A stretch of DNA of 64,000 bases from an uncultured Pseudomonadales bacterium (lineage in GTDB: Bacteria; Pseudomonadota; Gammaproteobacteria; Pseudomonadales; Azotimanducaceae). This document shows, one piece after another, positions 1 through 64,000 of the stretch. The stretch lies in NCBI GenBank assembly GCA_937775265.1, contig CALKBV010000011.1:62001-126000 (forward strand). Reading direction: 5' to 3'. Position 1 is the stretch's first letter. Each line of letters opens with the position of its first letter. The notes beneath the pieces were generated by a model. That model was not told the DNA's origin and searched no databases. It saw only the letters and a program-made list of their open reading frames with translations. A program made the position numbers and the translations under genes.

Positions 1-276
1 ATGACAATCTTCATGTCGGAACATGGCGTTGAACCGGAAATTTTTGTAAAAACATTTACTGATTCCTTCGGGGTGAAGGCAATGTACCAGCAGGCGGTTG
101 CGCGGCAGCGAATCTATCAATCAAACGGCGTTCCCGCGGTTATCGTGAATGGCAAATACCGTGTTGAAGCTGGGATGGTAGGTAACAGTAATGCAGGTAT
201 GCTGCAGGTTGTTAACCACCTTATTGAAAAGGAACGCGAACTTATTAATGCCGGAGCGGATTCAGGGGGAGAGTAA
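1..276 (+). CDS. dsbA: Thiol:disulfide interchange protein DsbA, C-terminal part (truncated by window edge)
   Basis: The reading frame is open from the first base, so the gene begins outside the window and the apparent ATG at base 1 is probably internal. The 91 residues match the C-terminal part of DsbA, the periplasmic oxidase that introduces disulfide bonds. The recognisable element is the cis-proline loop [11 protein letters not shown] (residues 43-53), which packs against the CxxC active site; that active site lies upstream and is not visible. The gene converges with ihfB and the two coding ends overlap by 15 bp. Its partner DsbB is encoded at 29189-29695. Other thioredoxin-fold DsbA-like proteins are possible, but the loop and the helical tail fit DsbA best. 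Confidence 0.8.
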
Positions 277-618
277 AGGGTTTCTCTGGATTTCGGCTGA
301 TGCTGATGATTCGGGGTTATTACTTTCATCGGCGCGAGATGCATCCACGCGTTTACGCAATTCTTTCCCAGGTTTGAAGTGTGGCACAAACTTCCCAGGT
401 TTATGGATGCCGACTTCGCCGGTTTTCGGATTACGAACAGTTCGAGGCTTACGAAAATGATTCGAGAAAGTACCGAATCCACGGATTTCTATGCGTCCAC
501 CCGACGCAAGGCTGTCAGACATAATTTCAATCAGTGTGTGAACCGCCAGGTCAACGTCCCTGTTGCTTAACTGATCGAGTTTATCGGACATCCGTTTGAT
601 GAGTTCTGACTTGTTCAT
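262..618 (-). CDS. ihfB: Integration host factor beta subunit (HU/IHF family)
   Basis: A 118-residue DNA-bending protein of the HU/IHF family. It begins [14 protein letters not shown] and carries the DNA-binding arm signature [19 protein letters not shown] with the intercalating-proline region RNPKTGE. These features and the R-x-x-R-NPKTGE arm are typical of IhfB rather than HU. IhfB normally ends near residue 94; here about 24 extra polar residues follow (rich in Ser, Asn, Glu). I chose the ATG at 618 because it aligns with family N-termini; in-frame ATGs up to 651 exist and no strong Shine-Dalgarno sequence decides between them. It is not next to rpsA, the usual IhfB context, and its 3' end overlaps dsbA by 15 bp. 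Confidence 0.85.
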
Positions 619-651
619 TTGGGTCACCATAACGGTCATATCTGTCATCAT

Positions 652-967
652 ACTAAAATATTTATATGTTTCAATATGTTATGGCAATTTACTAAAGTGA
701 TAAATTAAAAGCTACTTGTTTCTTGCAGATTTAATATTCGAAAAGAAGCGTTATTGCGCTCTACGACGTTGAATCATGTGCGGTGATCAATTAGAATTCG
801 CCATGGCGCACTACTATCTCTTCTGGGCTAACGGCCTTGCTTATACAGTAAGTGATTACTTACATACTTGCCTGCAAAGAATCCTGCGCCGACCCCTAAA
901 CTATCCCTATTTGACGTCGAATTACCGTTCGCCGTCTCAACTTTGTTGTGTCTGTATGGAGAGCTGA
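652..967. other. Intergenic region between ihfB and the IMP dehydrogenase gene
   Basis: This 316-bp divergent spacer holds no convincing gene. The half next to ihfB is AT-rich (about 652-740) and probably carries its promoter. A perfect inverted repeat, GTAAGT-N4-ACTTAC, lies at 848-863 and could be an operator for the IMP dehydrogenase gene. A GGAG ribosome-binding site at 959-962 precedes the ATG at 968. Confidence 0.4.
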
Positions 968-2503
968 ATGGCAACGATTTTAAAAGGTGTATCACGTACT
1001 TTTGCTGAATTCCTGCTGATTCCCAGGTTAACCAGAAAAGACCAAAAACCAGACCAGGTTGATTTATCGACGCCGCTTTCGGCGATCGAACCCAACAAAT
1101 TGGCACGATTCAAGATTAATACGCCGGTCGTCTCTGCAGCGATGCAGTCTGTATCCGGGTCGCGCCTGGCGATTGCTCTCGCACGGCAAGGTGGCCTGGG
1201 CTTTGTTTTTTGCTCACAGGGTATTGCCAGCCAAGCTGAAATGGTCCATCAGGTTAAAGCCCATAAAGCGGGGTTTGTGTTGAGTGACTCAAATACGAAG
1301 ACCGACACCACGTTACTTGAGGTCATAGAGCTGATGAATCGAACAGGACATTCCACTGTCCCTGTCACCGATGACGGTACGGGTAGCGGGAAACTGCTTG
1401 GCCTGATCACAGACCAGGATTTCTGGGTATATGAGGATGACCTGTCGAATACGGTCGGTCAGCACATGACCGCTATTGAGAAAGTGATTTTTGGTGCGGA
1501 AGGCCTTACTTTAAAGGAGGCGAATCGGCTACTTCACCAGCACAAGAAAAATTGTCTGCCAATATTGGATGATGGTGGTCACCTGACATCACTCGTGTTC
1601 AAGAAAGACTATGAAGATCACATGCTTCATCCACATGAACTGCTGGATGGCTCGAAACGATTGTGCGTCGGTGCTGCTATTAATACGCATGATTACAGGG
1701 AAAGGGTCCCCGCGATGATTGAGGCAGGCGCTGATGCGCTGTGTTTTGATTCATCAGATGGGTTCACGGAATTCCAGAAGGAAGGCATCGAATGGATTAG
1801 GCACCAGTACGGTCAGAATATTGTTATTGGTGGCGGTAATGTCGTTTCCGCTGAAGGTTTTGACTATCTCGTTGAAGACGGTGGAGTGGACTTCGTCAAA
1901 GTAGGTATGGGCGGAGGGTCTATTTGCATTACGCGGGAGCAAAAAGGCGTAGGTCGAGGGCAGGCGTCAGCTCTGATGGATGTCGTCCGACGTCGTGATG
2001 AATATCTGGCTGAGACAGGACGCTATATCCCAATCTGTTCTGATGGAGGCCTGGCTAACGATACACAGATAGTCATTGCGCTGGCGATGGGCGCAGATTT
2101 CGTCATGATGGGGCGGTATTTCGCTATGACAGAAGAGAGCCCAACCCCAAAGACCTCTATTAATGGTCAGATGTATAAACCCTACTGGGGAGAAGGGACG
2201 AATCGCGCACAGAACTGGCAGCGATATGCTGAAGATATGTCCACGCGGGAAATGGTCTTCGAAGAGGGCGTTGATGCCTATGTGCCACTAGTTGGCAGTG
2301 TGGCTGAAGTGCTGAAAACAACGCTCTATAAGCTGCGATCCACTATGGTCAATGTCGGCGCTGATGGTCTCTCCGAATTCAGGGAGCGTTCGATACTAAC
2401 CCTGGTATCCGAACAATCCGTGATAGAGGCGGGAACCTCCAGTGTGTTCCAGTTTAGCGCGACCAAAGATATCGAAGAGTCAAACTGGGGTGGTAAGAGC
2501 TAA
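968..2503 (+). CDS. IMP dehydrogenase, divergent Tritrichomonas-like type
   Basis: This 511-residue enzyme should oxidise IMP to XMP with NAD, the committed step of GMP synthesis. It has a TIM barrel interrupted by two CBS-type repeats (about residues 105-215). The catalytic loop is GGGSICITREQKG with Cys320, and the mobile flap ends in the Arg419-Tyr420 pair (NWQRY). This loop and the downstream WGEG segment resemble, as I recall it, the Tritrichomonas foetus enzyme (Cys319, Arg418-Tyr419) far more than ordinary bacterial GuaB, which has GPGSICTTR. It stands alone, not beside guaA. A canonical guaB probably exists elsewhere, so I give no symbol. A GGAG site precedes the ATG. Confidence 0.85.
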   Translation: MATILKGVSRTFAEFLLIPRLTRKDQKPDQVDLSTPLSAIEPNKLARFKINTPVVSAAMQSVSGSRLAIALARQGGLGFVFCSQGIASQAEMVHQVKAHKAGFVLSDSNTKTDTTLLEVIELMNRTGHSTVPVTDDGTGSGKLLGLITDQDFWVYEDDLSNTVGQHMTAIEKVIFGAEGLTLKEANRLLHQHKKNCLPILDDGGHLTSLVFKKDYEDHMLHPHELLDGSKRLCVGAAINTHDYRERVPAMIEAGADALCFDSSDGFTEFQKEGIEWIRHQYGQNIVIGGGNVVSAEGFDYLVEDGGVDFVKVGMGGGSICITREQKGVGRGQASALMDVVRRRDEYLAETGRYIPICSDGGLANDTQIVIALAMGADFVMMGRYFAMTEESPTPKTSINGQMYKPYWGEGTNRAQNWQRYAEDMSTREMVFEEGVDAYVPLVGSVAEVLKTTLYKLRSTMVNVGADGLSEFRERSILTLVSEQSVIEAGTSSVFQFSATKDIEESNWGGKS

Positions 2504-2581
2504 CAGGACCTATAATTGTTCAGGTAGTCAACGGCCGCCGGTTCGGTATAATGGCGCCCGGATTGGTAGTGAGTATATGTA

Positions 2582-3010
2582 GTGAGTAAGTGTAAAATTC
2601 TGGTATTCCTGGTCAGTATCATGATCTCCGGACTGGCTTTTGCCAGTGCTGATGACATTGCTGAAAGAATTAAGAGAGTTGGTGATGTCTGCCTGGAAGG
2701 TGCCGAGTGTCTCTCTAAGACAGTATCGCCAATGGTTGCTGCGCCAATGGTTGTTGCCGCGGGTGGTGCCAGCGTTGAATCCAATTTCAACAAAAGCTGC
2801 GCGACTTGTCACAATGCAGGTATAGCGGGCGCTCCCAAGTTTGCCGATGCTGCGGCCTGGGCGCCAAGAGTAGAAAAGGGCATGGATGTGCTGTATGCCA
2901 GTACAATCAATGGGCTGCCACCAGCGATGCCGCAGAAAGGTATGTGCTTTAGCTGTAGTGATGATGAACTGCGGGCGTTGGTTGACTATATGGTCGACGC
3001 GGCCAAGTAG
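2582..3010 (+). CDS. Class I cytochrome c (cytochrome c5-like), periplasmic
   Basis: A 142-residue exported electron-transfer protein. It starts at GTG and has a signal peptide (SKCKILVFLVSIMISGLAFA, cleavage near residue 22). The haem-binding CATCH motif lies about two thirds into the protein (near residue 75), followed by a Met ligand candidate in PPAMPQKGMC and a C-terminal helix ELRALVDYMVDA. The pair of Cys in CFSCS after the Met region is typical of cytochrome c5. The stretch between the signal peptide and the haem domain (about residues 23-65) is low-complexity, Ala/Val-rich. It converges with comM, 21 bp away. The electron donor and acceptor cannot be told from context. Confidence 0.85.
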   Translation: MSKCKILVFLVSIMISGLAFASADDIAERIKRVGDVCLEGAECLSKTVSPMVAAPMVVAAGGASVESNFNKSCATCHNAGIAGAPKFADAAAWAPRVEKGMDVLYASTINGLPPAMPQKGMCFSCSDDELRALVDYMVDAAK

Positions 3011-3031
3011 GACATCACCTGATGGCACCGA

Positions 3032-4537
3032 TCAGGGCGACCGGTCCAATTTCCGATATCCAATTGCCTCAACTAAGTGAGACGTCGCTATGCGGTTTAT
3101 TCCTGATAAATCCGCGATAGTGCGTGCCACTTTTAGGATCTTGAAGTAGCCCCGGGCGGATATTCCAAGTTGGTTTACAGCGTCATCAAGGATTCGAACA
3201 TCGCCTTTTGATAGCTTACAGTGCCTGGCGATCTGCTGGTTATTCAGGTTGCTGTTCAGCATTCCCTGTCGCTCCAGCATCAACGTTCTTGTATTGGCTA
3301 TGGTTGCCTTCAACTCACAGTTTTTTGGCTCAACCGTGGTCTTATCGCTCAAGGTGCCGGTTGGCAACGGTGGCACCTCGATGTGCAGGTCAATCCGATC
3401 CATTAGTGGCCCGGATAGACGAGACCTGTAGCGATGTATCTGCTGTGCGGAACAGTCGCATTGCCTCGTATCGTCGCCGAAGTAACCACATGGACAAGGG
3501 TTCATTGCGGCAATCAACTGAAAATGTGCTGGATACCTGACCTGCTGTGCGGCTCGGCTGATCCAGATCTCGCCAGATTCCAGAGGCTCTCTTAGCACTT
3601 CGAGCACTTGCCGGGAATACTCAGGAACTTCATCGAGAAACAGTACGCCATTATGGGCAAGAGAGATCTCGCCCGGTTTCGGCGGATTGCTGCCGCCAAC
3701 CATAGCTACCGCACTTGCGGTGTGATGGGGCCTGCGAAATGGCCGCTGTCTCCATTTTTTATACTCGAATAGCTGTCGTGAAACGGATGCAATGGACGCG
3801 ACCTGCAAGGATTCTTCCAGGGTCATCTGAGGAATCAGCGAGGGAAGCCTGCTGGCGAGCATAGTCTTCCCGGTACCGGGGGGGCCGACCATCAGCAGAT
3901 TGTGACCACCAGTGGCGGCAATGGTAAGTGCTCGCTTCGCCGAAGCCTGGCCTTTCACATCTGCCAATGAGGCGACTGCACTATCCTCTGGATCAGGCTG
4001 CCATTGCCTCGGCGTTGCAAGTGGTTGGCCCGTGGCCAGATGCGCCAGCACCTCATGAAGGCTTGAAGCAAGGTAAAGATCCTCTGATTCAGCCAAGGCT
4101 GCCTCAAGCTCACAAGCTTTCGGTACTACAAGCCTCCGCCTCTGGCCTTTGTTGCGAAGCGCGGTGGGCAATATCCCGCGGACTGCGCGAAGTGCTCCTG
4201 TCAGCGATAGTTCCCCGAGGAACTCATAAGAGTCTATGCATTCCGGTGGGATCTGGTTGGACGCAGCGAGAATTGATACCGCTATTGCAAGGTCATATCG
4301 GCCGGTGGACTTGGGTAGGTCTGCAGGCGCAAGATTTACAGTTATCCTTCTTGAGGGGTATTCGAAGCCGCTGGTCGTGATTGCAGCCTTTACCCGATCT
4401 TTGCTTTCCCTCACCGCGGTTTCGGCGAGTCCAACAATCAGCGTTTTGGGTAAACCGGGAGATACATCTGCTTCAACGGTAACCAGTGGGGCATCAATGC
4501 CTAGTTCTGCGCTCGAGAAAGTGGTCGCGACTGTCAT
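3032..4537 (-). CDS. comM: ComM/YifB-family AAA+ ATPase (Mg-chelatase-like)
   Basis: A 501-residue hexameric AAA+ helicase. In Acinetobacter and Vibrio, ComM promotes branch migration during natural transformation. The N-terminal Lon-protease-like domain (about residues 1-175) is followed by the ATPase domain with Walker A GPPGTGKT near residue 218, Walker B GVLFLDEVPEY near residue 298, and a Cys cluster CPCGYFGDDTRQCDC characteristic of this family. The C-terminal Mg-chelatase domain ends at residue 501. An in-frame TTG lies one codon upstream of the chosen ATG at 4537. The gene is often found near glnK, as here. The window does not show other competence genes. Confidence 0.93.
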   Translation of the reverse strand: MTVATTFSSAELGIDAPLVTVEADVSPGLPKTLIVGLAETAVRESKDRVKAAITTSGFEYPSRRITVNLAPADLPKSTGRYDLAIAVSILAASNQIPPECIDSYEFLGELSLTGALRAVRGILPTALRNKGQRRRLVVPKACELEAALAESEDLYLASSLHEVLAHLATGQPLATPRQWQPDPEDSAVASLADVKGQASAKRALTIAATGGHNLLMVGPPGTGKTMLASRLPSLIPQMTLEESLQVASIASVSRQLFEYKKWRQRPFRRPHHTASAVAMVGGSNPPKPGEISLAHNGVLFLDEVPEYSRQVLEVLREPLESGEIWISRAAQQVRYPAHFQLIAAMNPCPCGYFGDDTRQCDCSAQQIHRYRSRLSGPLMDRIDLHIEVPPLPTGTLSDKTTVEPKNCELKATIANTRTLMLERQGMLNSNLNNQQIARHCKLSKGDVRILDDAVNQLGISARGYFKILKVARTIADLSGINRIATSHLVEAIGYRKLDRSP

Positions 4538-4738
4538 CAATCAATTTTACCCGCGCGCTTCTGCCCAGCACTGAGTCATATACTGCTAGTACTGTAAGCA
4601 GATGGCCATTAATGCCGCACGAACTTGGTGCAGAGTCCGACTTCAATGGTCTCCCTCTTGCACCACGCTAGTGCGGGGCTATGTCGGACCTGTCTCAAAA
4701 AGCTATAACTTATTGTTTATTATCATTTTTCTATAAGT

Positions 4739-4753
4739 TGGCACAGTCAATGC
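4739..4753 (+). promoter_or_regulatory. Sigma-54 (RpoN) -24/-12 promoter for glnK
   Basis: The sequence TGGCACAGTCAATGC has the invariant GG (4740-4741) and GC (4752-4753) separated by exactly ten bases and a perfect TGGCAC -24 element. glnK genes of proteobacteria are typically transcribed by RpoN under NtrC during nitrogen limitation, so motif and gene agree. It would give a leader of about 240 nt before glnK. Confidence 0.7.
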
Positions 4754-4888
4754 TCTGTATACAACCGTTCGAGATGATTTACACTATTAGATCAGCGGTG
4801 TTGGACCCCTTCGATTCGATGGAATTGGTAATACCGGTAATGACTAACGCGAACTTGTGCGATTCAAGTTAATGACCCGGAGTGCCAT

Positions 4889-4972
4889 ATGTACGACTAT
4901 TCGCTAGATTTCAAAGGCTTCTGGGCCATGAATGGACTATCATCGGCTCTTGAAATTCGGTACATTGCCTAA
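4889..4972 (+). CDS. Possible 27-residue small ORF in the glnK leader
   Basis: ATG at 4889 opens 27 codons (begins MYDYSLDFKGFW, ends EIRYIA) and closes with TAA at 4970-4972. GGAG at 4879-4882 sits about 6 nt upstream of the ATG, a workable ribosome-binding site. It lies between the sigma-54 promoter and glnK, 32 bp before the glnK start, so it would be co-transcribed. It could be a small protein, a leader peptide, or chance; there is no family I recognise. Confidence 0.25.
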   Translation: MYDYSLDFKGFWAMNGLSSALEIRYIA

Positions 4973-4983
4973 GTTCTAGGTGA

Positions 4984-5343
<360 letters not shown>

Positions 5344-5430
5344 CACGTTACTTTGTAGTTTTATGGGGGCGGTTCATACCCTCCTCCATAATCCCTTTGT
5401 TAGTCGGGTCCCCGAAAGGCAAAATTTCTC

Positions 5431-5436
5431 TATAAT
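5431..5436 (+). promoter_or_regulatory. Candidate -10 box for thrC
   Basis: A perfect TATAAT lies 33 bp before the thrC ATG. No good -35 hexamer is seen 16-18 bp upstream, so the assignment rests on the -10 alone. Confidence 0.35.
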
Positions 5437-5468
5437 GCTCACTTTTAGCATGACCCCATGGAGTCAGT

Positions 5469-6854
5469 ATGCGATATGTGAGTACACGTGGTGGAGTTCA
5501 AGGCCTATCCTTTTGTGATGCTGTGATGATGGGCCTGGCTGATGATGGTGGATTGCTGGTACCAGAGACGATTCCAGATATCAGTAAAGATTTGCCGCAG
5601 CTCGCCGGTAAGGGTTATGTGGATCTGGCCGCATATGTCATGGGGCACTTCATTGATGACATTCCAGCGGCCGAACTACGTTCAATCATTGAGCGTAGCT
5701 ATGAGACTTTTGATGATTCAGCCGTGACGCCCCTCGTCGAAGTTGGCGATATTCATGTCCTTGAGTTGTTTCATGGCCCGACGCTGGCTTTCAAGGATGT
5801 GGCGCTGCAGTTTCTGGGCAATGTCTTTGAATATGTGCTGAATAAACGCGGCGGCCGGCTAAATATCCTGGGCGCCACTAGCGGAGACACTGGCAGCGCT
5901 GCGATTGCGGGCGTCCGCGGTAAGCAAAACATTAATATTTTCATCATGTTTCCGGAAGGCAGGACAAGCGCACTCCAGGAAAAACAGATGACAACTGTTT
6001 TGGACGACAATGTGCAGAATCTTGCCATTGAGGGAAGCTTTGATGACTGCCAGTCGATCTTGAAGACCATTTTCAATGACCTGGCATTCAAGGATGCCTA
6101 CGACCTTGGTGCCGTCAATTCTGTTAACTGGGCTCGAATTCTTGCCCAGGTTGTCTACTATTTTTCAGCTTATGTGCAGCTCGGGTTGCCTGAGCGATTC
6201 CAGGTTGCCGTGCCAACGGGTAACTTTGGAAATATCTTTGCGGGTTACATTGCCCGCCGCATGGGGTTGCCTATTGATACACTGATTCTGGCGACCAACC
6301 AGAATGACATACTGCATCGTTTTTTCACCACCGGTAGATATGAGAGGGGCGAGGTCTACTTCTCCCATAGTCCGGCGATGGACATCCAAGTTGCCAGTAA
6401 TTTTGAACGGTACCTCTATTTTGAATTTGGCCAGGCACCGGAAAAGGTCAAAGAATTCATGAGGGATTTTTCGAATACAGGGCTCGCTACCACTAGCTTC
6501 AACACACTGAATTTCGACGCTGCTTTTACGTCAGGAAGAGTATCCGACGAAGAAACGGTGGCGACAATCGCCAGGATCTTTGAGGAGACCGAGTACCTTC
6601 TCGATCCCCATACCGCAGTTGGGGTTGAGATTGGCCTGGCCAAAAGACGACCGGAAGTTCCGCTGGTCTGCCTGGCGACCGCGCACCCGTCCAAATTTGA
6701 TGAAGTTATTCTGCAGGTAATCCCCGATATTGAAGTAAGTCACCCAACGCTAGAGTTACTAAAAGACCTGCCAGAGCGAAAGACTTTGCTCGAGGGAGAG
6801 GTCGGTGTAGTAAAAGACTTTATTTCGACTTTTAACGATCAACTAGCTTCCTGA
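5469..6854 (+). CDS. thrC: Threonine synthase
   Basis: A 461-residue PLP enzyme that converts O-phospho-L-homoserine to threonine. It opens with MRYVSTRGG, typical of the class, and has the PLP-lysine segment GPTLAFKDVALQFLGN with Lys109. The phosphate-binding loop ATSGDTGSAA and the NFGN segment follow. Its length matches gammaproteobacterial ThrC (about 430-470). GGAG at 5460-5463 is the ribosome-binding site. hom and thrB are not adjacent. Its last 23 bp overlap convergently with the HAD-hydrolase gene. Confidence 0.96.
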   Translation: MRYVSTRGGVQGLSFCDAVMMGLADDGGLLVPETIPDISKDLPQLAGKGYVDLAAYVMGHFIDDIPAAELRSIIERSYETFDDSAVTPLVEVGDIHVLELFHGPTLAFKDVALQFLGNVFEYVLNKRGGRLNILGATSGDTGSAAIAGVRGKQNINIFIMFPEGRTSALQEKQMTTVLDDNVQNLAIEGSFDDCQSILKTIFNDLAFKDAYDLGAVNSVNWARILAQVVYYFSAYVQLGLPERFQVAVPTGNFGNIFAGYIARRMGLPIDTLILATNQNDILHRFFTTGRYERGEVYFSHSPAMDIQVASNFERYLYFEFGQAPEKVKEFMRDFSNTGLATTSFNTLNFDAAFTSGRVSDEETVATIARIFEETEYLLDPHTAVGVEIGLAKRRPEVPLVCLATAHPSKFDEVILQVIPDIEVSHPTLELLKDLPERKTLLEGEVGVVKDFISTFNDQLAS

Positions 6855-7524
6855 TTGCATCAGGAAGCGCCCTTATATCGTCTATAGTCTGGTCAGGGTT
6901 CGACTCACCTTTGATAAGTTTATCGTTTGATCTCATCCAGATGGTGTGCAGACCTACTTCATTGGCTGCATCTACGTCTTTGATGGGATCATCACCCACA
7001 TAAACCATCTCTGCTGGTTCACAGCCCGTATGCGCCAGCGCTGCGTGGAACAGATCTGGTGCTGGTTTTGGGGCGCCGACCTGTTCCGCGGAAAAGGCAA
7101 AGCTAAAACAGTCATTTAACCCGAGCCTGTAAATGTCTGCGTTACCATTTGTAATCGCCCCCAGTTGAAAAGATCGCGCAATGTCCTTGAGTGTATCCAG
7201 GGCACCTTCAAAAAATTCCACTTCGTTTCGTGCTGCTAAAAAGATTTCCATAGCGCGTTCTGCGTAAGAGCCAGCACTTTGTTCGTCAAGATGGGATATG
7301 AGGGAGGTTTTAATAAGTTGTTGCCTGAAGGCTGTGAGTCTGTGGCCCAGCGAGGGATCTTCGCTCAGCAGCGTTTCGCGAATCGGCATTAGCGTGGACG
7401 GTTCGTAGCTATATCCGGGTACTTCTTTTTCAAGCCAGTCAGCCAGGATGGACTCTGCCCGCTTAATAACAGGACCAACGTACCAGAGCGTGTCGTCTAA
7501 ATCGAAGGCGATGACTCGGATCAT
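6832..7524 (-). CDS. HAD-superfamily hydrolase, YigB-like
   Basis: A 230-residue haloacid-dehalogenase phosphatase. Motif I is FDLDDTLW (residues 7-14), motif II TNG near residue 133, the motif III Lys lies in GAPKPAPDLF, and motif IV is GDDPIKDVDAANEVG. The order xerC-yigB is conserved in gammaproteobacteria, where E. coli YigB is an FMN phosphatase and an alternative riboflavin-pathway phosphatase, so a similar role is likely. Its ATG overlaps the xerC TGA by 4 bp, indicating translational coupling. It is the last gene of the lysA-dapF-DUF484-xerC-yigB run. Confidence 0.85.
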   Translation of the reverse strand: MIRVIAFDLDDTLWYVGPVIKRAESILADWLEKEVPGYSYEPSTLMPIRETLLSEDPSLGHRLTAFRQQLIKTSLISHLDEQSAGSYAERAMEIFLAARNEVEFFEGALDTLKDIARSFQLGAITNGNADIYRLGLNDCFSFAFSAEQVGAPKPAPDLFHAALAHTGCEPAEMVYVGDDPIKDVDAANEVGLHTIWMRSNDKLIKGESNPDQTIDDIRALPDAIRKLVDR

Positions 7525-8444
7525 TTATCGGTTACCTTTTGAGACCTGGGATGAGCTTTATCGTAGACATCAGCCAGGTGTTGGAAGTCGAGGTGTGTAT
7601 AAATCTGGGTGGTTGAGATGTCGGCATGACCAAGTAACTCCTGGACTGCACGAAGGTCCTGACTTGATTCCAAAAGATGGCTAGCGAAGGAATGTCTGAG
7701 TGTGTGCGGGTGAACACGACCAGAGATACCCAGGCGAACGCACCACTTTTTGACTCTCTCTTGAACGTTTCGGGGGCTTATTCGTTTTCCTCGCTCACTA
7801 AGAAAGAGCGCTGATTCATCTTCAAGCTTGCCTTTTGGCAGCTGCTCACGAATTTTCAACCAGGTGTTGATAGCGGCAATTGCTCTTGAGCCAACGGGTA
7901 GCACCCTTTCTTTGTTTCCCTTACCTCGCACCTTCATTGAATTGTTATCAAAAGAGATGTCACCCGTATTGCTTCCGACCAGTTCAGCAAGACGTAACCC
8001 GGACGAATAAAATAGTTCCAACATTGCCCTGTCGCGCAGCGCGTGCCAGCCGGTTGTATCGATCTCAAGCAGTCGGCTCACCTGATCGGTATCAATTGTG
8101 GCAGGCAAGCGTGAGTCTGATCTTGGCGCGGAAAATTCCTTCGCCGGATTTGTCGAGCAGATGCCTTCCCGGGCCAGGTAGTTAAAGAAGGTTCGAGTCG
8201 CGGAAAGGCGTCTTTGTAAGGTCTTCCCCGAACGTCCCTGCCTTTTCCCTACGCCGATATAGGTGCGAAGGTGATGTGCTCTTACGTCACGCCAGTCCGC
8301 TATATCCTGGTCGGCGAGCTCTTTTTTCAGTGCTGTTAAGTCTCTCTTATAACCATCAACGGTATGTGGGGATAATTGGCGCTCATCCGAAAGATGAGCG
8401 ATGAATGCTGAGATAGGCTGTTGCAGTTGAATGTCCGCGTTCAT
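7521..8444 (-). CDS. xerC: Tyrosine recombinase XerC
   Basis: A 307-residue site-specific recombinase that, with XerD and FtsK, resolves chromosome dimers at dif. The N-terminal SAM-like core-binding domain spans about residues 8-95. The catalytic residues are visible (numbering from the upstream TTG): Arg152 in SSGLRLAEL, a Lys in the KGNKE beta hairpin, His248 and Arg251 in HPHTLRHSF, His274 in LLGHADI, and nucleophile Tyr283 in TQIYTH. I chose ATG 8444; an in-frame TTG sits directly before it. It follows the DUF484 gene with 3 bp between them and overlaps yigB by 4 bp. Confidence 0.94.
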   Translation of the reverse strand: MNADIQLQQPISAFIAHLSDERQLSPHTVDGYKRDLTALKKELADQDIADWRDVRAHHLRTYIGVGKRQGRSGKTLQRRLSATRTFFNYLAREGICSTNPAKEFSAPRSDSRLPATIDTDQVSRLLEIDTTGWHALRDRAMLELFYSSGLRLAELVGSNTGDISFDNNSMKVRGKGNKERVLPVGSRAIAAINTWLKIREQLPKGKLEDESALFLSERGKRISPRNVQERVKKWCVRLGISGRVHPHTLRHSFASHLLESSQDLRAVQELLGHADISTTQIYTHLDFQHLADVYDKAHPRSQKVTDK

Positions 8445-8447
8445 CAA

Positions 8448-9119
8448 TTATCGGGGCAAGTGTTGCGGTAAGAGCTTTCCCAGAGTCTCGGCAATGAAGT
8501 TAATAAAGAGGGTGTCCATGTCTGCCGTGAAGTATTCCATGTCACTGCTACCAATCGCCAGCATACCAAGATGTTTGTTCTTGTCACGGATGGTAAGAAC
8601 AGCGGCGGATTTAACTTTTTCACTCTGGTCCTGAAACAGGAAATCCTGCTCTCTGGGTCGGAGCGTTCCAAGCGTTGGCACCTTGCTCTGCATCAGCGCA
8701 CCAACATATTTTCTTGCAGATTCAGCAGGAATTCGTGAAGTGAAATGATTAATCTGCTTAGGTTTTCCAAAAACCACCAGCGAATTTGCCTTGCACCCAA
8801 AATCGCGTTTGAGACCCTTTTCGAGTGCTGCGAAGAATTCGGAACTTTGCTTCGCAGCCATCATGCTGAGAATTAGCTTGCGGCTCTTATCAAATATTTC
8901 CTTGTTACGTTCTGCATTCTCAACGAACTCCTTGAGTTGCCTCCTGGTTTTCTTTTGCCGATCCCGGATGACATCCAGCTGTTTTTCGACCAGTGAGATG
9001 GTGCCTTTGCTTTTATGAGGAACCTGGATCTTTAGTAACAGTCGATCCCTGTCGACAAAAAAATCGGGATTTGCCAGTAGGTAGGCGGCGACGTCCTTAT
9101 CGATCAGTTTTTTGCTCAT
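8448..9119 (-). CDS. DUF484 family protein (YigA-like)
   Basis: A 223-residue cytoplasmic protein of the DUF484 family, whose fold is GAF-like. The N-terminal signature VAAYLLANPDFFVDRDRLLL (about residues 8-27) is diagnostic; then comes a basic coiled-coil segment (about 40-80) and a GAF-like C-terminal half. Function is unknown; it is almost always encoded between dapF and xerC, as here. The start MSKKLIDKD at 9119 leaves a short gap after the dapF stop; an in-frame ATG at 9155 would overlap dapF. Neither has a strong ribosome-binding site. Confidence 0.85.
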   Translation of the reverse strand: MSKKLIDKDVAAYLLANPDFFVDRDRLLLKIQVPHKSKGTISLVEKQLDVIRDRQKKTRRQLKEFVENAERNKEIFDKSRKLILSMMAAKQSSEFFAALEKGLKRDFGCKANSLVVFGKPKQINHFTSRIPAESARKYVGALMQSKVPTLGTLRPREQDFLFQDQSEKVKSAAVLTIRDKNKHLGMLAIGSSDMEYFTADMDTLFINFIAETLGKLLPQHLPR

Positions 9120-9132
9120 AGAATATCGGTAC

Positions 9133-9972
9133 TCATATTTGTAATCGGCCTTCATAAACTTTGCATGTGGGGCCGGTCATCTTGATGGTGTCATTGTCGC
9201 CACCCCAGCTGATGCTCAGATGGCCGCCTGTCAGCTCCACGTCCACAGTATCGTCCAGTACACCCTGTAGTCTACCGGCTACAACAGCTGCGCAAGCACC
9301 GGAACCGCAAGCCTTGGTTTCTCCAACGCCTCGTTCAAACACCCGAAGCATTATCTTCTTTCTGGATACGATTTCCATAAAGCCTACGTTAACACCTTCT
9401 GGAAATCGTGGGTGGCGCTCAACAAGCGGACCTACTTCCAGGACCGGTGCGCTGTCCACCGCAGGTACGGTGATGACGGCATGGGGGTTACCCACATTCA
9501 ATGCCGATATCGAAAATGTATCAGGGTATTCTGGCCCAAGAGAGAGTTGGTAGTTGATCTGCGTGCTGTCTGCAACGAAGGGAACCTTGCCGGGTTGCAG
9601 TGCCGGTTTGCCCATATCCACTGTGACATTGCCATCTTTCCCCAGCTTGCACGTTATATTGCCGTTGCGGGTTTCCAGCCTGATAGTAGATTTAGTTGTG
9701 AGACCTTCGTCTCTTACGAAGCCCAGAAAACATCGCGCGCCGTTCCCGCATTGTTCGGCCTCGCTGCCATCCGCGTTATAAATGGTATAGCGGAAATCGC
9801 TGTCTGGTCCGGCGGGTGGTCGAACAGTCAGTAACTGGTCGAACCCTATGCCGAACCGGCGATCGGACAGCTCCTTGATCAGCTCAGGATTAAGCGTGAC
9901 GGGCTGGGAGATGAGATCGACCATCATGAAGTCATTCCCAAGTCCGTGCATTTTAGTGAATCGTAGTAGCAT
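9133..9972 (-). CDS. dapF: Diaminopimelate epimerase
   Basis: A 279-residue PLP-independent epimerase that turns LL-diaminopimelate into the meso form, for lysine and peptidoglycan. It begins MLLRFTKMHGLGNDF, a family hallmark. The two catalytic cysteines sit in EQCGNGARC (about residue 73) and in KACGSGACAAVV (about residue 217). I chose ATG 9972 over the TTG at 10002 because it matches family N-termini. It is downstream of lysA, 36 bp away, so both last steps of the pathway are together. Confidence 0.96.
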   Translation of the reverse strand: MLLRFTKMHGLGNDFMMVDLISQPVTLNPELIKELSDRRFGIGFDQLLTVRPPAGPDSDFRYTIYNADGSEAEQCGNGARCFLGFVRDEGLTTKSTIRLETRNGNITCKLGKDGNVTVDMGKPALQPGKVPFVADSTQINYQLSLGPEYPDTFSISALNVGNPHAVITVPAVDSAPVLEVGPLVERHPRFPEGVNVGFMEIVSRKKIMLRVFERGVGETKACGSGACAAVVAGRLQGVLDDTVDVELTGGHLSISWGGDNDTIKMTGPTCKVYEGRLQI

Positions 9973-10008
9973 TTTTTCTAATTTACTCTGGCAAACCGGC
10001 AATGCAAC

Positions 10009-11262
10009 TTAAGAGACGGGCTTCATTGACTCCAAGGCGAACAGGTCTTCGATCGTTTCACGCTTGCGAACGCAGTAGTGCTCTTGACCCGAAACCAGAA
10101 CTTCAGCGGACCTGGGCCGGGAATTGTAGTTGGAACTCATGACAAACCCATAGGCGCCGGCTGACAATATGGCCAAAAGGTCATCTTCTTCCAGCGAAAG
10201 CATTCGATCTTTGGCCAGGAAATCTCCTGTCTCACAGATCGGACCGACGATATCCCAGTGTCTTTCTGGGCTAGCGCCGTCATCTTTGAGCGTAACCGGG
10301 GTAACCTCCTGCCAGGCGCTGTAGAGCGCAGGGCGAATCAAATCGTTCATCGCGGCATCGACTACCGCGAAGTTTTTCTCGTTGTTACTTTTCAATGTAT
10401 TCACTGTGGTCAGCAACACGCCGGCGTTGGCGACTATCATGCGCCCGGGTTCAAACATTAGAGACTGCGGCCTACCGCTCATGGCCTGCACAATCGCACT
10501 GGCGAAATGGCCGATTTCTATAGGGACTTCGTCTCGGTACTGAACGCCGATGCCACCACCCAGATCGATGTGTTCCAGTGTGATGGCCTGCGCTTCAAGC
10601 TCATCGACCAGCGAAAGTACCCGTGTCAGTGCATCAAGAAAGGGGGTTAACTCCGTGATTTGGGAGCCAATATGGCAGTCGACACCAACAATCTTTAGTG
10701 AGTCGAGCCCTGCTGCTTCCTGGTATAGCGTCATCGCATCTTCAACAGAGACGCCAAATTTGTTTTCTTTTAAACCGGTGGAAATATAGGGGTGAGTATT
10801 GGGATCGACGTCGGGATTGACCCGGATTGAAATGGGCGCAATAGCATCTGTGGTAGCAGCAAGCCGAGCTATTCTGCGCAGCTCTGACGCGGACTCCACG
10901 TTGAAGCAGCTAATATGTTGCTCCAGGGCAAATAGAATCTCCCAGTCTTGCTTGCCAACGCCTGAAAAAACGACTGAACCTGGATCACCACCAGCTCTCA
11001 GGACTCGTGCAAGCTCTCCGCCGGAAACTATGTCGAAACCGGACCCGAGGGCTGCTAATGTCTGAAGGATGGCGAGGTTCGAATTAGCTTTTACGGCATA
11101 GCAGATTCGGTGTGGATGCATGGAGAACGCATCGTGAAAGGCTTGATAGGCAGCGGTAATGGCGCCTTCTGAGTAAACGAAAGAGGGTGTGCCATGGGTT
11201 TCGGCGATCTTTCGAAGCGACACTTGCTCCATGTGAAGATCGCCTTCGATGCGGTGTAACAC
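10009..11262 (-). CDS. lysA: Diaminopimelate decarboxylase
   Basis: A 417-residue fold-III PLP enzyme that decarboxylates meso-diaminopimelate to L-lysine. The PLP lysine is Lys58 in CYAVKANSN, the glycine-rich phosphate loop is DLGGGIGV, and the C-terminal active-site segment is GPICETGDFLAKDR. The GTG start at 11262 is preceded by AGGA about 9 nt upstream. lptM ends 2 bp upstream, so the two are coupled; dapF follows. This lptM-lysA-dapF order is the Pseudomonas arrangement. Confidence 0.96.
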   Translation of the reverse strand: MLHRIEGDLHMEQVSLRKIAETHGTPSFVYSEGAITAAYQAFHDAFSMHPHRICYAVKANSNLAILQTLAALGSGFDIVSGGELARVLRAGGDPGSVVFSGVGKQDWEILFALEQHISCFNVESASELRRIARLAATTDAIAPISIRVNPDVDPNTHPYISTGLKENKFGVSVEDAMTLYQEAAGLDSLKIVGVDCHIGSQITELTPFLDALTRVLSLVDELEAQAITLEHIDLGGGIGVQYRDEVPIEIGHFASAIVQAMSGRPQSLMFEPGRMIVANAGVLLTTVNTLKSNNEKNFAVVDAAMNDLIRPALYSAWQEVTPVTLKDDGASPERHWDIVGPICETGDFLAKDRMLSLEEDDLLAILSAGAYGFVMSSNYNSRPRSAEVLVSGQEHYCVRKRETIEDLFALESMKPVS

Positions 11263-11264
11263 GA

Positions 11265-11438
11265 CTATTTTTCCTGATGAGTTAAGGGTTGGTTCGAATT
11301 ATTCGCTACTTTGAGATCATTGCCTGCTAGCACCCTGGATGAAACTTCAGGCGCTTTATCCTGTGGTAGGTAAAGTGGTGCTTTCTGGCCGCAAGCCGGC
11401 AGCAGAACGAGAACTATTATCAGCATCGCTATACGCAT
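11265..11438 (-). CDS. lptM: LptM-like small outer-membrane lipoprotein (formerly LppL/YifL)
   Basis: A 57-residue lipoprotein, read directly from the sequence. ATG at 11438 starts MRIAMLIIVLVLLPAC; the lipobox LPAC places the lipidated Cys at residue 16 or 17. The conserved motif CGQKAPLYLP follows at once, which is the hallmark of the LptM family. In E. coli LptM binds and stabilises the LPS translocon LptD/LptE in the outer membrane. The remaining 30 residues are polar and variable, ending THQEK before TAG. It lies between divergent cyaY and lysA, the same context as in Pseudomonas. Confidence 0.9.
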   Translation of the reverse strand: MRIAMLIIVLVLLPACGQKAPLYLPQDKAPEVSSRVLAGNDLKVANNSNQPLTHQEK

Positions 11439-11549
11439 GTCGTGTTAATCAAAGCTTCGGAGGGTGCAGTATACTTTAGCCCGGCAGAATCGAGAACTAT
11501 CCGAATTAGCCCATATTAAAACCGCACTACACATGGAGGAATCTTTCCC

Positions 11550-11858
11550 TTGGATGACAGTGAGTTTCAGGAAATCGTAGATGACGAATTCGTCCGAATT
11601 GAAGATCGTGTGGATGAACTCGAACTTGACGTCGATATCGATGCTTCGGGTGGTGTGCTGACCTTCACGCTGGACAGTGGTTCCAGCATTATCCTGAGTC
11701 GACAGATTGCGAACCATGAAATCTGGGTTGCGGCAAAGTCAGGGGGTTTTCACCTGAAAAGAGCAGACGGCGGCTGGCACTGCGTTAATACAGACGAAAG
11801 TCTGGAACAGCTATTAAACCGGGTGTTTATGGACCAGGCAGGTGCATCACTGTTTTAG
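11550..11858 (+). CDS. cyaY: Bacterial frataxin CyaY
   Basis: A 102-residue iron-binding regulator of Fe-S cluster assembly that acts on IscS/IscU. It shows the acidic first helix (DDEFVRIEDRVDELELDVD), the beta-sheet core VLTFTLDSGSSIILSRQ, and the conserved segment HEIWVAAKSGGFHL. The start is TTG at 11550 with a GGAGG site 9 nt upstream; nearby ATGs are out of frame. It diverges from lptM. Its TAG stop codon is part of the 4-bp target duplication of the inverted-repeat element that follows directly. Confidence 0.95.
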   Translation: MDDSEFQEIVDDEFVRIEDRVDELELDVDIDASGGVLTFTLDSGSSIILSRQIANHEIWVAAKSGGFHLKRADGGWHCVNTDESLEQLLNRVFMDQAGASLF

Positions 11859-12005
11859 GGGACATCTGATCAAAGTCGGACTGTCGCATCATTTTTTTCG
11901 CGATGATTGCATTGAATCCGCACTTGAAACCCAACTTTCTGCGTGCGAGTTCGCCTTACCCTTAGAGGAAACCCTCGCAACAAAATGTAATTAATCAGAA
12001 GTTCC
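11859..12005. mobile_element. MITE-like element, copy 1 (147 bp)
   Basis: The ends GGGACATCTGATCAA and (reverse complement) GGAACTTCTGATTAA form an imperfect 15-bp terminal inverted repeat (12 of 15 match). TTAG flanks both sides (11855-11858 and 12006-12009), as a 4-bp target duplication. The interior is alignable with copy 2 at 26598-26752, including GCGTGCG-G-TCGCCTT. No transposase is encoded. A YTAR 4-bp target is the habit of the IS5 subgroup of IS5-family elements, so it may be a non-autonomous derivative. It fills almost all the space between convergent cyaY and argH. Confidence 0.75.
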
Positions 12006-12014
12006 TTAGAAGAG

Positions 12015-13400
12015 TCAGCCTAGTCTTGATCGTGCCTGCTCGATTGCCAACTTAACCTGCGCTGGTGCCGTGCCACCATGATGGTTTCTGGCCGAAAGAG
12101 AACCTTCGAGCGTCAATACGTCGAACACATCTTCTTCGATCAGGCTCGACATTGATGTGAATTGCTCGAGAGACAACTCGGACAGGTCCAGGTCTTGTTC
12201 CAGCCCAACGGCAACCAGTCGACCAACAACATCGTGAGCATCCCTGAAAGGCAGCCCCTTTTTCACCAGGTAATCAGCAAGGTCAGTTGCGGTCGCAAAA
12301 CCTTTCAGTGTCGCAAGACGCATTTGTTCGCGCTGTGGTTCTATCGCAGGAATCATGTCAGAGAATGCTGTCAGGCAATCCAGTACGGTATTGACCGTGT
12401 CGAACAGGGGTTCCTTATCCTCCTGGTTGTCCTTGTTATAAGCGAGAGGCTGGCCTTTCATTAGAGTGAGCAAGGATATGAGCGAGCCAAATACTCGTCC
12501 CGTCTTTCCTCTGACAAGTTCAGGCACATCGGGGTTCTTCTTCTGGGGCATGATCGATGAGCCAGTGCAAAATCGATCCGGCAGAGAAATAAATCCAAAC
12601 TGCGGGGAAGTCCAAAGGATCATCTCTTCTGCCCATCGCGACAGGTGCATTAACAAAATGCTCGAGGCAGCGCAGAACTCTATCGCGAAATCCCGGTCGC
12701 TAACGGCATCCAGGGAGTTGCCTGCGATTTGGTCGAACCCCAGCAGCTTTGCGGTCATGGTTCTATCAATGGGATAAGTTGTTCCGGCGAGCGCGGCGGA
12801 ACCGAGCGGCATGGTGTTTACGCGTTTCCGGCAGTCCTGCATGCGTTCGATATCGCGATCGACCATCTCGAACCACGCCATCAGGTGATGGGCAAATGAG
12901 ATCGGCTGGGCAATCTGGAGATGGGTCAGGCCTGGCATGATCGTTTCCGTCTCATTGGTGGCCAGGTCAAGAATCCCGTGTTGCAGGTCCCGGATTTTAT
13001 GCAGAATGTTGTCGATAGCATCCCGCAGGTACAGCCTGATATCTGTTGCAACCTGGTCATTTCTGGAGCGACCGGTGTGTAGTTTCTTCCCAACCTCGCC
13101 AATCCTGTCGGTCAGGGTGCTTTCAATGTTCATATGGACATCTTCAAGACTAATAGACCATTCCATCGTGCCCTGTTTGATGTCCTCTGCGATGCCATTG
13201 AGTCCTTCAACCATGGCGCCTAACTCGTTGTTAGTAATGATGCCAACAGACTGCAACATGGTTGCGTGCGCAATTGAGCCCTCTATGTCATAAAGGGCTA
13301 ACACATGATCAAATTCGATAGAGGCAGTAAACGATTCCACGAAGGCATCGGTAGCCTCGGTAAACCTGCCATCCCAGAGTTTTGTATTTTTATCAGTCAA
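12015..13400 (-). CDS. argH: Argininosuccinate lyase
   Basis: A 461-residue fumarase/aspartase-superfamily enzyme that splits argininosuccinate into arginine and fumarate. The family signature [15 protein letters not shown] lies at about residues 277-291, with the catalytic Ser at its start, and [12 protein letters not shown] near residue 108. The start is TTG at 13400, since [13 protein letters not shown] aligns with the family start and no ATG is near. It is divergent from algZ, as in Pseudomonas. Confidence 0.95.
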
Positions 13401-13464
13401 CGAGCCGACCCGATCGGTTGAGAGTGGCGATTATAGCAGTAAGGTTCCAACTACAGGCATAATT

Positions 13465-13565
13465 ACAGCCATGAGCGGTAAACAGCCATGAGCGTTAGAC
13501 AGCCATGAGCGTTAGACGGCATGAAAGGTAAACAGCCATGAGCGTTAAGCAGACATGAGCGCAAA
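13465..13565 (+). repeat. 17-bp tandem repeat with chained ATGA micro-ORFs before algZ
   Basis: Six units with consensus ACAGCCATGAGCGTTAG. ATG triplets fall at 13471, 13488, 13505, 13521, 13538 and 13555, so spacing is 17, 17, 16, 17, 17. In units 1, 2, 4 and 5 the ATG opens a six-codon frame (for example MSVRQP) whose TGA overlaps the next ATG as ATGA. The last ATG is the algZ start. Unit 3 runs past unit 4 because of the 16-bp spacing and stops at TAA 13529-13531. Confidence 0.85.
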
Positions 13566-14607
13566 CAATTATTCGACGGCATCGAACCCGGAGACGGATT
13601 TCTTCCTGCCTGACCTTTGCCAGGCTCAAAGCACTCTCTTTCTAGTGCTGGCGTCTGAACTGCTTGTCTTTGTTCAGATACTTTTCTCTTCCAGCTTCTT
13701 TGATTTTGATTGGCTCGCACTTGGACTTGCCTCGTTGTTTATTCAATGGATTGTGCTGGTGTCCGCGGCACTCCTTTGTAACATACGGCCATGGTTAATG
13801 GGGATGTCAGTTCCGAAGGCAAGCAGTGTTGCCTACGGTCTGATTTTGTTACTGACATTGTTATTTAGTCTGGGCGCTGAGATGGTGCTTGAAGGTATGG
13901 GTTCGGTGACAGAATCGGGGTGGGGACGAATTGCGCGTAACCTCCTGATCGCCATGATCATGACCGGGATGGCGTTCAGGTACTTTTTCCTGTCCCATCA
14001 ATTGAGGTCAAGAGAACAAGCCGAACTGGCTTCCCGTATCCAGTCACTGCAATCCAGAATCAGGCCACACTTTTTGTTTAACAGCATGAATATTATTGCC
14101 AGCTTGATCAGTATTGACCCAGACCTCGCTGAAGAAGTTGTAGAAGATCTGTCGAGTCTGTTTCGGGCAAGTCTCAATGACTCGACAAGTGAGCCGGTTA
14201 CCCTGGCGCAAGAACTGGACCTTTGTGAAAAATACGTTTATATCGAGAGCCTGCGCCTGGACGATCGCCTTACGGTGCAATGGGATGTGAACGTTGATAC
14301 CGCTGCAATAAGTATTCCTCTACTCACGTTGCAGCCGTTGCTGGAAAATTCGATCTATCATGGCATCCAGCCTCTACCCAAAGGAGGCACCGTCACCGTC
14401 TCGGTTGAGCTGGAAGGACCGCACGTCCAGATTGAAATTACCAATCCGATGTCAGATACGTCTTATGAGCATAAACAGGGCAACAGGATGGCCATCGACA
14501 ACATTCGCAACCGAATGACCGCACTCTATGGGCCGGAAGCGTTGCTGACGACTGACGTATCTGGGGGTTTTTTTACAGCTCGCCTGATTTATCCGGTAAA
14601 AGGCTGA
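13555..14607 (+). CDS. algZ: LytS/AlgZ-family sensor histidine kinase
   Basis: A 350-residue inner-membrane histidine kinase. Four hydrophobic segments occupy about residues 25-150 (FLVLASELLVF, ALGLASLFIQWIVLV, AYGLILLLTLLFSL, LLIAMIMTGMAFRYFFL). The His-kinase domain carries the phospho-acceptor motif RPHFLFNSMN (His about 176) and an ATPase N-box LLENSIYHGIQP. The argH-algZ-algR-hemC order is that of Pseudomonas, where AlgZ (FimS) and AlgR control alginate, type IV pili and virulence. The start sits on the last ATG of a tandem repeat and lacks a classical ribosome-binding site, so translation may depend on the upstream micro-ORFs. Confidence 0.9.
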   Translation: MSANNYSTASNPETDFFLPDLCQAQSTLFLVLASELLVFVQILFSSSFFDFDWLALGLASLFIQWIVLVSAALLCNIRPWLMGMSVPKASSVAYGLILLLTLLFSLGAEMVLEGMGSVTESGWGRIARNLLIAMIMTGMAFRYFFLSHQLRSREQAELASRIQSLQSRIRPHFLFNSMNIIASLISIDPDLAEEVVEDLSSLFRASLNDSTSEPVTLAQELDLCEKYVYIESLRLDDRLTVQWDVNVDTAAISIPLLTLQPLLENSIYHGIQPLPKGGTVTVSVELEGPHVQIEITNPMSDTSYEHKQGNRMAIDNIRNRMTALYGPEALLTTDVSGGFFTARLIYPVKG

Positions 14608-14780
14608 AAATAACGACTTTTAGCTCCAAACTGTGCGCTACTTAGCATTTTTGTTGTTGGAAAGGACGTAGTTTAGTGCTCATGACAGAGTATCGCACTG
14701 CAATTTGAAGTATCTGTCCTAAATATAGCCCTAAATGCCGACTGCAATGTCGGTAAATCAGCATAAAGAGGTCATAGTCC

Positions 14781-15521
14781 ATGAAAGTATTGGTGGTTGA
14801 CGACGAGAAGCTAGCAAGAGAAAGGTTGGTGAGAATGGTAGAAATTCTTGACGACCATGAAGTCTCAGGGATTGCAGAATCCGGCGACGATGCGGTCAGG
14901 CAGGCGATCAAACTGGAACCCGATATTGTGTTGCTGGATATCCGTATGCCCGGCATGGACGGCATGGAAGCGGGCAAACAGCTTGCAACGCTCGCGAAGC
15001 CGCCGGCGGTGATATTTTGTACTGCTTTTGATGAACATGCGATAGAAGCGTTTAACGTTAATGCTTCAGGATACCTGATGAAACCCGTTCGTCGTGAAGC
15101 GCTCTCCGAGGCGCTGTGTAAGGCGTCTACCGTTAACAAGGTCCAAATAGAAGCGATCATAGGGAAAGACGAAACACCCCATACCCGCTCGAGAACGCAT
15201 ATTAGTGCCAAGACGTGGCGGGGCATCGAATTGATTCCGCTGGCGGATGTGAAGTTCTTCCACGCAGATCATAAATACGTAACAGTGCGCTATGGAGGTG
15301 GTGAGGTCCTGATCGACGATACCCTTCGCGACCTTGAAGAAGAGTTTGGTGATCGGGTAGTCCGGATTCACCGGAATGCACTGGTGATGATGGATCATCT
15401 TGAGGGGTTGGAGAGAGAGCCTTGCGGACACTACCAGGTGAGGATGCGCGGTGTTGAAGAGCGATTGGATGTCAGCAGAAGGCATGTTTCCGGCCTACGC
15501 AGGCTGGTGCGGGCTTTGTAA
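14781..15521 (+). CDS. algR: LytTR response regulator AlgR
   Basis: A 246-residue DNA-binding response regulator. The receiver domain (residues 1-120) has the acidic pair VVDDEK, phospho-acceptor Asp53 in LLDIRMPGMDG, and switch residues CTAFDEHA and KPV. The LytTR domain follows from about residue 135 to the end (GIELIPLADVKFFHADHKYV, VRIHRNALV). It is the partner of AlgZ, 173 bp upstream. A small inverted repeat CCGAC-N6-GTCGG lies in the gap near 14732-14747. It ends just before a strong terminator. Confidence 0.93.
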   Translation: MKVLVVDDEKLARERLVRMVEILDDHEVSGIAESGDDAVRQAIKLEPDIVLLDIRMPGMDGMEAGKQLATLAKPPAVIFCTAFDEHAIEAFNVNASGYLMKPVRREALSEALCKASTVNKVQIEAIIGKDETPHTRSRTHISAKTWRGIELIPLADVKFFHADHKYVTVRYGGGEVLIDDTLRDLEEEFGDRVVRIHRNALVMMDHLEGLEREPCGHYQVRMRGVEERLDVSRRHVSGLRRLVRAL

Positions 15522-15540
15522 TACACGAACTGAATCAGGA

Positions 15541-15565
15541 AAGGCGGCAGTTGCCGCCTTTTTTT
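15541..15565 (+). terminator. Rho-independent terminator after algR
   Basis: GGCGGCA-GT-TGCCGCC forms a near-perfect hairpin followed by seven T residues, 20 bp after the algR stop. It separates algZR from the haem operon. Confidence 0.9.
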
Positions 15566-15684
15566 GTTGGCTGATTCAGTATTTTGGACCCTTAAACTAT
15601 GCTTCGGTGAGCCCTCTTCGTTGATTGATGATCTGGAACTCATTAATGTGGGCGGCTGGAACAGTCGCCGGTTACAACTACAAC

Positions 15685-16605
15685 ATGGAAAAACTTCGAA
15701 TCGCCACACGCCAAAGCGCACTGGCATTGTGGCAGGCCAATCACATTAAAAGCCTGCTCGAATCCGCGCATGCCGAATTGCAGTGTGAAATTATTGGCAT
15801 GACCACGCTGGGTGACAGGAATAAATCTTCCCCTCTTAGCCAGATGGGCGGCAAAGGGGTCTTCGTCAAAGAGCTTGAAACTGCACTGCTTGATGGTTCT
15901 GCCGATATTGCGGTTCACTCTATGAAAGATGTGCCGGGTGAACTACCCCGGGGCCTGGCGATTACGTCGATCGTTGAGCGGGCCAGCCCGCAGGACGCGT
16001 TTGTCTCAAACAGATTTGCGTCACTCGCTGATTTGCCAAAGGGTTCAAGGGTTGGATCTTCCAGTTTACGTCGCGTCAGGCAGTTGCAGCTTGCCTATCC
16101 GGGACTTGAGTTTATCGAGCTCCGGGGTAATGTTGATACTCGGCTGCGTAAACTCGATGATGGTGAGTATGATGCGGTGATTCTCGCTGTCGCCGGGTTA
16201 ACCAGGCTTGGACTTGCGAATCGCGTACGTGAAGCAATAGCCACTGATATCTGTATCCCTGCTGCAGGGCAGGGAGCTGTTGGTATAGAGAGCCGCTCGA
16301 ACGATCCCGTGATAACTGGGCTCGTTGAATCAATTAATCATTCCCTTACCCGAATCTGCGTCACGGCGGAACGTAAAGTAACGCAGTTGCTAGGTGCGAC
16401 CTGTAACCTGCCAGTTGCTGTCTATGCGGAACCCACGGCGGGTGAGTTTCTATTAAACTCGTTCATATCTGATCCGGGGGGTAACGTAATCATCAGGGAG
16501 CAGGTGACTGGAAGGATTGATGACGCTGCCTCGCTCGCAGAGAGGCTGGGTAATAACCTGTTAGCCAGGGGTGCTGCAGATTTGATGGCAGAACACAAAC
16601 ACTGA
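15685..16605 (+). CDS. hemC: Hydroxymethylbilane synthase (porphobilinogen deaminase)
   Basis: A 306-residue haem-pathway enzyme that polymerises four porphobilinogens. It starts MEKLRIATRQSALALWQA at 15685; upstream in-frame ATGs (15625) would add 20 residues without family support. Catalytic Asp82 is in VHSMKDVP, the Arg-rich substrate site is GSSSLRRVRQL, and the dipyrromethane cofactor binds Cys240 in LLGATCN. It heads hemCDXY, with hemD 19 bp downstream. Confidence 0.96.
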   Translation: MEKLRIATRQSALALWQANHIKSLLESAHAELQCEIIGMTTLGDRNKSSPLSQMGGKGVFVKELETALLDGSADIAVHSMKDVPGELPRGLAITSIVERASPQDAFVSNRFASLADLPKGSRVGSSSLRRVRQLQLAYPGLEFIELRGNVDTRLRKLDDGEYDAVILAVAGLTRLGLANRVREAIATDICIPAAGQGAVGIESRSNDPVITGLVESINHSLTRICVTAERKVTQLLGATCNLPVAVYAEPTAGEFLLNSFISDPGGNVIIREQVTGRIDDAASLAERLGNNLLARGAADLMAEHKH

Positions 16606-16624
16606 ACTAAATCGTCGGGCATCG

Positions 16625-17368
16625 ATGCATTTGAAAACTATACTGCTTACCCGTCCTCCCGGAGCGAATAAATCCCTAGCGGATTTGTTTCGTGCCGATG
16701 GCTTATTGCCGGTTGTTCGCCCCTTAATCGAACTGGCGGAAAAGCCGCTTGACCTGGAAATGAAACGAATCGCGTTGGATCTTGATCGTTACGACAAGAT
16801 CATCTTTGTAAGTAAAAGTAGTGTTCGTTTTGGGTTACCCATCCTGGAAAACTATTGGCCGCAATGGCCGATAAGCCTAAAATGGTTTTCGGTCGGACCA
16901 GGCACAGCGGCAGCACTTAAACAGCATGGTGTGGTTGCCTCGTTCCCCGATCTGGCAGGGAGCGAAGGGCTTTTGGCGCTAACTGGTCTTCAGGAAGTGG
17001 CAGATGAGCAGATCCTGATTGTTCGAGGGGCAGGTGGCCGAGAACTGCTTGGTCAATCCCTTGGTGAATCTGGTGCATCCGTCACATATCTGGAGACGTA
17101 CCGTCGGCTACTACTCCAGCATGACTTTTCTGACCTGATGGCAGGCTCGATCGTTATTCTGACCAGTGCTGAAATTCTGGAAAATTTTACTTCGCTCTCT
17201 GGTGAGAGTTTGCATGGATACCACGCCGTAGTACCTTCATCTCGCCTGGAGCGAATAGCCCGAAGCTATGTTTTTCAGGGGGTGACGAATGCAGGTGGAG
17301 CTTCGGATGAAGCGTTGTATGATGCGGTGATTAAGGTAATAAATACATCTGGTAAAGCCAATGAGTGA
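16625..17368 (+). CDS. hemD: Uroporphyrinogen-III synthase
   Basis: A 247-residue two-domain enzyme that cyclises hydroxymethylbilane with inversion of ring D. The family is poorly conserved, but the start ILLTRPPGANKSLADLF, the central VFVSKSSVRFGL-like segment (IIFVSKSSVRFGL) and FSVGPGTAAAL are recognisable; the conserved Tyr region is TYLETYRR. Its end overlaps hemX by 8 bp. Confidence 0.93.
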   Translation: MHLKTILLTRPPGANKSLADLFRADGLLPVVRPLIELAEKPLDLEMKRIALDLDRYDKIIFVSKSSVRFGLPILENYWPQWPISLKWFSVGPGTAAALKQHGVVASFPDLAGSEGLLALTGLQEVADEQILIVRGAGGRELLGQSLGESGASVTYLETYRRLLLQHDFSDLMAGSIVILTSAEILENFTSLSGESLHGYHAVVPSSRLERIARSYVFQGVTNAGGASDEALYDAVIKVINTSGKANE

Positions 17369-18491
17369 CCATACAACGGGCCCCGTAGATGAAAAGCTTG
17401 AACATGCTTTTGATCATATTGAATCCCGCCAGGACAAAGCCGCGACGCCGTTAAAAAAGTCTTCGGGCGGTGGAATTGGCATCGTACTCGCGATACTACT
17501 CGCGCTGGTTGCTATTGGGATAGGTTCCTGGCCGGCTTATGAGATCTACAAAGAGAAATACACAGGTGCTCAGATCGACCCGATACCGGCGCGTGTTGCT
17601 CAGATTGAAGCCGGTGTTGAAACCCTCGGTATTGAGCTGCGAAATATTGAACGCCGCATGGCGGCTAAGAATGCTGAATTGAATGCCCAACTCACGACTG
17701 GCGAGGAGCAGATGCAGCAGTTTCTAGCTGGTGTTTCAGAGTCGATGGTGGCAATTCAAAGTCGAATGGGCACCAGTTCACAGGACTGGGTGTACGCTGA
17801 GGTCGAATACCTCGTTAGGATGGCAAACCAGCGGGTACTGATGGAGCAGGATGCGAACTCAGCTCTGCAGCTGTTGCAGTCCGCTGATGAAATTATTCAG
17901 GAAACCGACGGACTTGCGGCGCATGGATTACGCGAGGCGCTTGCGCGGGATATAGCCGCATTAAAGGCTGTGGGCTCACCAGACATTCAGGGGGTTTATC
18001 TTGAGCTTTCTGCCCTCGTCTCACAGGTCCCATTGCTCCGTCGAACTCTACCGACCTACCAGGCGCCGAGTTTAACGACTGACCAAAACGCAGAAGCAAC
18101 AGGTTACCTCGCGCGGTTTTTGCGACTGATTCGGCATGCGGGGAACAAACTTGCGCACCTCGTGGACTTTCGTCGGGATGAAGTAGAGATCAAGCGCATT
18201 CTGCCACCAAAAGAAGAATATTTCCTCAGGCAGAACCTAGTGTTGAAGCTGCAGATTGCGCAGATGGCGCTGTTGGAAGGTAATCAGGGAGTATTCCAGA
18301 GTGCACTTGGGGAGGCGCAGGTTTGGGTATCCGATTCCTTCGACGACGAAAACCCGGGCACCGTCGCCATGCTGAAATCAATCACTCGATTGTCTGCTTT
18401 GCAGGTGTCAGTTGAATTACCAGATATAGCTGGATCCCTGAAGGCAGCCCGGTCTCAATTGGTTAGGTTCAAGGAGGCACCGAAAAAATGA
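17361..18491 (+). CDS. hemX: HemX: uroporphyrinogen-III C-methyltransferase-like membrane protein
   Basis: A 376-residue inner-membrane protein with one N-terminal transmembrane helix (about residues 34-56, GIGIVLAILLALVAIGIGSW) and a large periplasmic coiled-coil part (about 75-135). Despite the family name it has no SAM methyltransferase motifs; its role in haem synthesis is unproven. The conserved segment DWVYAEVEYLVRMANQRV lies near residue 140. It overlaps hemD by 8 bp and hemY by 4 bp, which indicates a tight operon. Confidence 0.9.
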   Translation: MSDHTTGPVDEKLEHAFDHIESRQDKAATPLKKSSGGGIGIVLAILLALVAIGIGSWPAYEIYKEKYTGAQIDPIPARVAQIEAGVETLGIELRNIERRMAAKNAELNAQLTTGEEQMQQFLAGVSESMVAIQSRMGTSSQDWVYAEVEYLVRMANQRVLMEQDANSALQLLQSADEIIQETDGLAAHGLREALARDIAALKAVGSPDIQGVYLELSALVSQVPLLRRTLPTYQAPSLTTDQNAEATGYLARFLRLIRHAGNKLAHLVDFRRDEVEIKRILPPKEEYFLRQNLVLKLQIAQMALLEGNQGVFQSALGEAQVWVSDSFDDENPGTVAMLKSITRLSALQVSVELPDIAGSLKAARSQLVRFKEAPKK

Positions 18492-19624
18492 AACGTGGAT
18501 TGCTTCTGCTGTTGGTTGTCATTGCGGTAGCGGGATATCTTGGGACCCTGATCGCAAGAGATCCGGGCTATGTTCTTTTAGCCTATGACGGGTACTCCAT
18601 GCAGACAAGCCTTTGGGTGCTGGTCGGCCTGTTTCTTGGTTTTTTCCTTGCTGCCTACTTCCTGTTTCGATCAGTCAATCTCTTTAGGTATGGTAGTGGG
18701 GTTGTTAGGGAATGGCGTGAAGCAAAAAAAGAAGCAAGGACGAGCAGGCTGACTCAAAAAGGACTGAGATTGTTAACCGAAGGCGAGTTCGACAGGGCCC
18801 GCAAGTTCCTGGATGGTGTTGGTGAAGATAGCGATTCGAAAGGAATGAACTTTCTTTCAGCGGCGAGGGCTGCGAATAACCAGGGCGACCACCAGGCGCG
18901 TGAAACCTATCTTCGTCAGGCGGTTGAGACTGACCCATCGCTGTCTCGTGCAGCGATCGTTCTTTCGGCGGAACTTGCACTTAGGCGCAGAGATCCTGCT
19001 GCTGCCCTGACCGCGCTGGATTCGATCAAGTTGAATGGCTATGCCGCAGAGCTGAAACTTCAGGCACTCAAGATGAGTGATGACTGGCGTGCTTCAATGG
19101 CGGCATTACCTGGATTAAGAAATCTGTTTGATACCGAACCCTTCGAAAATGAGATTGCACTGATCGGCTTAAGAGCTGAGGCTGGAAACGATGCTGAACT
19201 CAATGCATTATTTAAGTCCCTCGGGGCCAGTGCCCGGGATTCCCACGAGGTGCTGTCGCAGTATGTGAAAAGCCTCAGCTACAAAGCACATGCCGAACCG
19301 CTTTTACGCGCAGCCATCAAGAAGTCCTGGGATTCCGATTACGTGTCACTTTATGGTGATGCGGATTTCGACACGCTTAAGGCCAGACGCAAAGCTGCGG
19401 AAGGTTGGCTAAAACTCCATGAGGAAGACCCGGCACTTCACTATTGCCTGGGTTGTTTGTATGAGCTGTCCAACGAACCCAATATGGCGCGAGAATCGTT
19501 TACTCGATCAGTCGAATTGGGTGGTCCCCATAAAGGCCACGAAAAACTGGGCTTGTTGCTCGCACACAATGGAGAATTCGAATCTAGTGCGCAGCACTTA
19601 AAACTCGCGCTATCTCTGGGCTAG
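18488..19624 (+). CDS. hemY: HemY N-terminal/TPR membrane protein
   Basis: A 378-residue protein with two N-terminal transmembrane helices (residues about 4-22 and 41-62) followed by helical TPR-like repeats. The HemY_N signature is LLAYDGYSMQTSLWVLVG. This gammaproteobacterial HemY is a TPR protein of uncertain function and is not the Bacillus protoporphyrinogen oxidase of the same name. It is the last gene of hemCDXY and its stop overlaps convergently (4 bp) with the flavin-reductase gene. Confidence 0.88.
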   Translation: MKRGLLLLLVVIAVAGYLGTLIARDPGYVLLAYDGYSMQTSLWVLVGLFLGFFLAAYFLFRSVNLFRYGSGVVREWREAKKEARTSRLTQKGLRLLTEGEFDRARKFLDGVGEDSDSKGMNFLSAARAANNQGDHQARETYLRQAVETDPSLSRAAIVLSAELALRRRDPAAALTALDSIKLNGYAAELKLQALKMSDDWRASMAALPGLRNLFDTEPFENEIALIGLRAEAGNDAELNALFKSLGASARDSHEVLSQYVKSLSYKAHAEPLLRAAIKKSWDSDYVSLYGDADFDTLKARRKAAEGWLKLHEEDPALHYCLGCLYELSNEPNMARESFTRSVELGGPHKGHEKLGLLLAHNGEFESSAQHLKLALSLG

Positions 19625-20349
19625 CTTTTCGGGCGGGGTGCGAAGGAAAAAATATCTGAGTGCATGCCTGCTTGCGGCATGCCGCGTTCAACAAAGGCGT
19701 CCAGTGTTGCGTAGACCATCCCCGGCCCACCGGATACGTAGACCGTCACATCAGAGACATCTTCGAAATCGTTTAATGCCTCTACGCCGACAAGACCAGT
19801 TCGGCCTGCCCAATTGGGCGAGGTGTCAGGTTCGCTGACTACAGGCACAAAGTGAAAATTGCTGTGTTTGGATTCCCAGGATTCGCAAAGTGAGGCCAGA
19901 TAAAGATCCCGGTCGCAAACAACTCCCCAATACAGGTGCACCGGGTGCTTGAACCCATCGGGTTCCAGGTACTCAATGATACTTTTCATCTGGGTAATAC
20001 CGGTACTTGCGGCAACCAGAATTAAGGTGTTGTCTGGTGGGCTCGTCATGAAGCAATCACCCAGGGGGGCTTCAATTTCAATTTCCCTTGCGTTATCCAG
20101 CAGTTCTTCGATCGCCGTCGAATCTTCAGAGTCCGGCGTTGGGCGGATGTGAAGCTCAATTTGATTCTTCAGGTGCGGCGAGTTCGCAATCGAAAATGGA
20201 CACTTCTTATGTGGCAGTACCATCTGCAGGTATTGCCCGGCACGGAAGCTAATATCATTTTCAGGGGGAACGTCCAGCAGGATGCGTCTAGTGTCCTGGT
20301 TGTAATACTCAATTGAGTTGATCGAGCAGGTAACGCTATTTGCCGACAT
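19621..20349 (-). CDS. Fre/LuxG-like NAD(P)H:flavin reductase
   Basis: A 242-residue member of the ferredoxin-NADP reductase superfamily. An N-terminal FAD-binding barrel (about 1-100) contains FRAGQYLQMVLP and CPFSIANSP; the NAD domain has AASTGITQMKSIIEYL and ends with VYVSGGPGMV. E. coli Fre has RPFSMAS at the flavin site; here the Arg is Cys, so flavin binding may be altered. The gene starts one base after the rho stop and likely belongs to the rho transcript. It might supply reduced flavin to the luciferase-like enzymes in this window, but that is inference. Confidence 0.8.
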   Translation of the reverse strand: MSANSVTCSINSIEYYNQDTRRILLDVPPENDISFRAGQYLQMVLPHKKCPFSIANSPHLKNQIELHIRPTPDSEDSTAIEELLDNAREIEIEAPLGDCFMTSPPDNTLILVAASTGITQMKSIIEYLEPDGFKHPVHLYWGVVCDRDLYLASLCESWESKHSNFHFVPVVSEPDTSPNWAGRTGLVGVEALNDFEDVSDVTVYVSGGPGMVYATLDAFVERGMPQAGMHSDIFSFAPRPKS

Positions 20350-21609
20350 TTATTTTCGTTTCATCGACGCGAAGAATTCTTCATTGGACTTGGTCTTCTT
20401 CATGCGCTCCAGCAGGAATTCGATTGCAGCCAGGTCATCCATTTCGTGCAGGATCTTTCTGAGGATCCAAACTTTCTGAAGTTCATCCTCTGACATCAAC
20501 AGGTCTTCACGACGAGTACCAGAACGACGAATGTTGATGGCAGGATAAACACGTTTCTCTGCAATCTTCCTTTCGAGATGCAGTTCATGGTTACCCGTAC
20601 CTTTAAATTCTTCGTATATCACTTCGTCCATCTTGGAGCCCGTGTCAATCAGACAGGTGGCGATGATGGTAAGGCTCCCGCCTTCTTCAATATTACGTGC
20701 TGCGCCAAAGAAACGTTTTGGTCGCTCAAGTGCATGAGCGTCAACGCCACCAGTCAGGACCTTCCCTGAAGCTGGAATTACTGTGTTGTAGGCTCGTGCG
20801 AGTCGTGTGATCGAGTCGAGAAGAATAATGACGTCTATCTTGTGCTCAACCAGACGTTTTGCTTTTTCTATTACCATCTCACTGACTTGGACGTGGCGTG
20901 ACGGTGGTTCATCGAAAGTACTGGCGACTACTTCGCCACGTACAGATCGTTGCATTTCTGTTACTTCTTCCGGTCGTTCGTCAATCAGCAGGACAATCAA
21001 TTGACTTTCGGGATTATTTCGCGCGATTGACTGGGCAATATTCTGCAGGATCAACGTCTTACCAGCTTTCGGAGGAGATACGATCAAACCGCGCTGCCCT
21101 TTGCCGATGGGTGCAGTCAGGTCAATAATTCGGGAGGTCAGGTCTTCTGTGCTGCCGTTGCCGGCCTCCAGTAATAGTGGCCGGTCTGGGAAAAGCGGCG
21201 TGAGGTTTTCAAACAGAATCTTGTTCTTACTTTCGCCAGGATCGGTGAAGTTAATCTGGTCTACTTTCAGGAGCGCGAAATAGCGTTCACTGTCTTTCGG
21301 TGGGCGAATTTTTCCGGAAACAGTATCACCGGTACGCAGGTTGAAACGGCGAATTTGGCTGGGTGACACATAAATGTCATCGGGACCCGCCAGATATGAG
21401 CTATCAGGTGACCGAAGGAAACCGAATCCATCCTGTAGAATTTCCAGGGTGCCATCACCGTAGATGGCTTCGCCGCCTTTTGCGTGCTTGCGAAGGACGT
21501 TCGCAATAATTTCCTGTTTTCGGGATCTCCCGAGATTATCCATGCCCATTTCGTGGGCAATTTCGAGAAGCTCTGGTATGGGTTTCGTTTTTAGATCACT
21601 TAGATTCAT
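20350..21609 (-). CDS. rho: Transcription termination factor Rho
   Basis: A 419-residue hexameric RNA helicase. The N-terminal RNA-binding domain starts [20 protein letters not shown] and includes the OSB-fold primary site [16 protein letters not shown]. The ATPase has P-loop SPPKAGKT (about residues 178-185), Walker [15 protein letters not shown], the Q-loop [10 protein letters not shown] and the R-loop [11 protein letters not shown]. Length matches E. coli Rho (419). A 350-bp leader separates it from trxA. Confidence 0.98.
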
Positions 21610-21958
21610 AAATTCACTTGTTTGTTAAAGATGACGCGATCGCGTCGATGAAAACTTGGTTTAGCTAAAGTTGTTTTTTGAAAGTATTAAGTTGTCAGGT
21701 TTTGAATTTGTTTTGGAGGGGAAATGAGCGGAGTTACCAATGTCTGTTGCGCCAATTGTATGCGCGTTCAAATTTGTATTTTATTTTTTTTTGCGGTTCT
21801 TTTTGCGGTTCTGCTCTGAGCATCACATACTACGAGGGACAAAATGATATGTTTTCAAGCCCAAGTCAACTACTTTTTAACGGACGCCCTGCTTTGGGAG
21901 CACTCACCGGCGGCATATTACCACCAGTGATGTACACAATAAGCCAGAATAAACGCGC
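21610..21958 (-). promoter_or_regulatory. rho leader/promoter region
   Basis: This 349-bp gap between trxA and rho has no gene I can support. On the minus strand a TTGACT hexamer (21864-21869) with an AT-rich region ATATCATTTT downstream is a possible promoter, followed by a long, A-rich, C-poor-to-C-rich untranslated leader. Known rho genes are autoregulated by attenuation in a long leader, so this stretch is a likely place for it. An eight-base direct repeat of TTTTTGCGGTTC-type sequence occurs near 21788-21812 on the plus strand. Confidence 0.4.
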
Positions 21959-22282
21959 CTAAATGTTGCTGTCTAGGAACGCTGTTAGCTGTGATTTGGA
22001 CAACGCGCCAACCTTAGTCGCTTCTACGTTGCCGTTTTTGAACAGCATCAGAGTTGGAATTCCGCGGATGCCGTACTTCGGTGGAGTTGCCTCGTTAGCA
22101 TCAATATCCAGCTTGCAGACTTTTATTTTGCCATCGTATTCGGACGCGATTTCTTCCAACACGGGAGCGATGACCTTACAAGGACCACACCACTCCGCCC
22201 AGTAGTCCACCAGGACAGGCACGCCTGAATTTAAAACGTCCGAGTCAAAGGACTCATCAGACACATGTTGGATATCCGCCAT
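21959..22282 (-). CDS. trxA: Thioredoxin 1
   Basis: A 107-residue thioredoxin with the active site WCGPCK (residues 31-36), cis-Pro in [12 protein letters not shown] (about Pro76), and typical start [16 protein letters not shown]. It reduces cytoplasmic disulfides, including ribonucleotide reductase. It lies upstream of rho on the same strand, an arrangement conserved in gammaproteobacteria. Confidence 0.98.
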
Positions 22283-22510
22283 TGTTACTATCTCCGAAAA
22301 AAGTAGGTGTAGGTCGAGGGGTTAATCCTAAGCCGCCAACCGTGAATTCACAACGAATAATCTATGCGAAATCGTTATGAGGTTATCTAGGTAGTTCTGC
22401 TAGCGGTCGGCAAACCGAATTCTATGGCAGGTCTCGCTATGTTGAGCCAAGTAACGTTGGAGGCTTATCTTTATAGTTGCCTACTCAGGTCAGTGGACGA
22501 CCATAGGAAG

Positions 22511-23542
<1,032 letters not shown>

Positions 23543-23587
23543 TCATGCTCCCCTGGCGCGAAGTATACCTATAAAGCCAGAGAGGTA

Positions 23588-23638
23588 TGACAAATTGTCA
23601 GTAGCAGTTTACACTTGTCGCTCGCTGACAATTTGTCA
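23588..23638. promoter_or_regulatory. Paired palindromic operators between hemB and the TetR gene
   Basis: Two 13-bp palindromes, TGACAAATTGTCA (23588-23600) and TGACAATTTGTCA (23626-23638), are centred 38 bp apart. They differ only at the central base. The second ends 5 bp before the regulator start codon. Position and symmetry suggest autoregulation by the TetR protein; the first site may also overlap the hemB promoter. Confidence 0.8.
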
Positions 23639-23643
23639 TTGTG

Positions 23644-24270
23644 ATGCCATCCATCCCGGTTAAAAAAAAGAACACGGAGAAAGAGCCCGCGTTGAAAGTC
23701 GCGACGCTGGACCGGCTGAGGCTGGCCGCGCGTGAATTATTTGTTGAACTTGGATACCACGAGACAAGACCGCAGGACGTTGCGCGCCTAGCCGGCGTCG
23801 CTAACGGCACCTTTTACCTGCATTTCGCTGACAAGCAGCAGGCGTTCCTTGATTTTGCGGAGCAGGCGCAGAATGAATTACTAGAAGTGATGAGCGATCG
23901 ACTTCAGGAAATCAGTGGATCCCGAGCAAGGTGGCGAGTGACATGCGGCGCAGTAGTGGATTTTGGTGCGGAACATCCTGGATTGTTGCAGGCTGCATTT
24001 CTTGACCCTGTGTTTATTGCTCCCAGGGATGACAATGCCTGGAGAATGTATGACCGGCTGGGTCATCTGGTGAGCGTTACGGTCAGGAACGACCGGTCGA
24101 CTGATTCAGCAGGTGACCAACAAGGCGAATTTGACTTTGAGCTAATCAGCCACGGCCTCTGTGGTTTGCTGCGTCACGCTATGATCTATGCCAGCAGAAG
24201 AGACCTGGACAGAGAGAAAATGATTGAAGACCTGAGCATGTTTATTGACCGGGGATTAGGCAATCGATAA
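23644..24270 (+). CDS. TetR/AcrR-family transcriptional regulator
   Basis: A 208-residue repressor-type regulator. The N-terminal helix-turn-helix is at about residues 22-68 (AARELFVELGYHETRPQDVA, then GVANGTFYLHFADKQQ). The C-terminal ligand domain is unassigned. I chose ATG 23644; a GTG lies one codon upstream, and there is no clear ribosome-binding site because the operator abuts the start. Two genes follow with 12-bp gaps, so it heads a three-gene operon with a ferritin-like protein and a luciferase-like oxidoreductase. Confidence 0.9.
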   Translation: MPSIPVKKKNTEKEPALKVATLDRLRLAARELFVELGYHETRPQDVARLAGVANGTFYLHFADKQQAFLDFAEQAQNELLEVMSDRLQEISGSRARWRVTCGAVVDFGAEHPGLLQAAFLDPVFIAPRDDNAWRMYDRLGHLVSVTVRNDRSTDSAGDQQGEFDFELISHGLCGLLRHAMIYASRRDLDREKMIEDLSMFIDRGLGNR

Positions 24271-24282
24271 CGGGAGGTTGTA

Positions 24283-25299
24283 ATGAGCAAGTTGGAATAC
24301 AGCAAGCAGGAAATAGAAGCTGAACACGACTATCAAACCCTGCATGTGGAGTGCGGACAGAAGCTGCATGGTGGCTTCGATCCAGACGGCCGTTATCTAT
24401 CACCACGCACGAGGCACCGATGGGAAGCGATCAACAACTGGCACAAACAGCTTGATGATCGTGGTGTTCCTATCGTCGAAGCATCTACCACGTTGCTGAC
24501 TGAACCTAACTTTCCCAATGTCCCGCAACAGGTTCTGTTGTTGAAGCATGGAATTGAACAATCGTTCTGGGATTCGCTCACCATCACGGGCTTGATAGAG
24601 GCGCGTGGCAAAGCGCTGGCGGAGGTCCAGGCTCCTGATTTTCAATCGATCATTGTTGAGGACATTTCCGCAACGGCACTGGCACATATGAACAAAGGGC
24701 TTCTCACAACCCACGGTTGGGATGAAGGGGGTATTCCTGATTCCGGTATTGGTGGTCACGACACGATGTGGTTTGCGGCGCGGGATCTTGTTTTTGGGAA
24801 AGATAAATACCCGATCCCGGAGGCGCCAGCGAGCATTGGCCGTGAGAAAGCTGAACGAGAAATGCTTGCGCTTCCTGCTGAACACGAGATGCTGATCTCA
24901 TTCCTTATGAATTTACTGATGATAGAAGTCAGGGCAGAGCGAGCATTTGATTTCTATGAACGTGTCATAGAGTCAGCTGAAACCTTCATCGACAAACCGA
25001 AGGAGGCAGCCCACGCGGTCGAGTTGATAAACCGCATTCGACTCGACGAATCTGTTCATGTGGCGTGGCTACGCGCGGCAATATCGGAGTTCAGAAGTTT
25101 TACGATCAAGGCGGTAGATGGGTCTGAGATATCCGGTGCTGAAATCCTGGACCCGGTGTGGGAAAAGATGGTGCACTGGCATGCGGTTGAAATGCATGAG
25201 GCTCAACGACCACTCAGTATTGCGACGCTGAAGGAAACCGTTCTTGCACTCAAAGACGGGCAGTCATTATTTGAACAATTCGAAGCGCTTGTGGCTTAA
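24283..25299 (+). CDS. Uncharacterised ferritin-like helical protein (possible diiron) linked to LLM oxidoreductase
   Basis: A 338-residue, mostly helical protein of no family I can name with certainty. Several helices carry Glu and His in spacing like ferritin-type diiron proteins: HGIEQSFWDSLTI (near residue 91), EDISATALAHMN (near 126), EHEMLISFLMNLLMIEVRAE (near 205) and RIRLDESVHVAWLR (near 255). These could supply the four Glu and two His ligands, but this is inference. A GGGAGG site precedes the ATG by 6 nt. It sits 12 bp from both its neighbours, TetR and the luciferase-like gene, so the three probably form one functional unit. Confidence 0.6.
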   Translation: MSKLEYSKQEIEAEHDYQTLHVECGQKLHGGFDPDGRYLSPRTRHRWEAINNWHKQLDDRGVPIVEASTTLLTEPNFPNVPQQVLLLKHGIEQSFWDSLTITGLIEARGKALAEVQAPDFQSIIVEDISATALAHMNKGLLTTHGWDEGGIPDSGIGGHDTMWFAARDLVFGKDKYPIPEAPASIGREKAEREMLALPAEHEMLISFLMNLLMIEVRAERAFDFYERVIESAETFIDKPKEAAHAVELINRIRLDESVHVAWLRAAISEFRSFTIKAVDGSEISGAEILDPVWEKMVHWHAVEMHEAQRPLSIATLKETVLALKDGQSLFEQFEALVA

Positions 25300-25311
25300 G
25301 GGAGAATAAAC

Positions 25312-26577
25312 ATGAAATTTGGAATTTTCTATGAACACCAATTACCGAAGCCCTGGAAGGAAGGTCTAGAGCAGCAACTATTCCAGGATGCGCTGGACCA
25401 GGTAGAGCTTGCGGACAAGCTTGGCATTGACTACGCCTGGGAAGTTGAACACCACTTTTTGGAAGAGTATTCGCACTCGTCTTCGCCTGAGATATTTCTG
25501 GCCGCAGCGTCACAGCGAACAAAAAACATTCGCCTTGGCCATGGTATCAGGCAGGTAATCACCAACTACAACCACCCCGCTCGAACGGCAGAATGTATTG
25601 CGACACTGGATCTGGTTTCCAATGGGCGGGTTGAGTTTGGCACTGGTGAGTCATCGGCTATTTTGGAGCTTGGTGGCTTTGATATTCCTGTTGAATCAAA
25701 ACGTGAGCAGTACCTTGAAGCAGTTGAGCAAATCTGCAACATGCTGGCAATGGACCCTTATCCGGGATTTGAAGGCAAGTACTTTAGTATGCCGTGCCGA
25801 AACATTGTCCCTAAACCCGCGCAACGACCCCATCCACCACTCTGGGTTGCCTGCTCAAACAGGGAAACTATTAAAATGGCTGCAAGGCTGGGAATAGGCG
25901 CGCTGACCTTCGCTTTTGTTGATCCGTTGGAGGCCAAACACTGGGTTGATGAGTACTACAGCATTATCAAAAGCGATGAGTGTGTGCCGATTGGCCACAC
26001 TGTGAATGCCAATATCGCGATGGTGACGAGCTTTTCTCTGCATCAGGACAGAGAAGAAGCGATTAGCCGTGGATTGGAAGGGTTTGAGTTCTTCGGATAC
26101 GCGCTTGGCGCGTTGTACGGATTTGGCGAGCATAAACCAGGGAGAACTAACCTCTTTAAACAGTTCAGGGAGGCTCGTGAGAAACAGTTAGCGGAGATGC
26201 CTGTAGACATCACGGAATCTCTCACCGGTGCCAGGGGAGGAATCGGAACGCCTGATGACATGAGAGGCCACCTCAAGAAATTTGAGGAAGTCGGTGTGGA
26301 TCAGGTGACGTTTATTCAGCAGGCAGGTATGAATAAGCACGAACATATCTGCGAGTCACTGGAGCTCTTTGCCAGTGAAGTAATGCCAGAATTCAAGGCA
26401 AGAGAAGCTGAACGGGAAGCGAAGAAGGCCGAGGAACTGGCACCCTATATTGAAGCAGCGTTAGCGAGGAAGAAGTTCATGCCAATGCCGGACGACAAGG
26501 ATATTCCTGTGTTCCCGGCGCTTGGGCGAAGTATTGCTGAGGGTGAGCAGGAACCAGATAAGGAAGCCCAGGTGTAG
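25312..26577 (+). CDS. Luciferase-like (LLM class) flavin-dependent oxidoreductase
   Basis: A 421-residue TIM-barrel enzyme of the bacterial-luciferase superfamily, using FMNH2 or F420. Family landmarks are LADKLGIDYAWEVEHHF (residues 34-50), RLGHGIRQVITNYNHPAR, a TGESSAI loop and the GTPDDMRGHLKKFEEVG segment near residue 303. It is longer than the usual 330-380 residues owing to a charged tail. It starts at ATG after GGGAG and is the last gene of the TetR operon. A luciferase-like monooxygenase needs a flavin reductase; the Fre-like protein at 19621-20349 is a candidate. Confidence 0.85.
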   Translation: MKFGIFYEHQLPKPWKEGLEQQLFQDALDQVELADKLGIDYAWEVEHHFLEEYSHSSSPEIFLAAASQRTKNIRLGHGIRQVITNYNHPARTAECIATLDLVSNGRVEFGTGESSAILELGGFDIPVESKREQYLEAVEQICNMLAMDPYPGFEGKYFSMPCRNIVPKPAQRPHPPLWVACSNRETIKMAARLGIGALTFAFVDPLEAKHWVDEYYSIIKSDECVPIGHTVNANIAMVTSFSLHQDREEAISRGLEGFEFFGYALGALYGFGEHKPGRTNLFKQFREAREKQLAEMPVDITESLTGARGGIGTPDDMRGHLKKFEEVGVDQVTFIQQAGMNKHEHICESLELFASEVMPEFKAREAEREAKKAEELAPYIEAALARKKFMPMPDDKDIPVFPALGRSIAEGEQEPDKEAQV

Positions 26578-26597
26578 TTGTGCTGCTGGAAGTCTAG

Positions 26598-26752
26598 GGA
26601 ACATCTGATTAAAGTCGGAGTGCCGCATCACCTTTTTCGCGATGGCTGCATTGAACCCGTACTCGAAACCTCGCAAAATTAAGACCATTCGCGATTTTCT
26701 GCGTGCGGGTCCGCCTTGCCCTCACAAAAAAATGCAGTTAATCAGAAGTTCC
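26598..26752. mobile_element. MITE-like element, copy 2 (155 bp)
   Basis: The termini are GGAACATCTGATTAA and, read from the other end, GGAACTTCTGATTAA (14 of 15 identical). CTAG flanks both sides (26594-26597, 26753-26756). The right-hand CTAG contains the TAG stop of the ABC-F gene (26753-26755, minus strand). The interior matches copy 1. No coding capacity. This is the best-preserved copy. Confidence 0.8.
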
Positions 26753-28645
26753 CTAGTTAGATTCCAGTTCGGCGCTGACTTCGAGCCATTCGCCCTCCAT
26801 AGCTTCCAATTGTTCTTTGAGTTCCGTCTGGTCTCGAAGGAGTGATTGGAGGTCTACCTCCTGTTTTGCGTGGCCGTCACGACTTTTGTAGATAGCAGGG
26901 TCAGATAGCTGTTGCTCCACTTCTGCGAGTTTTCGTTGTAGCCGTTCCATTCTGTTATCAAGGGTATTCAGGCGCGTTTTCAGTTGCCGGACTTCTTTAC
27001 CTGGCCTCTTGGCTGTTGTTGGCGATACTGTTTCAGCTGCCAGATCTGTAGGCGACGCGTCTTTTTCCTTGCCGGGTAATACGCGGGTTCGATAGTCCGC
27101 GAGGTCCCCGGGAAAGATGCTGACGCAGCCGTCTTCAACCAGGAGAAATTGATCCACCGCGTTTGCCATGAGGTGCCGATCGTGTGATACAAGGATCAAA
27201 GCGCCGGCGAATGTCTGTAATGCGACGGTCAGTGCCTGGCGCATTTCAATATCAAGATGGTTTGTTGGTTCATCCATTAGCAGCAGGTTGGGCCTGGTCC
27301 AGGCGATTAGGGCAAGCGCAAGCCGGGCTTTCTCGCCGCCGGAAAAGGTCCCAACTGGTTCCAGTACTTTGTCTCCGTGGAAGTTAAATCCACCCAGGAA
27401 ATTTCGCGCCTCCTGCTCGCCTGGGACTGTTCCAAGGTTTCTTCCAAGTTCAAACAAGTGCTGCACTGCGCTGCTGGAAAGGTCCAGCTCATCAAGTTGG
27501 TGCTGTGAGAAGTAGGCTGTGTTGAGGTTAGTCCCCCCGGTCTCGGAACCACTTAATAACGGCAGTTCCATGTTCAATGTCTTGATCAGCGTGCTCTTTC
27601 CTGCACCATTAACCCCAAGTAACCCGTATCGATCACCGGGTAAGAAGCTGAGATTGACATTCTTTAGAACCGCGCTCTCGTATCCAAGGTTGGCATCTAC
27701 CAGGGTGAGCAATGGCGTCGATGCTTTTTCCTGTGCAGTTATTTCGAAGGAGAAGGGTGAGTCGATATGAGCCGGAGCAATCAGTTCCAATCGTTCCAGC
27801 GCTTTAATTCGACTCTGCGCCTGTCTTGCTTTAGTGGCTTTCGCCCGAAATCGCCTGACGAAATCCTGCATATGCGCGATCTCGCGCTGTTGTTTCTCAT
27901 AGCTGCTTTGCTGTAAGGCCAGCCGGGCTGCCTTGATCTTCTCAAAGGCGGAATAGTTGCCCGTAAACAGTTCAATTGTCTGATGATGAAGATAGACGAT
28001 GTGGTTGACGCATTCATCAAGGAACTCCCGGTCATGGGATATGAGTAACAGGGTTCCCTGGAAATTTTTGATCCAGTCGGATAGCCAGAGGATCGCATCA
28101 AGGTCGAGGTGGTTCGTCGGTTCGTCGAGTAACAACAGGTCGGAAGGGGTCATCAGGGTTTGCGCGAGATTCAGGCGAATTCTCCACCCCCCTGAAAAAC
28201 TGGAAAGTGGCCTTGTAAACTCCGGTTCCGAAAAACCAAGACCGACCATCAGTTGTTCTGCGCGTGCGCGGGCCGTGTATCCGTCAATTGTGTCTAATTG
28301 TTCATGCAGATCTGCAATTTTTTCGAAAGTCTCGTCGCGCTCGGACTGGGCAAGTTGCGCTGTGATCTCTACAAAGCGCCTGTCACCCGAAAGCACATAA
28401 TCGATCGCGGGTTGAGTACTACCCCTGACCTCCTGTGCCATATGCGAGATACGGGTTTCGGCCGGCAAGTCGATCTGGCCAACATCAGATTCCAGGGTCC
28501 CGAGAATGGCCTCGAAAAGGCTCGATTTACCACTGCCATTTGCGCCAATCAGCCCCGCTTTGTTACCGCGATGGATGGTGAAACTGGCGGCTGTAAAAAG
28601 AGGGTCTGGGCCCCGCCTTAGGGATACATTGGTTAGCGTTAACAT
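26753..28645 (-). CDS. ABC-F ATPase, YheS-like
   Basis: A 630-residue protein with two ABC cassettes and no membrane domain, the ABC-F architecture of ribosome-associated translation factors. Walker A motifs are GANGSGKSS (near residue 34) and GVNGAGKST (near 343); signatures FSGGWRIRLNLAQ and FSGGEKARLALAL; Walker B LLLLDEPTNHLD and LLLMDEPTNHLD. The linker between cassettes has KATKARQAQSRIKALERLE, as in E. coli YheS, and the C-terminus (about 540-630) is a coiled coil. It should act at the ribosome exit site, but its exact role is unknown. Its TAG stop lies in the duplication of the neighbouring inverted-repeat element. Confidence 0.9.
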   Translation of the reverse strand: MLTLTNVSLRRGPDPLFTAASFTIHRGNKAGLIGANGSGKSSLFEAILGTLESDVGQIDLPAETRISHMAQEVRGSTQPAIDYVLSGDRRFVEITAQLAQSERDETFEKIADLHEQLDTIDGYTARARAEQLMVGLGFSEPEFTRPLSSFSGGWRIRLNLAQTLMTPSDLLLLDEPTNHLDLDAILWLSDWIKNFQGTLLLISHDREFLDECVNHIVYLHHQTIELFTGNYSAFEKIKAARLALQQSSYEKQQREIAHMQDFVRRFRAKATKARQAQSRIKALERLELIAPAHIDSPFSFEITAQEKASTPLLTLVDANLGYESAVLKNVNLSFLPGDRYGLLGVNGAGKSTLIKTLNMELPLLSGSETGGTNLNTAYFSQHQLDELDLSSSAVQHLFELGRNLGTVPGEQEARNFLGGFNFHGDKVLEPVGTFSGGEKARLALALIAWTRPNLLLMDEPTNHLDIEMRQALTVALQTFAGALILVSHDRHLMANAVDQFLLVEDGCVSIFPGDLADYRTRVLPGKEKDASPTDLAAETVSPTTAKRPGKEVRQLKTRLNTLDNRMERLQRKLAEVEQQLSDPAIYKSRDGHAKQEVDLQSLLRDQTELKEQLEAMEGEWLEVSAELESN

Positions 28646-28698
28646 AGGGGTACGGTTATATTGAGCCTGTTTTGGACGCGCTTGTTCGGAGAAATGTT

Positions 28699-29173
28699 TT
28701 GATTAAATTGATGGTTGGATTAGTGATTATCGCATGCATTGCCCCTCTTTTTATAAAAGGGTCCAACGGCGAGCCATTAATGACGCTTGATGACTGGAAG
28801 ATAAACGTACCTGTTCAGTTAAAAGGTCTGGTGGTTAATTTAACCAGTGGCGCCAAAATGTTCCCCCCGTGCAAGAGCAGCAGCCGAAGCTGGTCTATAA
28901 GTGGCAGGACGACGAGGAGCAATGGCATTTTTCAAATGCCCCGCCTAATTTCGAGATTGCTGAGGAAATAGAAATTTCGGATGTGAATTTGATAGAAGCC
29001 TATGTACCGCCAGCACCGCGGTCAGATGCGGGACAATCAACTGATTCAGAATCAACGGGTGTGCCATCAGGTATTCCGGAACCGGAACAGGTTCAGAAAA
29101 TGAGGGCAACCATTGAGCAATTTCAGCAGACAATCGACCAAAAAAAGAAGCCCTGGACTTCCTGTCGGCCTAG
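28699..29173 (+). pseudogene. DUF4124-family membrane-anchored protein interrupted by two -1 frame breaks
   Basis: Three adjacent reading frames join into one DUF4124-like protein. Part 1 (TTG at 28699 after GGAG; IKLMVGLVIIACIAPLFIKG) is an N-terminal transmembrane segment. Part 2 from 28869 has the DUF4124 core VYKWQDDEEQWHFSNAPP. Part 3 from 29147 gives EALDFLSA and stops at TAG 29171. The first join is at a C6 run (TTC CCC CCG), the second at an A7 run (CAA AAA AAG). Each needs a -1 shift, and each has a slippery heptamer (C-CCC-CCG, A-AAA-AAG) in phase. Either the gene is decayed, the bases are undercalled, or the frame is shifted during expression. Family function: unknown, envelope-linked. 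Confidence 0.7.
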
Positions 29174-29188
29174 TAAAACTAGTGAGCA

Positions 29189-29695
29189 TTACTGGTGCGC
29201 ATTGTTCCTGAAAGCCTGAAATAGCCCCAGCGTGACCAGGCCAATAAACCCGGCCAGAGTCCAGCCGGGAATGCTGACGCCAAGTAACGTCCAAACGACT
29301 TCAGCGCAACTGCCATCACCGACGAGAACCATTTGAATCACTTCCTGCATGGGAAACACGTCCAGCAGATAATCGAGCCCGGGGCCGCAAGAAGGAACCT
29401 GATCTTCCGGCAGGCTTTGAAGATAGAGTTGTCGGGTTGCAAGTGCGCTACCAACCGTAGAAGCCAACACTACTAGCAGGCCGTAGACTTTGATACCGAC
29501 CCGGGCTGGGTTGTGCAGGGCAGCTGAGATGGCGATCAGCCCGGCTGCGATTACGGCCACTCGCTGGAATATACAGAGCGGACAGGGCTCCAGGTGCATC
29601 ATGTGCTCCATGAAGAGTGCGGCTCCCATGAGGAACATACAGCCGAAACCGATTATCCAGTTCAGGTTCCTGGCATTAGGTATGTAATCAGACAT
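29189..29695 (-). CDS. dsbB: Disulfide bond formation protein DsbB
   Basis: A 168-residue inner-membrane protein with four transmembrane helices that reoxidises DsbA and passes electrons to quinones. The first redox pair is CPLC (about residues 38-41, in EPCPLCIFQR) at the end of helix 1, and the second pair is formed by Cys in PSCGPGLDYLL and GDGSCAEV in the second periplasmic loop. It has its own start with no close operon partner. Its substrate DsbA is encoded at the left edge of the window. Confidence 0.95.
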   Translation of the reverse strand: MSDYIPNARNLNWIIGFGCMFLMGAALFMEHMMHLEPCPLCIFQRVAVIAAGLIAISAALHNPARVGIKVYGLLVVLASTVGSALATRQLYLQSLPEDQVPSCGPGLDYLLDVFPMQEVIQMVLVGDGSCAEVVWTLLGVSIPGWTLAGFIGLVTLGLFQAFRNNAHQ

Positions 29696-29740
29696 CAGTT
29701 CCTCATTCCTTGGCAGTTGGATCGTTTATGACGGCGCTAG

Positions 29741-29872
29741 TCAATCCCTGAGTAACGCCTTTTTCCTGCGACGTCTGCGTTTAACATGTGCTCACAAATT
29801 CAGAAATTTAAAGCGAATTGGTGATTTTACTCCGTGCGGGTTCGCCTTGTCCCCCCACAAAAGCCCTCTTAA
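29741..29872. mobile_element. MITE-like element, copy 3 (decayed)
   Basis: A degenerate relative of copies 1 and 2. The right half, CCGTGCGGGTTCGCCTTG followed by CCCACAAAA, is close to copy 2; the left half (CGCCTTTTTC onwards) aligns more loosely. Terminal repeats are eroded, the right one mostly lost. CTAG tetramers at 29737-29740 and 29873-29876 could be the old target duplication. Confidence 0.5.
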
Positions 29873-29888
29873 CTAGAGCTTGGCCTTT

Positions 29889-30473
29889 TTAATGAAGTTG
29901 TTTCCATTCATTACAAAACGCCATCAGTTCAGGGTAAAAAACTAAAAGGTCCTCCTGAAGACTGGGAAGTTGCTCCTCACAATGTGGATAGGCCTCTATA
30001 AGAGGGTTTGCGTGTTTTAACCTCTCTGAGAGATACGCGAGTGATCGTTCCAGGAATTCCAGCTGGCCATAGTGGGCCAATGAATTGTGTTCCTGCATTC
30101 GCGATGCGCTCTGGAATGCAGCATCGGTCAACGTGTCTTTGTGAGCTAACAATTTTTCAAGGGTGCTAGCGGAATAAGACTCAAGTGGCTCGTTGTAATA
30201 TCGAGGCCAGTTCTGTGCCAACAAGTGATCAAAAGCGATATCCGTGATGATGCCAGCGTATCGGCGGAATCTGGGATCAAATCGCTTGTAACTGTTTTTT
30301 ACTACCGGATGTGAATCGGTGTATTGGTCGATCGCCCGGTGGAGACGAATCCCTCGCTCGATTTCGGGGCTAAAGCGATTTTCCAGGCGCCCCTTAATAT
30401 AGTCACCAAGGAAGCCGCCAACCAACAGGCCGGTTTCTGGGCCTGCCAGGGCGAAGTGTGCCAGGTAATTCAA
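29889..30473 (-). CDS. acpH: Acyl-carrier-protein phosphodiesterase AcpH
   Basis: A 194-residue HD-like metal phosphodiesterase that removes the 4'-phosphopantetheine from ACP. The family start MNYLAHFALAG, then GGFLGDYIKG, GIRLHRAIDQYTDSHPVV and DIAFDHLLAQNWPRY give the His/Asp metal ligands. The start codon is TTG at 30473, which overlaps the gshA TGA by 4 bp (TTGA), so translation is coupled to gshA. Confidence 0.9.
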   Translation of the reverse strand: MNYLAHFALAGPETGLLVGGFLGDYIKGRLENRFSPEIERGIRLHRAIDQYTDSHPVVKNSYKRFDPRFRRYAGIITDIAFDHLLAQNWPRYYNEPLESYSASTLEKLLAHKDTLTDAAFQSASRMQEHNSLAHYGQLEFLERSLAYLSERLKHANPLIEAYPHCEEQLPSLQEDLLVFYPELMAFCNEWKQLH

Positions 30474-32062
30474 CTGGCATCCGTGAGGGGTTTATATTCC
30501 TGGGCGATCTTCACAAGATAGTCGTCGAAAGCCAGTGTATCTGAGGCTTCAATGAAGGCTTGGTCTTCAATAGACTTCTGCGCGAGTACTTCGTACTTGT
30601 CTTTTAACGCGCTTGTAAATGGCTGAGACTTGAAATAACGCTCATGCTCCAGCGTTTTATCCATTGCGAACCTGGAGAAAGGAATCTGGTCAGTTTGCAT
30701 ATCGTGCAGGATTGAACCGCTTGGCGTGAGAGTCGGGTTTTGCAGGCGATCGAGTTGCGCTGTGACGCTTTCCTGATAGGAATGAGCGTTGTCTGTATCT
30801 AAAAGCGCTGCAGACTCTGCAATGTTCGCCAGTAGTGCACCACCCCATTCGCGCAGAGAAACTTTTTGACCCTGATCATTTAGCATGAGTTCGCTGTCAC
30901 GTCCCTCGTAAACTGTTGCGGCGCTATTTTCGATGACCGCACGACAGAGTTGATCGTCGTGCTCCGGGCTGTCGGATAACAGACAAAAAAGGAGGAATGA
31001 ATCCAGAAACTTAATTTGTTGCTCATCAATGCCAAGCGGGAGGTATGGATTGACATCCAGTAACCGTACTTCGATGTATTGGACACCCTGCTCCAGCAGG
31101 CAGGCGAGAAAATTCTCGCCTTTATCCGGTACCCGTTTTGCCCTGATGGATGAATAAAACTCCGCTTCGGACTGCAGGATGTTGGTGTTGATCTGTCGGT
31201 ACTCGTGATTGACCAATAGGCCGATATCTTTATACGGCGCATGTTCGGTAGCGATCGCATTGGCCAGTGTTGAGACGTAATTTTCAAGGCCGTTGTAACA
31301 GATGTTCATATTCGCTGCCTGAGTATTACTTTGGTAACCCAGGTTGCCGCTTCTAAGAGAAGTGGCGTTTGGCAGAAACGCAGTAGCTTCATCAAAGGGC
31401 AACAGTGAATGCTGCTTGCCCTTTAGAAAGGAATTACAGACCGCTGGTGATGCGCCGAACAGGTAGGTCAGCAACCATGAGTAGCGTCTGAAATTGCGCA
31501 TCAGGTCGAAATAGCGCCGGTTACGAAACTCTGCGGTAGTCTCAGTTGACTGCTCGGCAGTGCGTAACCAATCCCAGAAGTTGTCTGGGAAAGAAAAGTT
31601 GTAATGAACAGCGCAGATAGTTTGCATCCCGCGACCATAGCGATATCCCAGGCCACTGCGATAGGCTTTCTTCAGTCGGCCCAGATTGGACTCGCCATAA
31701 TAGGCAAGGGGAATGTCGTCATCAGCTTTGAGTAGACACGGCATACTGGCGGACCAAAGTTTTTCGTCCTGTAATCCTGAGTAAATATATCGATGAACCT
31801 CGTCCAGTTCAGTCAGAGCGGCTGAGGGTGACTGATGCACCGGGGTGATAAGTTCAAGCTGGGATTCTGAAAAATCGGTGGTTACCTTGGGATGGGTCAG
31901 TTTACCACCCAAAAAACCCGGATGGGGGGTTGTCGCAAGGTGCCCGTCATGTGTCACACGAAGAGCTTCCCTTTCGATGCCGTGATTAAAAACGAGCAGG
32001 CCTGGATCCTGCTCGCTGGCTTCTTTTAGTGCTGAACTTAGTGGTAAAGGTATCGACTGCAT
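30470..32062 (-). CDS. gshA: Glutamate-cysteine ligase (E. coli type)
   Basis: A 530-residue enzyme that makes gamma-glutamylcysteine, the first step of glutathione synthesis. The N-terminal GIEREALRVTHDG (about residues 29-41), HPKVTTDFSESQLELITP and YYGESNLGRLKKAYRSGLGYRYG-type segment (seen near residue 121) place it in the proteobacterial GshA class; length agrees (about 520). gshB is not nearby. It is coupled to acpH. Confidence 0.96.
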   Translation of the reverse strand: MQSIPLPLSSALKEASEQDPGLLVFNHGIEREALRVTHDGHLATTPHPGFLGGKLTHPKVTTDFSESQLELITPVHQSPSAALTELDEVHRYIYSGLQDEKLWSASMPCLLKADDDIPLAYYGESNLGRLKKAYRSGLGYRYGRGMQTICAVHYNFSFPDNFWDWLRTAEQSTETTAEFRNRRYFDLMRNFRRYSWLLTYLFGASPAVCNSFLKGKQHSLLPFDEATAFLPNATSLRSGNLGYQSNTQAANMNICYNGLENYVSTLANAIATEHAPYKDIGLLVNHEYRQINTNILQSEAEFYSSIRAKRVPDKGENFLACLLEQGVQYIEVRLLDVNPYLPLGIDEQQIKFLDSFLLFCLLSDSPEHDDQLCRAVIENSAATVYEGRDSELMLNDQGQKVSLREWGGALLANIAESAALLDTDNAHSYQESVTAQLDRLQNPTLTPSGSILHDMQTDQIPFSRFAMDKTLEHERYFKSQPFTSALKDKYEVLAQKSIEDQAFIEASDTLAFDDYLVKIAQEYKPLTDAS

Positions 32063-32409
32063 TCTAGTAGTTTAACTGAGGACCGGCGTTAGTGACGTCA
32101 TCATCGACTTTGAATTTCCAGAGGTTTTCGACGAGCTACTGCGCGAGCGTCCTTGCGGCTGGGTCATAACTATCATGATCGGTCCAGTGGGTGACGACAA
32201 GTTCGGTGACCGGTTCGGACGACCAATGCGCCGCTTGCACTGTCGATGAGTTTTATAAGGCTTATTTCGCCTGAGTCGCTAGGTCGTAGTTTCAAGGAGT
32301 ATGATGCATGTGGGTGAGATGTCGTGATTATGCCAAATCTGGTGGGCTGTGGGGAATGCCGTTTACCATTCTTGCAGGAATCTGTCTTATTCCTGTTCTC
32401 ACCTGTTCG
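32063..32409. other. Intergenic region between gshA and hslR with a possible small ORF
   Basis: A 347-bp region. It has no repeat or RNA I recognise. AAGGAG at 32294-32299 precedes an ATG at 32308 that opens a 68-codon frame (MWVRCRDYAKSGGLWGM...) with one hydrophobic stretch (ILAGICLIPVLTCSLQVFI). That frame runs about 100 bp antisense into hslR, so it may be chance; I rate it low. Confidence 0.3.
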
Positions 32410-32790
32410 CTACAGGTTTTTATCGCGGAACTGGTGAATCAGCCGGCGGTTTTTTTTCGTGGGTCGACCCTCAGACATAATATGAGCACCCGCGGCTTTC
32501 CGCTGTTCAGTTAGGAGCGCTCTTTTTGCCTCACTTTCAGGTGTTTCCTGATACAACTTTTGTGCGAGGGTGGCAGACCCTCGTTTCTCTGATAGCTGAT
32601 GCACTATAACGATTTTTTCATCAAACCCCTGGGTAATGTTTAGCATATCGCCCGCGACTACCTCTTTACTGGGTTTGCACCGATATCCACCCAGATGGAC
32701 TTTGCCTCCATCGATAGCGTCCTTGGCCTTCGCCCGGGTTTTAAAAAACCGTGCAGCCCAAAGCCACTTATCTAGCCTGACACCACTCAT
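32410..32790 (-). CDS. hslR: Ribosome-associated heat shock protein Hsp15
   Basis: A 126-residue S4-domain RNA-binding protein that recycles 50S subunits carrying a blocked nascent chain. The S4 motif is RLDKWLWAARFFKTRAKAKDAIDGG (shown in part: RLDKWLWAARFFKTR) and the tail is basic (EGRPTKKNRRLIHQF). The start at 32790 is preceded by AGGGAG, which is decisive over the in-frame ATG 54 bp upstream. Confidence 0.92.
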   Translation of the reverse strand: MSGVRLDKWLWAARFFKTRAKAKDAIDGGKVHLGGYRCKPSKEVVAGDMLNITQGFDEKIVIVHQLSEKRGSATLAQKLYQETPESEAKRALLTEQRKAAGAHIMSEGRPTKKNRRLIHQFRDKNL

Positions 32791-32912
32791 GTGACTCCCT
32801 GTCTTATTAGAACCCTCAGTGGCTCTAACATAAACCGCGCTCATTCTATCCCAGTTGAGATTGATACTCGTATATTGTTCAATCTGTCATCGATAATAAT
32901 GAGTACGTAATT

Positions 32913-33737
32913 TTGACTGAGTTGATAAAGGTAATGTGCGCAGTGGCGAGGGACGCGGGGGCGGCTATTCTGCAGGTTTATGGTGACGAAGATTTTGGTG
33001 TGCAAACCAAGTCAGATAACTCCCCCCTGACACGGGCAGACCTTGCCGCCCATAACATCATCGTTGAAGGACTGCAGAAGAGGGCGCCTGGGATTCCCGT
33101 TCTGTCCGAGGAATCGGATGGCATTAGCTTTGCAGAGCGATCTTCCTGGGACCAGTATTTTCTGGTTGATCCCCTGGATGGTACCAAGGAGTTCATTAAT
33201 CGCAATGGCGAGTTCACCGTCAATATTGCGCTGATAGAAAAAGGTGTCCCAATGAGAGGGGTTGTGTTTGTTCCAGTGAAAGATGTTATGTATACGGGCG
33301 ACCAACACGAGGGAATCGCGACGGTGACCCGGGAGGGAGAAACCGGGTCTATTCAGGTTAGAAAATTGGACCGGGCTTCACTAACTGTCGTTGCCAGTCG
33401 AAGACACGGTGGTGAAGCGCTGGAAGCCTGCCTCAGTGTTCTTCGAGAAAATTTCTCCTCGATCGATACCACCAATATGGGAAGCTCGCTGAAACTTTGC
33501 CTTATCGCCGAAGGAGAAGCGGATTTGTATCCTAGACTGGCACCTACCTCTGAATGGGATACAGCCGCTGCGCAAGCAGTGGTGGAAGCAGCGGGTGGCA
33601 AGGTGGTTGATGTAGAGCTGAAAGAGCTTAGATACAACACAAAAGACAACATTCTGAATCCGTTTTTCTACGTCATAGGCGACACTGAATTTGACTGGAA
33701 CGGCGTTCTGTCGCAAGTCGTTGTGCTACCTGAGTAG
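32913..33737 (+). CDS. cysQ: 3'(2'),5'-bisphosphate nucleotidase CysQ
   Basis: A 274-residue inositol-monophosphatase-family enzyme that dephosphorylates PAP, a by-product of sulfate assimilation. Metal-binding motifs are SEES (in VLSEESDG), DPLDGTKEF and the C-terminal WDTAAAQAVVEAAGG; the family signature NRNGEFTVNIAL is present. The start is TTG at 32913, which aligns with the family N-terminus; ATG 32934 with a nearby AAGG is an alternative that would remove 7 residues. It diverges from hslR. Confidence 0.93.
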   Translation: MTELIKVMCAVARDAGAAILQVYGDEDFGVQTKSDNSPLTRADLAAHNIIVEGLQKRAPGIPVLSEESDGISFAERSSWDQYFLVDPLDGTKEFINRNGEFTVNIALIEKGVPMRGVVFVPVKDVMYTGDQHEGIATVTREGETGSIQVRKLDRASLTVVASRRHGGEALEACLSVLRENFSSIDTTNMGSSLKLCLIAEGEADLYPRLAPTSEWDTAAAQAVVEAAGGKVVDVELKELRYNTKDNILNPFFYVIGDTEFDWNGVLSQVVVLPE

Positions 33738-33900
33738 GTATGGATAACGCGGTGAAAAAACTGCGGGGTAGTGTTGTTGAGTTTTGCGCAACGGGCCGTG
33801 GTTCGATAGTCGGTATTGCGGAAGGCAATTAGAAGCAGAAATTTTACTGGATTGGTCTCGGCTAGCGAAGCTGTATGCGCATCCATCCTGCCGAGGACAA

Positions 33901-33920
33901 TACTGTATATATATACAGCT
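33901..33920. promoter_or_regulatory. LexA (SOS) box
   Basis: TACTGTATATATATACAGCT contains the perfect 16-bp palindrome CTGTATATATATACAG and differs from the E. coli consensus TACTGTATATATATACAGTA only in the last two bases. The closest downstream ORF on the plus strand is a nine-codon frame at 33979; rpoD is more than 600 bp away. On the minus strand it points to a 72-codon frame starting at 33886, of no known family. Confidence 0.75.
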
Positions 33921-33978
33921 TCAGCTAGCGAGGTTGACCAATATACCCCCAGCGATTTCTAAATTAAAGGGTGGAAAA

Positions 33979-34008
33979 ATGGAGGTTCCTGTGCCGCTAT
34001 TGCCTTGA
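33979..34008 (+). CDS. Nine-codon ORF behind the SOS box, possibly the start of a lost SOS gene
   Basis: AGGGTGG lies about 5 nt upstream of ATG; the frame reads MEVPVPLLP and ends in TGA. UmuD-type SOS genes often begin with a similar short hydrophobic lead before the conserved FPSPA region, which is missing here. It may be the residue of a deleted umuD-like gene; this is inference from very little sequence. Confidence 0.2.
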   Translation: MEVPVPLLP

Positions 34009-34311
34009 CATTGAGGATTCGAATCTAAGCTGCTGAATTCAGGAAAGAAAAGTTACAGAATTTGGCGAAAAGGCCTGGTTGAAATTTTTTCACGACGATT
34101 TTCCTTGTGTTTTGACTTGAAATCCCGTTATTGAGGCCCCATTAAAGGGTATCGATTCGATAAGCGAAAATAGCCATTGTTTTTTAGTCTACTGCCGAAA
34201 GGGAACTAGCGGGGGGTCAGATCTTGAAAATGGTTGACCAACGGTCGGTTTTTTTCCAAAAAACGTGGCTAAATGCAGTTTACTTGTAGACATCCAAGCT
34301 ACGATAAAATG

Positions 34312-34317
34312 TATAAT
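34312..34317 (+). promoter_or_regulatory. Candidate -10 box for rpoD
   Basis: A perfect TATAAT lies 211 bp before the rpoD ATG. TAGACA (34287-34292) is a possible -35 hexamer but the spacing of 19 is long. It implies an untranslated leader of about 200 nt. Confidence 0.45.
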
Positions 34318-34527
34318 GCTAGCCCCAGAACTTACATGCTTCCAGATTAGACTCAGCGGGCGAACCGAGTGAACTTTCTTTGATCGTATCTGGAGGATAT
34401 CTTTCGTCAGAAAAGAAGGTCCATTTGTCGCGTTGTAATGTCCTCACACAAGCAGTACGCAGCACTACAAGTACGGGATAAAAGACCAACCACTAATATG
34501 CACTGTATTTAACGGAGTTCACGCCCT

Positions 34528-36441
34528 ATGACTAACTCGAGTGAAGGTGATTTCGACACAATACTTGATGACGATAACCTCGAAGACACGACGGACGAAC
34601 TTGATGCGTTGGAAGAACTGGCCGGCAAGAAAGAAAAGCCTGAGGACGAGGACGAGACTGAACCAGAAGAATCAAAGCTCAAAGTCCTGATCGATACCGG
34701 AAAAGAGCAGGGCTATCTCACTTACGATCAGCTGACTGAAGCACTACCCGAAAGTATTGAAGAAACCGACGAGTTCGAAAGTATTGTTCTAATGTTCGAA
34801 GAGATGGGTGTCTCGGTTTACGAAGCGGCGCCTGATCCGGCATCGTTGAAGTCGTCATCGGATGATATAGCTGACAATGAAGACCAAACCATTGGCGGTA
34901 TTGAAAGTGTTGTAGGCAAGACCATGGACCCTGTCCGCATGTATATGCGTGAGATGGGAACAGTGCCTCTGTTAACGCGAGCCGGTGAAATTGAAATCGC
35001 CAAACGAATTGAAGATGGTATTCGCGAGACGATGTCGATCATGGCTGGTTACCCAGGGACGGTGGAATATGTCCTCGCGGTCTACGAAGAAGTTATCGAA
35101 GATGAAGGTGAGGTTTCTGCCGTTATCTCAGGGTTTCTCGACCCGGAAGATATCATTCCAGACATGTCCCTGATCGCTGAGGCGAAATCGAGCGGCAACT
35201 ATGAAGCTGGTGAGGACGACAATACCGGTAAGCTTGACCATGATCTGGGGCATCTAAGATTCAAGATCTTGGATAAGGCCTACAAAGCTTATGATCGGGC
35301 CAGGACCAAGCAGGGCCGGTTAGATCCGAAGACAGTCAAGGCCCAGGGGAAAATGGCTGACGCATTTAGCCTGTTCAAGCTGGTACCTGCGGTGATGGAT
35401 CCGATACTGGAGCTTGTTCGTCGTGATATGCAGCTAATCAGGGATCAGGAACGATCGATTCGTGACTTGTGTGTCCGCAAAAGCAAGATGCCCAGGGAAG
35501 TGTTCCTGAAGAGCTATGTTGGCAACGAGACCAGCGTCGGCTGGATCGACGACATGACAGAAAAGATGCCAGAAATTGCAGAAAGCTTACAAAAAGTAAG
35601 GGTCTCTGTTCGTCATGGTAACAAGCTGATCAAACGCATATCGACTCGAACTGATATGAGCATTGCGGAAATCAAGGACCTTAACCGTCGTTTATTCCTG
35701 GCGGTCGGAAACACTCGTGCCGCCAAGAAGGACATGATTGAGGCAAATCTCAGGCTGGTCATCTCGATAGCCAAGAAGTACACCAACCGTGGATTGCATT
35801 TCCTCGATCTGATTCAGGAAGGCAACATTGGTTTGATGAAGGCTGTCGACAAGTTTGAGTACCGTCGTGGATTCAAGTTTTCTACCTACGCCACCTGGTG
35901 GATCAGGCAGGCGATCACCCGTTCTATCTCGGATCTGGCGCGAACGATTCGAGTACCGGTCCATATGATGGAAACGGTGAACAAGCTCAACCGATTGACT
36001 CGGCAGCTGATTCAGGAACTCGGGCGGTCACCGACAATCGAGGAATTGTCCAAGAGGATGGACTTGCCGGAAGACAAAGTCCTGAAGGCGTTAGATGTAG
36101 CGAAACAGCCTATCTCACTGGAAACACCTGTCGGTGATGATGATGATTCCACCATGTGGAATCTCGTGAGTGACACCACTGCTGAATCCCCGATGGACCA
36201 CGCGACGGATGCAGGGTTGAAAGAGACCACGACCAATGTGTTGACTGCTTTGACCGACCGTGAGGCCAAAGTACTAAGGATGCGGTTTGGTATTGATATG
36301 AATACTGATCACACCCTTGAAGAAGTGGGCCGTCAGTTTTCGGTAACGCGCGAGCGTATTCGGCAGATTGAAGCCAAGGCGCTTCGAAAGCTCAGGCATC
36401 CCTCCAGGTCGGAACAGCTTAAAAGCTTTATCGAGGGGTGA
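34528..36441 (+). CDS. rpoD: RNA polymerase primary sigma factor (sigma-70)
   Basis: A 637-residue housekeeping sigma factor. Region 1.1 begins at about residue 49 ([19 protein letters not shown]), region 1.2 is [18 protein letters not shown], regions 2.1-2.4 contain [20 protein letters not shown] and [15 protein letters not shown], region 3 follows, and the helix-turn-helix of region 4.2 is [20 protein letters not shown]. The first 48 residues are a very acidic addition ([10 protein letters not shown]) not present in E. coli RpoD, which starts close to region 1.1. The ATG follows ACGGAG. A hairpin terminator follows the gene. It is not in an rpsU-dnaG-rpoD operon. Confidence 0.98.
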
Positions 36442-36449
36442 CAGTTCTG

Positions 36450-36478
36450 GGGGTCAGCGTTGACCCCTTTCTCTCTTC
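36450..36478 (+). terminator. Terminator after rpoD
   Basis: GGGGTCA-GCGT-TGACCCC is a perfect 7-bp hairpin followed by a pyrimidine-rich, T-rich run (TTTCTCTCTTC), 8 bp after the rpoD stop. Confidence 0.75.
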
Positions 36479-36540
36479 TTTTCTTTCTTCCCTTTTTCTC
36501 TCGGGACCGTAAACCCGCACGGTGTGCTAGTTTATGGTCC

Positions 36541-36863
36541 ATGCCAACCCGAAGTCGACCAGGCTCCAACGACGAGAAACTCAGCCATAAAGCTATTTGA
36601 AGCTCTATTCGAAGAGTCGTCGCTGTTACTGGTAAGATTCAAAACGCTGACGAGAACTTCGATGAAGTTCTGGTCTTTACTCGCGGTGAAAGTACCCGGG
36701 TAGAGCAGTTAAAAATGTTCTTTGGTCTGGTCAAAAAGAGTTCAGTTGCGCTAATTTCGATCGGGTCGTTCCATACATCAATTATAAAGACGGTGTGACA
36801 CGAATCGAAAGCGCCTGTGAGCTGTTTGATGAGCGCCGGGAAGAGTATTTTAAATTCAATTAG
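36541..36863 (+). pseudogene. Decayed coding remnant, unidentified
   Basis: This stretch reads as protein-like sequence only if frames are joined. From 36601 one frame gives RVVAVTGKIQNADENFDEVL and then VFTRGESTRVEQLKMFFGLV; after an A5 run near 36733-36738 the -1 frame continues EFSCANFDRVVPYINYKDGV and ends ELFDERREEYFKFN before TAG 36861-36863. Upstream, frames are also broken (TGA at 36598). I cannot name the family. It may be a dead gene or one affected by base-call errors in homopolymers. A downstream membrane protein starts 17 bp later. Confidence 0.35.
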
Positions 36864-36880
36864 AGCGGGAGCAAGCCCTG

Positions 36881-37336
36881 GTGAAGAAACTAAAGAAACT
36901 TTTTGCGGGACGCCCACATTGGATGAACGCACTGATGATTTTTTGTGCATATATGACGTTCATCTACATGCCATTTGATTTGTTTTACAAGCCCGTCGAC
37001 CAGGATGCTGAAGTCTGGTTTGGCTACATGCTCCATGGTTGGGCTGCCAAGGTGACTGAACCCTTGCACTGGTTGATCTACGGAGCCGGATTCTTCGGTT
37101 TTCTGAAGATGAAACGGTGGATGTTTCCCTGGGCGGCTCTTTATGTTGTGCAAGTAGCAATCGGCATGGCGGTCTGGCCCTGGCTCTACACCGAAACCGA
37201 CTGGTGGATGGGTGCATTTATTGGCCTCCCGTTTGCGGCGCTGGCCGTCATGCTGTGGCGGGCAAAAAGTCAGTTTAATGCTATGGTCGTTGGAGCCATT
37301 GATGTCGAGCAACAAGACGCTAAATCGCCAAATTAG
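36881..37336 (+). CDS. Hypothetical membrane protein, four hydrophobic segments
   Basis: A 151-residue protein that I do not recognise. It starts at GTG with GGGAG about 9 nt upstream. The basic N-terminus (MKKLKKLFAGR) is followed by hydrophobic segments at about residues 15-35, 61-76, 82-100 and 108-124, rich in Trp and aromatic residues (MAVWPWLYTETDWWMGAFIG). The C-terminal 25 residues are polar and should be outside the membrane. It lies 23 bp before a short-chain dehydrogenase and probably belongs to the same operon. Confidence 0.7.
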   Translation: MKKLKKLFAGRPHWMNALMIFCAYMTFIYMPFDLFYKPVDQDAEVWFGYMLHGWAAKVTEPLHWLIYGAGFFGFLKMKRWMFPWAALYVVQVAIGMAVWPWLYTETDWWMGAFIGLPFAALAVMLWRAKSQFNAMVVGAIDVEQQDAKSPN

Positions 37337-37359
37337 GCAAGAATCGAGGAGGGAGGTAG

Positions 37360-38352
37360 ATGGATAGCTTTGAAGGAAAGATAGCAGTTGTGACCGGTGG
37401 AGGTACCGGTATGGGAAGGGAGCTCTGCCTGCAGCTGGTTAAGGAAGGATGCAATGTCGCAACCTGTGATGTTCTGATGGAGAACCTGGAAGAAACAAAA
37501 ACTCTGTGCCAGAAAGTGAATCCCGACATCCTGGTGACTCTGCATCAATGTGACGTTTCCAGTGAAGAAGCCATGAACCACTTTCGGGACGAAGTGATCG
37601 CTGCCCACGGCGACAAGATTAATTTGTTATTTAACAATGCCGGTATTGGCGGCGGCGGCAGTTTTATGAATCCAGAGGACAGAGCTGACTGGGAAAGAAC
37701 CTTCAATGTCTGTTGGTACGGCGTCTACTATGGTTGCCGTGCCTTTATAGAATCATTGGTTAATGCTGATGAATCACACATCGTTAACACCAGCAGCATC
37801 AATGGGTTCTGGGCTTCCCTGGGCCCGAACACGCCGCATACCGCGTATTGTTCCGCTAAGTTTGCGGTAAAGGGCTTCAGTGAAGCGCTGGTCACCGACC
37901 TCAGGCTGAATGCGCCTCACGTAGGGGTTAGTGTTGTTATGCCGGGGCACATAGGCACCTCCATCGCGATCAATTCCGGAAAAGTTCTTGGACGACCAGC
38001 GGCTCTTGATATGAGTGAAGAGGACATCAAGGATATACGCGAGGGAATGATGAATTCAGGTGGAGAGATGTCAGAAGTAGTGATGAACCTGTCCGACGAC
38101 CAGATCCGTGAGTTCATGCACCAGAGGGGAATCGCATTTCGTGATAATGCCCCTACCAGTGCGGGGGAGGCAGCGACGATCATCCTGGACGGGGTTAAGG
38201 CGGGTAAGTGGCGAATCCTGGTTGGTGAAGATGCGCATCGGTTGGATGAACGAGTTCGAACCAACCCGGAATCTGCTTACGAGGCGTCTTTTATAGAGGC
38301 CACGCGGGATGGCGGCGACTTGGTAGAGCTAATTGGTACGACTGAACAATAA
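37360..38352 (+). CDS. Short-chain dehydrogenase/reductase
   Basis: A 330-residue NAD(P)-dependent oxidoreductase of the classical SDR type with a C-terminal extension of about 70 residues. Cofactor motif TGGGTGMG (residues 12-19), NNAG (about 88-91), catalytic Ser in NTSSINGFW and YCSAK (Tyr about 163, Lys 167). An acidic Asp after the second strand (TCDVLMENL) favours NAD over NADP. The extended form occurs in alcohol- and steroid-oxidising SDRs of marine Gammaproteobacteria; the substrate is unknown. It has GGAGG upstream and ends 2 bp before an MFS transporter gene. Confidence 0.88.
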   Translation: MDSFEGKIAVVTGGGTGMGRELCLQLVKEGCNVATCDVLMENLEETKTLCQKVNPDILVTLHQCDVSSEEAMNHFRDEVIAAHGDKINLLFNNAGIGGGGSFMNPEDRADWERTFNVCWYGVYYGCRAFIESLVNADESHIVNTSSINGFWASLGPNTPHTAYCSAKFAVKGFSEALVTDLRLNAPHVGVSVVMPGHIGTSIAINSGKVLGRPAALDMSEEDIKDIREGMMNSGGEMSEVVMNLSDDQIREFMHQRGIAFRDNAPTSAGEAATIILDGVKAGKWRILVGEDAHRLDERVRTNPESAYEASFIEATRDGGDLVELIGTTEQ

Positions 38353-38354
38353 CC

Positions 38355-39761
38355 TTGTCGATCTTGTCTATATCAGGGCAACCGGCGGCGGCGCCACTTG
38401 GTTATCGAAGCTGGGCGGTATTTGAATGGGCGCGTAACCCTTACGTCATTCTGGTCACGATCTATATTTTTGCGCCCTACTTCTCGACCACGATCGTTGG
38501 TGACCCGGTGAAGGGACAGGGGCTGTTAGGTTATACCAACGCGGTTTCCGGTTTTTTGATCGCGCTATTAGCGCCTTTTCTTGGAGCGATCGCTGATAAA
38601 AGCGGTCGCCGTAAGCCCTGGATTCTGGTGTTCGTGGCGATAATGATTCCAGCGATCTATCTGCTTTGGTTTGCGAAAAAAGATGGTGGAGGAATTGGAA
38701 TCTACCCGACATTGGGATTGATCATCCTGATTGCCATCATGTTTGAATTCTCCGCAGTGTTTCACAATGCCATGCTGCCTTCCATCGCGCCGCGCTCGAA
38801 GGTCGGGTCTATTTCAGGGCTCGCACTTGCACTGGGCAATATTGGTGGACTGCTGTTGATGGTGTTTGTGCTCTATGCCTTTGCATTGCCCGGCACGGTG
38901 GACTGGTTCTTTATTCCGGAAGCGCCTCTTTTCGGTCTCGATCAGGAAGCAGAGGAACACAATCGAATCGTGGGACCAATGACCGCTATCTGGTTGCTGG
39001 TTTTTAGTCTGCCATTGTTTCTTTTTACCCCTGATGGCAAGAACACAACATTCACCGTGAAACAAGCAGTATCGCAAGGGTTGAGGGAAGTTTGGACGAC
39101 GGTCAGGGCAGTGAGCCATTACTCCAATGTCGCTCTGTACCTCATCGCACGTATGATTTTTAACGATGGCCTGGTAGGTATCCTGGTTTTTAGTGGCGTT
39201 TATGCTGCGGGGACTTTTGGTTGGGATGCGATTTCACTACTTATCTTCGGCATAGTGACTTCATTGTCTGCTGCTGTTGGTGCTGTTGTTGGTGGTGTGG
39301 TCGATGATCGATTTGGATCTAAGGTGGCGGTGTTGATCGCAATAGGTGGTACCGCGTTACTGCTTGTCATCGGTGTATCGCTGCAGCCAGACTCGATTTT
39401 GTACCTCATTGATGTCACGCCTGGTGTTGCGGTTTGGTCCTCCCCATATTTTAAAACGTTGCCCGAAGTACTGTACTTTCTGAATACTCAACTTTTCGGT
39501 ATGTTTATCACAGTCGGGTTCGCCAGTGCCCGAACTATGATGGCCAGAATCTCTCCGCCGGAACTGGTAACTCAATTTTTCGGGCTTTACGCGCTATCAG
39601 GAACAGCAACGGCATTCATGGCTCCGCTGCTGGTGGGTTTTTTTACCGACTTCTTTGAGAGCCAGCGGGCAGGGCTTGCATCGCTGATCGGTTTGCTGGT
39701 GGTCGGTTTTGTGATGATGATTTTTGTTAAAGAAGAACAGGCCACCAAGCCAGATATCTAA
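38355..39761 (+). CDS. MFS transporter, Atg22/UMF1-like
   Basis: A 468-residue major-facilitator protein with about 12 transmembrane segments. The N-terminal part YRSWAVFEWARNPYVILVTI, the loop GAIADKSGRRKPW after helix 2-3 (the MFS motif A) and GGVVDDRFGSKVA in the second half place it with UMF1/Atg22-type efflux or amino-acid transporters. The start is unclear: TTG at 38355 sits 2 bp after the SDR stop, with a second TTG at 38364 and no good ribosome-binding site, so translation is likely coupled to the SDR. Its substrate is probably related to the SDR substrate. Confidence 0.83.
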   Translation: MSILSISGQPAAAPLGYRSWAVFEWARNPYVILVTIYIFAPYFSTTIVGDPVKGQGLLGYTNAVSGFLIALLAPFLGAIADKSGRRKPWILVFVAIMIPAIYLLWFAKKDGGGIGIYPTLGLIILIAIMFEFSAVFHNAMLPSIAPRSKVGSISGLALALGNIGGLLLMVFVLYAFALPGTVDWFFIPEAPLFGLDQEAEEHNRIVGPMTAIWLLVFSLPLFLFTPDGKNTTFTVKQAVSQGLREVWTTVRAVSHYSNVALYLIARMIFNDGLVGILVFSGVYAAGTFGWDAISLLIFGIVTSLSAAVGAVVGGVVDDRFGSKVAVLIAIGGTALLLVIGVSLQPDSILYLIDVTPGVAVWSSPYFKTLPEVLYFLNTQLFGMFITVGFASARTMMARISPPELVTQFFGLYALSGTATAFMAPLLVGFFTDFFESQRAGLASLIGLLVVGFVMMIFVKEEQATKPDI

Positions 39762-39782
39762 TCTTAAGTAGATGAAGTGCCG

Positions 39783-40646
39783 CTATAAGGACTTTAATAT
39801 AGCGTTGAGTAGTTTTTTAGTTTGTTTGTTGGGATTCATGGAAAGCCCTAGTGCAGCTTCCTTCCTGGCCACCTCAAGGTTCCCGAGCTCAGCGTTCGCG
39901 CTTGCGATCACAAGGTGAGCGACTGCCACATCGGGATCCCACCAACGTTTTTCGCGGCTCTGGAACTGCTGAACGGAAGAAATCGCTTTTTCATATTGCT
40001 CGGTTTGCATATAAAACTGAGCCAGAGAAAAGTAAGGCCCTGCGCGATTCATTAATGCAGCGGCCTCCTGGAAAGCGGCCTCGGCGCCCGGCATATCTTT
40101 TTCCTTGCTGAGCAACAGGCCTTTCGCCATGGCGCCATAGGCCTTGTCCAGTTGTTCGATTTCATTCATCTGCGCCCTGGCAATGTCCAGGTCCCCGCCG
40201 GCGATCCCCGGTGCATTGGTATAGTAAGCGAAGATGGCATACCGGGAATCGAGGTTCCCGGGATCAGCGGCAACGGAAGCCTTCCAGGACGATAGAGCGT
40301 TGTTCGCCATGCCGACTTTCTTGAAAATGTTGACCTCACCAATCAGCGCGAGGTATACCAGACCGGCAAGATAGTAGGCTTCACTATCACTAGGATACTG
40401 CTGGTGAAAGTCTTCCAGGGTGTCTGAAGCGTCGTCGAAATTACCTGAGTGGTACTGCACCCTTGCAAGATGAAACAATACATCACGATCTTGTTGTTTC
40501 TCGGATAGCCTGGTTAGAGTCTCTATCGCTCGTTGGTAGTCGCGTTCGTCGACTGCTTTGAAGGCAGAACGCAGCGTGTCGTTGGCGAAGGCGGGTGTAG
40601 CGAGCCAGCAGCAAACTATCAATGTTATAAAGGTTTTCATCGGCAT
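39783..40646 (-). CDS. Periplasmic TPR-repeat protein
   Basis: A 287-residue exported protein. A signal peptide (KTFITLIVCCWLATPAFA, cleavage near residue 21) precedes about six tetratricopeptide-type helical pairs from residue 25 to the end (for example DVLFHLARVQYHSGNFDDAS, YFSLAQFYMQTEQYEKAISS). TPR proteins are scaffolds; no partner is obvious. ATG 40640 is an alternative start two codons downstream. It converges with the MFS gene. Confidence 0.8.
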   Translation of the reverse strand: MPMKTFITLIVCCWLATPAFANDTLRSAFKAVDERDYQRAIETLTRLSEKQQDRDVLFHLARVQYHSGNFDDASDTLEDFHQQYPSDSEAYYLAGLVYLALIGEVNIFKKVGMANNALSSWKASVAADPGNLDSRYAIFAYYTNAPGIAGGDLDIARAQMNEIEQLDKAYGAMAKGLLLSKEKDMPGAEAAFQEAAALMNRAGPYFSLAQFYMQTEQYEKAISSVQQFQSREKRWWDPDVAVAHLVIASANAELGNLEVARKEAALGLSMNPNKQTKKLLNAILKSL

Positions 40647-40878
40647 AGTATCGGTGAGCTAAGATTCCAGAGGGCGCGGATAGGATTAAAACCCAGGTCA
40701 TGAAGGATACCCGGATCCTGTGATAAACCTGCCCGGTTTAGTGGCTACCAATATCAGTAGGTGATCAGTGAATATTGCGCTTCCATGCGTACCAGCGATA
40801 CATAGATCTATGCTGCACTCTCCAACAGGATCCCGCGGTTACGTGATCAAAATTACCAACAAAAAAGCAGACCCTGAT

Positions 40879-41127
40879 CTACTGACTCTCGCCGCCGCCT
40901 CCAGACACTGTAGACCGGTTCCTCAACGATTCCTGGGCCGCTTCACGCTCAGCCTTCAACTGTGCGGCACTTCTGCAGCGGGATACCCGGCGAAGTGACC
41001 CGGTAGGTGCGCTATCAGTGCAGTGTATACGTGCAGATTTAGCAGCGGCGATTTCTTCGGGCGTCCTGTCTGATGATGCGCAAGCACACAGCAATGATAC
41101 GCAAAACAATAGAGCAGCTTTGTTCAT
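40879..41127 (-). CDS. Small predicted lipoprotein
   Basis: An 82-residue lipoprotein starting MNKAALLFCVSLLCACASS, with lipobox LCAC (Cys about 17). The mature part is short, hydrophilic and charged (TPEEIAAAKSARIHCTDSAP) with two further Cys and a Gly-rich end. Serine after the lipidated Cys-Ala does not signal inner-membrane retention, so it should go to the outer membrane. I do not recognise a family. I chose ATG 41127 because it begins the signal peptide. It is divergent from the TonB receptor. Confidence 0.6.
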   Translation of the reverse strand: MNKAALLFCVSLLCACASSDRTPEEIAAAKSARIHCTDSAPTGSLRRVSRCRSAAQLKAEREAAQESLRNRSTVSGGGGESQ

Positions 41128-41318
41128 ACGGCCTCGGTTACTTTTTGACCGCGTCAACATACCACACACCACACACACGTTGTCAGTACTCGTTTGCGCA
41201 CAATTCAGTATGGTTATTGACATTAGTCACTGCGAGTTATACCTTTTGCGCTACCACGTGATCGATGAGTGGACGTCGTGAGTAGGCGCTCTATCTTCCA
41301 TGCGCAGTGGTTTTGCTG

Positions 41319-41345
41319 GACTAGGCTAGGCTGAAATGCCTAGTC
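41319..41345. promoter_or_regulatory. Inverted repeat upstream of the TonB receptor gene
   Basis: GACTAGGC and GCCTAGTC form a perfect 8-bp inverted repeat with an 11-nt loop, 30 bp before the receptor ATG. It may be an operator or a leader hairpin. It is not followed by a T run, so it is not a typical terminator. Confidence 0.4.
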
Positions 41346-41374
41346 TCAAATAATCTAAATGAGGGGACAGATTT

Positions 41375-44300
41375 ATGCAAAGGCTTTTTCGTCAGCGGTG
41401 GGTTATACCGTTCGCTTTACTAACTACAACTCTTTTGTCGTTTCAGACAGCTCAGGCTGCTGAAGAACTCGAAGAGGTGGTTGTCACAGGCTCTTACATC
41501 GCGGGTGCGGCAGAAGATGCATCGTTGCCGATAACAACGCTTCAAAGAGATGACCTAGCCTTGTCGGGTTCACCGACAACGATGGATCTGATCAAGAGTT
41601 TATCCTTTTCACAAGGCGCGGATGGCGAAACTGACCAGTTTCAGGCTGGGGCAGGAGCTGATCGCGCAACGATTAACATTCGAGGTCTTGGTCCAAGTCG
41701 ATCGCTTGTTTTGATCAATGGCCGTCGAACCACCTGGTCGCCAGGCGCGATCGGTGCTCAAGCGCAGCTGCTGGTAGACGTCAATATGATGCCATCCATC
41801 GCTGTTCAGCGAATCGAGATGTTGAGAGACGGCGCAGCCGCCACTTACGGTTCCGACGCGATTGCCGGCGTGATGAATTTTGTCACGCGGAGCGATTTCG
41901 AAGGGTTCGAGGTTTCAGCGAGTCATAAGGACATCGAAGAGTCAGACGGTGATACCGAGTTTGGTGTTATCTGGGGTGGCGAGTTTATGGATGGACGTGC
42001 GCACATTGTCAGTTCGGCAAGTTATATCGAGCGTAGTCAACTTCGAATTGCTGATCGTGACTGGGCGCTAAGAAGCTACGCGGATAATACCCGTGGTGGC
42101 TGGTCTTCAGTCGGCAGGCCATCGGTTCTGATTCCAAATGATCGTTGGGCGGCATCGCCAATCGGCGGCGGCTTCGGTGGGCTATTAGCCACCGGTATCG
42201 TAGATCCAAACTGTGAGAATCTTGGCGGGGCTAGAACAAATATTCTGGCCATTCCATTTGGTGATCCTGGGTCACTGGGTAATGGTGATCCCGGTTTAGG
42301 CGGCTTTTGCAGATTCCAGTACACGGCTTTCGATAACCTGGCTGAAGATGCAGAACGCTGGCAGTGGTTTACCGAAGCCACGTTCGAGATAAGCGACACA
42401 ACCACGCTAAGCATGGAGTTCCTGTTAACTGACAGCGATGTGCCTGGCTGGGGTACTTCACCTTCGTACCCACCCAATAAGCTGGTTGATGAAAACAGGA
42501 CCGTTCGAGCAAATAATCCTGGTCTGGTCGATATGGCGAGTAAGTACCCAGACTTATACGGGGCTTACGCATCATGTGATGAAGCCTATTGTATGTATGG
42601 CGGCGATGGTGGCGAGCAGGATGCAGAGGGCATTCCTAATGATTGGCAAGAAGTGGCCTGGTTCTATGGCCGTTATTACGGTCAGGACGGTCCGCCCAGG
42701 GAACATTTCCGCCACTCTGAGTTGATGCGCTTTTCTGCAGCGCTCGATGGCGAGTGGGGTGACAAAGGCTGGCAAATTGCGCTGACTTATTCTGAGTCAG
42801 AGCGTGAATCTGCCGGAGGCGACACGATGGTTTATCGTGACAATCGAGCACGCCAAGGTCTTGGTGGATTCGAGTGCGAAGCCCAGGTTCCTAATGAGTA
42901 CAATGCGCAGGGCCAGTTGGAGTTCTCACTGGCGACCGTTCAGGCCAATGCAGGTCAAGGCGCGTGTCAGTACTGGATTCCTTTTTCCAACTCGATGTCT
43001 GGCTCAGACCCACTGGTACCTAACGGCACTTTGAACAATCCGGACTTCAATCCGGCCCTGGATAATGAGCTTATCCGTGAATACATGATGACCTCCGGTG
43101 TTGGCTCAGGTGAAACCTCGTTGTTAACCATTGAAGGAATATTGACGGGTCAGTTGTCTTCCTTCGAGATGGGGGGCGGTCAGATAGACTACGCTCTTGG
43201 CTTCCAGTATCGGGACGAAAGCTATGAAACGGGTGTCTCTGGTTTCTATGATGGTTTTGAGTTTCCTTGTTCTGCGGGTCCTGAAATTAAGGATTGTGAG
43301 ACCGGTCGAACAGGTCTGTTCGGATTCCTGCCACCGAGTTTCCCGATCGATGAAGACAGGGATATCTGGAGTGCCTTCGCAGAATTCCATTTCCCATTTT
43401 CAGACACTGTTGAAGGTCAGCTTTCTATACGTCACGAAGACTACGGCGGAGAAACCGGTTCTACAACAGATCCAAAGGTCTCAGTCAGATGGCAGGTTAC
43501 CGATAGTATAGGCCTGCGGGCTTCATTCGGTTCTACATTCCGTGGACCTACCCTGAACCAGACTGTGGGATCCAACTCATCGAGTTCGTTGCAGTATGTT
43601 GCGGCAACCGGAGCGTTCAAGCGTATTGATACGACGGGTAACCCAAGCTTGAAGCCCGAGGAAGCTGATACGATTAACATCGGTTTCTTGGTTGACCGTG
43701 ATGGCTTGTTCTTTGATTCGGATAATTTCTATCTCACAGTGGACTACTGGTCATACGACTTCACAGATCCGCTGGTGACTGAACCATTCACAAACATTCT
43801 CAATCTGGCATGTCCTGCTGGCGTCTGCGATCCCGACGGAGAATATTTTGATCGGTTGGTTTTTGGTGGTACTACCAACGTGACAGATGTTGAGATTATT
43901 AACATCAACATAGTGAATGGTCCGGACTACGAGACCGATGGTATCGACTTTACCTTCAAGTACGGCTTGGAAATTGGTCCAGGTTATTTTTCAGCTGACG
44001 TGACCGGGACTCGAATCTTAAGTTTCGATATTGATTCCTGGGAGTTTGGCGGTAAGTATGATGCGCTCGGCAGATTGAACTACGGTACTTCGCTGGCAAG
44101 AACACTTGCCGAGTGGAAGGGACATGCCACGTTGAACTATGCCTGGCAGGATCTGAACGTTCGCTGGATAACTAACTATGTCGATAGTTACAAGTACGCA
44201 AGCGCGGCTCCACAGCCTGCGGGTGATGCAACGGTGCCGACATATGTCACTCATGACCTTCATGCAACCTACCGGTTCATGGATGGCAAGTTGGCAGTGA

Positions 44301-44431
44301 CAGGGTCCGTCATTAATATAGAGGATGACGATCCAGCCTTCATGTCTCGTGAAATGAACTATGACGCCTTTACACACAACCCATTCGGTCGTATGTACAA
44401 GCTCGGTATTACTTATTCAATGGGGCAATAA
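41375..44431 (+). CDS. TonB-dependent outer-membrane receptor
   Basis: A 1018-residue receptor. It has a signal peptide (cleavage near AQAA, residue 29), a TonB-box-like EEVVVTGS at residues 34-41, a plug domain (about 45-165, with RGLGPSRSLVLINGRR and YGSDAIAGVMNF), and a 22-strand barrel. The insertion rich in Cys-containing extracellular loops (CDEAYCMYGGDGGEQD, near 400) is typical of the large marine receptors for complex organic substrates rather than siderophores. The barrel ends YKLGITYSMGQ. The substrate is unknown. Its position at the head of the catabolic region suggests uptake of the compound degraded there. AGGGG precedes the ATG, and a terminator follows. Confidence 0.93.
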   Translation: MQRLFRQRWVIPFALLTTTLLSFQTAQAAEELEEVVVTGSYIAGAAEDASLPITTLQRDDLALSGSPTTMDLIKSLSFSQGADGETDQFQAGAGADRATINIRGLGPSRSLVLINGRRTTWSPGAIGAQAQLLVDVNMMPSIAVQRIEMLRDGAAATYGSDAIAGVMNFVTRSDFEGFEVSASHKDIEESDGDTEFGVIWGGEFMDGRAHIVSSASYIERSQLRIADRDWALRSYADNTRGGWSSVGRPSVLIPNDRWAASPIGGGFGGLLATGIVDPNCENLGGARTNILAIPFGDPGSLGNGDPGLGGFCRFQYTAFDNLAEDAERWQWFTEATFEISDTTTLSMEFLLTDSDVPGWGTSPSYPPNKLVDENRTVRANNPGLVDMASKYPDLYGAYASCDEAYCMYGGDGGEQDAEGIPNDWQEVAWFYGRYYGQDGPPREHFRHSELMRFSAALDGEWGDKGWQIALTYSESERESAGGDTMVYRDNRARQGLGGFECEAQVPNEYNAQGQLEFSLATVQANAGQGACQYWIPFSNSMSGSDPLVPNGTLNNPDFNPALDNELIREYMMTSGVGSGETSLLTIEGILTGQLSSFEMGGGQIDYALGFQYRDESYETGVSGFYDGFEFPCSAGPEIKDCETGRTGLFGFLPPSFPIDEDRDIWSAFAEFHFPFSDTVEGQLSIRHEDYGGETGSTTDPKVSVRWQVTDSIGLRASFGSTFRGPTLNQTVGSNSSSSLQYVAATGAFKRIDTTGNPSLKPEEADTINIGFLVDRDGLFFDSDNFYLTVDYWSYDFTDPLVTEPFTNILNLACPAGVCDPDGEYFDRLVFGGTTNVTDVEIININIVNGPDYETDGIDFTFKYGLEIGPGYFSADVTGTRILSFDIDSWEFGGKYDALGRLNYGTSLARTLAEWKGHATLNYAWQDLNVRWITNYVDSYKYASAAPQPAGDATVPTYVTHDLHATYRFMDGKLAVTGSVINIEDDDPAFMSREMNYDAFTHNPFGRMYKLGITYSMGQ

Positions 44432-44446
44432 CACGCCCTTTTTAGG

Positions 44447-44472
44447 AAGGCGCCGTAAGGCGCCTTTTTTTT
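44447..44472 (+). terminator. Rho-independent terminator after the TonB receptor
   Basis: AAGGCGCC-GTAA-GGCGCCTT is a perfect 8-bp hairpin followed by a run of T, 15 bp after the stop codon. Confidence 0.9.
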
Positions 44473-44676
44473 GGTTGCGTGTTTCTCAGTTCTCTATCTA
44501 GTCCATTTACTTCTTGTCCATTGCCTGCGGGCGTGTCGTGCAAATCGCTTCAGACATAGAAACTCGGGGCCGCCGCAGATACAGCCGAATAGGCACAATC
44601 ACCCGGCTCGAATCATTTTACTCATCATGAGATGATCTAGCCCTGTTATCGCAATATAAACGAGAAGGAAACGACT

Positions 44677-45810
44677 ATGAAATCTCCTATCTGTGAAAAA
44701 CTCGGCATCGAGTTTCCCTTGATCGCCTTTACTCATTGCCGCGATGTTGTTGTAGAAGTTTCCAAGGCTGGTGGTATGGGTGTCCTGGGCGCCGCGGGTT
44801 TCGGGCCAGATCAGCTGGAAATCGAACTTGCCTGGATTGATGAGCATATTGATGGCAAACCTTACGGGCTGGATCTGATAGTTCCAACGAGTATGGCGAA
44901 CAAGGATGAATCCCAATCCCCCGAAGAAGTGAGCGCCATGGTGCCGGATGAACACAAGAACTTCGCGGCGGGCGTCCTGGCCAGGCACAACGTTGATACG
45001 GCTGATGTGTACGAAGGGGCATCACGAGGCAATGGCGGTTTCCTTGGAGAGAAGCGTGCCGAAGGCATTATGGATATCGCGTTTGCCCATCCCATAAGCC
45101 TGATTGTTAATGCGCTGGGTGTTCCGCCAGCCTACATGTTGCAGATGGCGAAAGAGAAAGGTGTTCTCTGCGGTGCGCTTGTCGGCGCCAAACATCATGC
45201 GATCAAACAGGCTGAAGCTGGTGTAGAGATTCTGATAGTGTCAGGCACAGAGGCCGGTGGGCATTGCGGCGAAGTGTCGACGATGGTTCTGGTACCTGAA
45301 GTTTCACAGGCAGTAGAGGCGTACCCTCATGTTTCTGTGCTGGCTGCAGGCGGCATTGTTACAGGACGTCAGATGGCAGCGGCCATGGCTATGGGGGCAC
45401 ATGGGGCCTGGACAGGTTCCGTCTGGTTAACCACCCAGGAGGCGGAGACGTCACCCATTATCAAGGAAAAATTGCTCGCAGCTGGCTCGAGCCAAACTAT
45501 TCGCACAAAGAGTCGTACCGGGAAATATTCAAGGCAGGTTAGGTCCCCCTGGACTGATGCGTGGGAAGGTGTGGAGGCGCCCGAGCCATTACCGATGCCA
45601 CTCCAATCTCTGGTGAGTGAGCCGGCGTTGGGTAAGGTCGTTAAACTCGCGGAATCCGGTCATAAGGGCGCGAAGCAACTGGTGACTTACTGGGTAGGTC
45701 AGGGTGTTGGCATGATGAACCAGAGCCTGTCTGCTAAACAGGTGGTGTACGATTTCATGGAAGATTTTCTGGCGGCTAATGAAAGACTCGGAGGTTTTAT
45801 CGATGACTGA
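44677..45810 (+). CDS. Nitronate monooxygenase-like FMN enzyme (NPD/enoyl-reductase superfamily)
   Basis: A 377-residue TIM-barrel flavoenzyme. The N-terminal PLIAFTHCRDVVVEVSKAGGMGVLGAAG resembles 2-nitropropane dioxygenase; the FMN-phosphate site is SGTEAGGHCGEVST (about residues 190-203) and AAGGIVTGRQMAAAMAMGAHGAWTGSVW (about 223-250; key motif GGI, GADGV-like). Class I/II nitronate monooxygenases use propionate-3-nitronate or alkyl nitronates; others are quinone reductases. The usual PMAGGP start is changed to FTHCRD, so the substrate may differ. A small cupin-like gene overlaps its 3' end by 8 bp. Confidence 0.83.
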   Translation: MKSPICEKLGIEFPLIAFTHCRDVVVEVSKAGGMGVLGAAGFGPDQLEIELAWIDEHIDGKPYGLDLIVPTSMANKDESQSPEEVSAMVPDEHKNFAAGVLARHNVDTADVYEGASRGNGGFLGEKRAEGIMDIAFAHPISLIVNALGVPPAYMLQMAKEKGVLCGALVGAKHHAIKQAEAGVEILIVSGTEAGGHCGEVSTMVLVPEVSQAVEAYPHVSVLAAGGIVTGRQMAAAMAMGAHGAWTGSVWLTTQEAETSPIIKEKLLAAGSSQTIRTKSRTGKYSRQVRSPWTDAWEGVEAPEPLPMPLQSLVSEPALGKVVKLAESGHKGAKQLVTYWVGQGVGMMNQSLSAKQVVYDFMEDFLAANERLGGFIDD

Positions 45811-46114
45811 TCATGAAATAGCAACGGAAGTTGTGTTTGAGGATGAAGAGGTCCGGGTCTGGAACCAGGTTGTGCAAGGGGGCGAAGATATCCCGAAACA
45901 TGAACACAAACATGACTATTTTTTGCTAAATATTTCAGGTGAGGGGCCAATCCAGGTTCAGTTTCACAATGGAACAGGAGGGTCCCTTGGGGAAACATTT
46001 GATTTTTTCCCAAAACCAGGTTCTTCCGATTTCATCAAGAAGGGTCATATTGAAACTGCGCACAATGCTGGAGGTGATTATCACGCTATTCTGGTTGAGC
46101 TAAAGAAGCGTTAA
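45803..46114 (+). CDS. Small cupin-like protein
   Basis: A 103-residue protein with a single beta-barrel. ATG 45803 has CGGAGG 8 nt upstream and overlaps the stop of the NMO gene, so the two are coupled. The likely metal ligands are in KHEHKHDYFLLN and GHIETAHNAGGDYHAILVEL. It may be a metal-dependent lyase or isomerase, or a binding accessory of the flavoenzyme. No precise family is recognised. Confidence 0.65.
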   Translation: MTDHEIATEVVFEDEEVRVWNQVVQGGEDIPKHEHKHDYFLLNISGEGPIQVQFHNGTGGSLGETFDFFPKPGSSDFIKKGHIETAHNAGGDYHAILVELKKR

Positions 46115-46362
46115 GCAACAAAAATTAGGGTGGAACTCTGGATGCAGAAAAATAGCCCAATCGTGATCAGCAGCTACCGGAAGTTCGAGTTACGAATAAA
46201 CTCGGCCGTGCGAGGTACAGGTTTTGGTGGCGGCAAGGTTGCTGTTTCTGTTGCGCCGTCCGGGTTTAGGTTCAGGTCTTCCGGCCTGCTGACTACCAGC
46301 CTCGCACCAATATTTTGTTGCATGGTCGGATGTTTTCTCTTTAGAAAAGCGGTAATAACGGA

Positions 46363-47598
46363 ATGAGTAGCCCCATAGAAGTAGTGCTTAGTGACGGGAA
46401 AGGTTCTATTTACGGCTACTGTGATGACAAGTTCCGCAGCGTGCTGGAGACCTTCGTTGCCAATTTTGAAGATCGCGAAGAACAAGGAGCGTCCGTTTGT
46501 TTCAATGTTGAAGGGGAGACTGTCGTTAATCTTTGGGGTGGTCGAATGCATCCCCGGCAGGAGTCAGAGTGGCAGGAAGACACCATGAGTGTTGTGCATT
46601 CGGTGACCAAGGCGGCTGTTTCAATTTGTGCGCATATACTTATCTGTGAAGGGAAACTCGATTTGCGGGCAAAGGTCGCAGATTACTGGCCGGAATTTGG
46701 CCAGCAGGGCAAGGAAGGTGTGACAGTTGCCATGATGCTCAATCATTCAGCGGGCCTTGCTGCTATCCGCGCGCCGATTAAGGAAGGCGGCTTTCTGGAC
46801 TGGGACTATATGGTGCAGCGGTTGGCGGAAGAAGCGCCATTCTGGAAGCCGGGCACTCGAAATGGCTATCACATGTCGACGTTTGGTTGGGCTGTTGGAG
46901 AGCTTGTTAGACGCGCCTCTGGTCTTTCGTTGGGAGACTATTTCCGAACGCGTGTCGCGGAGCCTTTGGGGTTGGATTTTCACATTGGCTTGCCTGAATC
47001 AGAACATCACCGCGTATCAAGAATGATGCGCTGGGCACCGAAAAAAGGGGATCCGGTTTCTCCGTACACAGTTGCGCTGCTGCAAAGTAAAGAGTCGTTG
47101 CAATACATTGCGCTACTCAACAACGGAAAATTTAAGACTGACGCCCCGGAAAGCTATCTCTGCCAGTACGGCGCAGGTGGAGGTATTGCCAATGGGAAGG
47201 GAATTGCGGGAATGTTCAATCCCTTTGCCAATGGCGGCGAAGGCTTTGTTGACAAGGTTGGCCTTGAACGTATGCAGGCTGCTTCCGTCGCTACCAATGA
47301 AGATGTGACGCTTGTGTCACCGACGAAATTTAGCCTGGGTTTCATGCTCAGTATGGATAACCGACATCGCGAAGCTGGTGCGCTCGAAACCATTATCATG
47401 GGCAAGCACGCATTTGGACATGCTGGCGCTGGTGGTAGCGTTGGTTTTGCCGATACTGAATGTCACCTTGGTTTTGGATACAGCATGAACAAGATGGGTG
47501 CGGGGATTTTGCTGAATGAAAGAGGGCAATCCCTGGTCGATGAAACCTATCGCTGTCTTGGTTATAGCACTAACGAACCGGGTTATTGGGTCAAGTAA
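46363..47598 (+). CDS. Family VIII esterase / beta-lactamase-like serine hydrolase
   Basis: A 411-residue enzyme of the class C beta-lactamase/EstB fold. The catalytic S-x-x-K is SVTK in HSVTKAAVSICAHI (about Ser84), and the catalytic Tyr is in NGYHMSTFGW (near 171). The C-terminal GHAGAGGSVGFAD contains the G-x-S-like third motif. Such esterases act on short acyl esters and lactones. No signal peptide is seen, so it is cytoplasmic. It sits 248 bp after the NMO/cupin pair on the same strand; in this context it could hydrolyse an ester produced by a Baeyer-Villiger-like or luciferase-like oxidation. Confidence 0.87.
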   Translation: MSSPIEVVLSDGKGSIYGYCDDKFRSVLETFVANFEDREEQGASVCFNVEGETVVNLWGGRMHPRQESEWQEDTMSVVHSVTKAAVSICAHILICEGKLDLRAKVADYWPEFGQQGKEGVTVAMMLNHSAGLAAIRAPIKEGGFLDWDYMVQRLAEEAPFWKPGTRNGYHMSTFGWAVGELVRRASGLSLGDYFRTRVAEPLGLDFHIGLPESEHHRVSRMMRWAPKKGDPVSPYTVALLQSKESLQYIALLNNGKFKTDAPESYLCQYGAGGGIANGKGIAGMFNPFANGGEGFVDKVGLERMQAASVATNEDVTLVSPTKFSLGFMLSMDNRHREAGALETIIMGKHAFGHAGAGGSVGFADTECHLGFGYSMNKMGAGILLNERGQSLVDETYRCLGYSTNEPGYWVK

Positions 47599-47614
47599 CG
47601 GCCCTTGGGACTGG

Positions 47615-48595
47615 TCAGAGTTCCAGCCCACGAATAGGTAAACCGGCGGCTTCATAACACCGATCAACCACTGTCATCTGGGCAACAGCATCGCTGCCGT
47701 CAGTCCAAAGAGGTTCGTCCTTTTCGACCGCTGCGATGAAGGCATCCAGCTGATACGCATAGGTAGGCCTGCGATCAACGGTTTCGTGGCTTGTCTGCCC
47801 GCGCACGTTCAGGGTCAGAAGGTGACCCATCTGTGGTGCGATGACGTTGTCGACTCGCATTTCCCCCCTGCTTCCCTTAACCGTCACTTCTGCTCTAAAT
47901 GATGCTGATGCCCGCATATCGGCTGATGTGGTGATGGCGATGTTCCCGGCCTCCATTTTCGTTTTCAGAAACAGGTCAACCTGGGGTGGACCAACTTCAG
48001 CCGTCGCTGAAACGACCGTTGGTTCGGTACCAGCCAAATGCCGAACCCATGAAATGGGATAACAGCCTATATCCATCGTGACGCCCCCACCCAGATGGTA
48101 GTTCATTCGAATATCGTCCGGATCGGTCACTGGAATATGAAAGGCTGCATCAATGGATGCAATAGTACCGAGCTCTCCATTAGAGACAATTTCTTTCATT
48201 CGCGCGAACAAAGGGTGGTAGCGATAGTGGAATGCATCCATCAGCACCAGGCCCTGATCTTTAGCGACCCGATTCATTTCTCTCGCTTCGTCTGCGTTAC
48301 AGGCAAGGGACTTCTCGCAAAGGACATGTTTGCCTGCGTTCAAGGCGGCAATGGTCCACGGATGGTGGGCGGGGATATGGAGTGGATTGTACAGAGCATT
48401 GATTTTTTCATGGCCAACAACATCAAGGTAGCTGTCGCACACAGTTCCTATGTGGTGGGCTGCCGCAAAGGCGTTGGCCTTATCCCTGTCTCGTGCCGCA
48501 ATAACGGAAATATGAGCCAGAGGTTCATTCATGCACGGATAGATAAGAGCTGCAGGAGTTATGCGGGCCGCGCCCAGTACACCGAATCGAATCAT
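47615..48595 (-). CDS. Gfo/Idh/MocA-family oxidoreductase
   Basis: A 326-residue NAD(P)-dependent sugar or inositol dehydrogenase. The Rossmann motif is GVLGAARI (residues 5-12), the cofactor-binding EKSLACN replaces the more usual EKP, and the active-site His region is DAFHYRYHP. It converges with the esterase gene, 16 bp away, and diverges from the peptidase-like gene. The substrate is unknown; trans-dihydrodiol and 1,5-anhydrofructose dehydrogenases are among its relatives. Confidence 0.88.
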   Translation of the reverse strand: MIRFGVLGAARITPAALIYPCMNEPLAHISVIAARDRDKANAFAAAHHIGTVCDSYLDVVGHEKINALYNPLHIPAHHPWTIAALNAGKHVLCEKSLACNADEAREMNRVAKDQGLVLMDAFHYRYHPLFARMKEIVSNGELGTIASIDAAFHIPVTDPDDIRMNYHLGGGVTMDIGCYPISWVRHLAGTEPTVVSATAEVGPPQVDLFLKTKMEAGNIAITTSADMRASASFRAEVTVKGSRGEMRVDNVIAPQMGHLLTLNVRGQTSHETVDRRPTYAYQLDAFIAAVEKDEPLWTDGSDAVAQMTVVDRCYEAAGLPIRGLEL

Positions 48596-48613
48596 GTGTT
48601 TGTCTTCTGTTTA

Positions 48614-48741
48614 CTTGAGAACCGAGGTCACTAGTTTACGCCTACCTTGCGAACTGAGGTCACTAGTTTCCACGTACCTAGAGAGCTGAGATCACTAGTC
48701 TATAGGTACCTTGCGAAGTGAGCGCACTAGTGTAAGTTTAC
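48614..48741. repeat. Four exact-period 32-bp tandem repeats
   Basis: Units start at 48614, 48646, 48678 and 48710, always 32 bp apart. The shared core is GAGGTCACTAGT, with the palindrome ACTAGT in all four units. Units diverge mildly, so the array is not recent. It occupies nearly all of the 149-bp spacer between the Gfo/Idh/MocA gene and the peptidase-like gene. Confidence 0.9.
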
Positions 48742-48744
48742 GGG

Positions 48745-49758
48745 ATGTCAGAAACCTATATTGAAGAATCAAGGCTCGCTACCGCCGAGCTTTCACTTGG
48801 GTCACTGCTCCCGCCAGGAGCGTGGCGTCCAGCCTTAACGCCTGAAGTGCACCCCCGTCAGATTGGAGATGAGCTCTGGTCAAAGGCGTTCGATAAGGAT
48901 CAACTTGATGATCGGCCGCTCTACTGGCAACGGCTCATCCTATCTCAATATTTGAGACAGCTCGGTGCTGAATCCTCGGATTTGTTGGAGTTTGAGCTGG
49001 CAAGCCGCGGCATGCTGGGCAATCAGTTTTCAGGTGGTGCAACCTATCGTGTGCTGGTGACGGGGTTCGACCCGTTTCACCTGGACGATCACATAGAACA
49101 GGGGAATCCGTCCGGCGTGGTCGCACTCCAACATCAACACAAACAGATAGCGTTGGGTGTGGGAAGAGCTGAGATTCGTTCGATGATATTTCCGGTGCGT
49201 TATAAGGACTTTGATGAGTTTCTGGTTGAAAGAGTCCTTGAGACCTTCACTGATAAAGTGGACATGGTGATTACCGTCAGTATGGGTCGAACAGGCTTCG
49301 ACCTAGAGCGATTCCCTGGCAGGCGGCGATCGGTGTCGACACCGGATAATGCCAGGGAGGCAGGTGGTGGATCAGCAGAGAAACCCCTTGTACCGCCATA
49401 CCTTGAAGGGCCGGAATTTGTAGAATTTTCTTTACCCGCAGGTGAGATGAAAAAATGTATGGGTGATTTCCCGGTTAACGACAACAGATTGGTCACAACG
49501 CTGGAGCAGGGGGAGTATAAGGCAGTGAACCTGGCGGCGCTTGAGTCGAAAACTGCTGTCCTTGGGAGCGGGGGTGGATACCTGTCGAATGAGATTGGCT
49601 ACAGGGTGATTAGGCACATTCGGGAAAAAGACCGTGCTATACGCGGGGGGCACATTCACACCCCTCGGATGCAGGGTTATGATCGCGGTCTTGTTCAGAA
49701 AATAAGCAAACAGTGTGCTGGCCTGATTGAGGCGGCAATTCAGGTGCTTCCCAATTAG
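48745..49758 (+). CDS. Pyroglutamyl-peptidase I-like (C15) protein with Ser in place of the catalytic Cys
   Basis: A 337-residue protein whose residues 100-337 match C15 pyrrolidone-carboxyl peptidase: VLVTGFDPF, NPSG, then FPVRYKDFDEFL, a Glu188 in RTGFDLERF, the nucleophile region GSGGGYLSNEIGY and GGHIHTPRM with the catalytic His. In active enzymes the nucleophile loop is like FVCNHVMY; here Ser281 (codon TCG) replaces Cys. An extra N-terminal helical segment of about 100 residues is not typical. It could be an inactive binder, a serine version, or a different hydrolase. No export signal. Confidence 0.7.
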   Translation: MSETYIEESRLATAELSLGSLLPPGAWRPALTPEVHPRQIGDELWSKAFDKDQLDDRPLYWQRLILSQYLRQLGAESSDLLEFELASRGMLGNQFSGGATYRVLVTGFDPFHLDDHIEQGNPSGVVALQHQHKQIALGVGRAEIRSMIFPVRYKDFDEFLVERVLETFTDKVDMVITVSMGRTGFDLERFPGRRRSVSTPDNAREAGGGSAEKPLVPPYLEGPEFVEFSLPAGEMKKCMGDFPVNDNRLVTTLEQGEYKAVNLAALESKTAVLGSGGGYLSNEIGYRVIRHIREKDRAIRGGHIHTPRMQGYDRGLVQKISKQCAGLIEAAIQVLPN

Positions 49759-49885
49759 ATAGAGCGGCGTGCATTTTAGTGCCCTCGAAAGCGTCTGTGG
49801 GTTTGAGGTTGGATAATCCCTGCCGACGGCGAAGAACGCGATGTGCCGGAATCTGTTGCATTATTGACGCATGGTCAGTAGAAAT

Positions 49886-49914
49886 AAAAACGCCCGAATA
49901 AATCGGGCGTTTTT
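49886..49914. terminator. Bidirectional hairpin terminator
   Basis: AAAAACGCCCGA-ATAAA-TCGGGCGTTTTT lies between the convergent peptidase-like and acyl-CoA-dehydrogenase-like genes. The 7-bp GC stem has T runs on either strand, so it can stop transcripts from both sides. Confidence 0.9.
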
Positions 49915-49933
49915 GGTCTACATAGCTGAACAG

Positions 49934-51160
49934 CTACTTCGGGCCTGGTAGAACAGGTGCGCCCGTTCCTCCCCCAAATTCTGGTCCGGCTTCGATACCG
50001 AGAAGAATTTTTCCAAGATCTTCATAAAGAGGATGAGCTACCCATCTGTGCGTTGCGGCACCATGCGAATCCCTGAGTTTTCTCTCTAGTGGGCTGAATG
50101 TTCGCATGGCGGTAGTACCCGCAGTGTTGTGCAACAGGTCTACGACTTTCATACATTCGTTGGCTGCGTGGGTGCAGGCAAGTCGCGCATCCTGGGTAGT
50201 CTTGGCACCTGGAAGATCGGAGTTTCCGGTTAGTTCATCCTCGACTGCAGTCATGGACTCCATTAACCATGCGCGGGCAGCGCGGTAGGTCGCTTCGGCA
50301 ACACCCATCCTGTATTGAGCAATTCCTCTGTTAGCAAGAGATGCAGAGGTCAACATGGGAATCTTGTTCTTGGCGATGTCAGCGAAGACTTCCAATGAGC
50401 CTTTTGCTACGCCGATTGCAATAGCGGCCTTGTTATAAGCCAATCGTAGTGGCGTCGGCATACGATAAACCGGGTTAGGGTAGTGTGATGGTACTGTCCA
50501 GAGGTCTACGCCGGCATATTTGGCCGGGACAACTGCGCCGTCGGCTTTTACGTCATCTGAACCTGAACCACGAAGGCCAGCTACGTCCCAGGTGCGCACA
50601 ATTTCGAATTGGTCTTTGGGTAGGAACCATAACTTGAAGACCGGGGCGCCGTTTGCATCGGTTTCCAGTTCGTCACCCTTCATCAGGGGAGCGCCCATAA
50701 AGCAGAAATCAGCGTTATGACAGCCAGATATAAAGGTTGCCTGGCCCCAGACTTTCACACTGCCATCAGCCTGACGTTCGGCGCGAGGAGGTGTACTGCC
50801 TGGCCCACCGCCACCGCACATGACAACGCTAGGGTTATCGAGGTAAATCTCCTTGGCAAGCTCAGGATCCATACCACCAACCGCCATGGCATTAATCTCG
50901 GAGCCGAGCATGACATTCCAGGCAACCGATGCATCTATGGCAGCCATATGCTCCAGGATTTCTATTGTCTCCATCGAGCTTGCATTGTCACCGCCCATTT
51001 CAGTGGGCAGAGCGAAGCGGAAAAACCCTTCGTCAACCAACTTAGTGACAATCCAGTCGGGAAGCTTTTTCAGTTCCTGCGCTTCATCGCCTGCTTTTAG
51101 TATGTCTTCGCGGAGGTCTTCAATTTTTTGTAGTCGCGCTGTGTGGACTTCTCTTGGCAT
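49934..51160 (-). CDS. Acyl-CoA-dehydrogenase-like flavin enzyme, group-D monooxygenase type
   Basis: A 408-residue protein of the acyl-CoA dehydrogenase fold. It resembles two-component monooxygenases (HsaA/DszC/HpaB-like) and related members with GLRGSGSDDV instead of the typical acyl-CoA catalytic loop. N-terminal helices are followed by the beta-barrel (WGQATFISGCHNADFCFMGA) and the C-terminal helix HNTAGTTAMRTFSPLERKLRD. The catalytic Glu of true acyl-CoA dehydrogenases is not evident. It may hydroxylate an aromatic or steroid-like substrate with reduced flavin supplied from elsewhere. An FNR-like inverted repeat lies upstream. Confidence 0.82.
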   Translation of the reverse strand: MPREVHTARLQKIEDLREDILKAGDEAQELKKLPDWIVTKLVDEGFFRFALPTEMGGDNASSMETIEILEHMAAIDASVAWNVMLGSEINAMAVGGMDPELAKEIYLDNPSVVMCGGGGPGSTPPRAERQADGSVKVWGQATFISGCHNADFCFMGAPLMKGDELETDANGAPVFKLWFLPKDQFEIVRTWDVAGLRGSGSDDVKADGAVVPAKYAGVDLWTVPSHYPNPVYRMPTPLRLAYNKAAIAIGVAKGSLEVFADIAKNKIPMLTSASLANRGIAQYRMGVAEATYRAARAWLMESMTAVEDELTGNSDLPGAKTTQDARLACTHAANECMKVVDLLHNTAGTTAMRTFSPLERKLRDSHGAATHRWVAHPLYEDLGKILLGIEAGPEFGGGTGAPVLPGPK

Positions 51161-51236
51161 TTGATTGCCCTTATTCGTTTTTCAGATGGGTTACAGTTTA
51201 GGCAGAAGGGGCATCAAAAGAAAAGCCTATCAGCTT

Positions 51237-51260
51237 ATTGATTGAGTTGGATCAATCAAT
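51237..51260. promoter_or_regulatory. Perfect 9-bp inverted repeat, FNR/ANR-like, in a divergent promoter region
   Basis: ATTGATTGA-GTTGGA-TCAATCAAT is a perfect 24-bp palindrome with a 6-nt spacer. Its inside reads TTGAG-TTGG-ATCAA (51242-51255), one mismatch from the FNR/ANR consensus TTGAT-N4-ATCAA. It lies about 80 bp from the flavoprotein start and 200 bp from the SDR start. Confidence 0.6.
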
Positions 51261-51457
51261 GAAATAAGTATGTATAGGAAATGTCTGAGCAATGGGGGCT
51301 GAGCCACTCGAATGGTCGTTCAGCCGGTGATGAAATATACGGGCACATCATATTGATGCAAAGATCGTGGTTGTGGACCGGTCTTTGTGCATTTCGCAGA
51401 TTGAAATGGCATTATTCGCCCTCGATTTAGTATGCAGATTTAATGCAGGAGAAAAAC

Positions 51458-52219
51458 ATGGATTTAAACGGTAAAACTATTGTCATCACTGGTGGAGGGC
51501 AGGGTCTCGGTCGCGCAATGGCTATTGTAATGGCTAAAGAAGGCGCCAACCTGGCACTCATCGATCTGAACGATGAACCGCTGGCTGAAGCAGTTCAGTT
51601 GTGTAAAGACGCAGGTGGCGATGCAAAGTCCTACAAGGCCAATGTTGCCAAAGAAGAAGATGTGATCACGGCATTTGACGCGATAGAGGCCGATTTTGGT
51701 GAGGTTCATGGATTAATCAATAATGCCGGCATCCTGCGGGATGGCCTGATGATCAAGTTTAAGGATGGCAAGATCGAAAAGACGATGTCGCTCGCGGAAT
51801 GGCAGGCTGTCATTGACGTAAACCTGACTGGCGTATTTCTTTGTGGGCGTGAGGCAGCCTCCAGGATGATTGAGAAAGGCATCGCTGGGTGCATTATCAA
51901 TATATCCAGTATCAGCAGGGCCGGAAATATGGGTCAGACTAACTACTCAGCGGCGAAAGCAGGCGTGGCCGCGCTGGCGACCGTTTGGGCCAAGGAACTG
52001 GCTCGCCATGGTATTCGGGCGGCGGCTATAGCGCCCGGCTTTATTGCAACGGAAATGGTTGCCAGCATGAAACCGGAAGCCCTGGAGAAGATGGCAGCGG
52101 GGATTCCGCTTAAACGCCTTGGCCAACCTGAAGAAGTCGCTCATACCGCTAAGTACATTTTCGAGAATGACTATGTGAGTGGTCGGGTTATTGAACTCGA
52201 TGCGGGATTGCGTTTGTAG
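51458..52219 (+). CDS. Short-chain dehydrogenase/reductase (FabG-like)
   Basis: A 253-residue classical SDR. Cofactor motif TGGGQGLGRA (residues 12-21), NNAG (about 90), catalytic SSISRAGNMGQTNYSAAKAG with Tyr about 158 and Lys 162, and PGFIATEM. Similar to 3-oxoacyl-ACP reductases and to 3-hydroxyacyl-CoA dehydrogenases. I chose ATG 51458 because AGGAG precedes it by 6 nt; an ATG five codons upstream lacks one. It is divergent from the flavoprotein gene, probably sharing the inverted-repeat operator. Confidence 0.9.
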   Translation: MDLNGKTIVITGGGQGLGRAMAIVMAKEGANLALIDLNDEPLAEAVQLCKDAGGDAKSYKANVAKEEDVITAFDAIEADFGEVHGLINNAGILRDGLMIKFKDGKIEKTMSLAEWQAVIDVNLTGVFLCGREAASRMIEKGIAGCIINISSISRAGNMGQTNYSAAKAGVAALATVWAKELARHGIRAAAIAPGFIATEMVASMKPEALEKMAAGIPLKRLGQPEEVAHTAKYIFENDYVSGRVIELDAGLRL

Positions 52220-52362
52220 TGCACACAGCACCTTCGAGTCGGAGTCTGGGCGATCCCGAGGACGAGATGACTCTGTTATGTGGCTGCGCCACTTCAGTCG
52301 AAATGATGGAGAGGGAGGCTGTGGCGAGCCGTCCAGTCATCTCTACCGGAGTCGGAGGCGGA

Positions 52363-52896
52363 GTGGCGAGATCTCGGTTTTTTCGCTTCGTCACGCTGGC
52401 CTGCTTTCTGATGACGGCAGGTGTTTCCATTGCCCAGCAGACTCCTGCCATAACCGGGCCATTCCTGGATCAGTCTGAGGTTACCTGGAAGGTTAACGAG
52501 TTCAACATTGCGCGCTGGAAGACTCTGGTGGGTGGTATCGAAGGTGGGCAGATCGATCGTGATGACATCCAATTCGGCATATGGGAGTTAGCACCGAATG
52601 CGATCTACCATAGCCACAGGCATGAAGTTCCGGAAATCTATTTTGTGACAGAAGGTAAGGCTGACTGGACTGTTGATGGGGTTACCCGAGAAGTGGGTCA
52701 GGGGATGGCGATCTATACGAAGCCGGGCGCTGTTCACAAGATGGTAAACCTTACGGGAGATAATGTTACGGCGATCTGGGTCTGGTGGGCGCCGGGCGGC
52801 GACAAGGAAGTTTTTGCTGGCGACTATGAGTTCACGGAGCCCGAGCCTGAGAAAAATGGTTCGTTCGAAGAAGGGGTTAACGAACAGCTCTATTAG
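52363..52896 (+). CDS. Exported cupin-domain protein
   Basis: A 177-residue protein with a signal peptide (ARSRFFRFVTLACFLMTAG, cleavage near SIAQQ) and a single cupin barrel. Metal ligands are HSHRHEVPE (about residues 88-96), giving two His and a Glu, and a further His in GAVHKMVN. The start is uncertain: GTG 52363 follows a GGAGG by 4 nt and gives a clean signal peptide, while upstream in-frame starts (GTG 52219, ATG 52267) would bury it. Periplasmic cupins include DMSP lyases and dioxygenase-like proteins; I cannot choose. It follows the SDR on the same strand. Confidence 0.7.
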   Translation: MARSRFFRFVTLACFLMTAGVSIAQQTPAITGPFLDQSEVTWKVNEFNIARWKTLVGGIEGGQIDRDDIQFGIWELAPNAIYHSHRHEVPEIYFVTEGKADWTVDGVTREVGQGMAIYTKPGAVHKMVNLTGDNVTAIWVWWAPGGDKEVFAGDYEFTEPEPEKNGSFEEGVNEQLY

Positions 52897-52980
52897 TGGT
52901 GTTTCGCCAGCCAACAATGGGTTTTGTCTAGGCGTCCCTGGGGCTCTGCTGAATTGACGCTAATGAGGCAGGCGGCGAAA

Positions 52981-53409
52981 TTATGACTTTGCGGTCAACC
53001 ACCTGTCTACGAAATCTGTCACAAACATACCAGCTATCATGGCCACGCCAAAGTAGAGAATATCAATATTCAGGTAAGCAAGCGACGCAATGGCAGGGCC
53101 GGGACAAAGTCCAACAAGCCCCCAACCAATTCCGAACAATGCGGCACCGCCAATTAGCCGACCATCAATATCAGTTCTCGTGGGTAGCCGAAATACATCT
53201 GCAAAAAGTGGCGCTTTAATCTTCCCCAGACCAAACTGAAAGAATGGCAGGCTGACCAGTATTCCGCCGACCATCACAAATGCGAGCGTCGGATTCCAGT
53301 CACCGAACAGGTCAAGAAAGCCGATGACATTGGCGATATCTGTCATGCCAGACAAGGCAAGCCCAAATCCAAAAAGCATGCCGCATAAAAGTGCCATCAA
53401 TAGTTTCAT
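52981..53409 (-). CDS. YeeE/YedE-family membrane protein, second subunit (DUF6691)
   Basis: A 142-residue membrane protein with about four helices: MKLLMALLCGMLFGFGLALS, AFVMVGGILVSLPFFQFGL, LIGGAALFGIGWGLVGLCPG and ILYFGVAMIAGMFVTD. The CPGPAI motif holds the Cys that is conserved in the thiosulfate-transport-like YeeE/YedE family. The start at 53409 has GGAGGTG upstream and overlaps the companion gene by 4 bp. The pair is a split version of the single-chain YeeE/YedE transporter and probably moves a sulfur compound. Confidence 0.88.
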   Translation of the reverse strand: MKLLMALLCGMLFGFGLALSGMTDIANVIGFLDLFGDWNPTLAFVMVGGILVSLPFFQFGLGKIKAPLFADVFRLPTRTDIDGRLIGGAALFGIGWGLVGLCPGPAIASLAYLNIDILYFGVAMIAGMFVTDFVDRWLTAKS

Positions 53410-53822
53410 GCGACACCTCCATGCAGACGGAGGTAGACGGTGATGAAACCGAGTAGCATAAAAGTGCAGGTTGCAATGAGGGACCGGACTGATAATCGGC
53501 CTATCCCGCAAATGCCGTGACCACTGGTACAACCGCTCCCTAGTTTGGTGCCAACGCCGACAATGAACCCGCCGGCAAGTATGAGTGGCAAGGGTTCTTT
53601 GAATGCGGGAATCGGGTGACCCGAAGTAAGGTGAAACAGGAAAGTGCCAAGAATGAGACCGGCAATGAACAAGATTGCCCAGAAGTCTCCGACGGGACTT
53701 TTGGCGGCAGAAAAGACAATGCCACTGATCCCGCCGATCCTGCCGAGCGTGACCATCAGCAAAATTGCGGCTAATCCGATGCAGATACCACCTGCCAGTG
53801 CCATAAGAAAGGCATCAGGCAT
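53406..53822 (-). CDS. YeeE/YedE-family membrane protein, first subunit
   Basis: A 138-residue membrane protein with four hydrophobic segments. The signature GVGTKLGSGCTSGHGICGIGRLS (key elements GSGCTSGHG and CG, residues about 90-110) carries the two conserved Cys thought to bind or pass the sulfur of thiosulfate. It is coupled by a 4-bp overlap to the DUF6691 gene. It starts 2 bp after the amidohydrolase stop, so all three may be co-transcribed. Confidence 0.9.
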   Translation of the reverse strand: MPDAFLMALAGGICIGLAAILLMVTLGRIGGISGIVFSAAKSPVGDFWAILFIAGLILGTFLFHLTSGHPIPAFKEPLPLILAGGFIVGVGTKLGSGCTSGHGICGIGRLSVRSLIATCTFMLLGFITVYLRLHGGVA

Positions 53823-53824
53823 CT

Positions 53825-55309
53825 TTACTCTCCATACGCGCTGTTTTTGAAGCGAAGCATCTTACCGGACCCGGCGTGTTGATGCTGACCATCCTGAAGG
53901 CCAATATTCCCATTGATGACAACCAGTGATATGCCTGCAGGCTCTGTCTTGGGCTCGTCGTAAGTAGCCAGGTCCTGTACGGTAGCAGCATCAAACAACA
54001 CCAGGTCTGCCCAGTAACCTTCTTTAACCTGGCCGCGACTCTCGATGCCAAATACCTGTGCCGATAGTGAAGTCATTCGTCTTACAGCCTCAGGTAGCGA
54101 CAATACGCCATCTTCACGTACGTACTTTGCCAGGATGCGTGGAAAGGTTCCAAATAACCTGGGATGCGGTTTACCTTTCAGGTCCGGAATGCCATCGGAT
54201 CCGACCATCATGTCCTTATGGGCGAGATTGGTGGCGATATCCTGCTCATCAATAATGAACTGGATGCAGATGGTACGGTCTCCCTTGGGAGCTGTGAGGA
54301 TAGTGAGCGTCAGGTCGCAGATATCTACCTGCTGCTCGGCGGCAATGTCTTTTAGCATTCTGCCTTCGTATTCACGGAAAGCCGGGCAACTGGCGATTCG
54401 AATAACCTCGGCGAGCGCGCGGCTGATGTTGTCGAGATTAAAGTACTCGATCATTCTTCCGCTACCGGCGGTGTAGGGGTATACATCCAGGGTGACGGGT
54501 TGTCCTGCCGCAAGGGCTGCGTCAATTTTCGCGAGTGAATCACCGACCTTGCCCCAGTTGGCCGGGCCTGCTGATTTGTGATGTGAGATATGCAGGTGAA
54601 CATCAGATTCACGACCTATTCGAAGTGCTTCATCAACCGCTTCAAGTAAGTGATCGCCTTCGTTGCGCATATGGGTGGTGTAGAGCGCACCAAATTCGTT
54701 AGCTGCGCTTGCCAGCGCGATGACTTCCTCGGTATCGCTCCAGCGGCCGGGTCGATAGATCAGCCCTGTGGAGAAACCGCAGGCACCTTGTTCAAGTGCC
54801 TTGCTGACATGGGATTTCATGGTGCCTAGTTCGCTCGCATTGGGCGCGCGCTTAGCCATGCCCATTACCAGTGTTCGTACGGTGTTATGCCCGACCAGCA
54901 TCATGTTGTTGATACCAGGGTTTTTATCAAGTGCCGCCTCGAAGTATCCTTCCAGGTCGGTGAATGAGCCTTCAAGACCGGCGAGTATTCCGCCACTCGC
55001 GCGGCTCGGGTCAACTGACGGATCGATAGGCACCGCACTGAAGCCGCAGTTACCGGCGACCACAGTGGTGACCCCTTGTGCCAGCTTAAACTCCATACCC
55101 GGATGGCGAAAGAAGGCACCATCGTCATGGGAGTGTGTATCGATAAAACCGGGGGCCAGGTACTGGCCCTTCCCATCAACTTCTTCCTTGCCCGGTCCGG
55201 CGCTGCCAACTTCTGTAATCCTTCTATCTTGAATGCCGACGTCACCGGCACGGGCTTGCCCGCCGAGGCCATCAAGAATCTGGACGTTTCTGATCGTAAT
55301 GTCATTCAT
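53825..55309 (-). CDS. N-acyl-D-amino-acid deacylase / D-aminoacylase-type amidohydrolase
   Basis: A 494-residue metal-dependent amidohydrolase. The first metal site is FIDTHSHDD (about residues 54-62), the metal-bridging Cys of D-aminoacylases is in GNCGFSAVP (about 86-94), and further ligands are in HMRNEGD and LHISHHKSAG. The Asp before the C-terminus is in VGSDGIPD. It removes N-acyl groups from D-amino acids or acts as a related dihydroorotase-like deacylase. It starts at ATG 55309 and sits between the GMC oxidoreductase and the YeeE pair on the same strand. Confidence 0.9.
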   Translation of the reverse strand: MNDITIRNVQILDGLGGQARAGDVGIQDRRITEVGSAGPGKEEVDGKGQYLAPGFIDTHSHDDGAFFRHPGMEFKLAQGVTTVVAGNCGFSAVPIDPSVDPSRASGGILAGLEGSFTDLEGYFEAALDKNPGINNMMLVGHNTVRTLVMGMAKRAPNASELGTMKSHVSKALEQGACGFSTGLIYRPGRWSDTEEVIALASAANEFGALYTTHMRNEGDHLLEAVDEALRIGRESDVHLHISHHKSAGPANWGKVGDSLAKIDAALAAGQPVTLDVYPYTAGSGRMIEYFNLDNISRALAEVIRIASCPAFREYEGRMLKDIAAEQQVDICDLTLTILTAPKGDRTICIQFIIDEQDIATNLAHKDMMVGSDGIPDLKGKPHPRLFGTFPRILAKYVREDGVLSLPEAVRRMTSLSAQVFGIESRGQVKEGYWADLVLFDAATVQDLATYDEPKTEPAGISLVVINGNIGLQDGQHQHAGSGKMLRFKNSAYGE

Positions 55310-55326
55310 AGGGTTTGCTCTTAGCG

Positions 55327-56853
55327 CTAGCGGTAGTGTTCAGGCTTTGTTCGTAGCCATTCGCCAATCATCTCACCAATCATAATGCAGGTAAGATTGG
55401 TGTTTGCTCTTGGCACAAATGGCATGATGGAAGCATCAGCCACCACCAGGTTATCGAACCGGTGAGCTCGGCCATATTGGTCGACCACGGACATCGGGTC
55501 TTTCACATCACCCATTTTCACTGTGCCGCACGGATGATATCCGCTCGCAGAGAATCGGCGGCAGAGTTTCGACAGTGATTCATCATCGTTACCCCGTGCG
55601 GGGTCGGGGAACGTAATTGATTTAATCATCTCCTTAAGTGCGCCTTTAGTGGTGAGCCTGAGAGTGTCTTTCATGCAGGCCACCAGCCTTCGGGTGTCGC
55701 GGTCGTCTTCACAGAATCGATTGTCGATGATCGGCGCATCAAATGGATCGTTGGAGCGCAGTCGTAACTCGCCGCGGCCATACTGGTATTCGAGCACAGC
55801 GGCGATGCTGAAGAGCGCTGGCCCTCCAGGTCGACCTGCAAAGCTGATTTGTTCTATCTGCAGGTCATTTCGTTTGTCTGAGCCTTCAGCTGTATAACGT
55901 AATATGGTCTGGATGATGGGCTGGTCGTGATTGATTATCGAAGGGTCATTTACTTCGCACACGACACTAAGAGCGGGATGATCGCAAAGGTTCTGTCCGA
56001 CCCCCGGCTCGTCGCCGACAAGGTCAATATTAAATGCCTCTAGTGATGCTCTTGGGCCAACGCCGGAATGCATCAGAATTTTTGGTGACATGAGTGCGCC
56101 TGCTGAAAGCACAACCAGCTTCGCGTTAAGCGTTTCAGTTGAACCGTCGGCGTTTTGTACCTCAACCCCAGTTGCCTTGCTGCCATGGAACAGGATGCGC
56201 GTGACCGTGGTGTTGGCGCGGATGGTGAGGTTAGGGCGAATGCGAGCTGGTGCAAGATAACCCACTGCGGTTGATACGCGAAGGCGACCCAGCTTATTCA
56301 TCGGGTGGGGGCCGGCGCCATCATCATCAGGATCGTTAGCGTCTGGGCAGTATTTGTAGCCAAGCCTATCAGCACTATCCAAGAATGCCTGGTGTTGCGG
56401 TTCCAACTCTTCTTTTGGATATCGGCGAATCGAGATGGGTCCGGCATCGCCGTGGTAAGACTCGGCGCCGTAATCCAGATCGCGTTCCAGCCTGTTGAAG
56501 GCGGGTAACACTTTCTCCCATTGCCATTCGGGGCAGCCGAGCTGGGCCCATTCGTTATAATCTTCTGGTGCGCCCCTTAGTGCAATAGTTGTATTAACAG
56601 CGCTAGAGCCTCCGGTAACACGGCCGCGGGGGAAATTGACTTCACGTCCCCGAGTGGGTTCGTAGTTGAGCCTCCAATCGTGCTTGGTATAGGAATTGTT
56701 GTGAGAGTTAATCAGGTCGAAAGGCGTGTCGCTCAGGTCCGGATAATCAGGCCCGGCTTCAACCAACAAAACTGTCCGGTTTGGGTCTTCTGACACGCGG
56801 CTAGCGATGACAGCGCCTGCGCTGCCCGATCCAATGATAAGTACGTCATGCAT
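55327..56853 (-). CDS. GMC-family FAD-dependent alcohol oxidoreductase
   Basis: A 508-residue glucose-methanol-choline oxidoreductase. The FAD Rossmann motif is GSGSAGAVIASR (near the start), the GMC signature 1 region is GRVTGGSSAVNTTIALRGAP, and the catalytic His is in SGYHPCGTVKMG (about residue 436). ATG 56853 aligns with family starts; an upstream in-frame start would add 10 residues. Typical substrates are alcohols such as choline, polyethylene glycol or long-chain alcohols. It follows the aceA terminator and is followed by the deacylase, so it may head a separate operon. Confidence 0.9.
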   Translation of the reverse strand: MHDVLIIGSGSAGAVIASRVSEDPNRTVLLVEAGPDYPDLSDTPFDLINSHNNSYTKHDWRLNYEPTRGREVNFPRGRVTGGSSAVNTTIALRGAPEDYNEWAQLGCPEWQWEKVLPAFNRLERDLDYGAESYHGDAGPISIRRYPKEELEPQHQAFLDSADRLGYKYCPDANDPDDDGAGPHPMNKLGRLRVSTAVGYLAPARIRPNLTIRANTTVTRILFHGSKATGVEVQNADGSTETLNAKLVVLSAGALMSPKILMHSGVGPRASLEAFNIDLVGDEPGVGQNLCDHPALSVVCEVNDPSIINHDQPIIQTILRYTAEGSDKRNDLQIEQISFAGRPGGPALFSIAAVLEYQYGRGELRLRSNDPFDAPIIDNRFCEDDRDTRRLVACMKDTLRLTTKGALKEMIKSITFPDPARGNDDESLSKLCRRFSASGYHPCGTVKMGDVKDPMSVVDQYGRAHRFDNLVVADASIMPFVPRANTNLTCIMIGEMIGEWLRTKPEHYR

Positions 56854-56881
56854 GACACCATTGTGGCAGTAAACGGTAGGC

Positions 56882-56910
56882 AAAAAAAAGGGTAGCTGAT
56901 CGCTACCCTT
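56882..56910 (-). terminator. Rho-independent terminator after aceA
   Basis: AAGGGTAGC-TGATC-GCTACCCTT is a 9-bp hairpin. Read on the minus strand it is followed by a run of eight T, 52 bp past the aceA stop, so it terminates the aceA transcript. Confidence 0.9.
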
Positions 56911-56961
56911 AAATTCGGAAGAGAAGGCTCTCTATCCTTAAACACTCACCTGAATCAAAAC

Positions 56962-58557
56962 CTAGAACTGACTCATTGTGTTGTCTTTACCACCCGCAAG
57001 TAGCGCGTTCTCACCCGCAAAGTATTCCTTGTGGTGGTCACCCATGGTGGTACCAGCCATTTCCTGGTGCTTGACCACGTTCATCTGGCGACGGATTTCT
57101 GTGCGCTGTACACCCTTAACGTAGGCAAGCATCGCTTCATCACCGAAGTAGCCCTCAGACAGGGTATCCACGCCTAGCGCGGTCTCATGGTAAGTCGGCA
57201 GAGTGATCAGATGATGGAAAATACCCGCGTCACGAGCCGCGTCTGCCTGGAAAGACTGAATCAATCGATCTGCTTCCTGGGCCAGTTCGGTATCATCCAG
57301 GCTCTCCGCCATTAGGCCCTGGCCATCTGTTGGGTAAGCTGAAACGTCCTTGCCTTTTGCCGTCCATTCTTCCAGAACCTGTTCGCGGAACTTCATAGTC
57401 CAGTTGAAAGAAGGAGAGTTGTTGTAAACCAGCTTGGCATCAGGAATTGTTTCACGAACCTTGTTTACCATCGCTGCGATTTGGGCGACGTTCGGCTTTT
57501 CAGTTTCAATCCAGAGAAGGTCAGCGCCATGACGCAGACTGGTGATACAGTCGAGAACGACACGATCAACACCAGTGCCCTCACGGAAAGCATACAGCCC
57601 GTTATCCAGTCTCACTGGCTTCACCAGATTGCCGCCCTGGCGGATGGTGATGTCATTTTCTAGCAGTTCGCTGATGTCGTGAACAGGCTTTGTTTCAAGG
57701 AAGCTGTTGTACTGTGCGGCGAGGTCGCCTGGCTCTTTAGAGACAGGTACCATCTGGGTCAGGCCTGCACCAAGAGAGTCAGTGCGGGCAACGATAATAC
57801 CGTTGTCGATACCGAGCTCCAGGAAAGCGTAACGAACAGCGTTGATCTTGGCCAGGAATACTTCGTGTGGAACCGTCACCTTACCGGCCTGGTGGCCACA
57901 CTGCTTCACTTCAGAGACCTGGTTTTCGATCTGGATCGCACAGGCGCCCGCTTCAATCATCTGCTTGGCCAGCAGGTAGGTGGCTTCTTCATTACCAAAA
58001 CCAGCGTCGATATCGGCGATAATAGGCACCACATGTGTCTCAAAGTCATCAATTTGTTTGAGCAGGGATGTTACGTCACCGCCATTTTCGCGGGCGTCAT
58101 CCAGGGCCGCAAATACGCGCTCTAGTTCTACCGCATCGGCCTGCTTCAGGAACGTGTAGATTTCTGAGATAAGGCTCGGTACAGCTGTCTTTTCGTGCAT
58201 AGACTGGTCAGGAAGTGGGCCAAACTTGGATCTTAGTGCGGCGACCATCCAGCCAGATAAGTAAACGTATTTCTTATCCAGCGTGCCGCGATGGCGCTTG
58301 ATGGCAATCGCTTTCTGCTGGGCGACAAAACCATGCCAGCAACCCAGTGACTGGGTGTACTTTGAAGAGTCTGCATCGTATTCAGCCATGTCTTTTCGCA
58401 TGATATCCGCTGTGTGTTGCGCGATATCAAGGCCGGTTTTAAATCGATTTTGCAACTTCATTCGCACTGCGGACTCCGGGTTGATCCCGTTCCAGGCTTC
58501 ACCCTGTGCCTCGCGCAGTTTTTCTACGGCTTCTATTTCATTCAGGTAAGCAGACAT
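56962..58557 (-). CDS. aceA: Isocitrate lyase (long form)
   Basis: A 531-residue enzyme that splits isocitrate into succinate and glyoxylate, the entry to the glyoxylate shunt. The catalytic Cys is in KQCGHQAGK (about residue 216; canonical form KKCGH), and metal-binding and active-site segments DIDAGFGNEEATY and WIETEKPNVAQ are present. Length equals the roughly 530-residue type of Pseudomonas and Mycobacterium rather than the 434-residue E. coli form. I chose ATG 58557, with AAGGACGG upstream. It makes growth on acetate, fatty acids and other C2-yielding compounds possible. aceB/glcB is not in the window. Confidence 0.96.
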   Translation of the reverse strand: MSAYLNEIEAVEKLREAQGEAWNGINPESAVRMKLQNRFKTGLDIAQHTADIMRKDMAEYDADSSKYTQSLGCWHGFVAQQKAIAIKRHRGTLDKKYVYLSGWMVAALRSKFGPLPDQSMHEKTAVPSLISEIYTFLKQADAVELERVFAALDDARENGGDVTSLLKQIDDFETHVVPIIADIDAGFGNEEATYLLAKQMIEAGACAIQIENQVSEVKQCGHQAGKVTVPHEVFLAKINAVRYAFLELGIDNGIIVARTDSLGAGLTQMVPVSKEPGDLAAQYNSFLETKPVHDISELLENDITIRQGGNLVKPVRLDNGLYAFREGTGVDRVVLDCITSLRHGADLLWIETEKPNVAQIAAMVNKVRETIPDAKLVYNNSPSFNWTMKFREQVLEEWTAKGKDVSAYPTDGQGLMAESLDDTELAQEADRLIQSFQADAARDAGIFHHLITLPTYHETALGVDTLSEGYFGDEAMLAYVKGVQRTEIRRQMNVVKHQEMAGTTMGDHHKEYFAGENALLAGGKDNTMSQF

Positions 58558-58728
58558 GTCCCGTCCTTGTTTGGTTATTTGAGCGGGCAATGTATCAGCA
58601 GCAGGTGGGTCAAATAATGGAATAATTGGACAGTGTTACATTCCAATAATTCACCAATTAAACATGGCCCAGCATTCTGCTCAAAAGCGCATACTAAGGA
58701 TCATCAAGCAGTATGTTGGAGTGGCGCT

Positions 58729-59364
58729 GTGCGCATTGAGCAAATCAATATTGGGTCTCGTAATCTGCTGACGGTTAACGGCAGGAAGCGCGAGACAGGC
58801 ATCTTCAAGGAACGGTCTGAAGGGCCGATTGCTGTGTGCGAGCTGGGGTTGCCGGGCGATGCGATCTGCAATACGAAACACCATGGGGGACCAGACCAGG
58901 CCATCTACCTTTATAGCGTCGAGGACTACGCCTGGTGGGCAGAGGCGCTGGGTCAGGACGTTCCTGCGGGAACATTTGGCGAGAACTTCACTACCTCCGA
59001 ACAGGATTTGTGTGGGATATGTGTTGGGGATGTTCTGGTTTCCGAATCGGTGACCCTTCAGGTAAGTGCGCCACGTATACCCTGCAGTACCCTTGCCTCA
59101 CGGATGGGCGACAAGCAGTTCGCTAAAAAATTCATGAAGGCCGGACGATCTGGTGCCTACTGCAGGGTGCTCGAGACGGGTGATGTGCAGGCAGGAGATG
59201 AATATGCTCACAGGCCTTACGATGGTGACCGAATTCCATTACAGACATTCTTCAAAGATGCGCACAGCAAACTGAGTGCTGATCAACTCAGGCGATATCT
59301 TGCGGCGCCCATTGACGAGCGAACCCGGCGGGATTTCTCCAGAAAAATGGCTGCCAGCTCATGA
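58729..59364 (+). CDS. MOSC-domain protein (YiiM-like)
   Basis: A 211-residue MOSC protein. The MOSC core contains KHHGGPDQAIYLYS, GTFGENFTT and the conserved Cys in PRIPCSTLASRMG, which in this superfamily binds sulfur or molybdopterin. YiiM in E. coli takes part in 6-N-hydroxylaminopurine detoxification with molybdenum cofactor. The start is GTG at 58729 with GGAG 7 nt upstream; an ORF extension upstream to 58633 has no family support. It is divergent from aceA and overlaps the MFS gene by 4 bp. Confidence 0.85.
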   Translation: MRIEQINIGSRNLLTVNGRKRETGIFKERSEGPIAVCELGLPGDAICNTKHHGGPDQAIYLYSVEDYAWWAEALGQDVPAGTFGENFTTSEQDLCGICVGDVLVSESVTLQVSAPRIPCSTLASRMGDKQFAKKFMKAGRSGAYCRVLETGDVQAGDEYAHRPYDGDRIPLQTFFKDAHSKLSADQLRRYLAAPIDERTRRDFSRKMAASS

Positions 59365-60581
59365 AGTTAACCCATGATTTGAAATGGTACCTCGGCAGTA
59401 CCGCCTTTTTCCTGGTGCCGGGAGGGATCCAGGCGGTGCTTTTCCCCTGGTTGATTGCTGTTTATCTGCAGGAGTCACCGATCAAGGTGGGGATCGCGCA
59501 GATGGCAGGACCCTTGCCGATGTTGTTCCTGGTCCTGTTTGGTGGCTGGCTGGGTGACCGGGTCGACCAGCGCAGGTTGTCAGTCATACTGGCTTCATTG
59601 CTGGCTGTGCCGCCACTGATTGTTGCTGTTTTTTTCTATGTGGACATAGTGACCTACGAACTCCTGCTTTGCTGGGTGGTTCTTGCAGGTTGCTTTGGCG
59701 CTTTCGCCCAACCGGCGCGGGATGCCATGCTTAACCGGGTCGCCGGTGAAAATGTGCAGGGGGTTGTTATCCTGGTCATTGGCGTACAGTTTGGCATCCA
59801 GATTCTTGGCTTTGCGATTGGTTCCAGCGCAGATGTGATGGGGCCGATTGGGGTCCTTTGTTTCATGTCGTTCTTCATGATGTGTTCTGCCGTTACGACC
59901 CAACGTCTGCCTGCCATGCCTGTAGAGCTTAGTGATACCGCACACGAGTCGCCACTCGAGAACATCAAGGCAGGTCTGCTGGTTGCCTGGCAGTCCGAGA
60001 AAATACGGCCATCGATTATCCTGATCTTTGGTATCGGCCTTTTCTTTGCTTCTTCTTATATGGTCATCCTGCCATTGATGGTGCGCGATATTTTTGACGG
60101 CGGGGCGAGTGGTATCGCGATGGCGTACGCTTCAAACATGTTGGGGACCTGCACCATTATTTTCTTTGTGATGCGCCGGGGAGGGATTGCACGGCCAGGC
60201 CGGGCACTGATCCTGGGAGGGTGTTTCAGTTCGCTGGTAGTGTCCTGCCTGTACTTTGAGCTCTCTGAGCTCGCGTTCTATGGGGTGATCTACGTCTGGG
60301 GTATGTGTGGCGGTATCTCCATGACCCTGTCGCGAGCCATCGTGCAGGAAGCTTCACCTCCGACCCATCGGGCGAGAATCCTGAGTGTTTTCATGCTTGG
60401 CATGATGGGTGGTATGCCGATCGGTTCTGCTATTATCGGGGTGTTGGTTGAATACATGGGTGTTCGAAACGCAGTATTGGTGCCAGCTCTGGGCATGCTG
60501 TTGGTCATTGCCTATCTGTACCTGGCAACCAACCTCTACGATGTAAAACGTCAACCGTTTACAGTGAAGGTTGAAACCTAA
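59361..60581 (+). CDS. MFS transporter
   Basis: A 406-residue major-facilitator protein with about 12 transmembrane segments. The MFS loop motif is GGWLGDRVDQRRL after helix 2. It has the form of a small-molecule efflux or drug-type transporter (ENTERO-type DHA). It overlaps the MOSC gene by 4 bp, so the two are co-translated. No periplasmic domain. The substrate is unknown. Confidence 0.85.
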   Translation: MKLTHDLKWYLGSTAFFLVPGGIQAVLFPWLIAVYLQESPIKVGIAQMAGPLPMLFLVLFGGWLGDRVDQRRLSVILASLLAVPPLIVAVFFYVDIVTYELLLCWVVLAGCFGAFAQPARDAMLNRVAGENVQGVVILVIGVQFGIQILGFAIGSSADVMGPIGVLCFMSFFMMCSAVTTQRLPAMPVELSDTAHESPLENIKAGLLVAWQSEKIRPSIILIFGIGLFFASSYMVILPLMVRDIFDGGASGIAMAYASNMLGTCTIIFFVMRRGGIARPGRALILGGCFSSLVVSCLYFELSELAFYGVIYVWGMCGGISMTLSRAIVQEASPPTHRARILSVFMLGMMGGMPIGSAIIGVLVEYMGVRNAVLVPALGMLLVIAYLYLATNLYDVKRQPFTVKVET

Positions 60582-60605
60582 CCACAAATAGTCAGGAGCG
60601 CGAAG

Positions 60606-61436
60606 ATGGAAGGTAAGCGAGTTTTGATCACGGGCGGCAATAGTGGCATTGGAATAGTTACCGCAAGAGAATTGGCAAAGCAGGGTGCGGAAGTTGTCCT
60701 TGCATGCAGGGATACCGCCAAGACGACTGCTGCGCTGAAGGTGATCAATGCAGGCGCATCGACGCCGGCCATCAACCTGCCAGTTGAACTGGATAACCTG
60801 GGAAGTGTGCGCAACCTTGCGGCCAACTTCCTGGGCCGATATGACCGTTTAGATGTGTTGATTAACAATGCCGGCGTTTTTCCGCCAAAACAGAGATTTA
60901 CCGTGGACGGTTTCGAGATGCAAATGGGGGTAAACCACCTGAGTCATTTCCTGCTCACCAATCTGTTGCTGGATTGTCTGAAGGCAAGTGCGCCGGCGCG
61001 GGTAGTGACTGTGTCATCCAAGTTACATAAAGCTGGCGAGATTGATTTCGATGTTTTCAAAGGCTATGAAAAATACAACAGCCAGTCTGCGTACAATGGC
61101 TCCAAGCTGGCAAACGTGCTGTTTGGGATAGAACTTGCCAGGCAACTGGCAGGAACGGGTGTGACATCTAACGTCCTGCACCCGGGCGCGGTTTCAACGG
61201 ATATTATCCGCGATCTGCCATGGCTGCTTCGCAAAATTATCGGAATGATTTTTATCTCTCCGGAAAAGGGTGCGCTGTCCAATATTATGCTGGCGAGTGA
61301 CCCGGTACTGGCTGAGACCAACGGTAAATATTATGACCAATGTGAACTGACGGATTATTCTCCCCAGGCAGATGATGGTTCGCTGTGTAAGAAACTTTGG
61401 GATGTCAGCGCAGAACTCACTGGGCTTGGTGGCTAA
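60606..61436 (+). CDS. Short-chain dehydrogenase (retinol dehydrogenase-like)
   Basis: A 276-residue SDR. Cofactor motif TGGNSGIG (residues 8-15), ACRD after the second strand (Arg suggests NADP use), NNAG (about 89-92), catalytic VSSKLHKAGEIDF, and YNGSKLAN with Tyr and Lys of the active site. The HPGAVSTDI segment follows. It is related to retinol and WW-domain oxidoreductases. CAGGAG precedes the ATG by 6 nt. It lies 24 bp after the MFS gene, probably in the same transcript. Confidence 0.9.
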   Translation: MEGKRVLITGGNSGIGIVTARELAKQGAEVVLACRDTAKTTAALKVINAGASTPAINLPVELDNLGSVRNLAANFLGRYDRLDVLINNAGVFPPKQRFTVDGFEMQMGVNHLSHFLLTNLLLDCLKASAPARVVTVSSKLHKAGEIDFDVFKGYEKYNSQSAYNGSKLANVLFGIELARQLAGTGVTSNVLHPGAVSTDIIRDLPWLLRKIIGMIFISPEKGALSNIMLASDPVLAETNGKYYDQCELTDYSPQADDGSLCKKLWDVSAELTGLGG

Positions 61437-61477
61437 AAGAGAGATCTCTCCTCTGTGGTCGAGATGACAACACTCCG

Positions 61478-63094
61478 TCAGGATGACTTTACAGCATCCT
61501 CAAGGATGAACTTCGCTCCCTTTTCCGCAATCATCACCGTCGGTGCATTGGTGTTGCCGGAGACAATCGTGGGCATCACTGATGCATCGATAACCCTTAA
61601 CCCCCGGATACCGTGAACTTCCAGCCTGTCGTTGACGACCGCTAAGGGGTCATTACCCATTTTGCAGGTGCCAACCGGGTGGAAGATGGTCGTTCCCAGG
61701 TCGCGAGCTGCCCGTTCCAGGTCTGCATCAGTCACAACATCCGCGCCGGGTTTTAGTTCTTCCGGCTTGAACCTGCTGAGTGCAGGTGAGGCCATGATTT
61801 TTCGTGTGTACTTCAACCCGCCCACCGCGACCTGCAGATCTTCTTCTGTCGACAGGTAATTAAGAGTAATGGCTGGGTAGTCCTCCGGCCGATTCGATTT
61901 GATACGGACGTGCCCGCGGCTCGAGGGTCTGAGGTTGCAGACGGATGGCGTTATCGCGTTGTACTTATGTAGCGGATCGCCGAACTTGTCGAGAGACAAA
62001 GGTTGGACATGCCACTCGATATTGGCCGTCGGCTGGTTCTCATCACTTTTGGCGAAGGCACCTAGCTGTGAAGGTGGCATAGTAAGCGGGCCGGTCTTTA
62101 GCAGAAAGTACTCGATGCCCATCGCCGCCAGACCAAACAGGGAATTAATCCGTTGGTTGAGCGTCACCGTATTGTGCACCTTGTAAATCGTTCGTATCTG
62201 CAGGTGATCCTGCAGGTTCTCACCGACGCCTGAAAGCTCATGTGCGGGGATAACACCTCGTTCCTTTAATAACTCACCGTTACCGACGCCGGAAAGCTGC
62301 AGGATTTGTGGTGATCCGATGGAACCCGCGGATAGCAATACTTCGCGACTTGCTTCGAATGTTTCAATGCCTCGTTTTGTTTGAACCTGAATACCGGTGC
62401 ATCTTTTTTCGTCGGATAGGTGATCAAACAGTAGTTTCTGAACATGGGATTCGGTCAGAATTGTCAGGTTGGGCCTTGCCTTGGCCGGATCCAGGAACGC
62501 CTTGGTTGCGCTCCACCTGGAACCCCGGCGCTGGGTCATTTGGAAGTAGGCGTTACCTGAGTTGTCGCCGCGATTGAACTCGGCGATCTTTGGAATGCCA
62601 GAATCGGCTGCGGCGTCGCGCCACGCATCAAGAATTTCCCAGTTAACCCTGCGCTCCTCGACGCGCATTTCACCCCCTGCGCCATGAAACTCATCGGCGC
62701 CATGCTGATAGTCCTCGGAATGTTTGAACACGGGTAAAACGTCATCCCAGGACCAGCCAAGATTGCCTAGTTGTGCCCAGTGATCATAGTCACCGCGTTG
62801 GCCACGCATGTAGATCATGCCGTTAATGGAAGAGCAGCCGCCCAGCACCTTGCCTCTGGCGTAGCCAATGCGCCGACCGTTCAGGCCAGGGTCTGGCTCA
62901 ATTTCGTAGCACCAGTCGGTACGAGGATTGTTGATGGTGTAGAGATAACCCACCGGGATATTGATCCAAAAATAGTTGTCTTTCTTGCCTGCCTCAATCA
63001 GCAGGACATTGTATTTACCATTAGCAGTCAGCCGGTTAGCCAGAACGCAGCCCGCGGTGCCGGCGCCAACAACAATATAATCGAAGGTAGTCAT
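61478..63094 (-). CDS. GMC-family choline-dehydrogenase-like oxidoreductase
   Basis: A 538-residue flavoprotein. FAD motif VVGAGTAGCVLANRL (residues 7-21), GMC signatures ARGKVLGGCSSINGMIYMRG and STVGSPQILQLSG-like LSAGSIGSPQILQLSGVG, and catalytic His in TIFHPVGTCKMG (about 470). ATG 63094 follows the LLM gene stop directly (TGACATG), so the two genes are coupled. It differs enough from the GMC at 55327 to be a paralogue with its own substrate. No signal peptide, so it is cytoplasmic. Confidence 0.93.
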   Translation of the reverse strand: MTTFDYIVVGAGTAGCVLANRLTANGKYNVLLIEAGKKDNYFWINIPVGYLYTINNPRTDWCYEIEPDPGLNGRRIGYARGKVLGGCSSINGMIYMRGQRGDYDHWAQLGNLGWSWDDVLPVFKHSEDYQHGADEFHGAGGEMRVEERRVNWEILDAWRDAAADSGIPKIAEFNRGDNSGNAYFQMTQRRGSRWSATKAFLDPAKARPNLTILTESHVQKLLFDHLSDEKRCTGIQVQTKRGIETFEASREVLLSAGSIGSPQILQLSGVGNGELLKERGVIPAHELSGVGENLQDHLQIRTIYKVHNTVTLNQRINSLFGLAAMGIEYFLLKTGPLTMPPSQLGAFAKSDENQPTANIEWHVQPLSLDKFGDPLHKYNAITPSVCNLRPSSRGHVRIKSNRPEDYPAITLNYLSTEEDLQVAVGGLKYTRKIMASPALSRFKPEELKPGADVVTDADLERAARDLGTTIFHPVGTCKMGNDPLAVVNDRLEVHGIRGLRVIDASVMPTIVSGNTNAPTVMIAEKGAKFILEDAVKSS

Positions 63095-63095
63095 G

Positions 63096-63962
63096 TCAGG
63101 CAGCCGCCTCAATCAGCGATTCAAGTTCAACTAGCCTGGCGGAGATACGCTGTGCCTTCTGACTACCAAGATGAACGATAAGCTGGTCGACGCCTAAATC
63201 TTCATACCCCTTAACCATGTCAGTGGTCACCTGGTAAGGCGGAGTGATCACCAACTGAAAGTCATCTCGATTGCGTCCTTCTTTGGCAAGGGCGGCGTCC
63301 AGCTTCAGGGTCACCTGTGCGGTTGCTTCAAGATCCATCTGGAAGCCATACCATCCGTTGCCATATTTCGCTGCCCGGCGAAAACCAGCACTGCTGTGGC
63401 CGCCAACGATAATTGGGATGTGTGGCTTCTGGACCGGTTTTGGATCCATGCGGCAAGGGGCAAGATCGTAAAATTCACCGTGAAATTCGGCGACCGGTTC
63501 GGTCCATAACTGTTTCATCATTTGTAGTATTTCATCACAACGCTTACCTCGGTCATTGAAGTTGTAACCACAGGCAATCACTTCTTCCTTGCACCAACCC
63601 ACGCCGATGCCGAAATCGATACGGCCCTGGGTTAGCCAGTCGAGGGTTGTAAACTCTTTGGCAGTATAGACGGGGTTACGCTGCGGTAAGAGGGTGATTC
63701 CCGTGCCGAAACGTAATGTCTTGGTGCAGGCTGCGAGGTAACCGAATGTTGCAACGGTATCGAGCATCCCGCCCCCTTCTGGGACGGGCAGTTTGCCAGT
63801 GGCCGACCCTGGGTAAGGGGATTCCGTCTTGTCGAACAGGACGACATGTTCACCCATCCACAGTGAATCAAGCCCAATGCTCTCCGCACTTTGTGCAAAC
63901 TCACCGATCACCTGCGGTGTGCAGATGGGTGACATAAAGGTAGAAAAAGTGCCGATTTTCAT
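63096..63962 (-). CDS. Luciferase-like (LLM class, probably F420-type) oxidoreductase
   Basis: A 288-residue TIM-barrel flavin or F420 enzyme. Landmarks are DSLWMGEHVVL, RFGTGITLLPQRNPVYTAKEF, LDWLTQGRIDFGIGVGWCKEE (key elements GRIDFGIGVGW), and VGGHSSAGFRRAAKYGNGWYG. This form (about 290 residues, IGVGW) is typical of the TIGR03619-like F420-dependent group in actinobacteria and some marine proteobacteria; without F420 it may use FMN. It is coupled to the GMC gene downstream. The start ATG 63962 is 38 bp from the window edge. Confidence 0.87.
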   Translation of the reverse strand: MKIGTFSTFMSPICTPQVIGEFAQSAESIGLDSLWMGEHVVLFDKTESPYPGSATGKLPVPEGGGMLDTVATFGYLAACTKTLRFGTGITLLPQRNPVYTAKEFTTLDWLTQGRIDFGIGVGWCKEEVIACGYNFNDRGKRCDEILQMMKQLWTEPVAEFHGEFYDLAPCRMDPKPVQKPHIPIIVGGHSSAGFRRAAKYGNGWYGFQMDLEATAQVTLKLDAALAKEGRNRDDFQLVITPPYQVTTDMVKGYEDLGVDQLIVHLGSQKAQRISARLVELESLIEAAA

Positions 63963-64000
63963 AAGTTAGTCCAGACGTTCATTTTCGAAAAAAGTACAGG

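Follow-up and report, generated by a model that had tools for sequence, protein, structure and literature searches.

Copies of a short, transposase-free element that duplicates YTAR target sites lie in excess at the 3' ends of genes, and the 155-bp copy in the window (the whole stretch of 64,000 nucleotides analysed) sits on the stop codon of an ABC-F gene. The account that we favour, with a probability of roughly 0.78, is that this is an IS5-type MITE that targets YTAR sites and is selectively lost from within genes, leaving the 3' ends occupied. The account is built on the element's ends, its 4-bp target duplication, an empty site, a transposase-bearing relative and the 3'-end excess, all of them observed. 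It provides a measured case of a YTAR-targeting element coexisting with compact genomes, in which duplication of a stop codon hides the insertion from the protein, and reserve stops are added by the terminal repeat. The copies in the window and their neighbouring genes are as follows.

11550-11858, plus strand: cyaY (frataxin-like) gene, with its stop in the left TTAG of the 147-bp copy (TIGR03421, E 5.6e-27, over cut-off)
11855-12009, no strand: second intact copy, TTAG + 147 bp + TTAG; the left TTAG contains the cyaY TAG stop
25312-26577, plus strand: luciferase-like monooxygenase gene, convergent neighbour of the ABC-F gene (PF00296, E 3.7e-45)
26594-26597, no strand: left target duplication CTAG; the luciferase-like gene stops (TAG) 16 nt before it
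26598-26752, no strand: 155-bp element without transposase, best read as an IS5-type MITE (from sequence reading, arms and relatives)
26598-26612, plus strand: left terminal inverted repeat GGAACATCTGATTAA
26738-26752, minus strand: right terminal inverted repeat GGAACTTCTGATTAA
26753-26756, no strand: right target duplication CTAG, of which 26753-26755 are the minus-strand TAG stop of the ABC-F gene
26753-28645, minus strand: ABC-F family ATPase gene, PRK10636-like (Pfam PF00005 twice, PF12848, PF16326)
About 29738-29883, no strand: third copy, degenerate and without intact ends (blastn 73% over 105 bp, E 2e-9)

Direct reading of 26594-26756 gives CTAG, the 155-bp element and CTAG, with ends identical at 14 of 15 positions, just as a preliminary description of this DNA had reported; that description also placed the ABC-F stop in the right CTAG, where the minus-strand reading frame 26753-28645 does terminate. 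The 19-nt arms, CTAG included, are 95% complementary. Five matches resembling the terminal inverted repeat (TIR) were found against 1.3 expected from dinucleotide shuffles, and none of 100 shuffles gave five. Neither the 155-bp nor the 147-bp copy contains an open reading frame of at least 80 codons, and a transposase gene is absent. The ABC-F gene matches NF007921 with an E value of 9.7e-203, yet remains under the cut-off of that profile. Two of the three copies in the window adjoin a stop codon, as previously noted (the TAG stops of the ABC-F gene and cyaY), and about 5 nt separate the degenerate copy from the TAA that ends a minus-strand reading frame, 29889-30473. The window's genome has five paired-end copies, three akin to the 155-bp element and two of a 142-bp type; four of the five are on stop codons, the exception being a copy on contig C5. 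An Rfam search of the window gave no match, nor did a plasmid search with the 142-bp type; among the viral contigs searched, one matched.

Relatives of the ABC-F locus within the genus reveal how the element arrived. The ortholog in genome G010 (L318) is element-free and uninterrupted and reads ...CTATTTAG ACTGCCCGCAGCACAACTACACC, its counterpart in the window being ...CTAACTAG, the element and CTAGACTTCCAGCAGCACAACTACACC; across the site G010 has TTAG ACTGCCCGCAGCAC. This implies that the element inserted precisely into a stop codon that was already there, duplicating 4 bp, and on such sequence comparison the target duplication at the ABC-F stop is real. In G005 the element is present at the same gene end, the gene-side TAG has become CAG and the frame closes at a TAA within the terminal repeat, which is thus in use as a stop; in G004 only a remnant of the element end is found. 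At one gene end, four genomes of the genus (L207, L219, L199 and L227) carry related but differing copies, which suggests repeated or nested insertion at a single stop codon.

The best reading of the window element is an ordinary IS5-type MITE. The published target of IS5 is YTAR, most commonly CTAG (PMC5493358, PMC10359306), and YTAR duplications flank most of 93 paired-end copies, with C at the first YTAR position in 68% of insertion sites against 41% of controls. Locus L389, whose host shares the order of the window's genome but belongs to a different family, holds a 1158-bp element with TTAG/TTAG duplications and the terminal repeat GGAACCTCTGATTAA (14/15 at its other end), encoding a 314-residue transposase (NF033581 IS5, E 6e-96; DDE_Tnp_1 and DUF772). 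It is this combination of the YTAR/CTAG target with ends common to an element bearing an IS5 transposase that leads to the assignment; the window copy has the YTAR duplication and the shared ends and is itself short and transposase-free. Of 151 genomes of the family, 34 contain the end GGAANNTCTGATTAA. A partner insertion sequence with a DDE_Tnp_1 transposase was found neither in the window's genome (G000, 77% complete) nor in the copy-rich G001 and G124, and a search of 18 genomes gave no ends matching the element near DDE_Tnp_1 genes.

Among known elements, the IS5 family (IS5 subgroup) shares with the window copy the 4-bp YTAR duplication, CTAG being commonest (PMC5493358, PMC10359306), and differs in that the window copy is 155 bp long and has no transposase. 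MITEPsy1 of Pseudomonas syringae pv. phaseolicola is similar in its outer ends, GGAAGGTCTGA... and GTATCCTCTGA..., and in its CTAG or YTAA duplication (PMC3189936). It differs, however, in that two of its six copies interrupt genes; it is also 100 nt long, and its 18-nt ends close in AAAAAGCC where the present element has TTAA, so that by-eye comparison of GGAACATCTGATTAA and the 155-bp length with the published table rejects membership. RUP, Correia and ERIC elements (PMC2229807) are likewise short, non-coding and mostly intergenic, with terminal repeats and stops in several frames, but their ends are unrelated, and RUP targets TA and is tied to IS630.

On the account that we favour, an IS5-family transposase would move the non-autonomous MITE in trans, attacking YTAR sites, with CTAG preferred, and duplicating the target. 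Insertions would fall widely over YTAR sites; copies within genes would be lost by selection, and those lying from the stop to about 30-60 nt past it would persist. Where the stop itself has the YTAR form, the duplication should restore it and leave the protein unchanged.

Is the location on stop codons more than a coincidence of spacing, as the preliminary description held? The genome-wide comparison that it proposed, of the fraction of copies with a stop in the duplication against the YTAR expectation, was run on two samples and gives an excess in both. For the family, stretches round about 120 places in 15 genomes were taken, several genomes in the analysis being incomplete and broken at repeats; paired ends were found and empty sites rebuilt by script, genes were called with a home-made dicodon model rather than curated, and orthologous insertions were counted once. 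The independent sample is G320, a genome from another family, of which about 1.15 Mb yielded 64 copies. The 67 non-redundant family insertions divide into 25 whose duplication includes an in-frame stop, 35 otherwise intergenic and seven within called genes, so that outside genes 25/60 have an in-frame stop, compared with 108/867 non-coding control YTAR sites (12.5%; p = 7e-8). For G320 the corresponding figures are 12/63 and 188/2596 (7.2%; p = 0.002), and stratification of both samples by genome and tetramer gives an odds ratio of 3.0 (p = 3e-7), supporting the earlier impression. Since missed genes inflate the controls, the comparison was rerun without the intergenic sites that fall in open frames of 60, 80 or 100 codons; the family odds ratio is then 3.8-4.8 (p at most 2e-4) and that for G320 about 2 (p 0.06-0.16). 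The enrichment varies by genome, with 0/12 stop insertions in G124.

The favoured unit is nevertheless the 3' zone, of which the stop is simply the most frequent YTAR site: within 30 nt, stops make up 108 of the 176 non-coding YTAR sites in the family. Per available non-coding YTAR site, the family insertion rate is 0.23 at the stop, 0.25 at 1-12 nt past it and 0.18 at 13-30 nt, falling to 0.02 at 31-60 nt, 0.01 at 61-250 nt and 0.03 beyond; for G320 the same classes give 0.06, 0.07, 0.05 and 0.16 (31-60 nt), then 0.01-0.03. A sequence-specific preference for stop codons, and TAG in particular, as the preliminary description had envisaged, would fit the stop counts (25/60 and 12/63, odds ratio 3) and the TAG:TAA ratio of 21:5 at hit stops against 56:53 in controls (p = 0.008). 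The rate per site at the stop is, however, equal to that over the next 30 nt, and the exact stop does not differ significantly from 1-60 nt downstream in the family (p = 0.12), the trend being reversed in G320 (12:21 against 188:205 controls). The TAG excess is explained by the CTAG-rich target known for IS5, and it fits a general preference for C/G at the YTAR ends. We therefore regard a preference for the stop codon itself as very improbable; of the earlier proposal of preference or selection for TAG-terminated ends, the TAG preference is not supported in that form, and selective removal explains much of the pattern. Apparent stop-codon targeting can thus be mostly a survival pattern of the 3' zone, which is a useful control for other claims about small repeats.

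What, then, confines copies to this zone? Insertions inside genes are strikingly rare, at 7/67 in the family compared with 1808/2675 control YTAR sites (p = 9e-22) and 1/64 in G320 compared with 2001/4597 (p = 1e-14), and four of the seven interior family insertions are no more than 40 nt away from where the gene ends. This near absence of interior copies, most of them close to the 3' end, is the signature of selection. Selection against gene disruption does not obviously account for everything by itself, since non-coding sites more than 30-60 nt past a stop are about 10 times emptier in the family, even those over 150 nt from any start; part of this emptiness may reflect genes missed by the caller. 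Sites distant from both starts and stops being empty, and the rate dropping sharply past 30 nt in the family and past 60 nt in G320, one might suppose that transposition is physically steered, before selection acts, to the 30-60 nt that follow a stop, the cue being the 3' end of a gene that is transcribed or translated, recognised through termination, supercoiling or local DNA structure. IS5 hotspots have indeed been linked to destabilised DNA (PMC5493358). Outside the YTAR tetramer itself, however, no base is preferred, and the peak lies at different positions in different genomes. Terminator association was rejected as a target cue, intrinsic terminators not being in excess (5/40 against 18/225, and 1/33 against 55/393), and no sign was seen of AT-richness or destabilisation as a cue, with AT content no higher at hit stops. 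Such directed insertion is unlikely in our estimation, though if true it would represent a safe-harbour mode of IS5-type transposition in these Gammaproteobacteria, extending beyond surviving copies. More doubtful still is retention of copies for a role as 3' hairpins in stabilising or terminating the mRNA of the upstream gene. Most transcripts fold strongly, with z of -2.8 to -9.5 relative to shuffled sequence, ERIC elements influence mRNA stability (PMC2229807) and species of the genus have orthologous copies in common; but long inverted ends fold by construction and can by themselves explain the strong folding, the minus strand of the 147-bp window copy is weak (z -1.6), and the copies point either way and accompany different genes from one genome to another.

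On the reading that we prefer, the insertions have a by-product. Translation that enters the element across YTAR and the terminal repeat meets a TGA in frame 0 and, in a second frame, a TAA that follows an in-frame TAR by five codons. Two of the three frames are closed in this way, and a gene that later loses its own stop, or has it cut away, can be capped by these codons. Besides the ABC-F end of G005, an example is the contig C5 copy in the window's genome, which removes the last codons of an rnhA-like gene (so labelled by eye from its C-terminal residues, without a profile test); this gene then ends at the TIR TGA. As to which duplication copy decays, the stop-free copy has decayed and the stop copy been kept in 4 against 0 of the non-redundant family cases and 0 against 1 in G320, counts too few to use, to which the G005 ortholog adds one decayed stop copy.

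At about position 4001 of L307, a copy appears by eye to lie in the loop of a terminator stem, with a T run after CCTCC...GGAGG. G320 contains about 300 GGAACCTCTGATTAA ends (at most one mismatch), mostly in copies of 212-213 bp, and would be a good host in which to study this class of MITE. Perfect 26-bp palindromes, each consisting of two overlapping terminal repeats, occur at G124:C4:21580-21605 (GGAAGGTCTGATTAATCAGACCTTCC), with several more in G124, and at G066:C93:5239-5264 (a GGAAGC variant); these are possibly solo-end remnants or a separate mini-repeat.

Follow-up and report, generated by a model that had tools for sequence, protein, structure and literature searches.

Is an evenly spaced row of repeats between two divergent genes a set of regulatory binding sites, or a minisatellite that has grown upon a promoter? 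This question is raised by a 32-bp tandem array located in the 64,000-nucleotide stretch of DNA that we analysed (hereafter the window), from an uncultured marine bacterium, which the original prediction had interpreted as a helically phased array of binding sites.

Architecture of the array

The array comprises four units on the plus strand: unit 1, nearest the Gfo/Idh gene (48614..48645), unit 2 (48646..48677), unit 3 (48678..48709), and unit 4 (48710..48741), the last unit, which overlaps what is presumably the core promoter for the C15-like gene. They score 31.0, 31.3, 27.4, and 28.3 bits, respectively, against R1, a sequence-only model built on alignment A2 from 17 of the 19 units found in six genomes, with the first units of G010 and G014 omitted as degenerate. 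Together, the units fill 128 of the 149 bp separating the divergent Gfo/Idh/MocA and C15-like genes, and unit 4 is followed by GGG and then by the C15-like ATG at 48745. The span originally given, 48614-48741, and its end 3 bp before the C15-like start codon were therefore right. The description as an exact 4 × 32 bp repeat holds for the period, which contains no indels, but not for the units, which differ from one another at 5–11 of 32 positions; unit 3 differs from the fourth of the five units in G005 at just 2 of 32.

TRF reported a period of 32 with 3.7 copies, 77% matches, 0 indels, and a score of 131. Across the window, lag 32 at this array gave the highest match count over 90 positions for any lag between 20 and 60 (69, with the runner-up of 53 at an array near 13.4 kb). 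The motif said to recur in every unit, GAGGTCACTAGT, is present without mismatch in the first two units but carries one mismatch in unit 3 and two in unit 4. This 12-mer, allowing up to 2 mismatches, occurs 5 times in the window against 2.9 expected, and is thus not rarer than chance; the spacing of its copies, rather than its frequency, is the non-random feature. As head-to-tail repeats within a promoter region, the units have the form by which promoter VNTRs are recognised.

Genomic context and origin of the arrangement

The predicted flanks were likewise borne out. To the right lies the C15-like gene (48745..49758, plus strand; 337 aa), related to pyroglutamyl peptidases by a PF01470 match over residues 102-203 (E 9.3e-9) and by its relatives. 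To the left, the Gfo/Idh/MocA dehydrogenase gene (47615..48595, minus strand; 326 aa) matches PF01408, PF02894, and PF22725, and beyond it a serine beta-lactamase-fold hydrolase gene (46363..47598, plus strand) was assigned by PF00144 and synteny. An 18-bp spacer (48596..48613, minus strand) separates the array from the Gfo/Idh ATG. Its length is constant in all six array-bearing genomes, as is a TTTA (TAAA on the minus strand), which is a possible −10 element of the Gfo/Idh gene judging by its sequence and position.

We searched for the C15-like protein in the window's own genome and in 57 surrounding ones, and recovered it in 19 of these 58. Six members of the genus (G000, G005, G001, G004, G010, and G014) carry the array together with the adjoining Gfo/Idh gene, which in reverse orientation separates the beta-lactamase-like and C15-like genes. 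The Gfo/Idh gene occupies this place only in the array-bearing subclade. In all five insertion-free congeners whose locus was found (G002, G009, G011, G013, and G016), the C15-like gene directly follows the beta-lactamase-like gene. G013 does encode a Gfo homologue (63% identity), at a different locus, where it directly follows another reading frame and has no array. Since the array and the Gfo/Idh gene are confined to the same subclade, the array appears with the insertion. The direction of change was presumably an insertion in this subclade rather than a loss in the other congeners. The insertion cut the C15-like gene off from its upstream neighbor, a separation that we infer forced the formation of a new promoter.

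Several further features of these families were recorded. In the C15-like family, a serine within GGGYLSNE (near residues 277-287) is shared by all 13 aligned relatives, Nocardiopsis among them, at what we take to be the position of the catalytic cysteine of pyroglutamyl peptidase I. The best solved-structure match also has serine there, apparently as a Cys-to-Ser mutant. The G014 C15-like ORF (4001-5113) matches only to residue 297, beyond which its C-terminus is different and longer, and it lies 541 bp from the ACAD gene. At yet another locus, G009:C86:13587-14300, a Gfo/Idh homologue in two pieces, with internal TGA and TAA codons, is probably a pseudogene.

Unit number and spacing among relatives

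A comparison across these six species of one genus indicates that unit number is variable and unit length is not. The ATG-to-ATG distances in G000, G005, G001, G004, G010, and G014 are 149, 181, 85, 117, 85, and 117 bp, each equal to 21 + 32n (18 bp, n units of 32 bp, and 3 bp), with n = 4, 5, 2, 3, 2, and 3. Unit number thus ranges from 2 to 5 in what is a between-species comparison. A highly variable unit length, which would have counted against the original prediction, was not observed: the unit is 32 bp in 6/6 genomes. The phased array in a divergent promoter region is accordingly upheld in the sense that its period has been kept without other indels across six species. Whole-unit gain or loss suffices to explain lengths of the form 32n; the additional point is that no other indel survived. 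Spacing is maintained even in G010 and G014, where the first units match the last-unit consensus at just 12 of 22 core positions. The C15-to-ACAD intergenic region, taken as a control, measures 175, 175, 147, 169, 150, and 541 bp in the same genome order and shows several small indels in its alignable part. Between G001 and G005, fourfold-site divergence is 0.09 for C15 against 0.25 for the neighboring Gfo gene, an inequality that suggests recombination at or near the array.

The last unit as a candidate leaderless promoter

Over the six genomes, the last unit is the best conserved of the array. Together with the following 3 bp, it shows 1–9 differences in 35 positions per genome pair, and fourfold-site divergence among the same genomes is 0.09–0.62 for C15 and 0.10–0.56 for Gfo. 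All last units end in GTGTAAGTTTAC, with GTGTAACTTTAC as the G010 variant, and the ATG-proximal TAAGTTTAC is conserved alongside. Within the unit, we recognise a putative −35-like hexamer, TTGCGA (48711..48716, plus strand), present in the six genomes as TTGCGA or TTGAGA/TTGAGT. At a distance of 16 bp on its 3′ side lies a putative −10-like hexamer, TAAGTT (48733..48738, plus strand; TAACTT in G010), at −12 to −7 of the ATG. The TAA of this hexamer is an in-frame stop at −12 in 6/6 genomes, so translation of the C15-like gene cannot begin further upstream. No obvious Shine–Dalgarno sequence precedes the ATG, the best candidate being a TAAG that overlaps the −10-like hexamer. A scan with the sigma-70 consensus returned no site above threshold at the array and did not pick up the −35-like hexamer, as the two hexamers match that consensus in only 7 of 12 positions.

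In a published analysis, a TANNNT located about 12 bp ahead of the start codon is read as the mark of a leaderless gene, and genes of this type are listed in 15 of 239 gammaproteobacterial genomes (PMC3160421). TAnnnT is found at −12 to −7 in all six array genomes, each therefore combining a −10-like element some 12 bp ahead of the ATG with the lack of a clear Shine–Dalgarno sequence; in the window, it occurs in the same band before 2 of 29 genes and at 3.6% of all positions. The C15-like gene hence resembles the leaderless genes described there (PMC3160421) in its TAAGTT at −12 to −7 and its want of a clear Shine–Dalgarno sequence, but differs in that its start site is a predicted one. We predict that the last unit provides the C15-like core promoter, TTGmGA-N16-TAAGTT-N6-ATG, and these features hint at a leaderless or near-leaderless mRNA. 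The last unit is thus the clearly constrained one and looks like a core promoter, a point that the original prediction missed.

Constraint and decay in the upstream units

Among the 13 upstream units, columns 1-22 (the core) have a variability of 0.255 against 0.463 for columns 23-32 (the linker), with a permutation p of 0.0038 and the best rank of all 32 rotations; leaving out the two degenerate units lowers p to 0.00045. This split was chosen post hoc, for which the rotation rank and a further test, in which columns agreeing with the last-unit consensus were less variable than the others (p 0.008), correct in part. Five positions (G4, G6, G11, T19, and G21) are invariant in 19/19 units. A conserved core with a freer linker, as expected of an operator array, is therefore present (p 0.0038), though weaker in decayed units. 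Such decay affects the upstream units of three of the six species (G004, G010, and G014). The penultimate units of G000 and G004 differ at 9 of 22 core positions, with fourfold sites changing more slowly (0.25-0.29), such that the upstream cores of G004 diverge faster than fourfold sites.

Neither dyad nor direct-repeat symmetry within the unit rose above a column-shuffle null; the best score, 5.8 bits, lay below the null mean of 6.5. The unit consequently carries no classical operator signature, and a palindromic or direct-repeat operator within it was rejected. With core constraint on one side and decay and lack of symmetry on the other, a function of the upstream units is plausible, and they stand as candidates only. 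The divergence between units had been read as maintained function, which agrees with the lower variability of the core but not with the decay in half of the species. The proposal of an array of binding sites similarly keeps its repeated core and freer linker, but finds no symmetry, no other copies, and no conserved unit number.

Searches for further copies

To the extent that the unit is a binding site, it appears to be a site of one locus. Searching 206 family genomes with R1 at E ≤ 0.01 under strict filters recovered the array locus in six, plus one marginal match in another genus (G132:C1:268-291; E 0.0057 for one genome), which contains TTGCGAACTGAGGTC exactly; about 1 such match is expected by chance over 206 genomes. 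R1 was built without the two degenerate first units, so its missing them says nothing. In 17 congeners, where R1 was scored against the 150 best candidates of each genome, the top off-locus match had E 0.03 over the 17 genomes. A pattern search for a second site gave 5 forward and 1 reverse hits, compared with 4 and 4 for a reversed-pattern control, and the 149-bp region used as a query had its next best match at E 0.77. The array unit matched no plasmid or phage record, the array region matched no Rfam entry, and no regulator gene or domain was found among the flanking proteins scanned. A regulon sharing the array site was thus rejected, as pattern, region, and R1 searches all returned nothing beyond chance and revealed no second site in the window's own genome. 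The absence of convincing off-locus copies means that the array is neither a dispersed element, which the original prediction had named as a possible refutation, nor part of a visible regulon. Our literature search likewise recovered no description of this array locus.

Tandem arrays as such are frequent in this genome, which the original prediction also missed. Over 400 kb on two other contigs, we counted roughly nine with a TRF score of at least 60 and no covering ORF longer than about 270 nt. The window itself holds a second array (13465-13561; 17 bp × 5.8, with ATGAGCG in the unit), and where it ends, the start codon of a histidine-kinase gene (PF06580) lies. This array has counterparts in G001 and G004 and longer-period repeats in G014, and no repeats were found upstream of the histidine-kinase gene in G009, G011, G013, and G016. 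That gene adjoins genes for argininosuccinate lyase and a LytTR response regulator. Some arrays of very large size, located for the most part within long ORFs, were also seen at G000:C6:39000-43500 and G000:C2:20766-22510, with units of 18/36/54 bp and 39 bp × 28.

Competing explanations

The explanation we favor, with about an even chance of being right, is that the array serves the divergent pair as a row of cis-regulatory sites at a single locus, grown from a new promoter. One subclade would have acquired the arrangement along with the Gfo/Idh gene, which would have split the beta-lactamase-like/C15-like pair and left the C15-like gene in need of its own promoter. The upstream cores would then be sites, repeated along the DNA, at which a DNA-binding protein or RNA polymerase itself docks. 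As the period is about three helical turns, these sites would share one face of the DNA, where bound proteins could contact each other and may touch polymerase at the last unit and, in the opposite direction, at the Gfo/Idh promoter. Duplication or loss of whole units would tune the number of sites between species.

The main rival, to which we allow a considerable but less than even probability, is a promoter minisatellite: 32 bp containing the C15 −35 element and spacer would have been duplicated by slippage or unequal crossing-over, with the last unit alone at work (perhaps along with the left edge for Gfo) and the upstream copies as decaying passengers. The number of tandem arrays in this genome fits such an origin, as does the 17-bp array that also abuts a start codon. 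A tendency of the subclade to duplicate DNA at start sites would yield such arrays without selection, and the commonness of arrays weakens any special reading of this one. The decayed upstream units of three species and lineage-specific sister units (units 1 and 2 of G004 differ at 4 positions) point the same way, and whole-unit gain and loss alone accounts for the 32n lengths. Passengers, however, would not be expected to vary less in their cores than in their linkers, nor to undergo only whole-unit indels in 6/6 genomes, even with degenerate units and beside an irregular control region; the array has also persisted through the divergence of six species.

It is improbable, in our estimate, that each unit is instead a weak polymerase site (TTGmGA-N16-TA) acting as a decoy, poised, or alternative promoter. 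Most units do have TTGmGA and TA at the right spacing (T24 in 18/19, A25 in 16/19), but T at the −7 position is restricted to the last units, bar one upstream unit. Furthermore, the strongest invariants (G11, T19, and G21, in 19/19 units) fall in the spacer, which sigma-70 does not read, and polymerases on adjacent units 32 bp apart would overlap, given the size of their footprints. We attach very little weight to the residual options, namely that the array acts at the RNA level, that it is a scar left by recombination or integration when the Gfo gene was inserted, or that it is an artefact of assembly. Co-occurrence with the Gfo insertion would suit a scar, but there is no plasmid or phage match and no dispersed copy; both flanking genes are transcribed away from the array, which has no Rfam match, and it recurs in six separate assemblies.

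Returning to the cis-regulatory reading, its most specific form is a rheostat, in which the insertion of a gene between two neighbors led to a new leaderless promoter whose 32-bp recognition unit was then multiplied. Related species would since have gained or lost full three-turn units and never parts of one, with both start codons kept in fixed phase to the array, and the strength of the two divergent promoters would be set by the number of units, acting through a binding protein. We consider this full version rather unlikely.

Relation to known systems and significance

Variable tandem repeats in promoters have been described before (PMC7364221, PMC3899988), and the array is of this general kind. 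The promoter VNTRs of nadA and hifA/hifB (reviewed in PMC3899988) and those of clbR-clbB (PMC7364221) likewise consist of tandem repeats of variable copy number that lie between genes or in a bidirectional promoter region, and at clbR-clbB a change between 5 and 20 copies altered clbR reporter output about 2-fold (PMC7364221). Their units, as described there, are 2–8 bp, near-identical, and variable between strains, whereas the present unit is 32 bp and diverged, and its variation is known between species only. In the SiaR–CRP region, adjacent nan and siaPT operons are also governed from one operator set, and a half-turn insertion uncoupled their regulation (PMC2946308); that region, as reported, has two different single operators for known proteins, unlike the 2–5 copies of one unit found here. 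The TAACTGA direct repeats of Beggiatoaceae similarly lie directly upstream of start codons in gammaproteobacteria and have AACTGA in common with our array, by chance or otherwise (PMC4679880). As that source presents them, they are short heptamers found at many loci, with 169 sets in a single genome (PMC4679880), in contrast to one locus per genome with a 32-bp period. What is unusual for promoter repeats is the length of the unit, the period of three helical turns, the change between species by whole units, and the predicted leaderless-type promoter within the last of them.

If the upstream units work, the genus would offer a natural series of 2, 2, 3, 3, 4, and 5 units, set in promoters that are otherwise orthologous, share a constant helical phase, and are tied to a single insertion event. 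With such a series one could readily test how divergent promoters are tuned by the number and phasing of their sites, and how a promoter forms after a gene insertion. If the last unit alone works, the locus would be an example of a minisatellite resembling an operator array.
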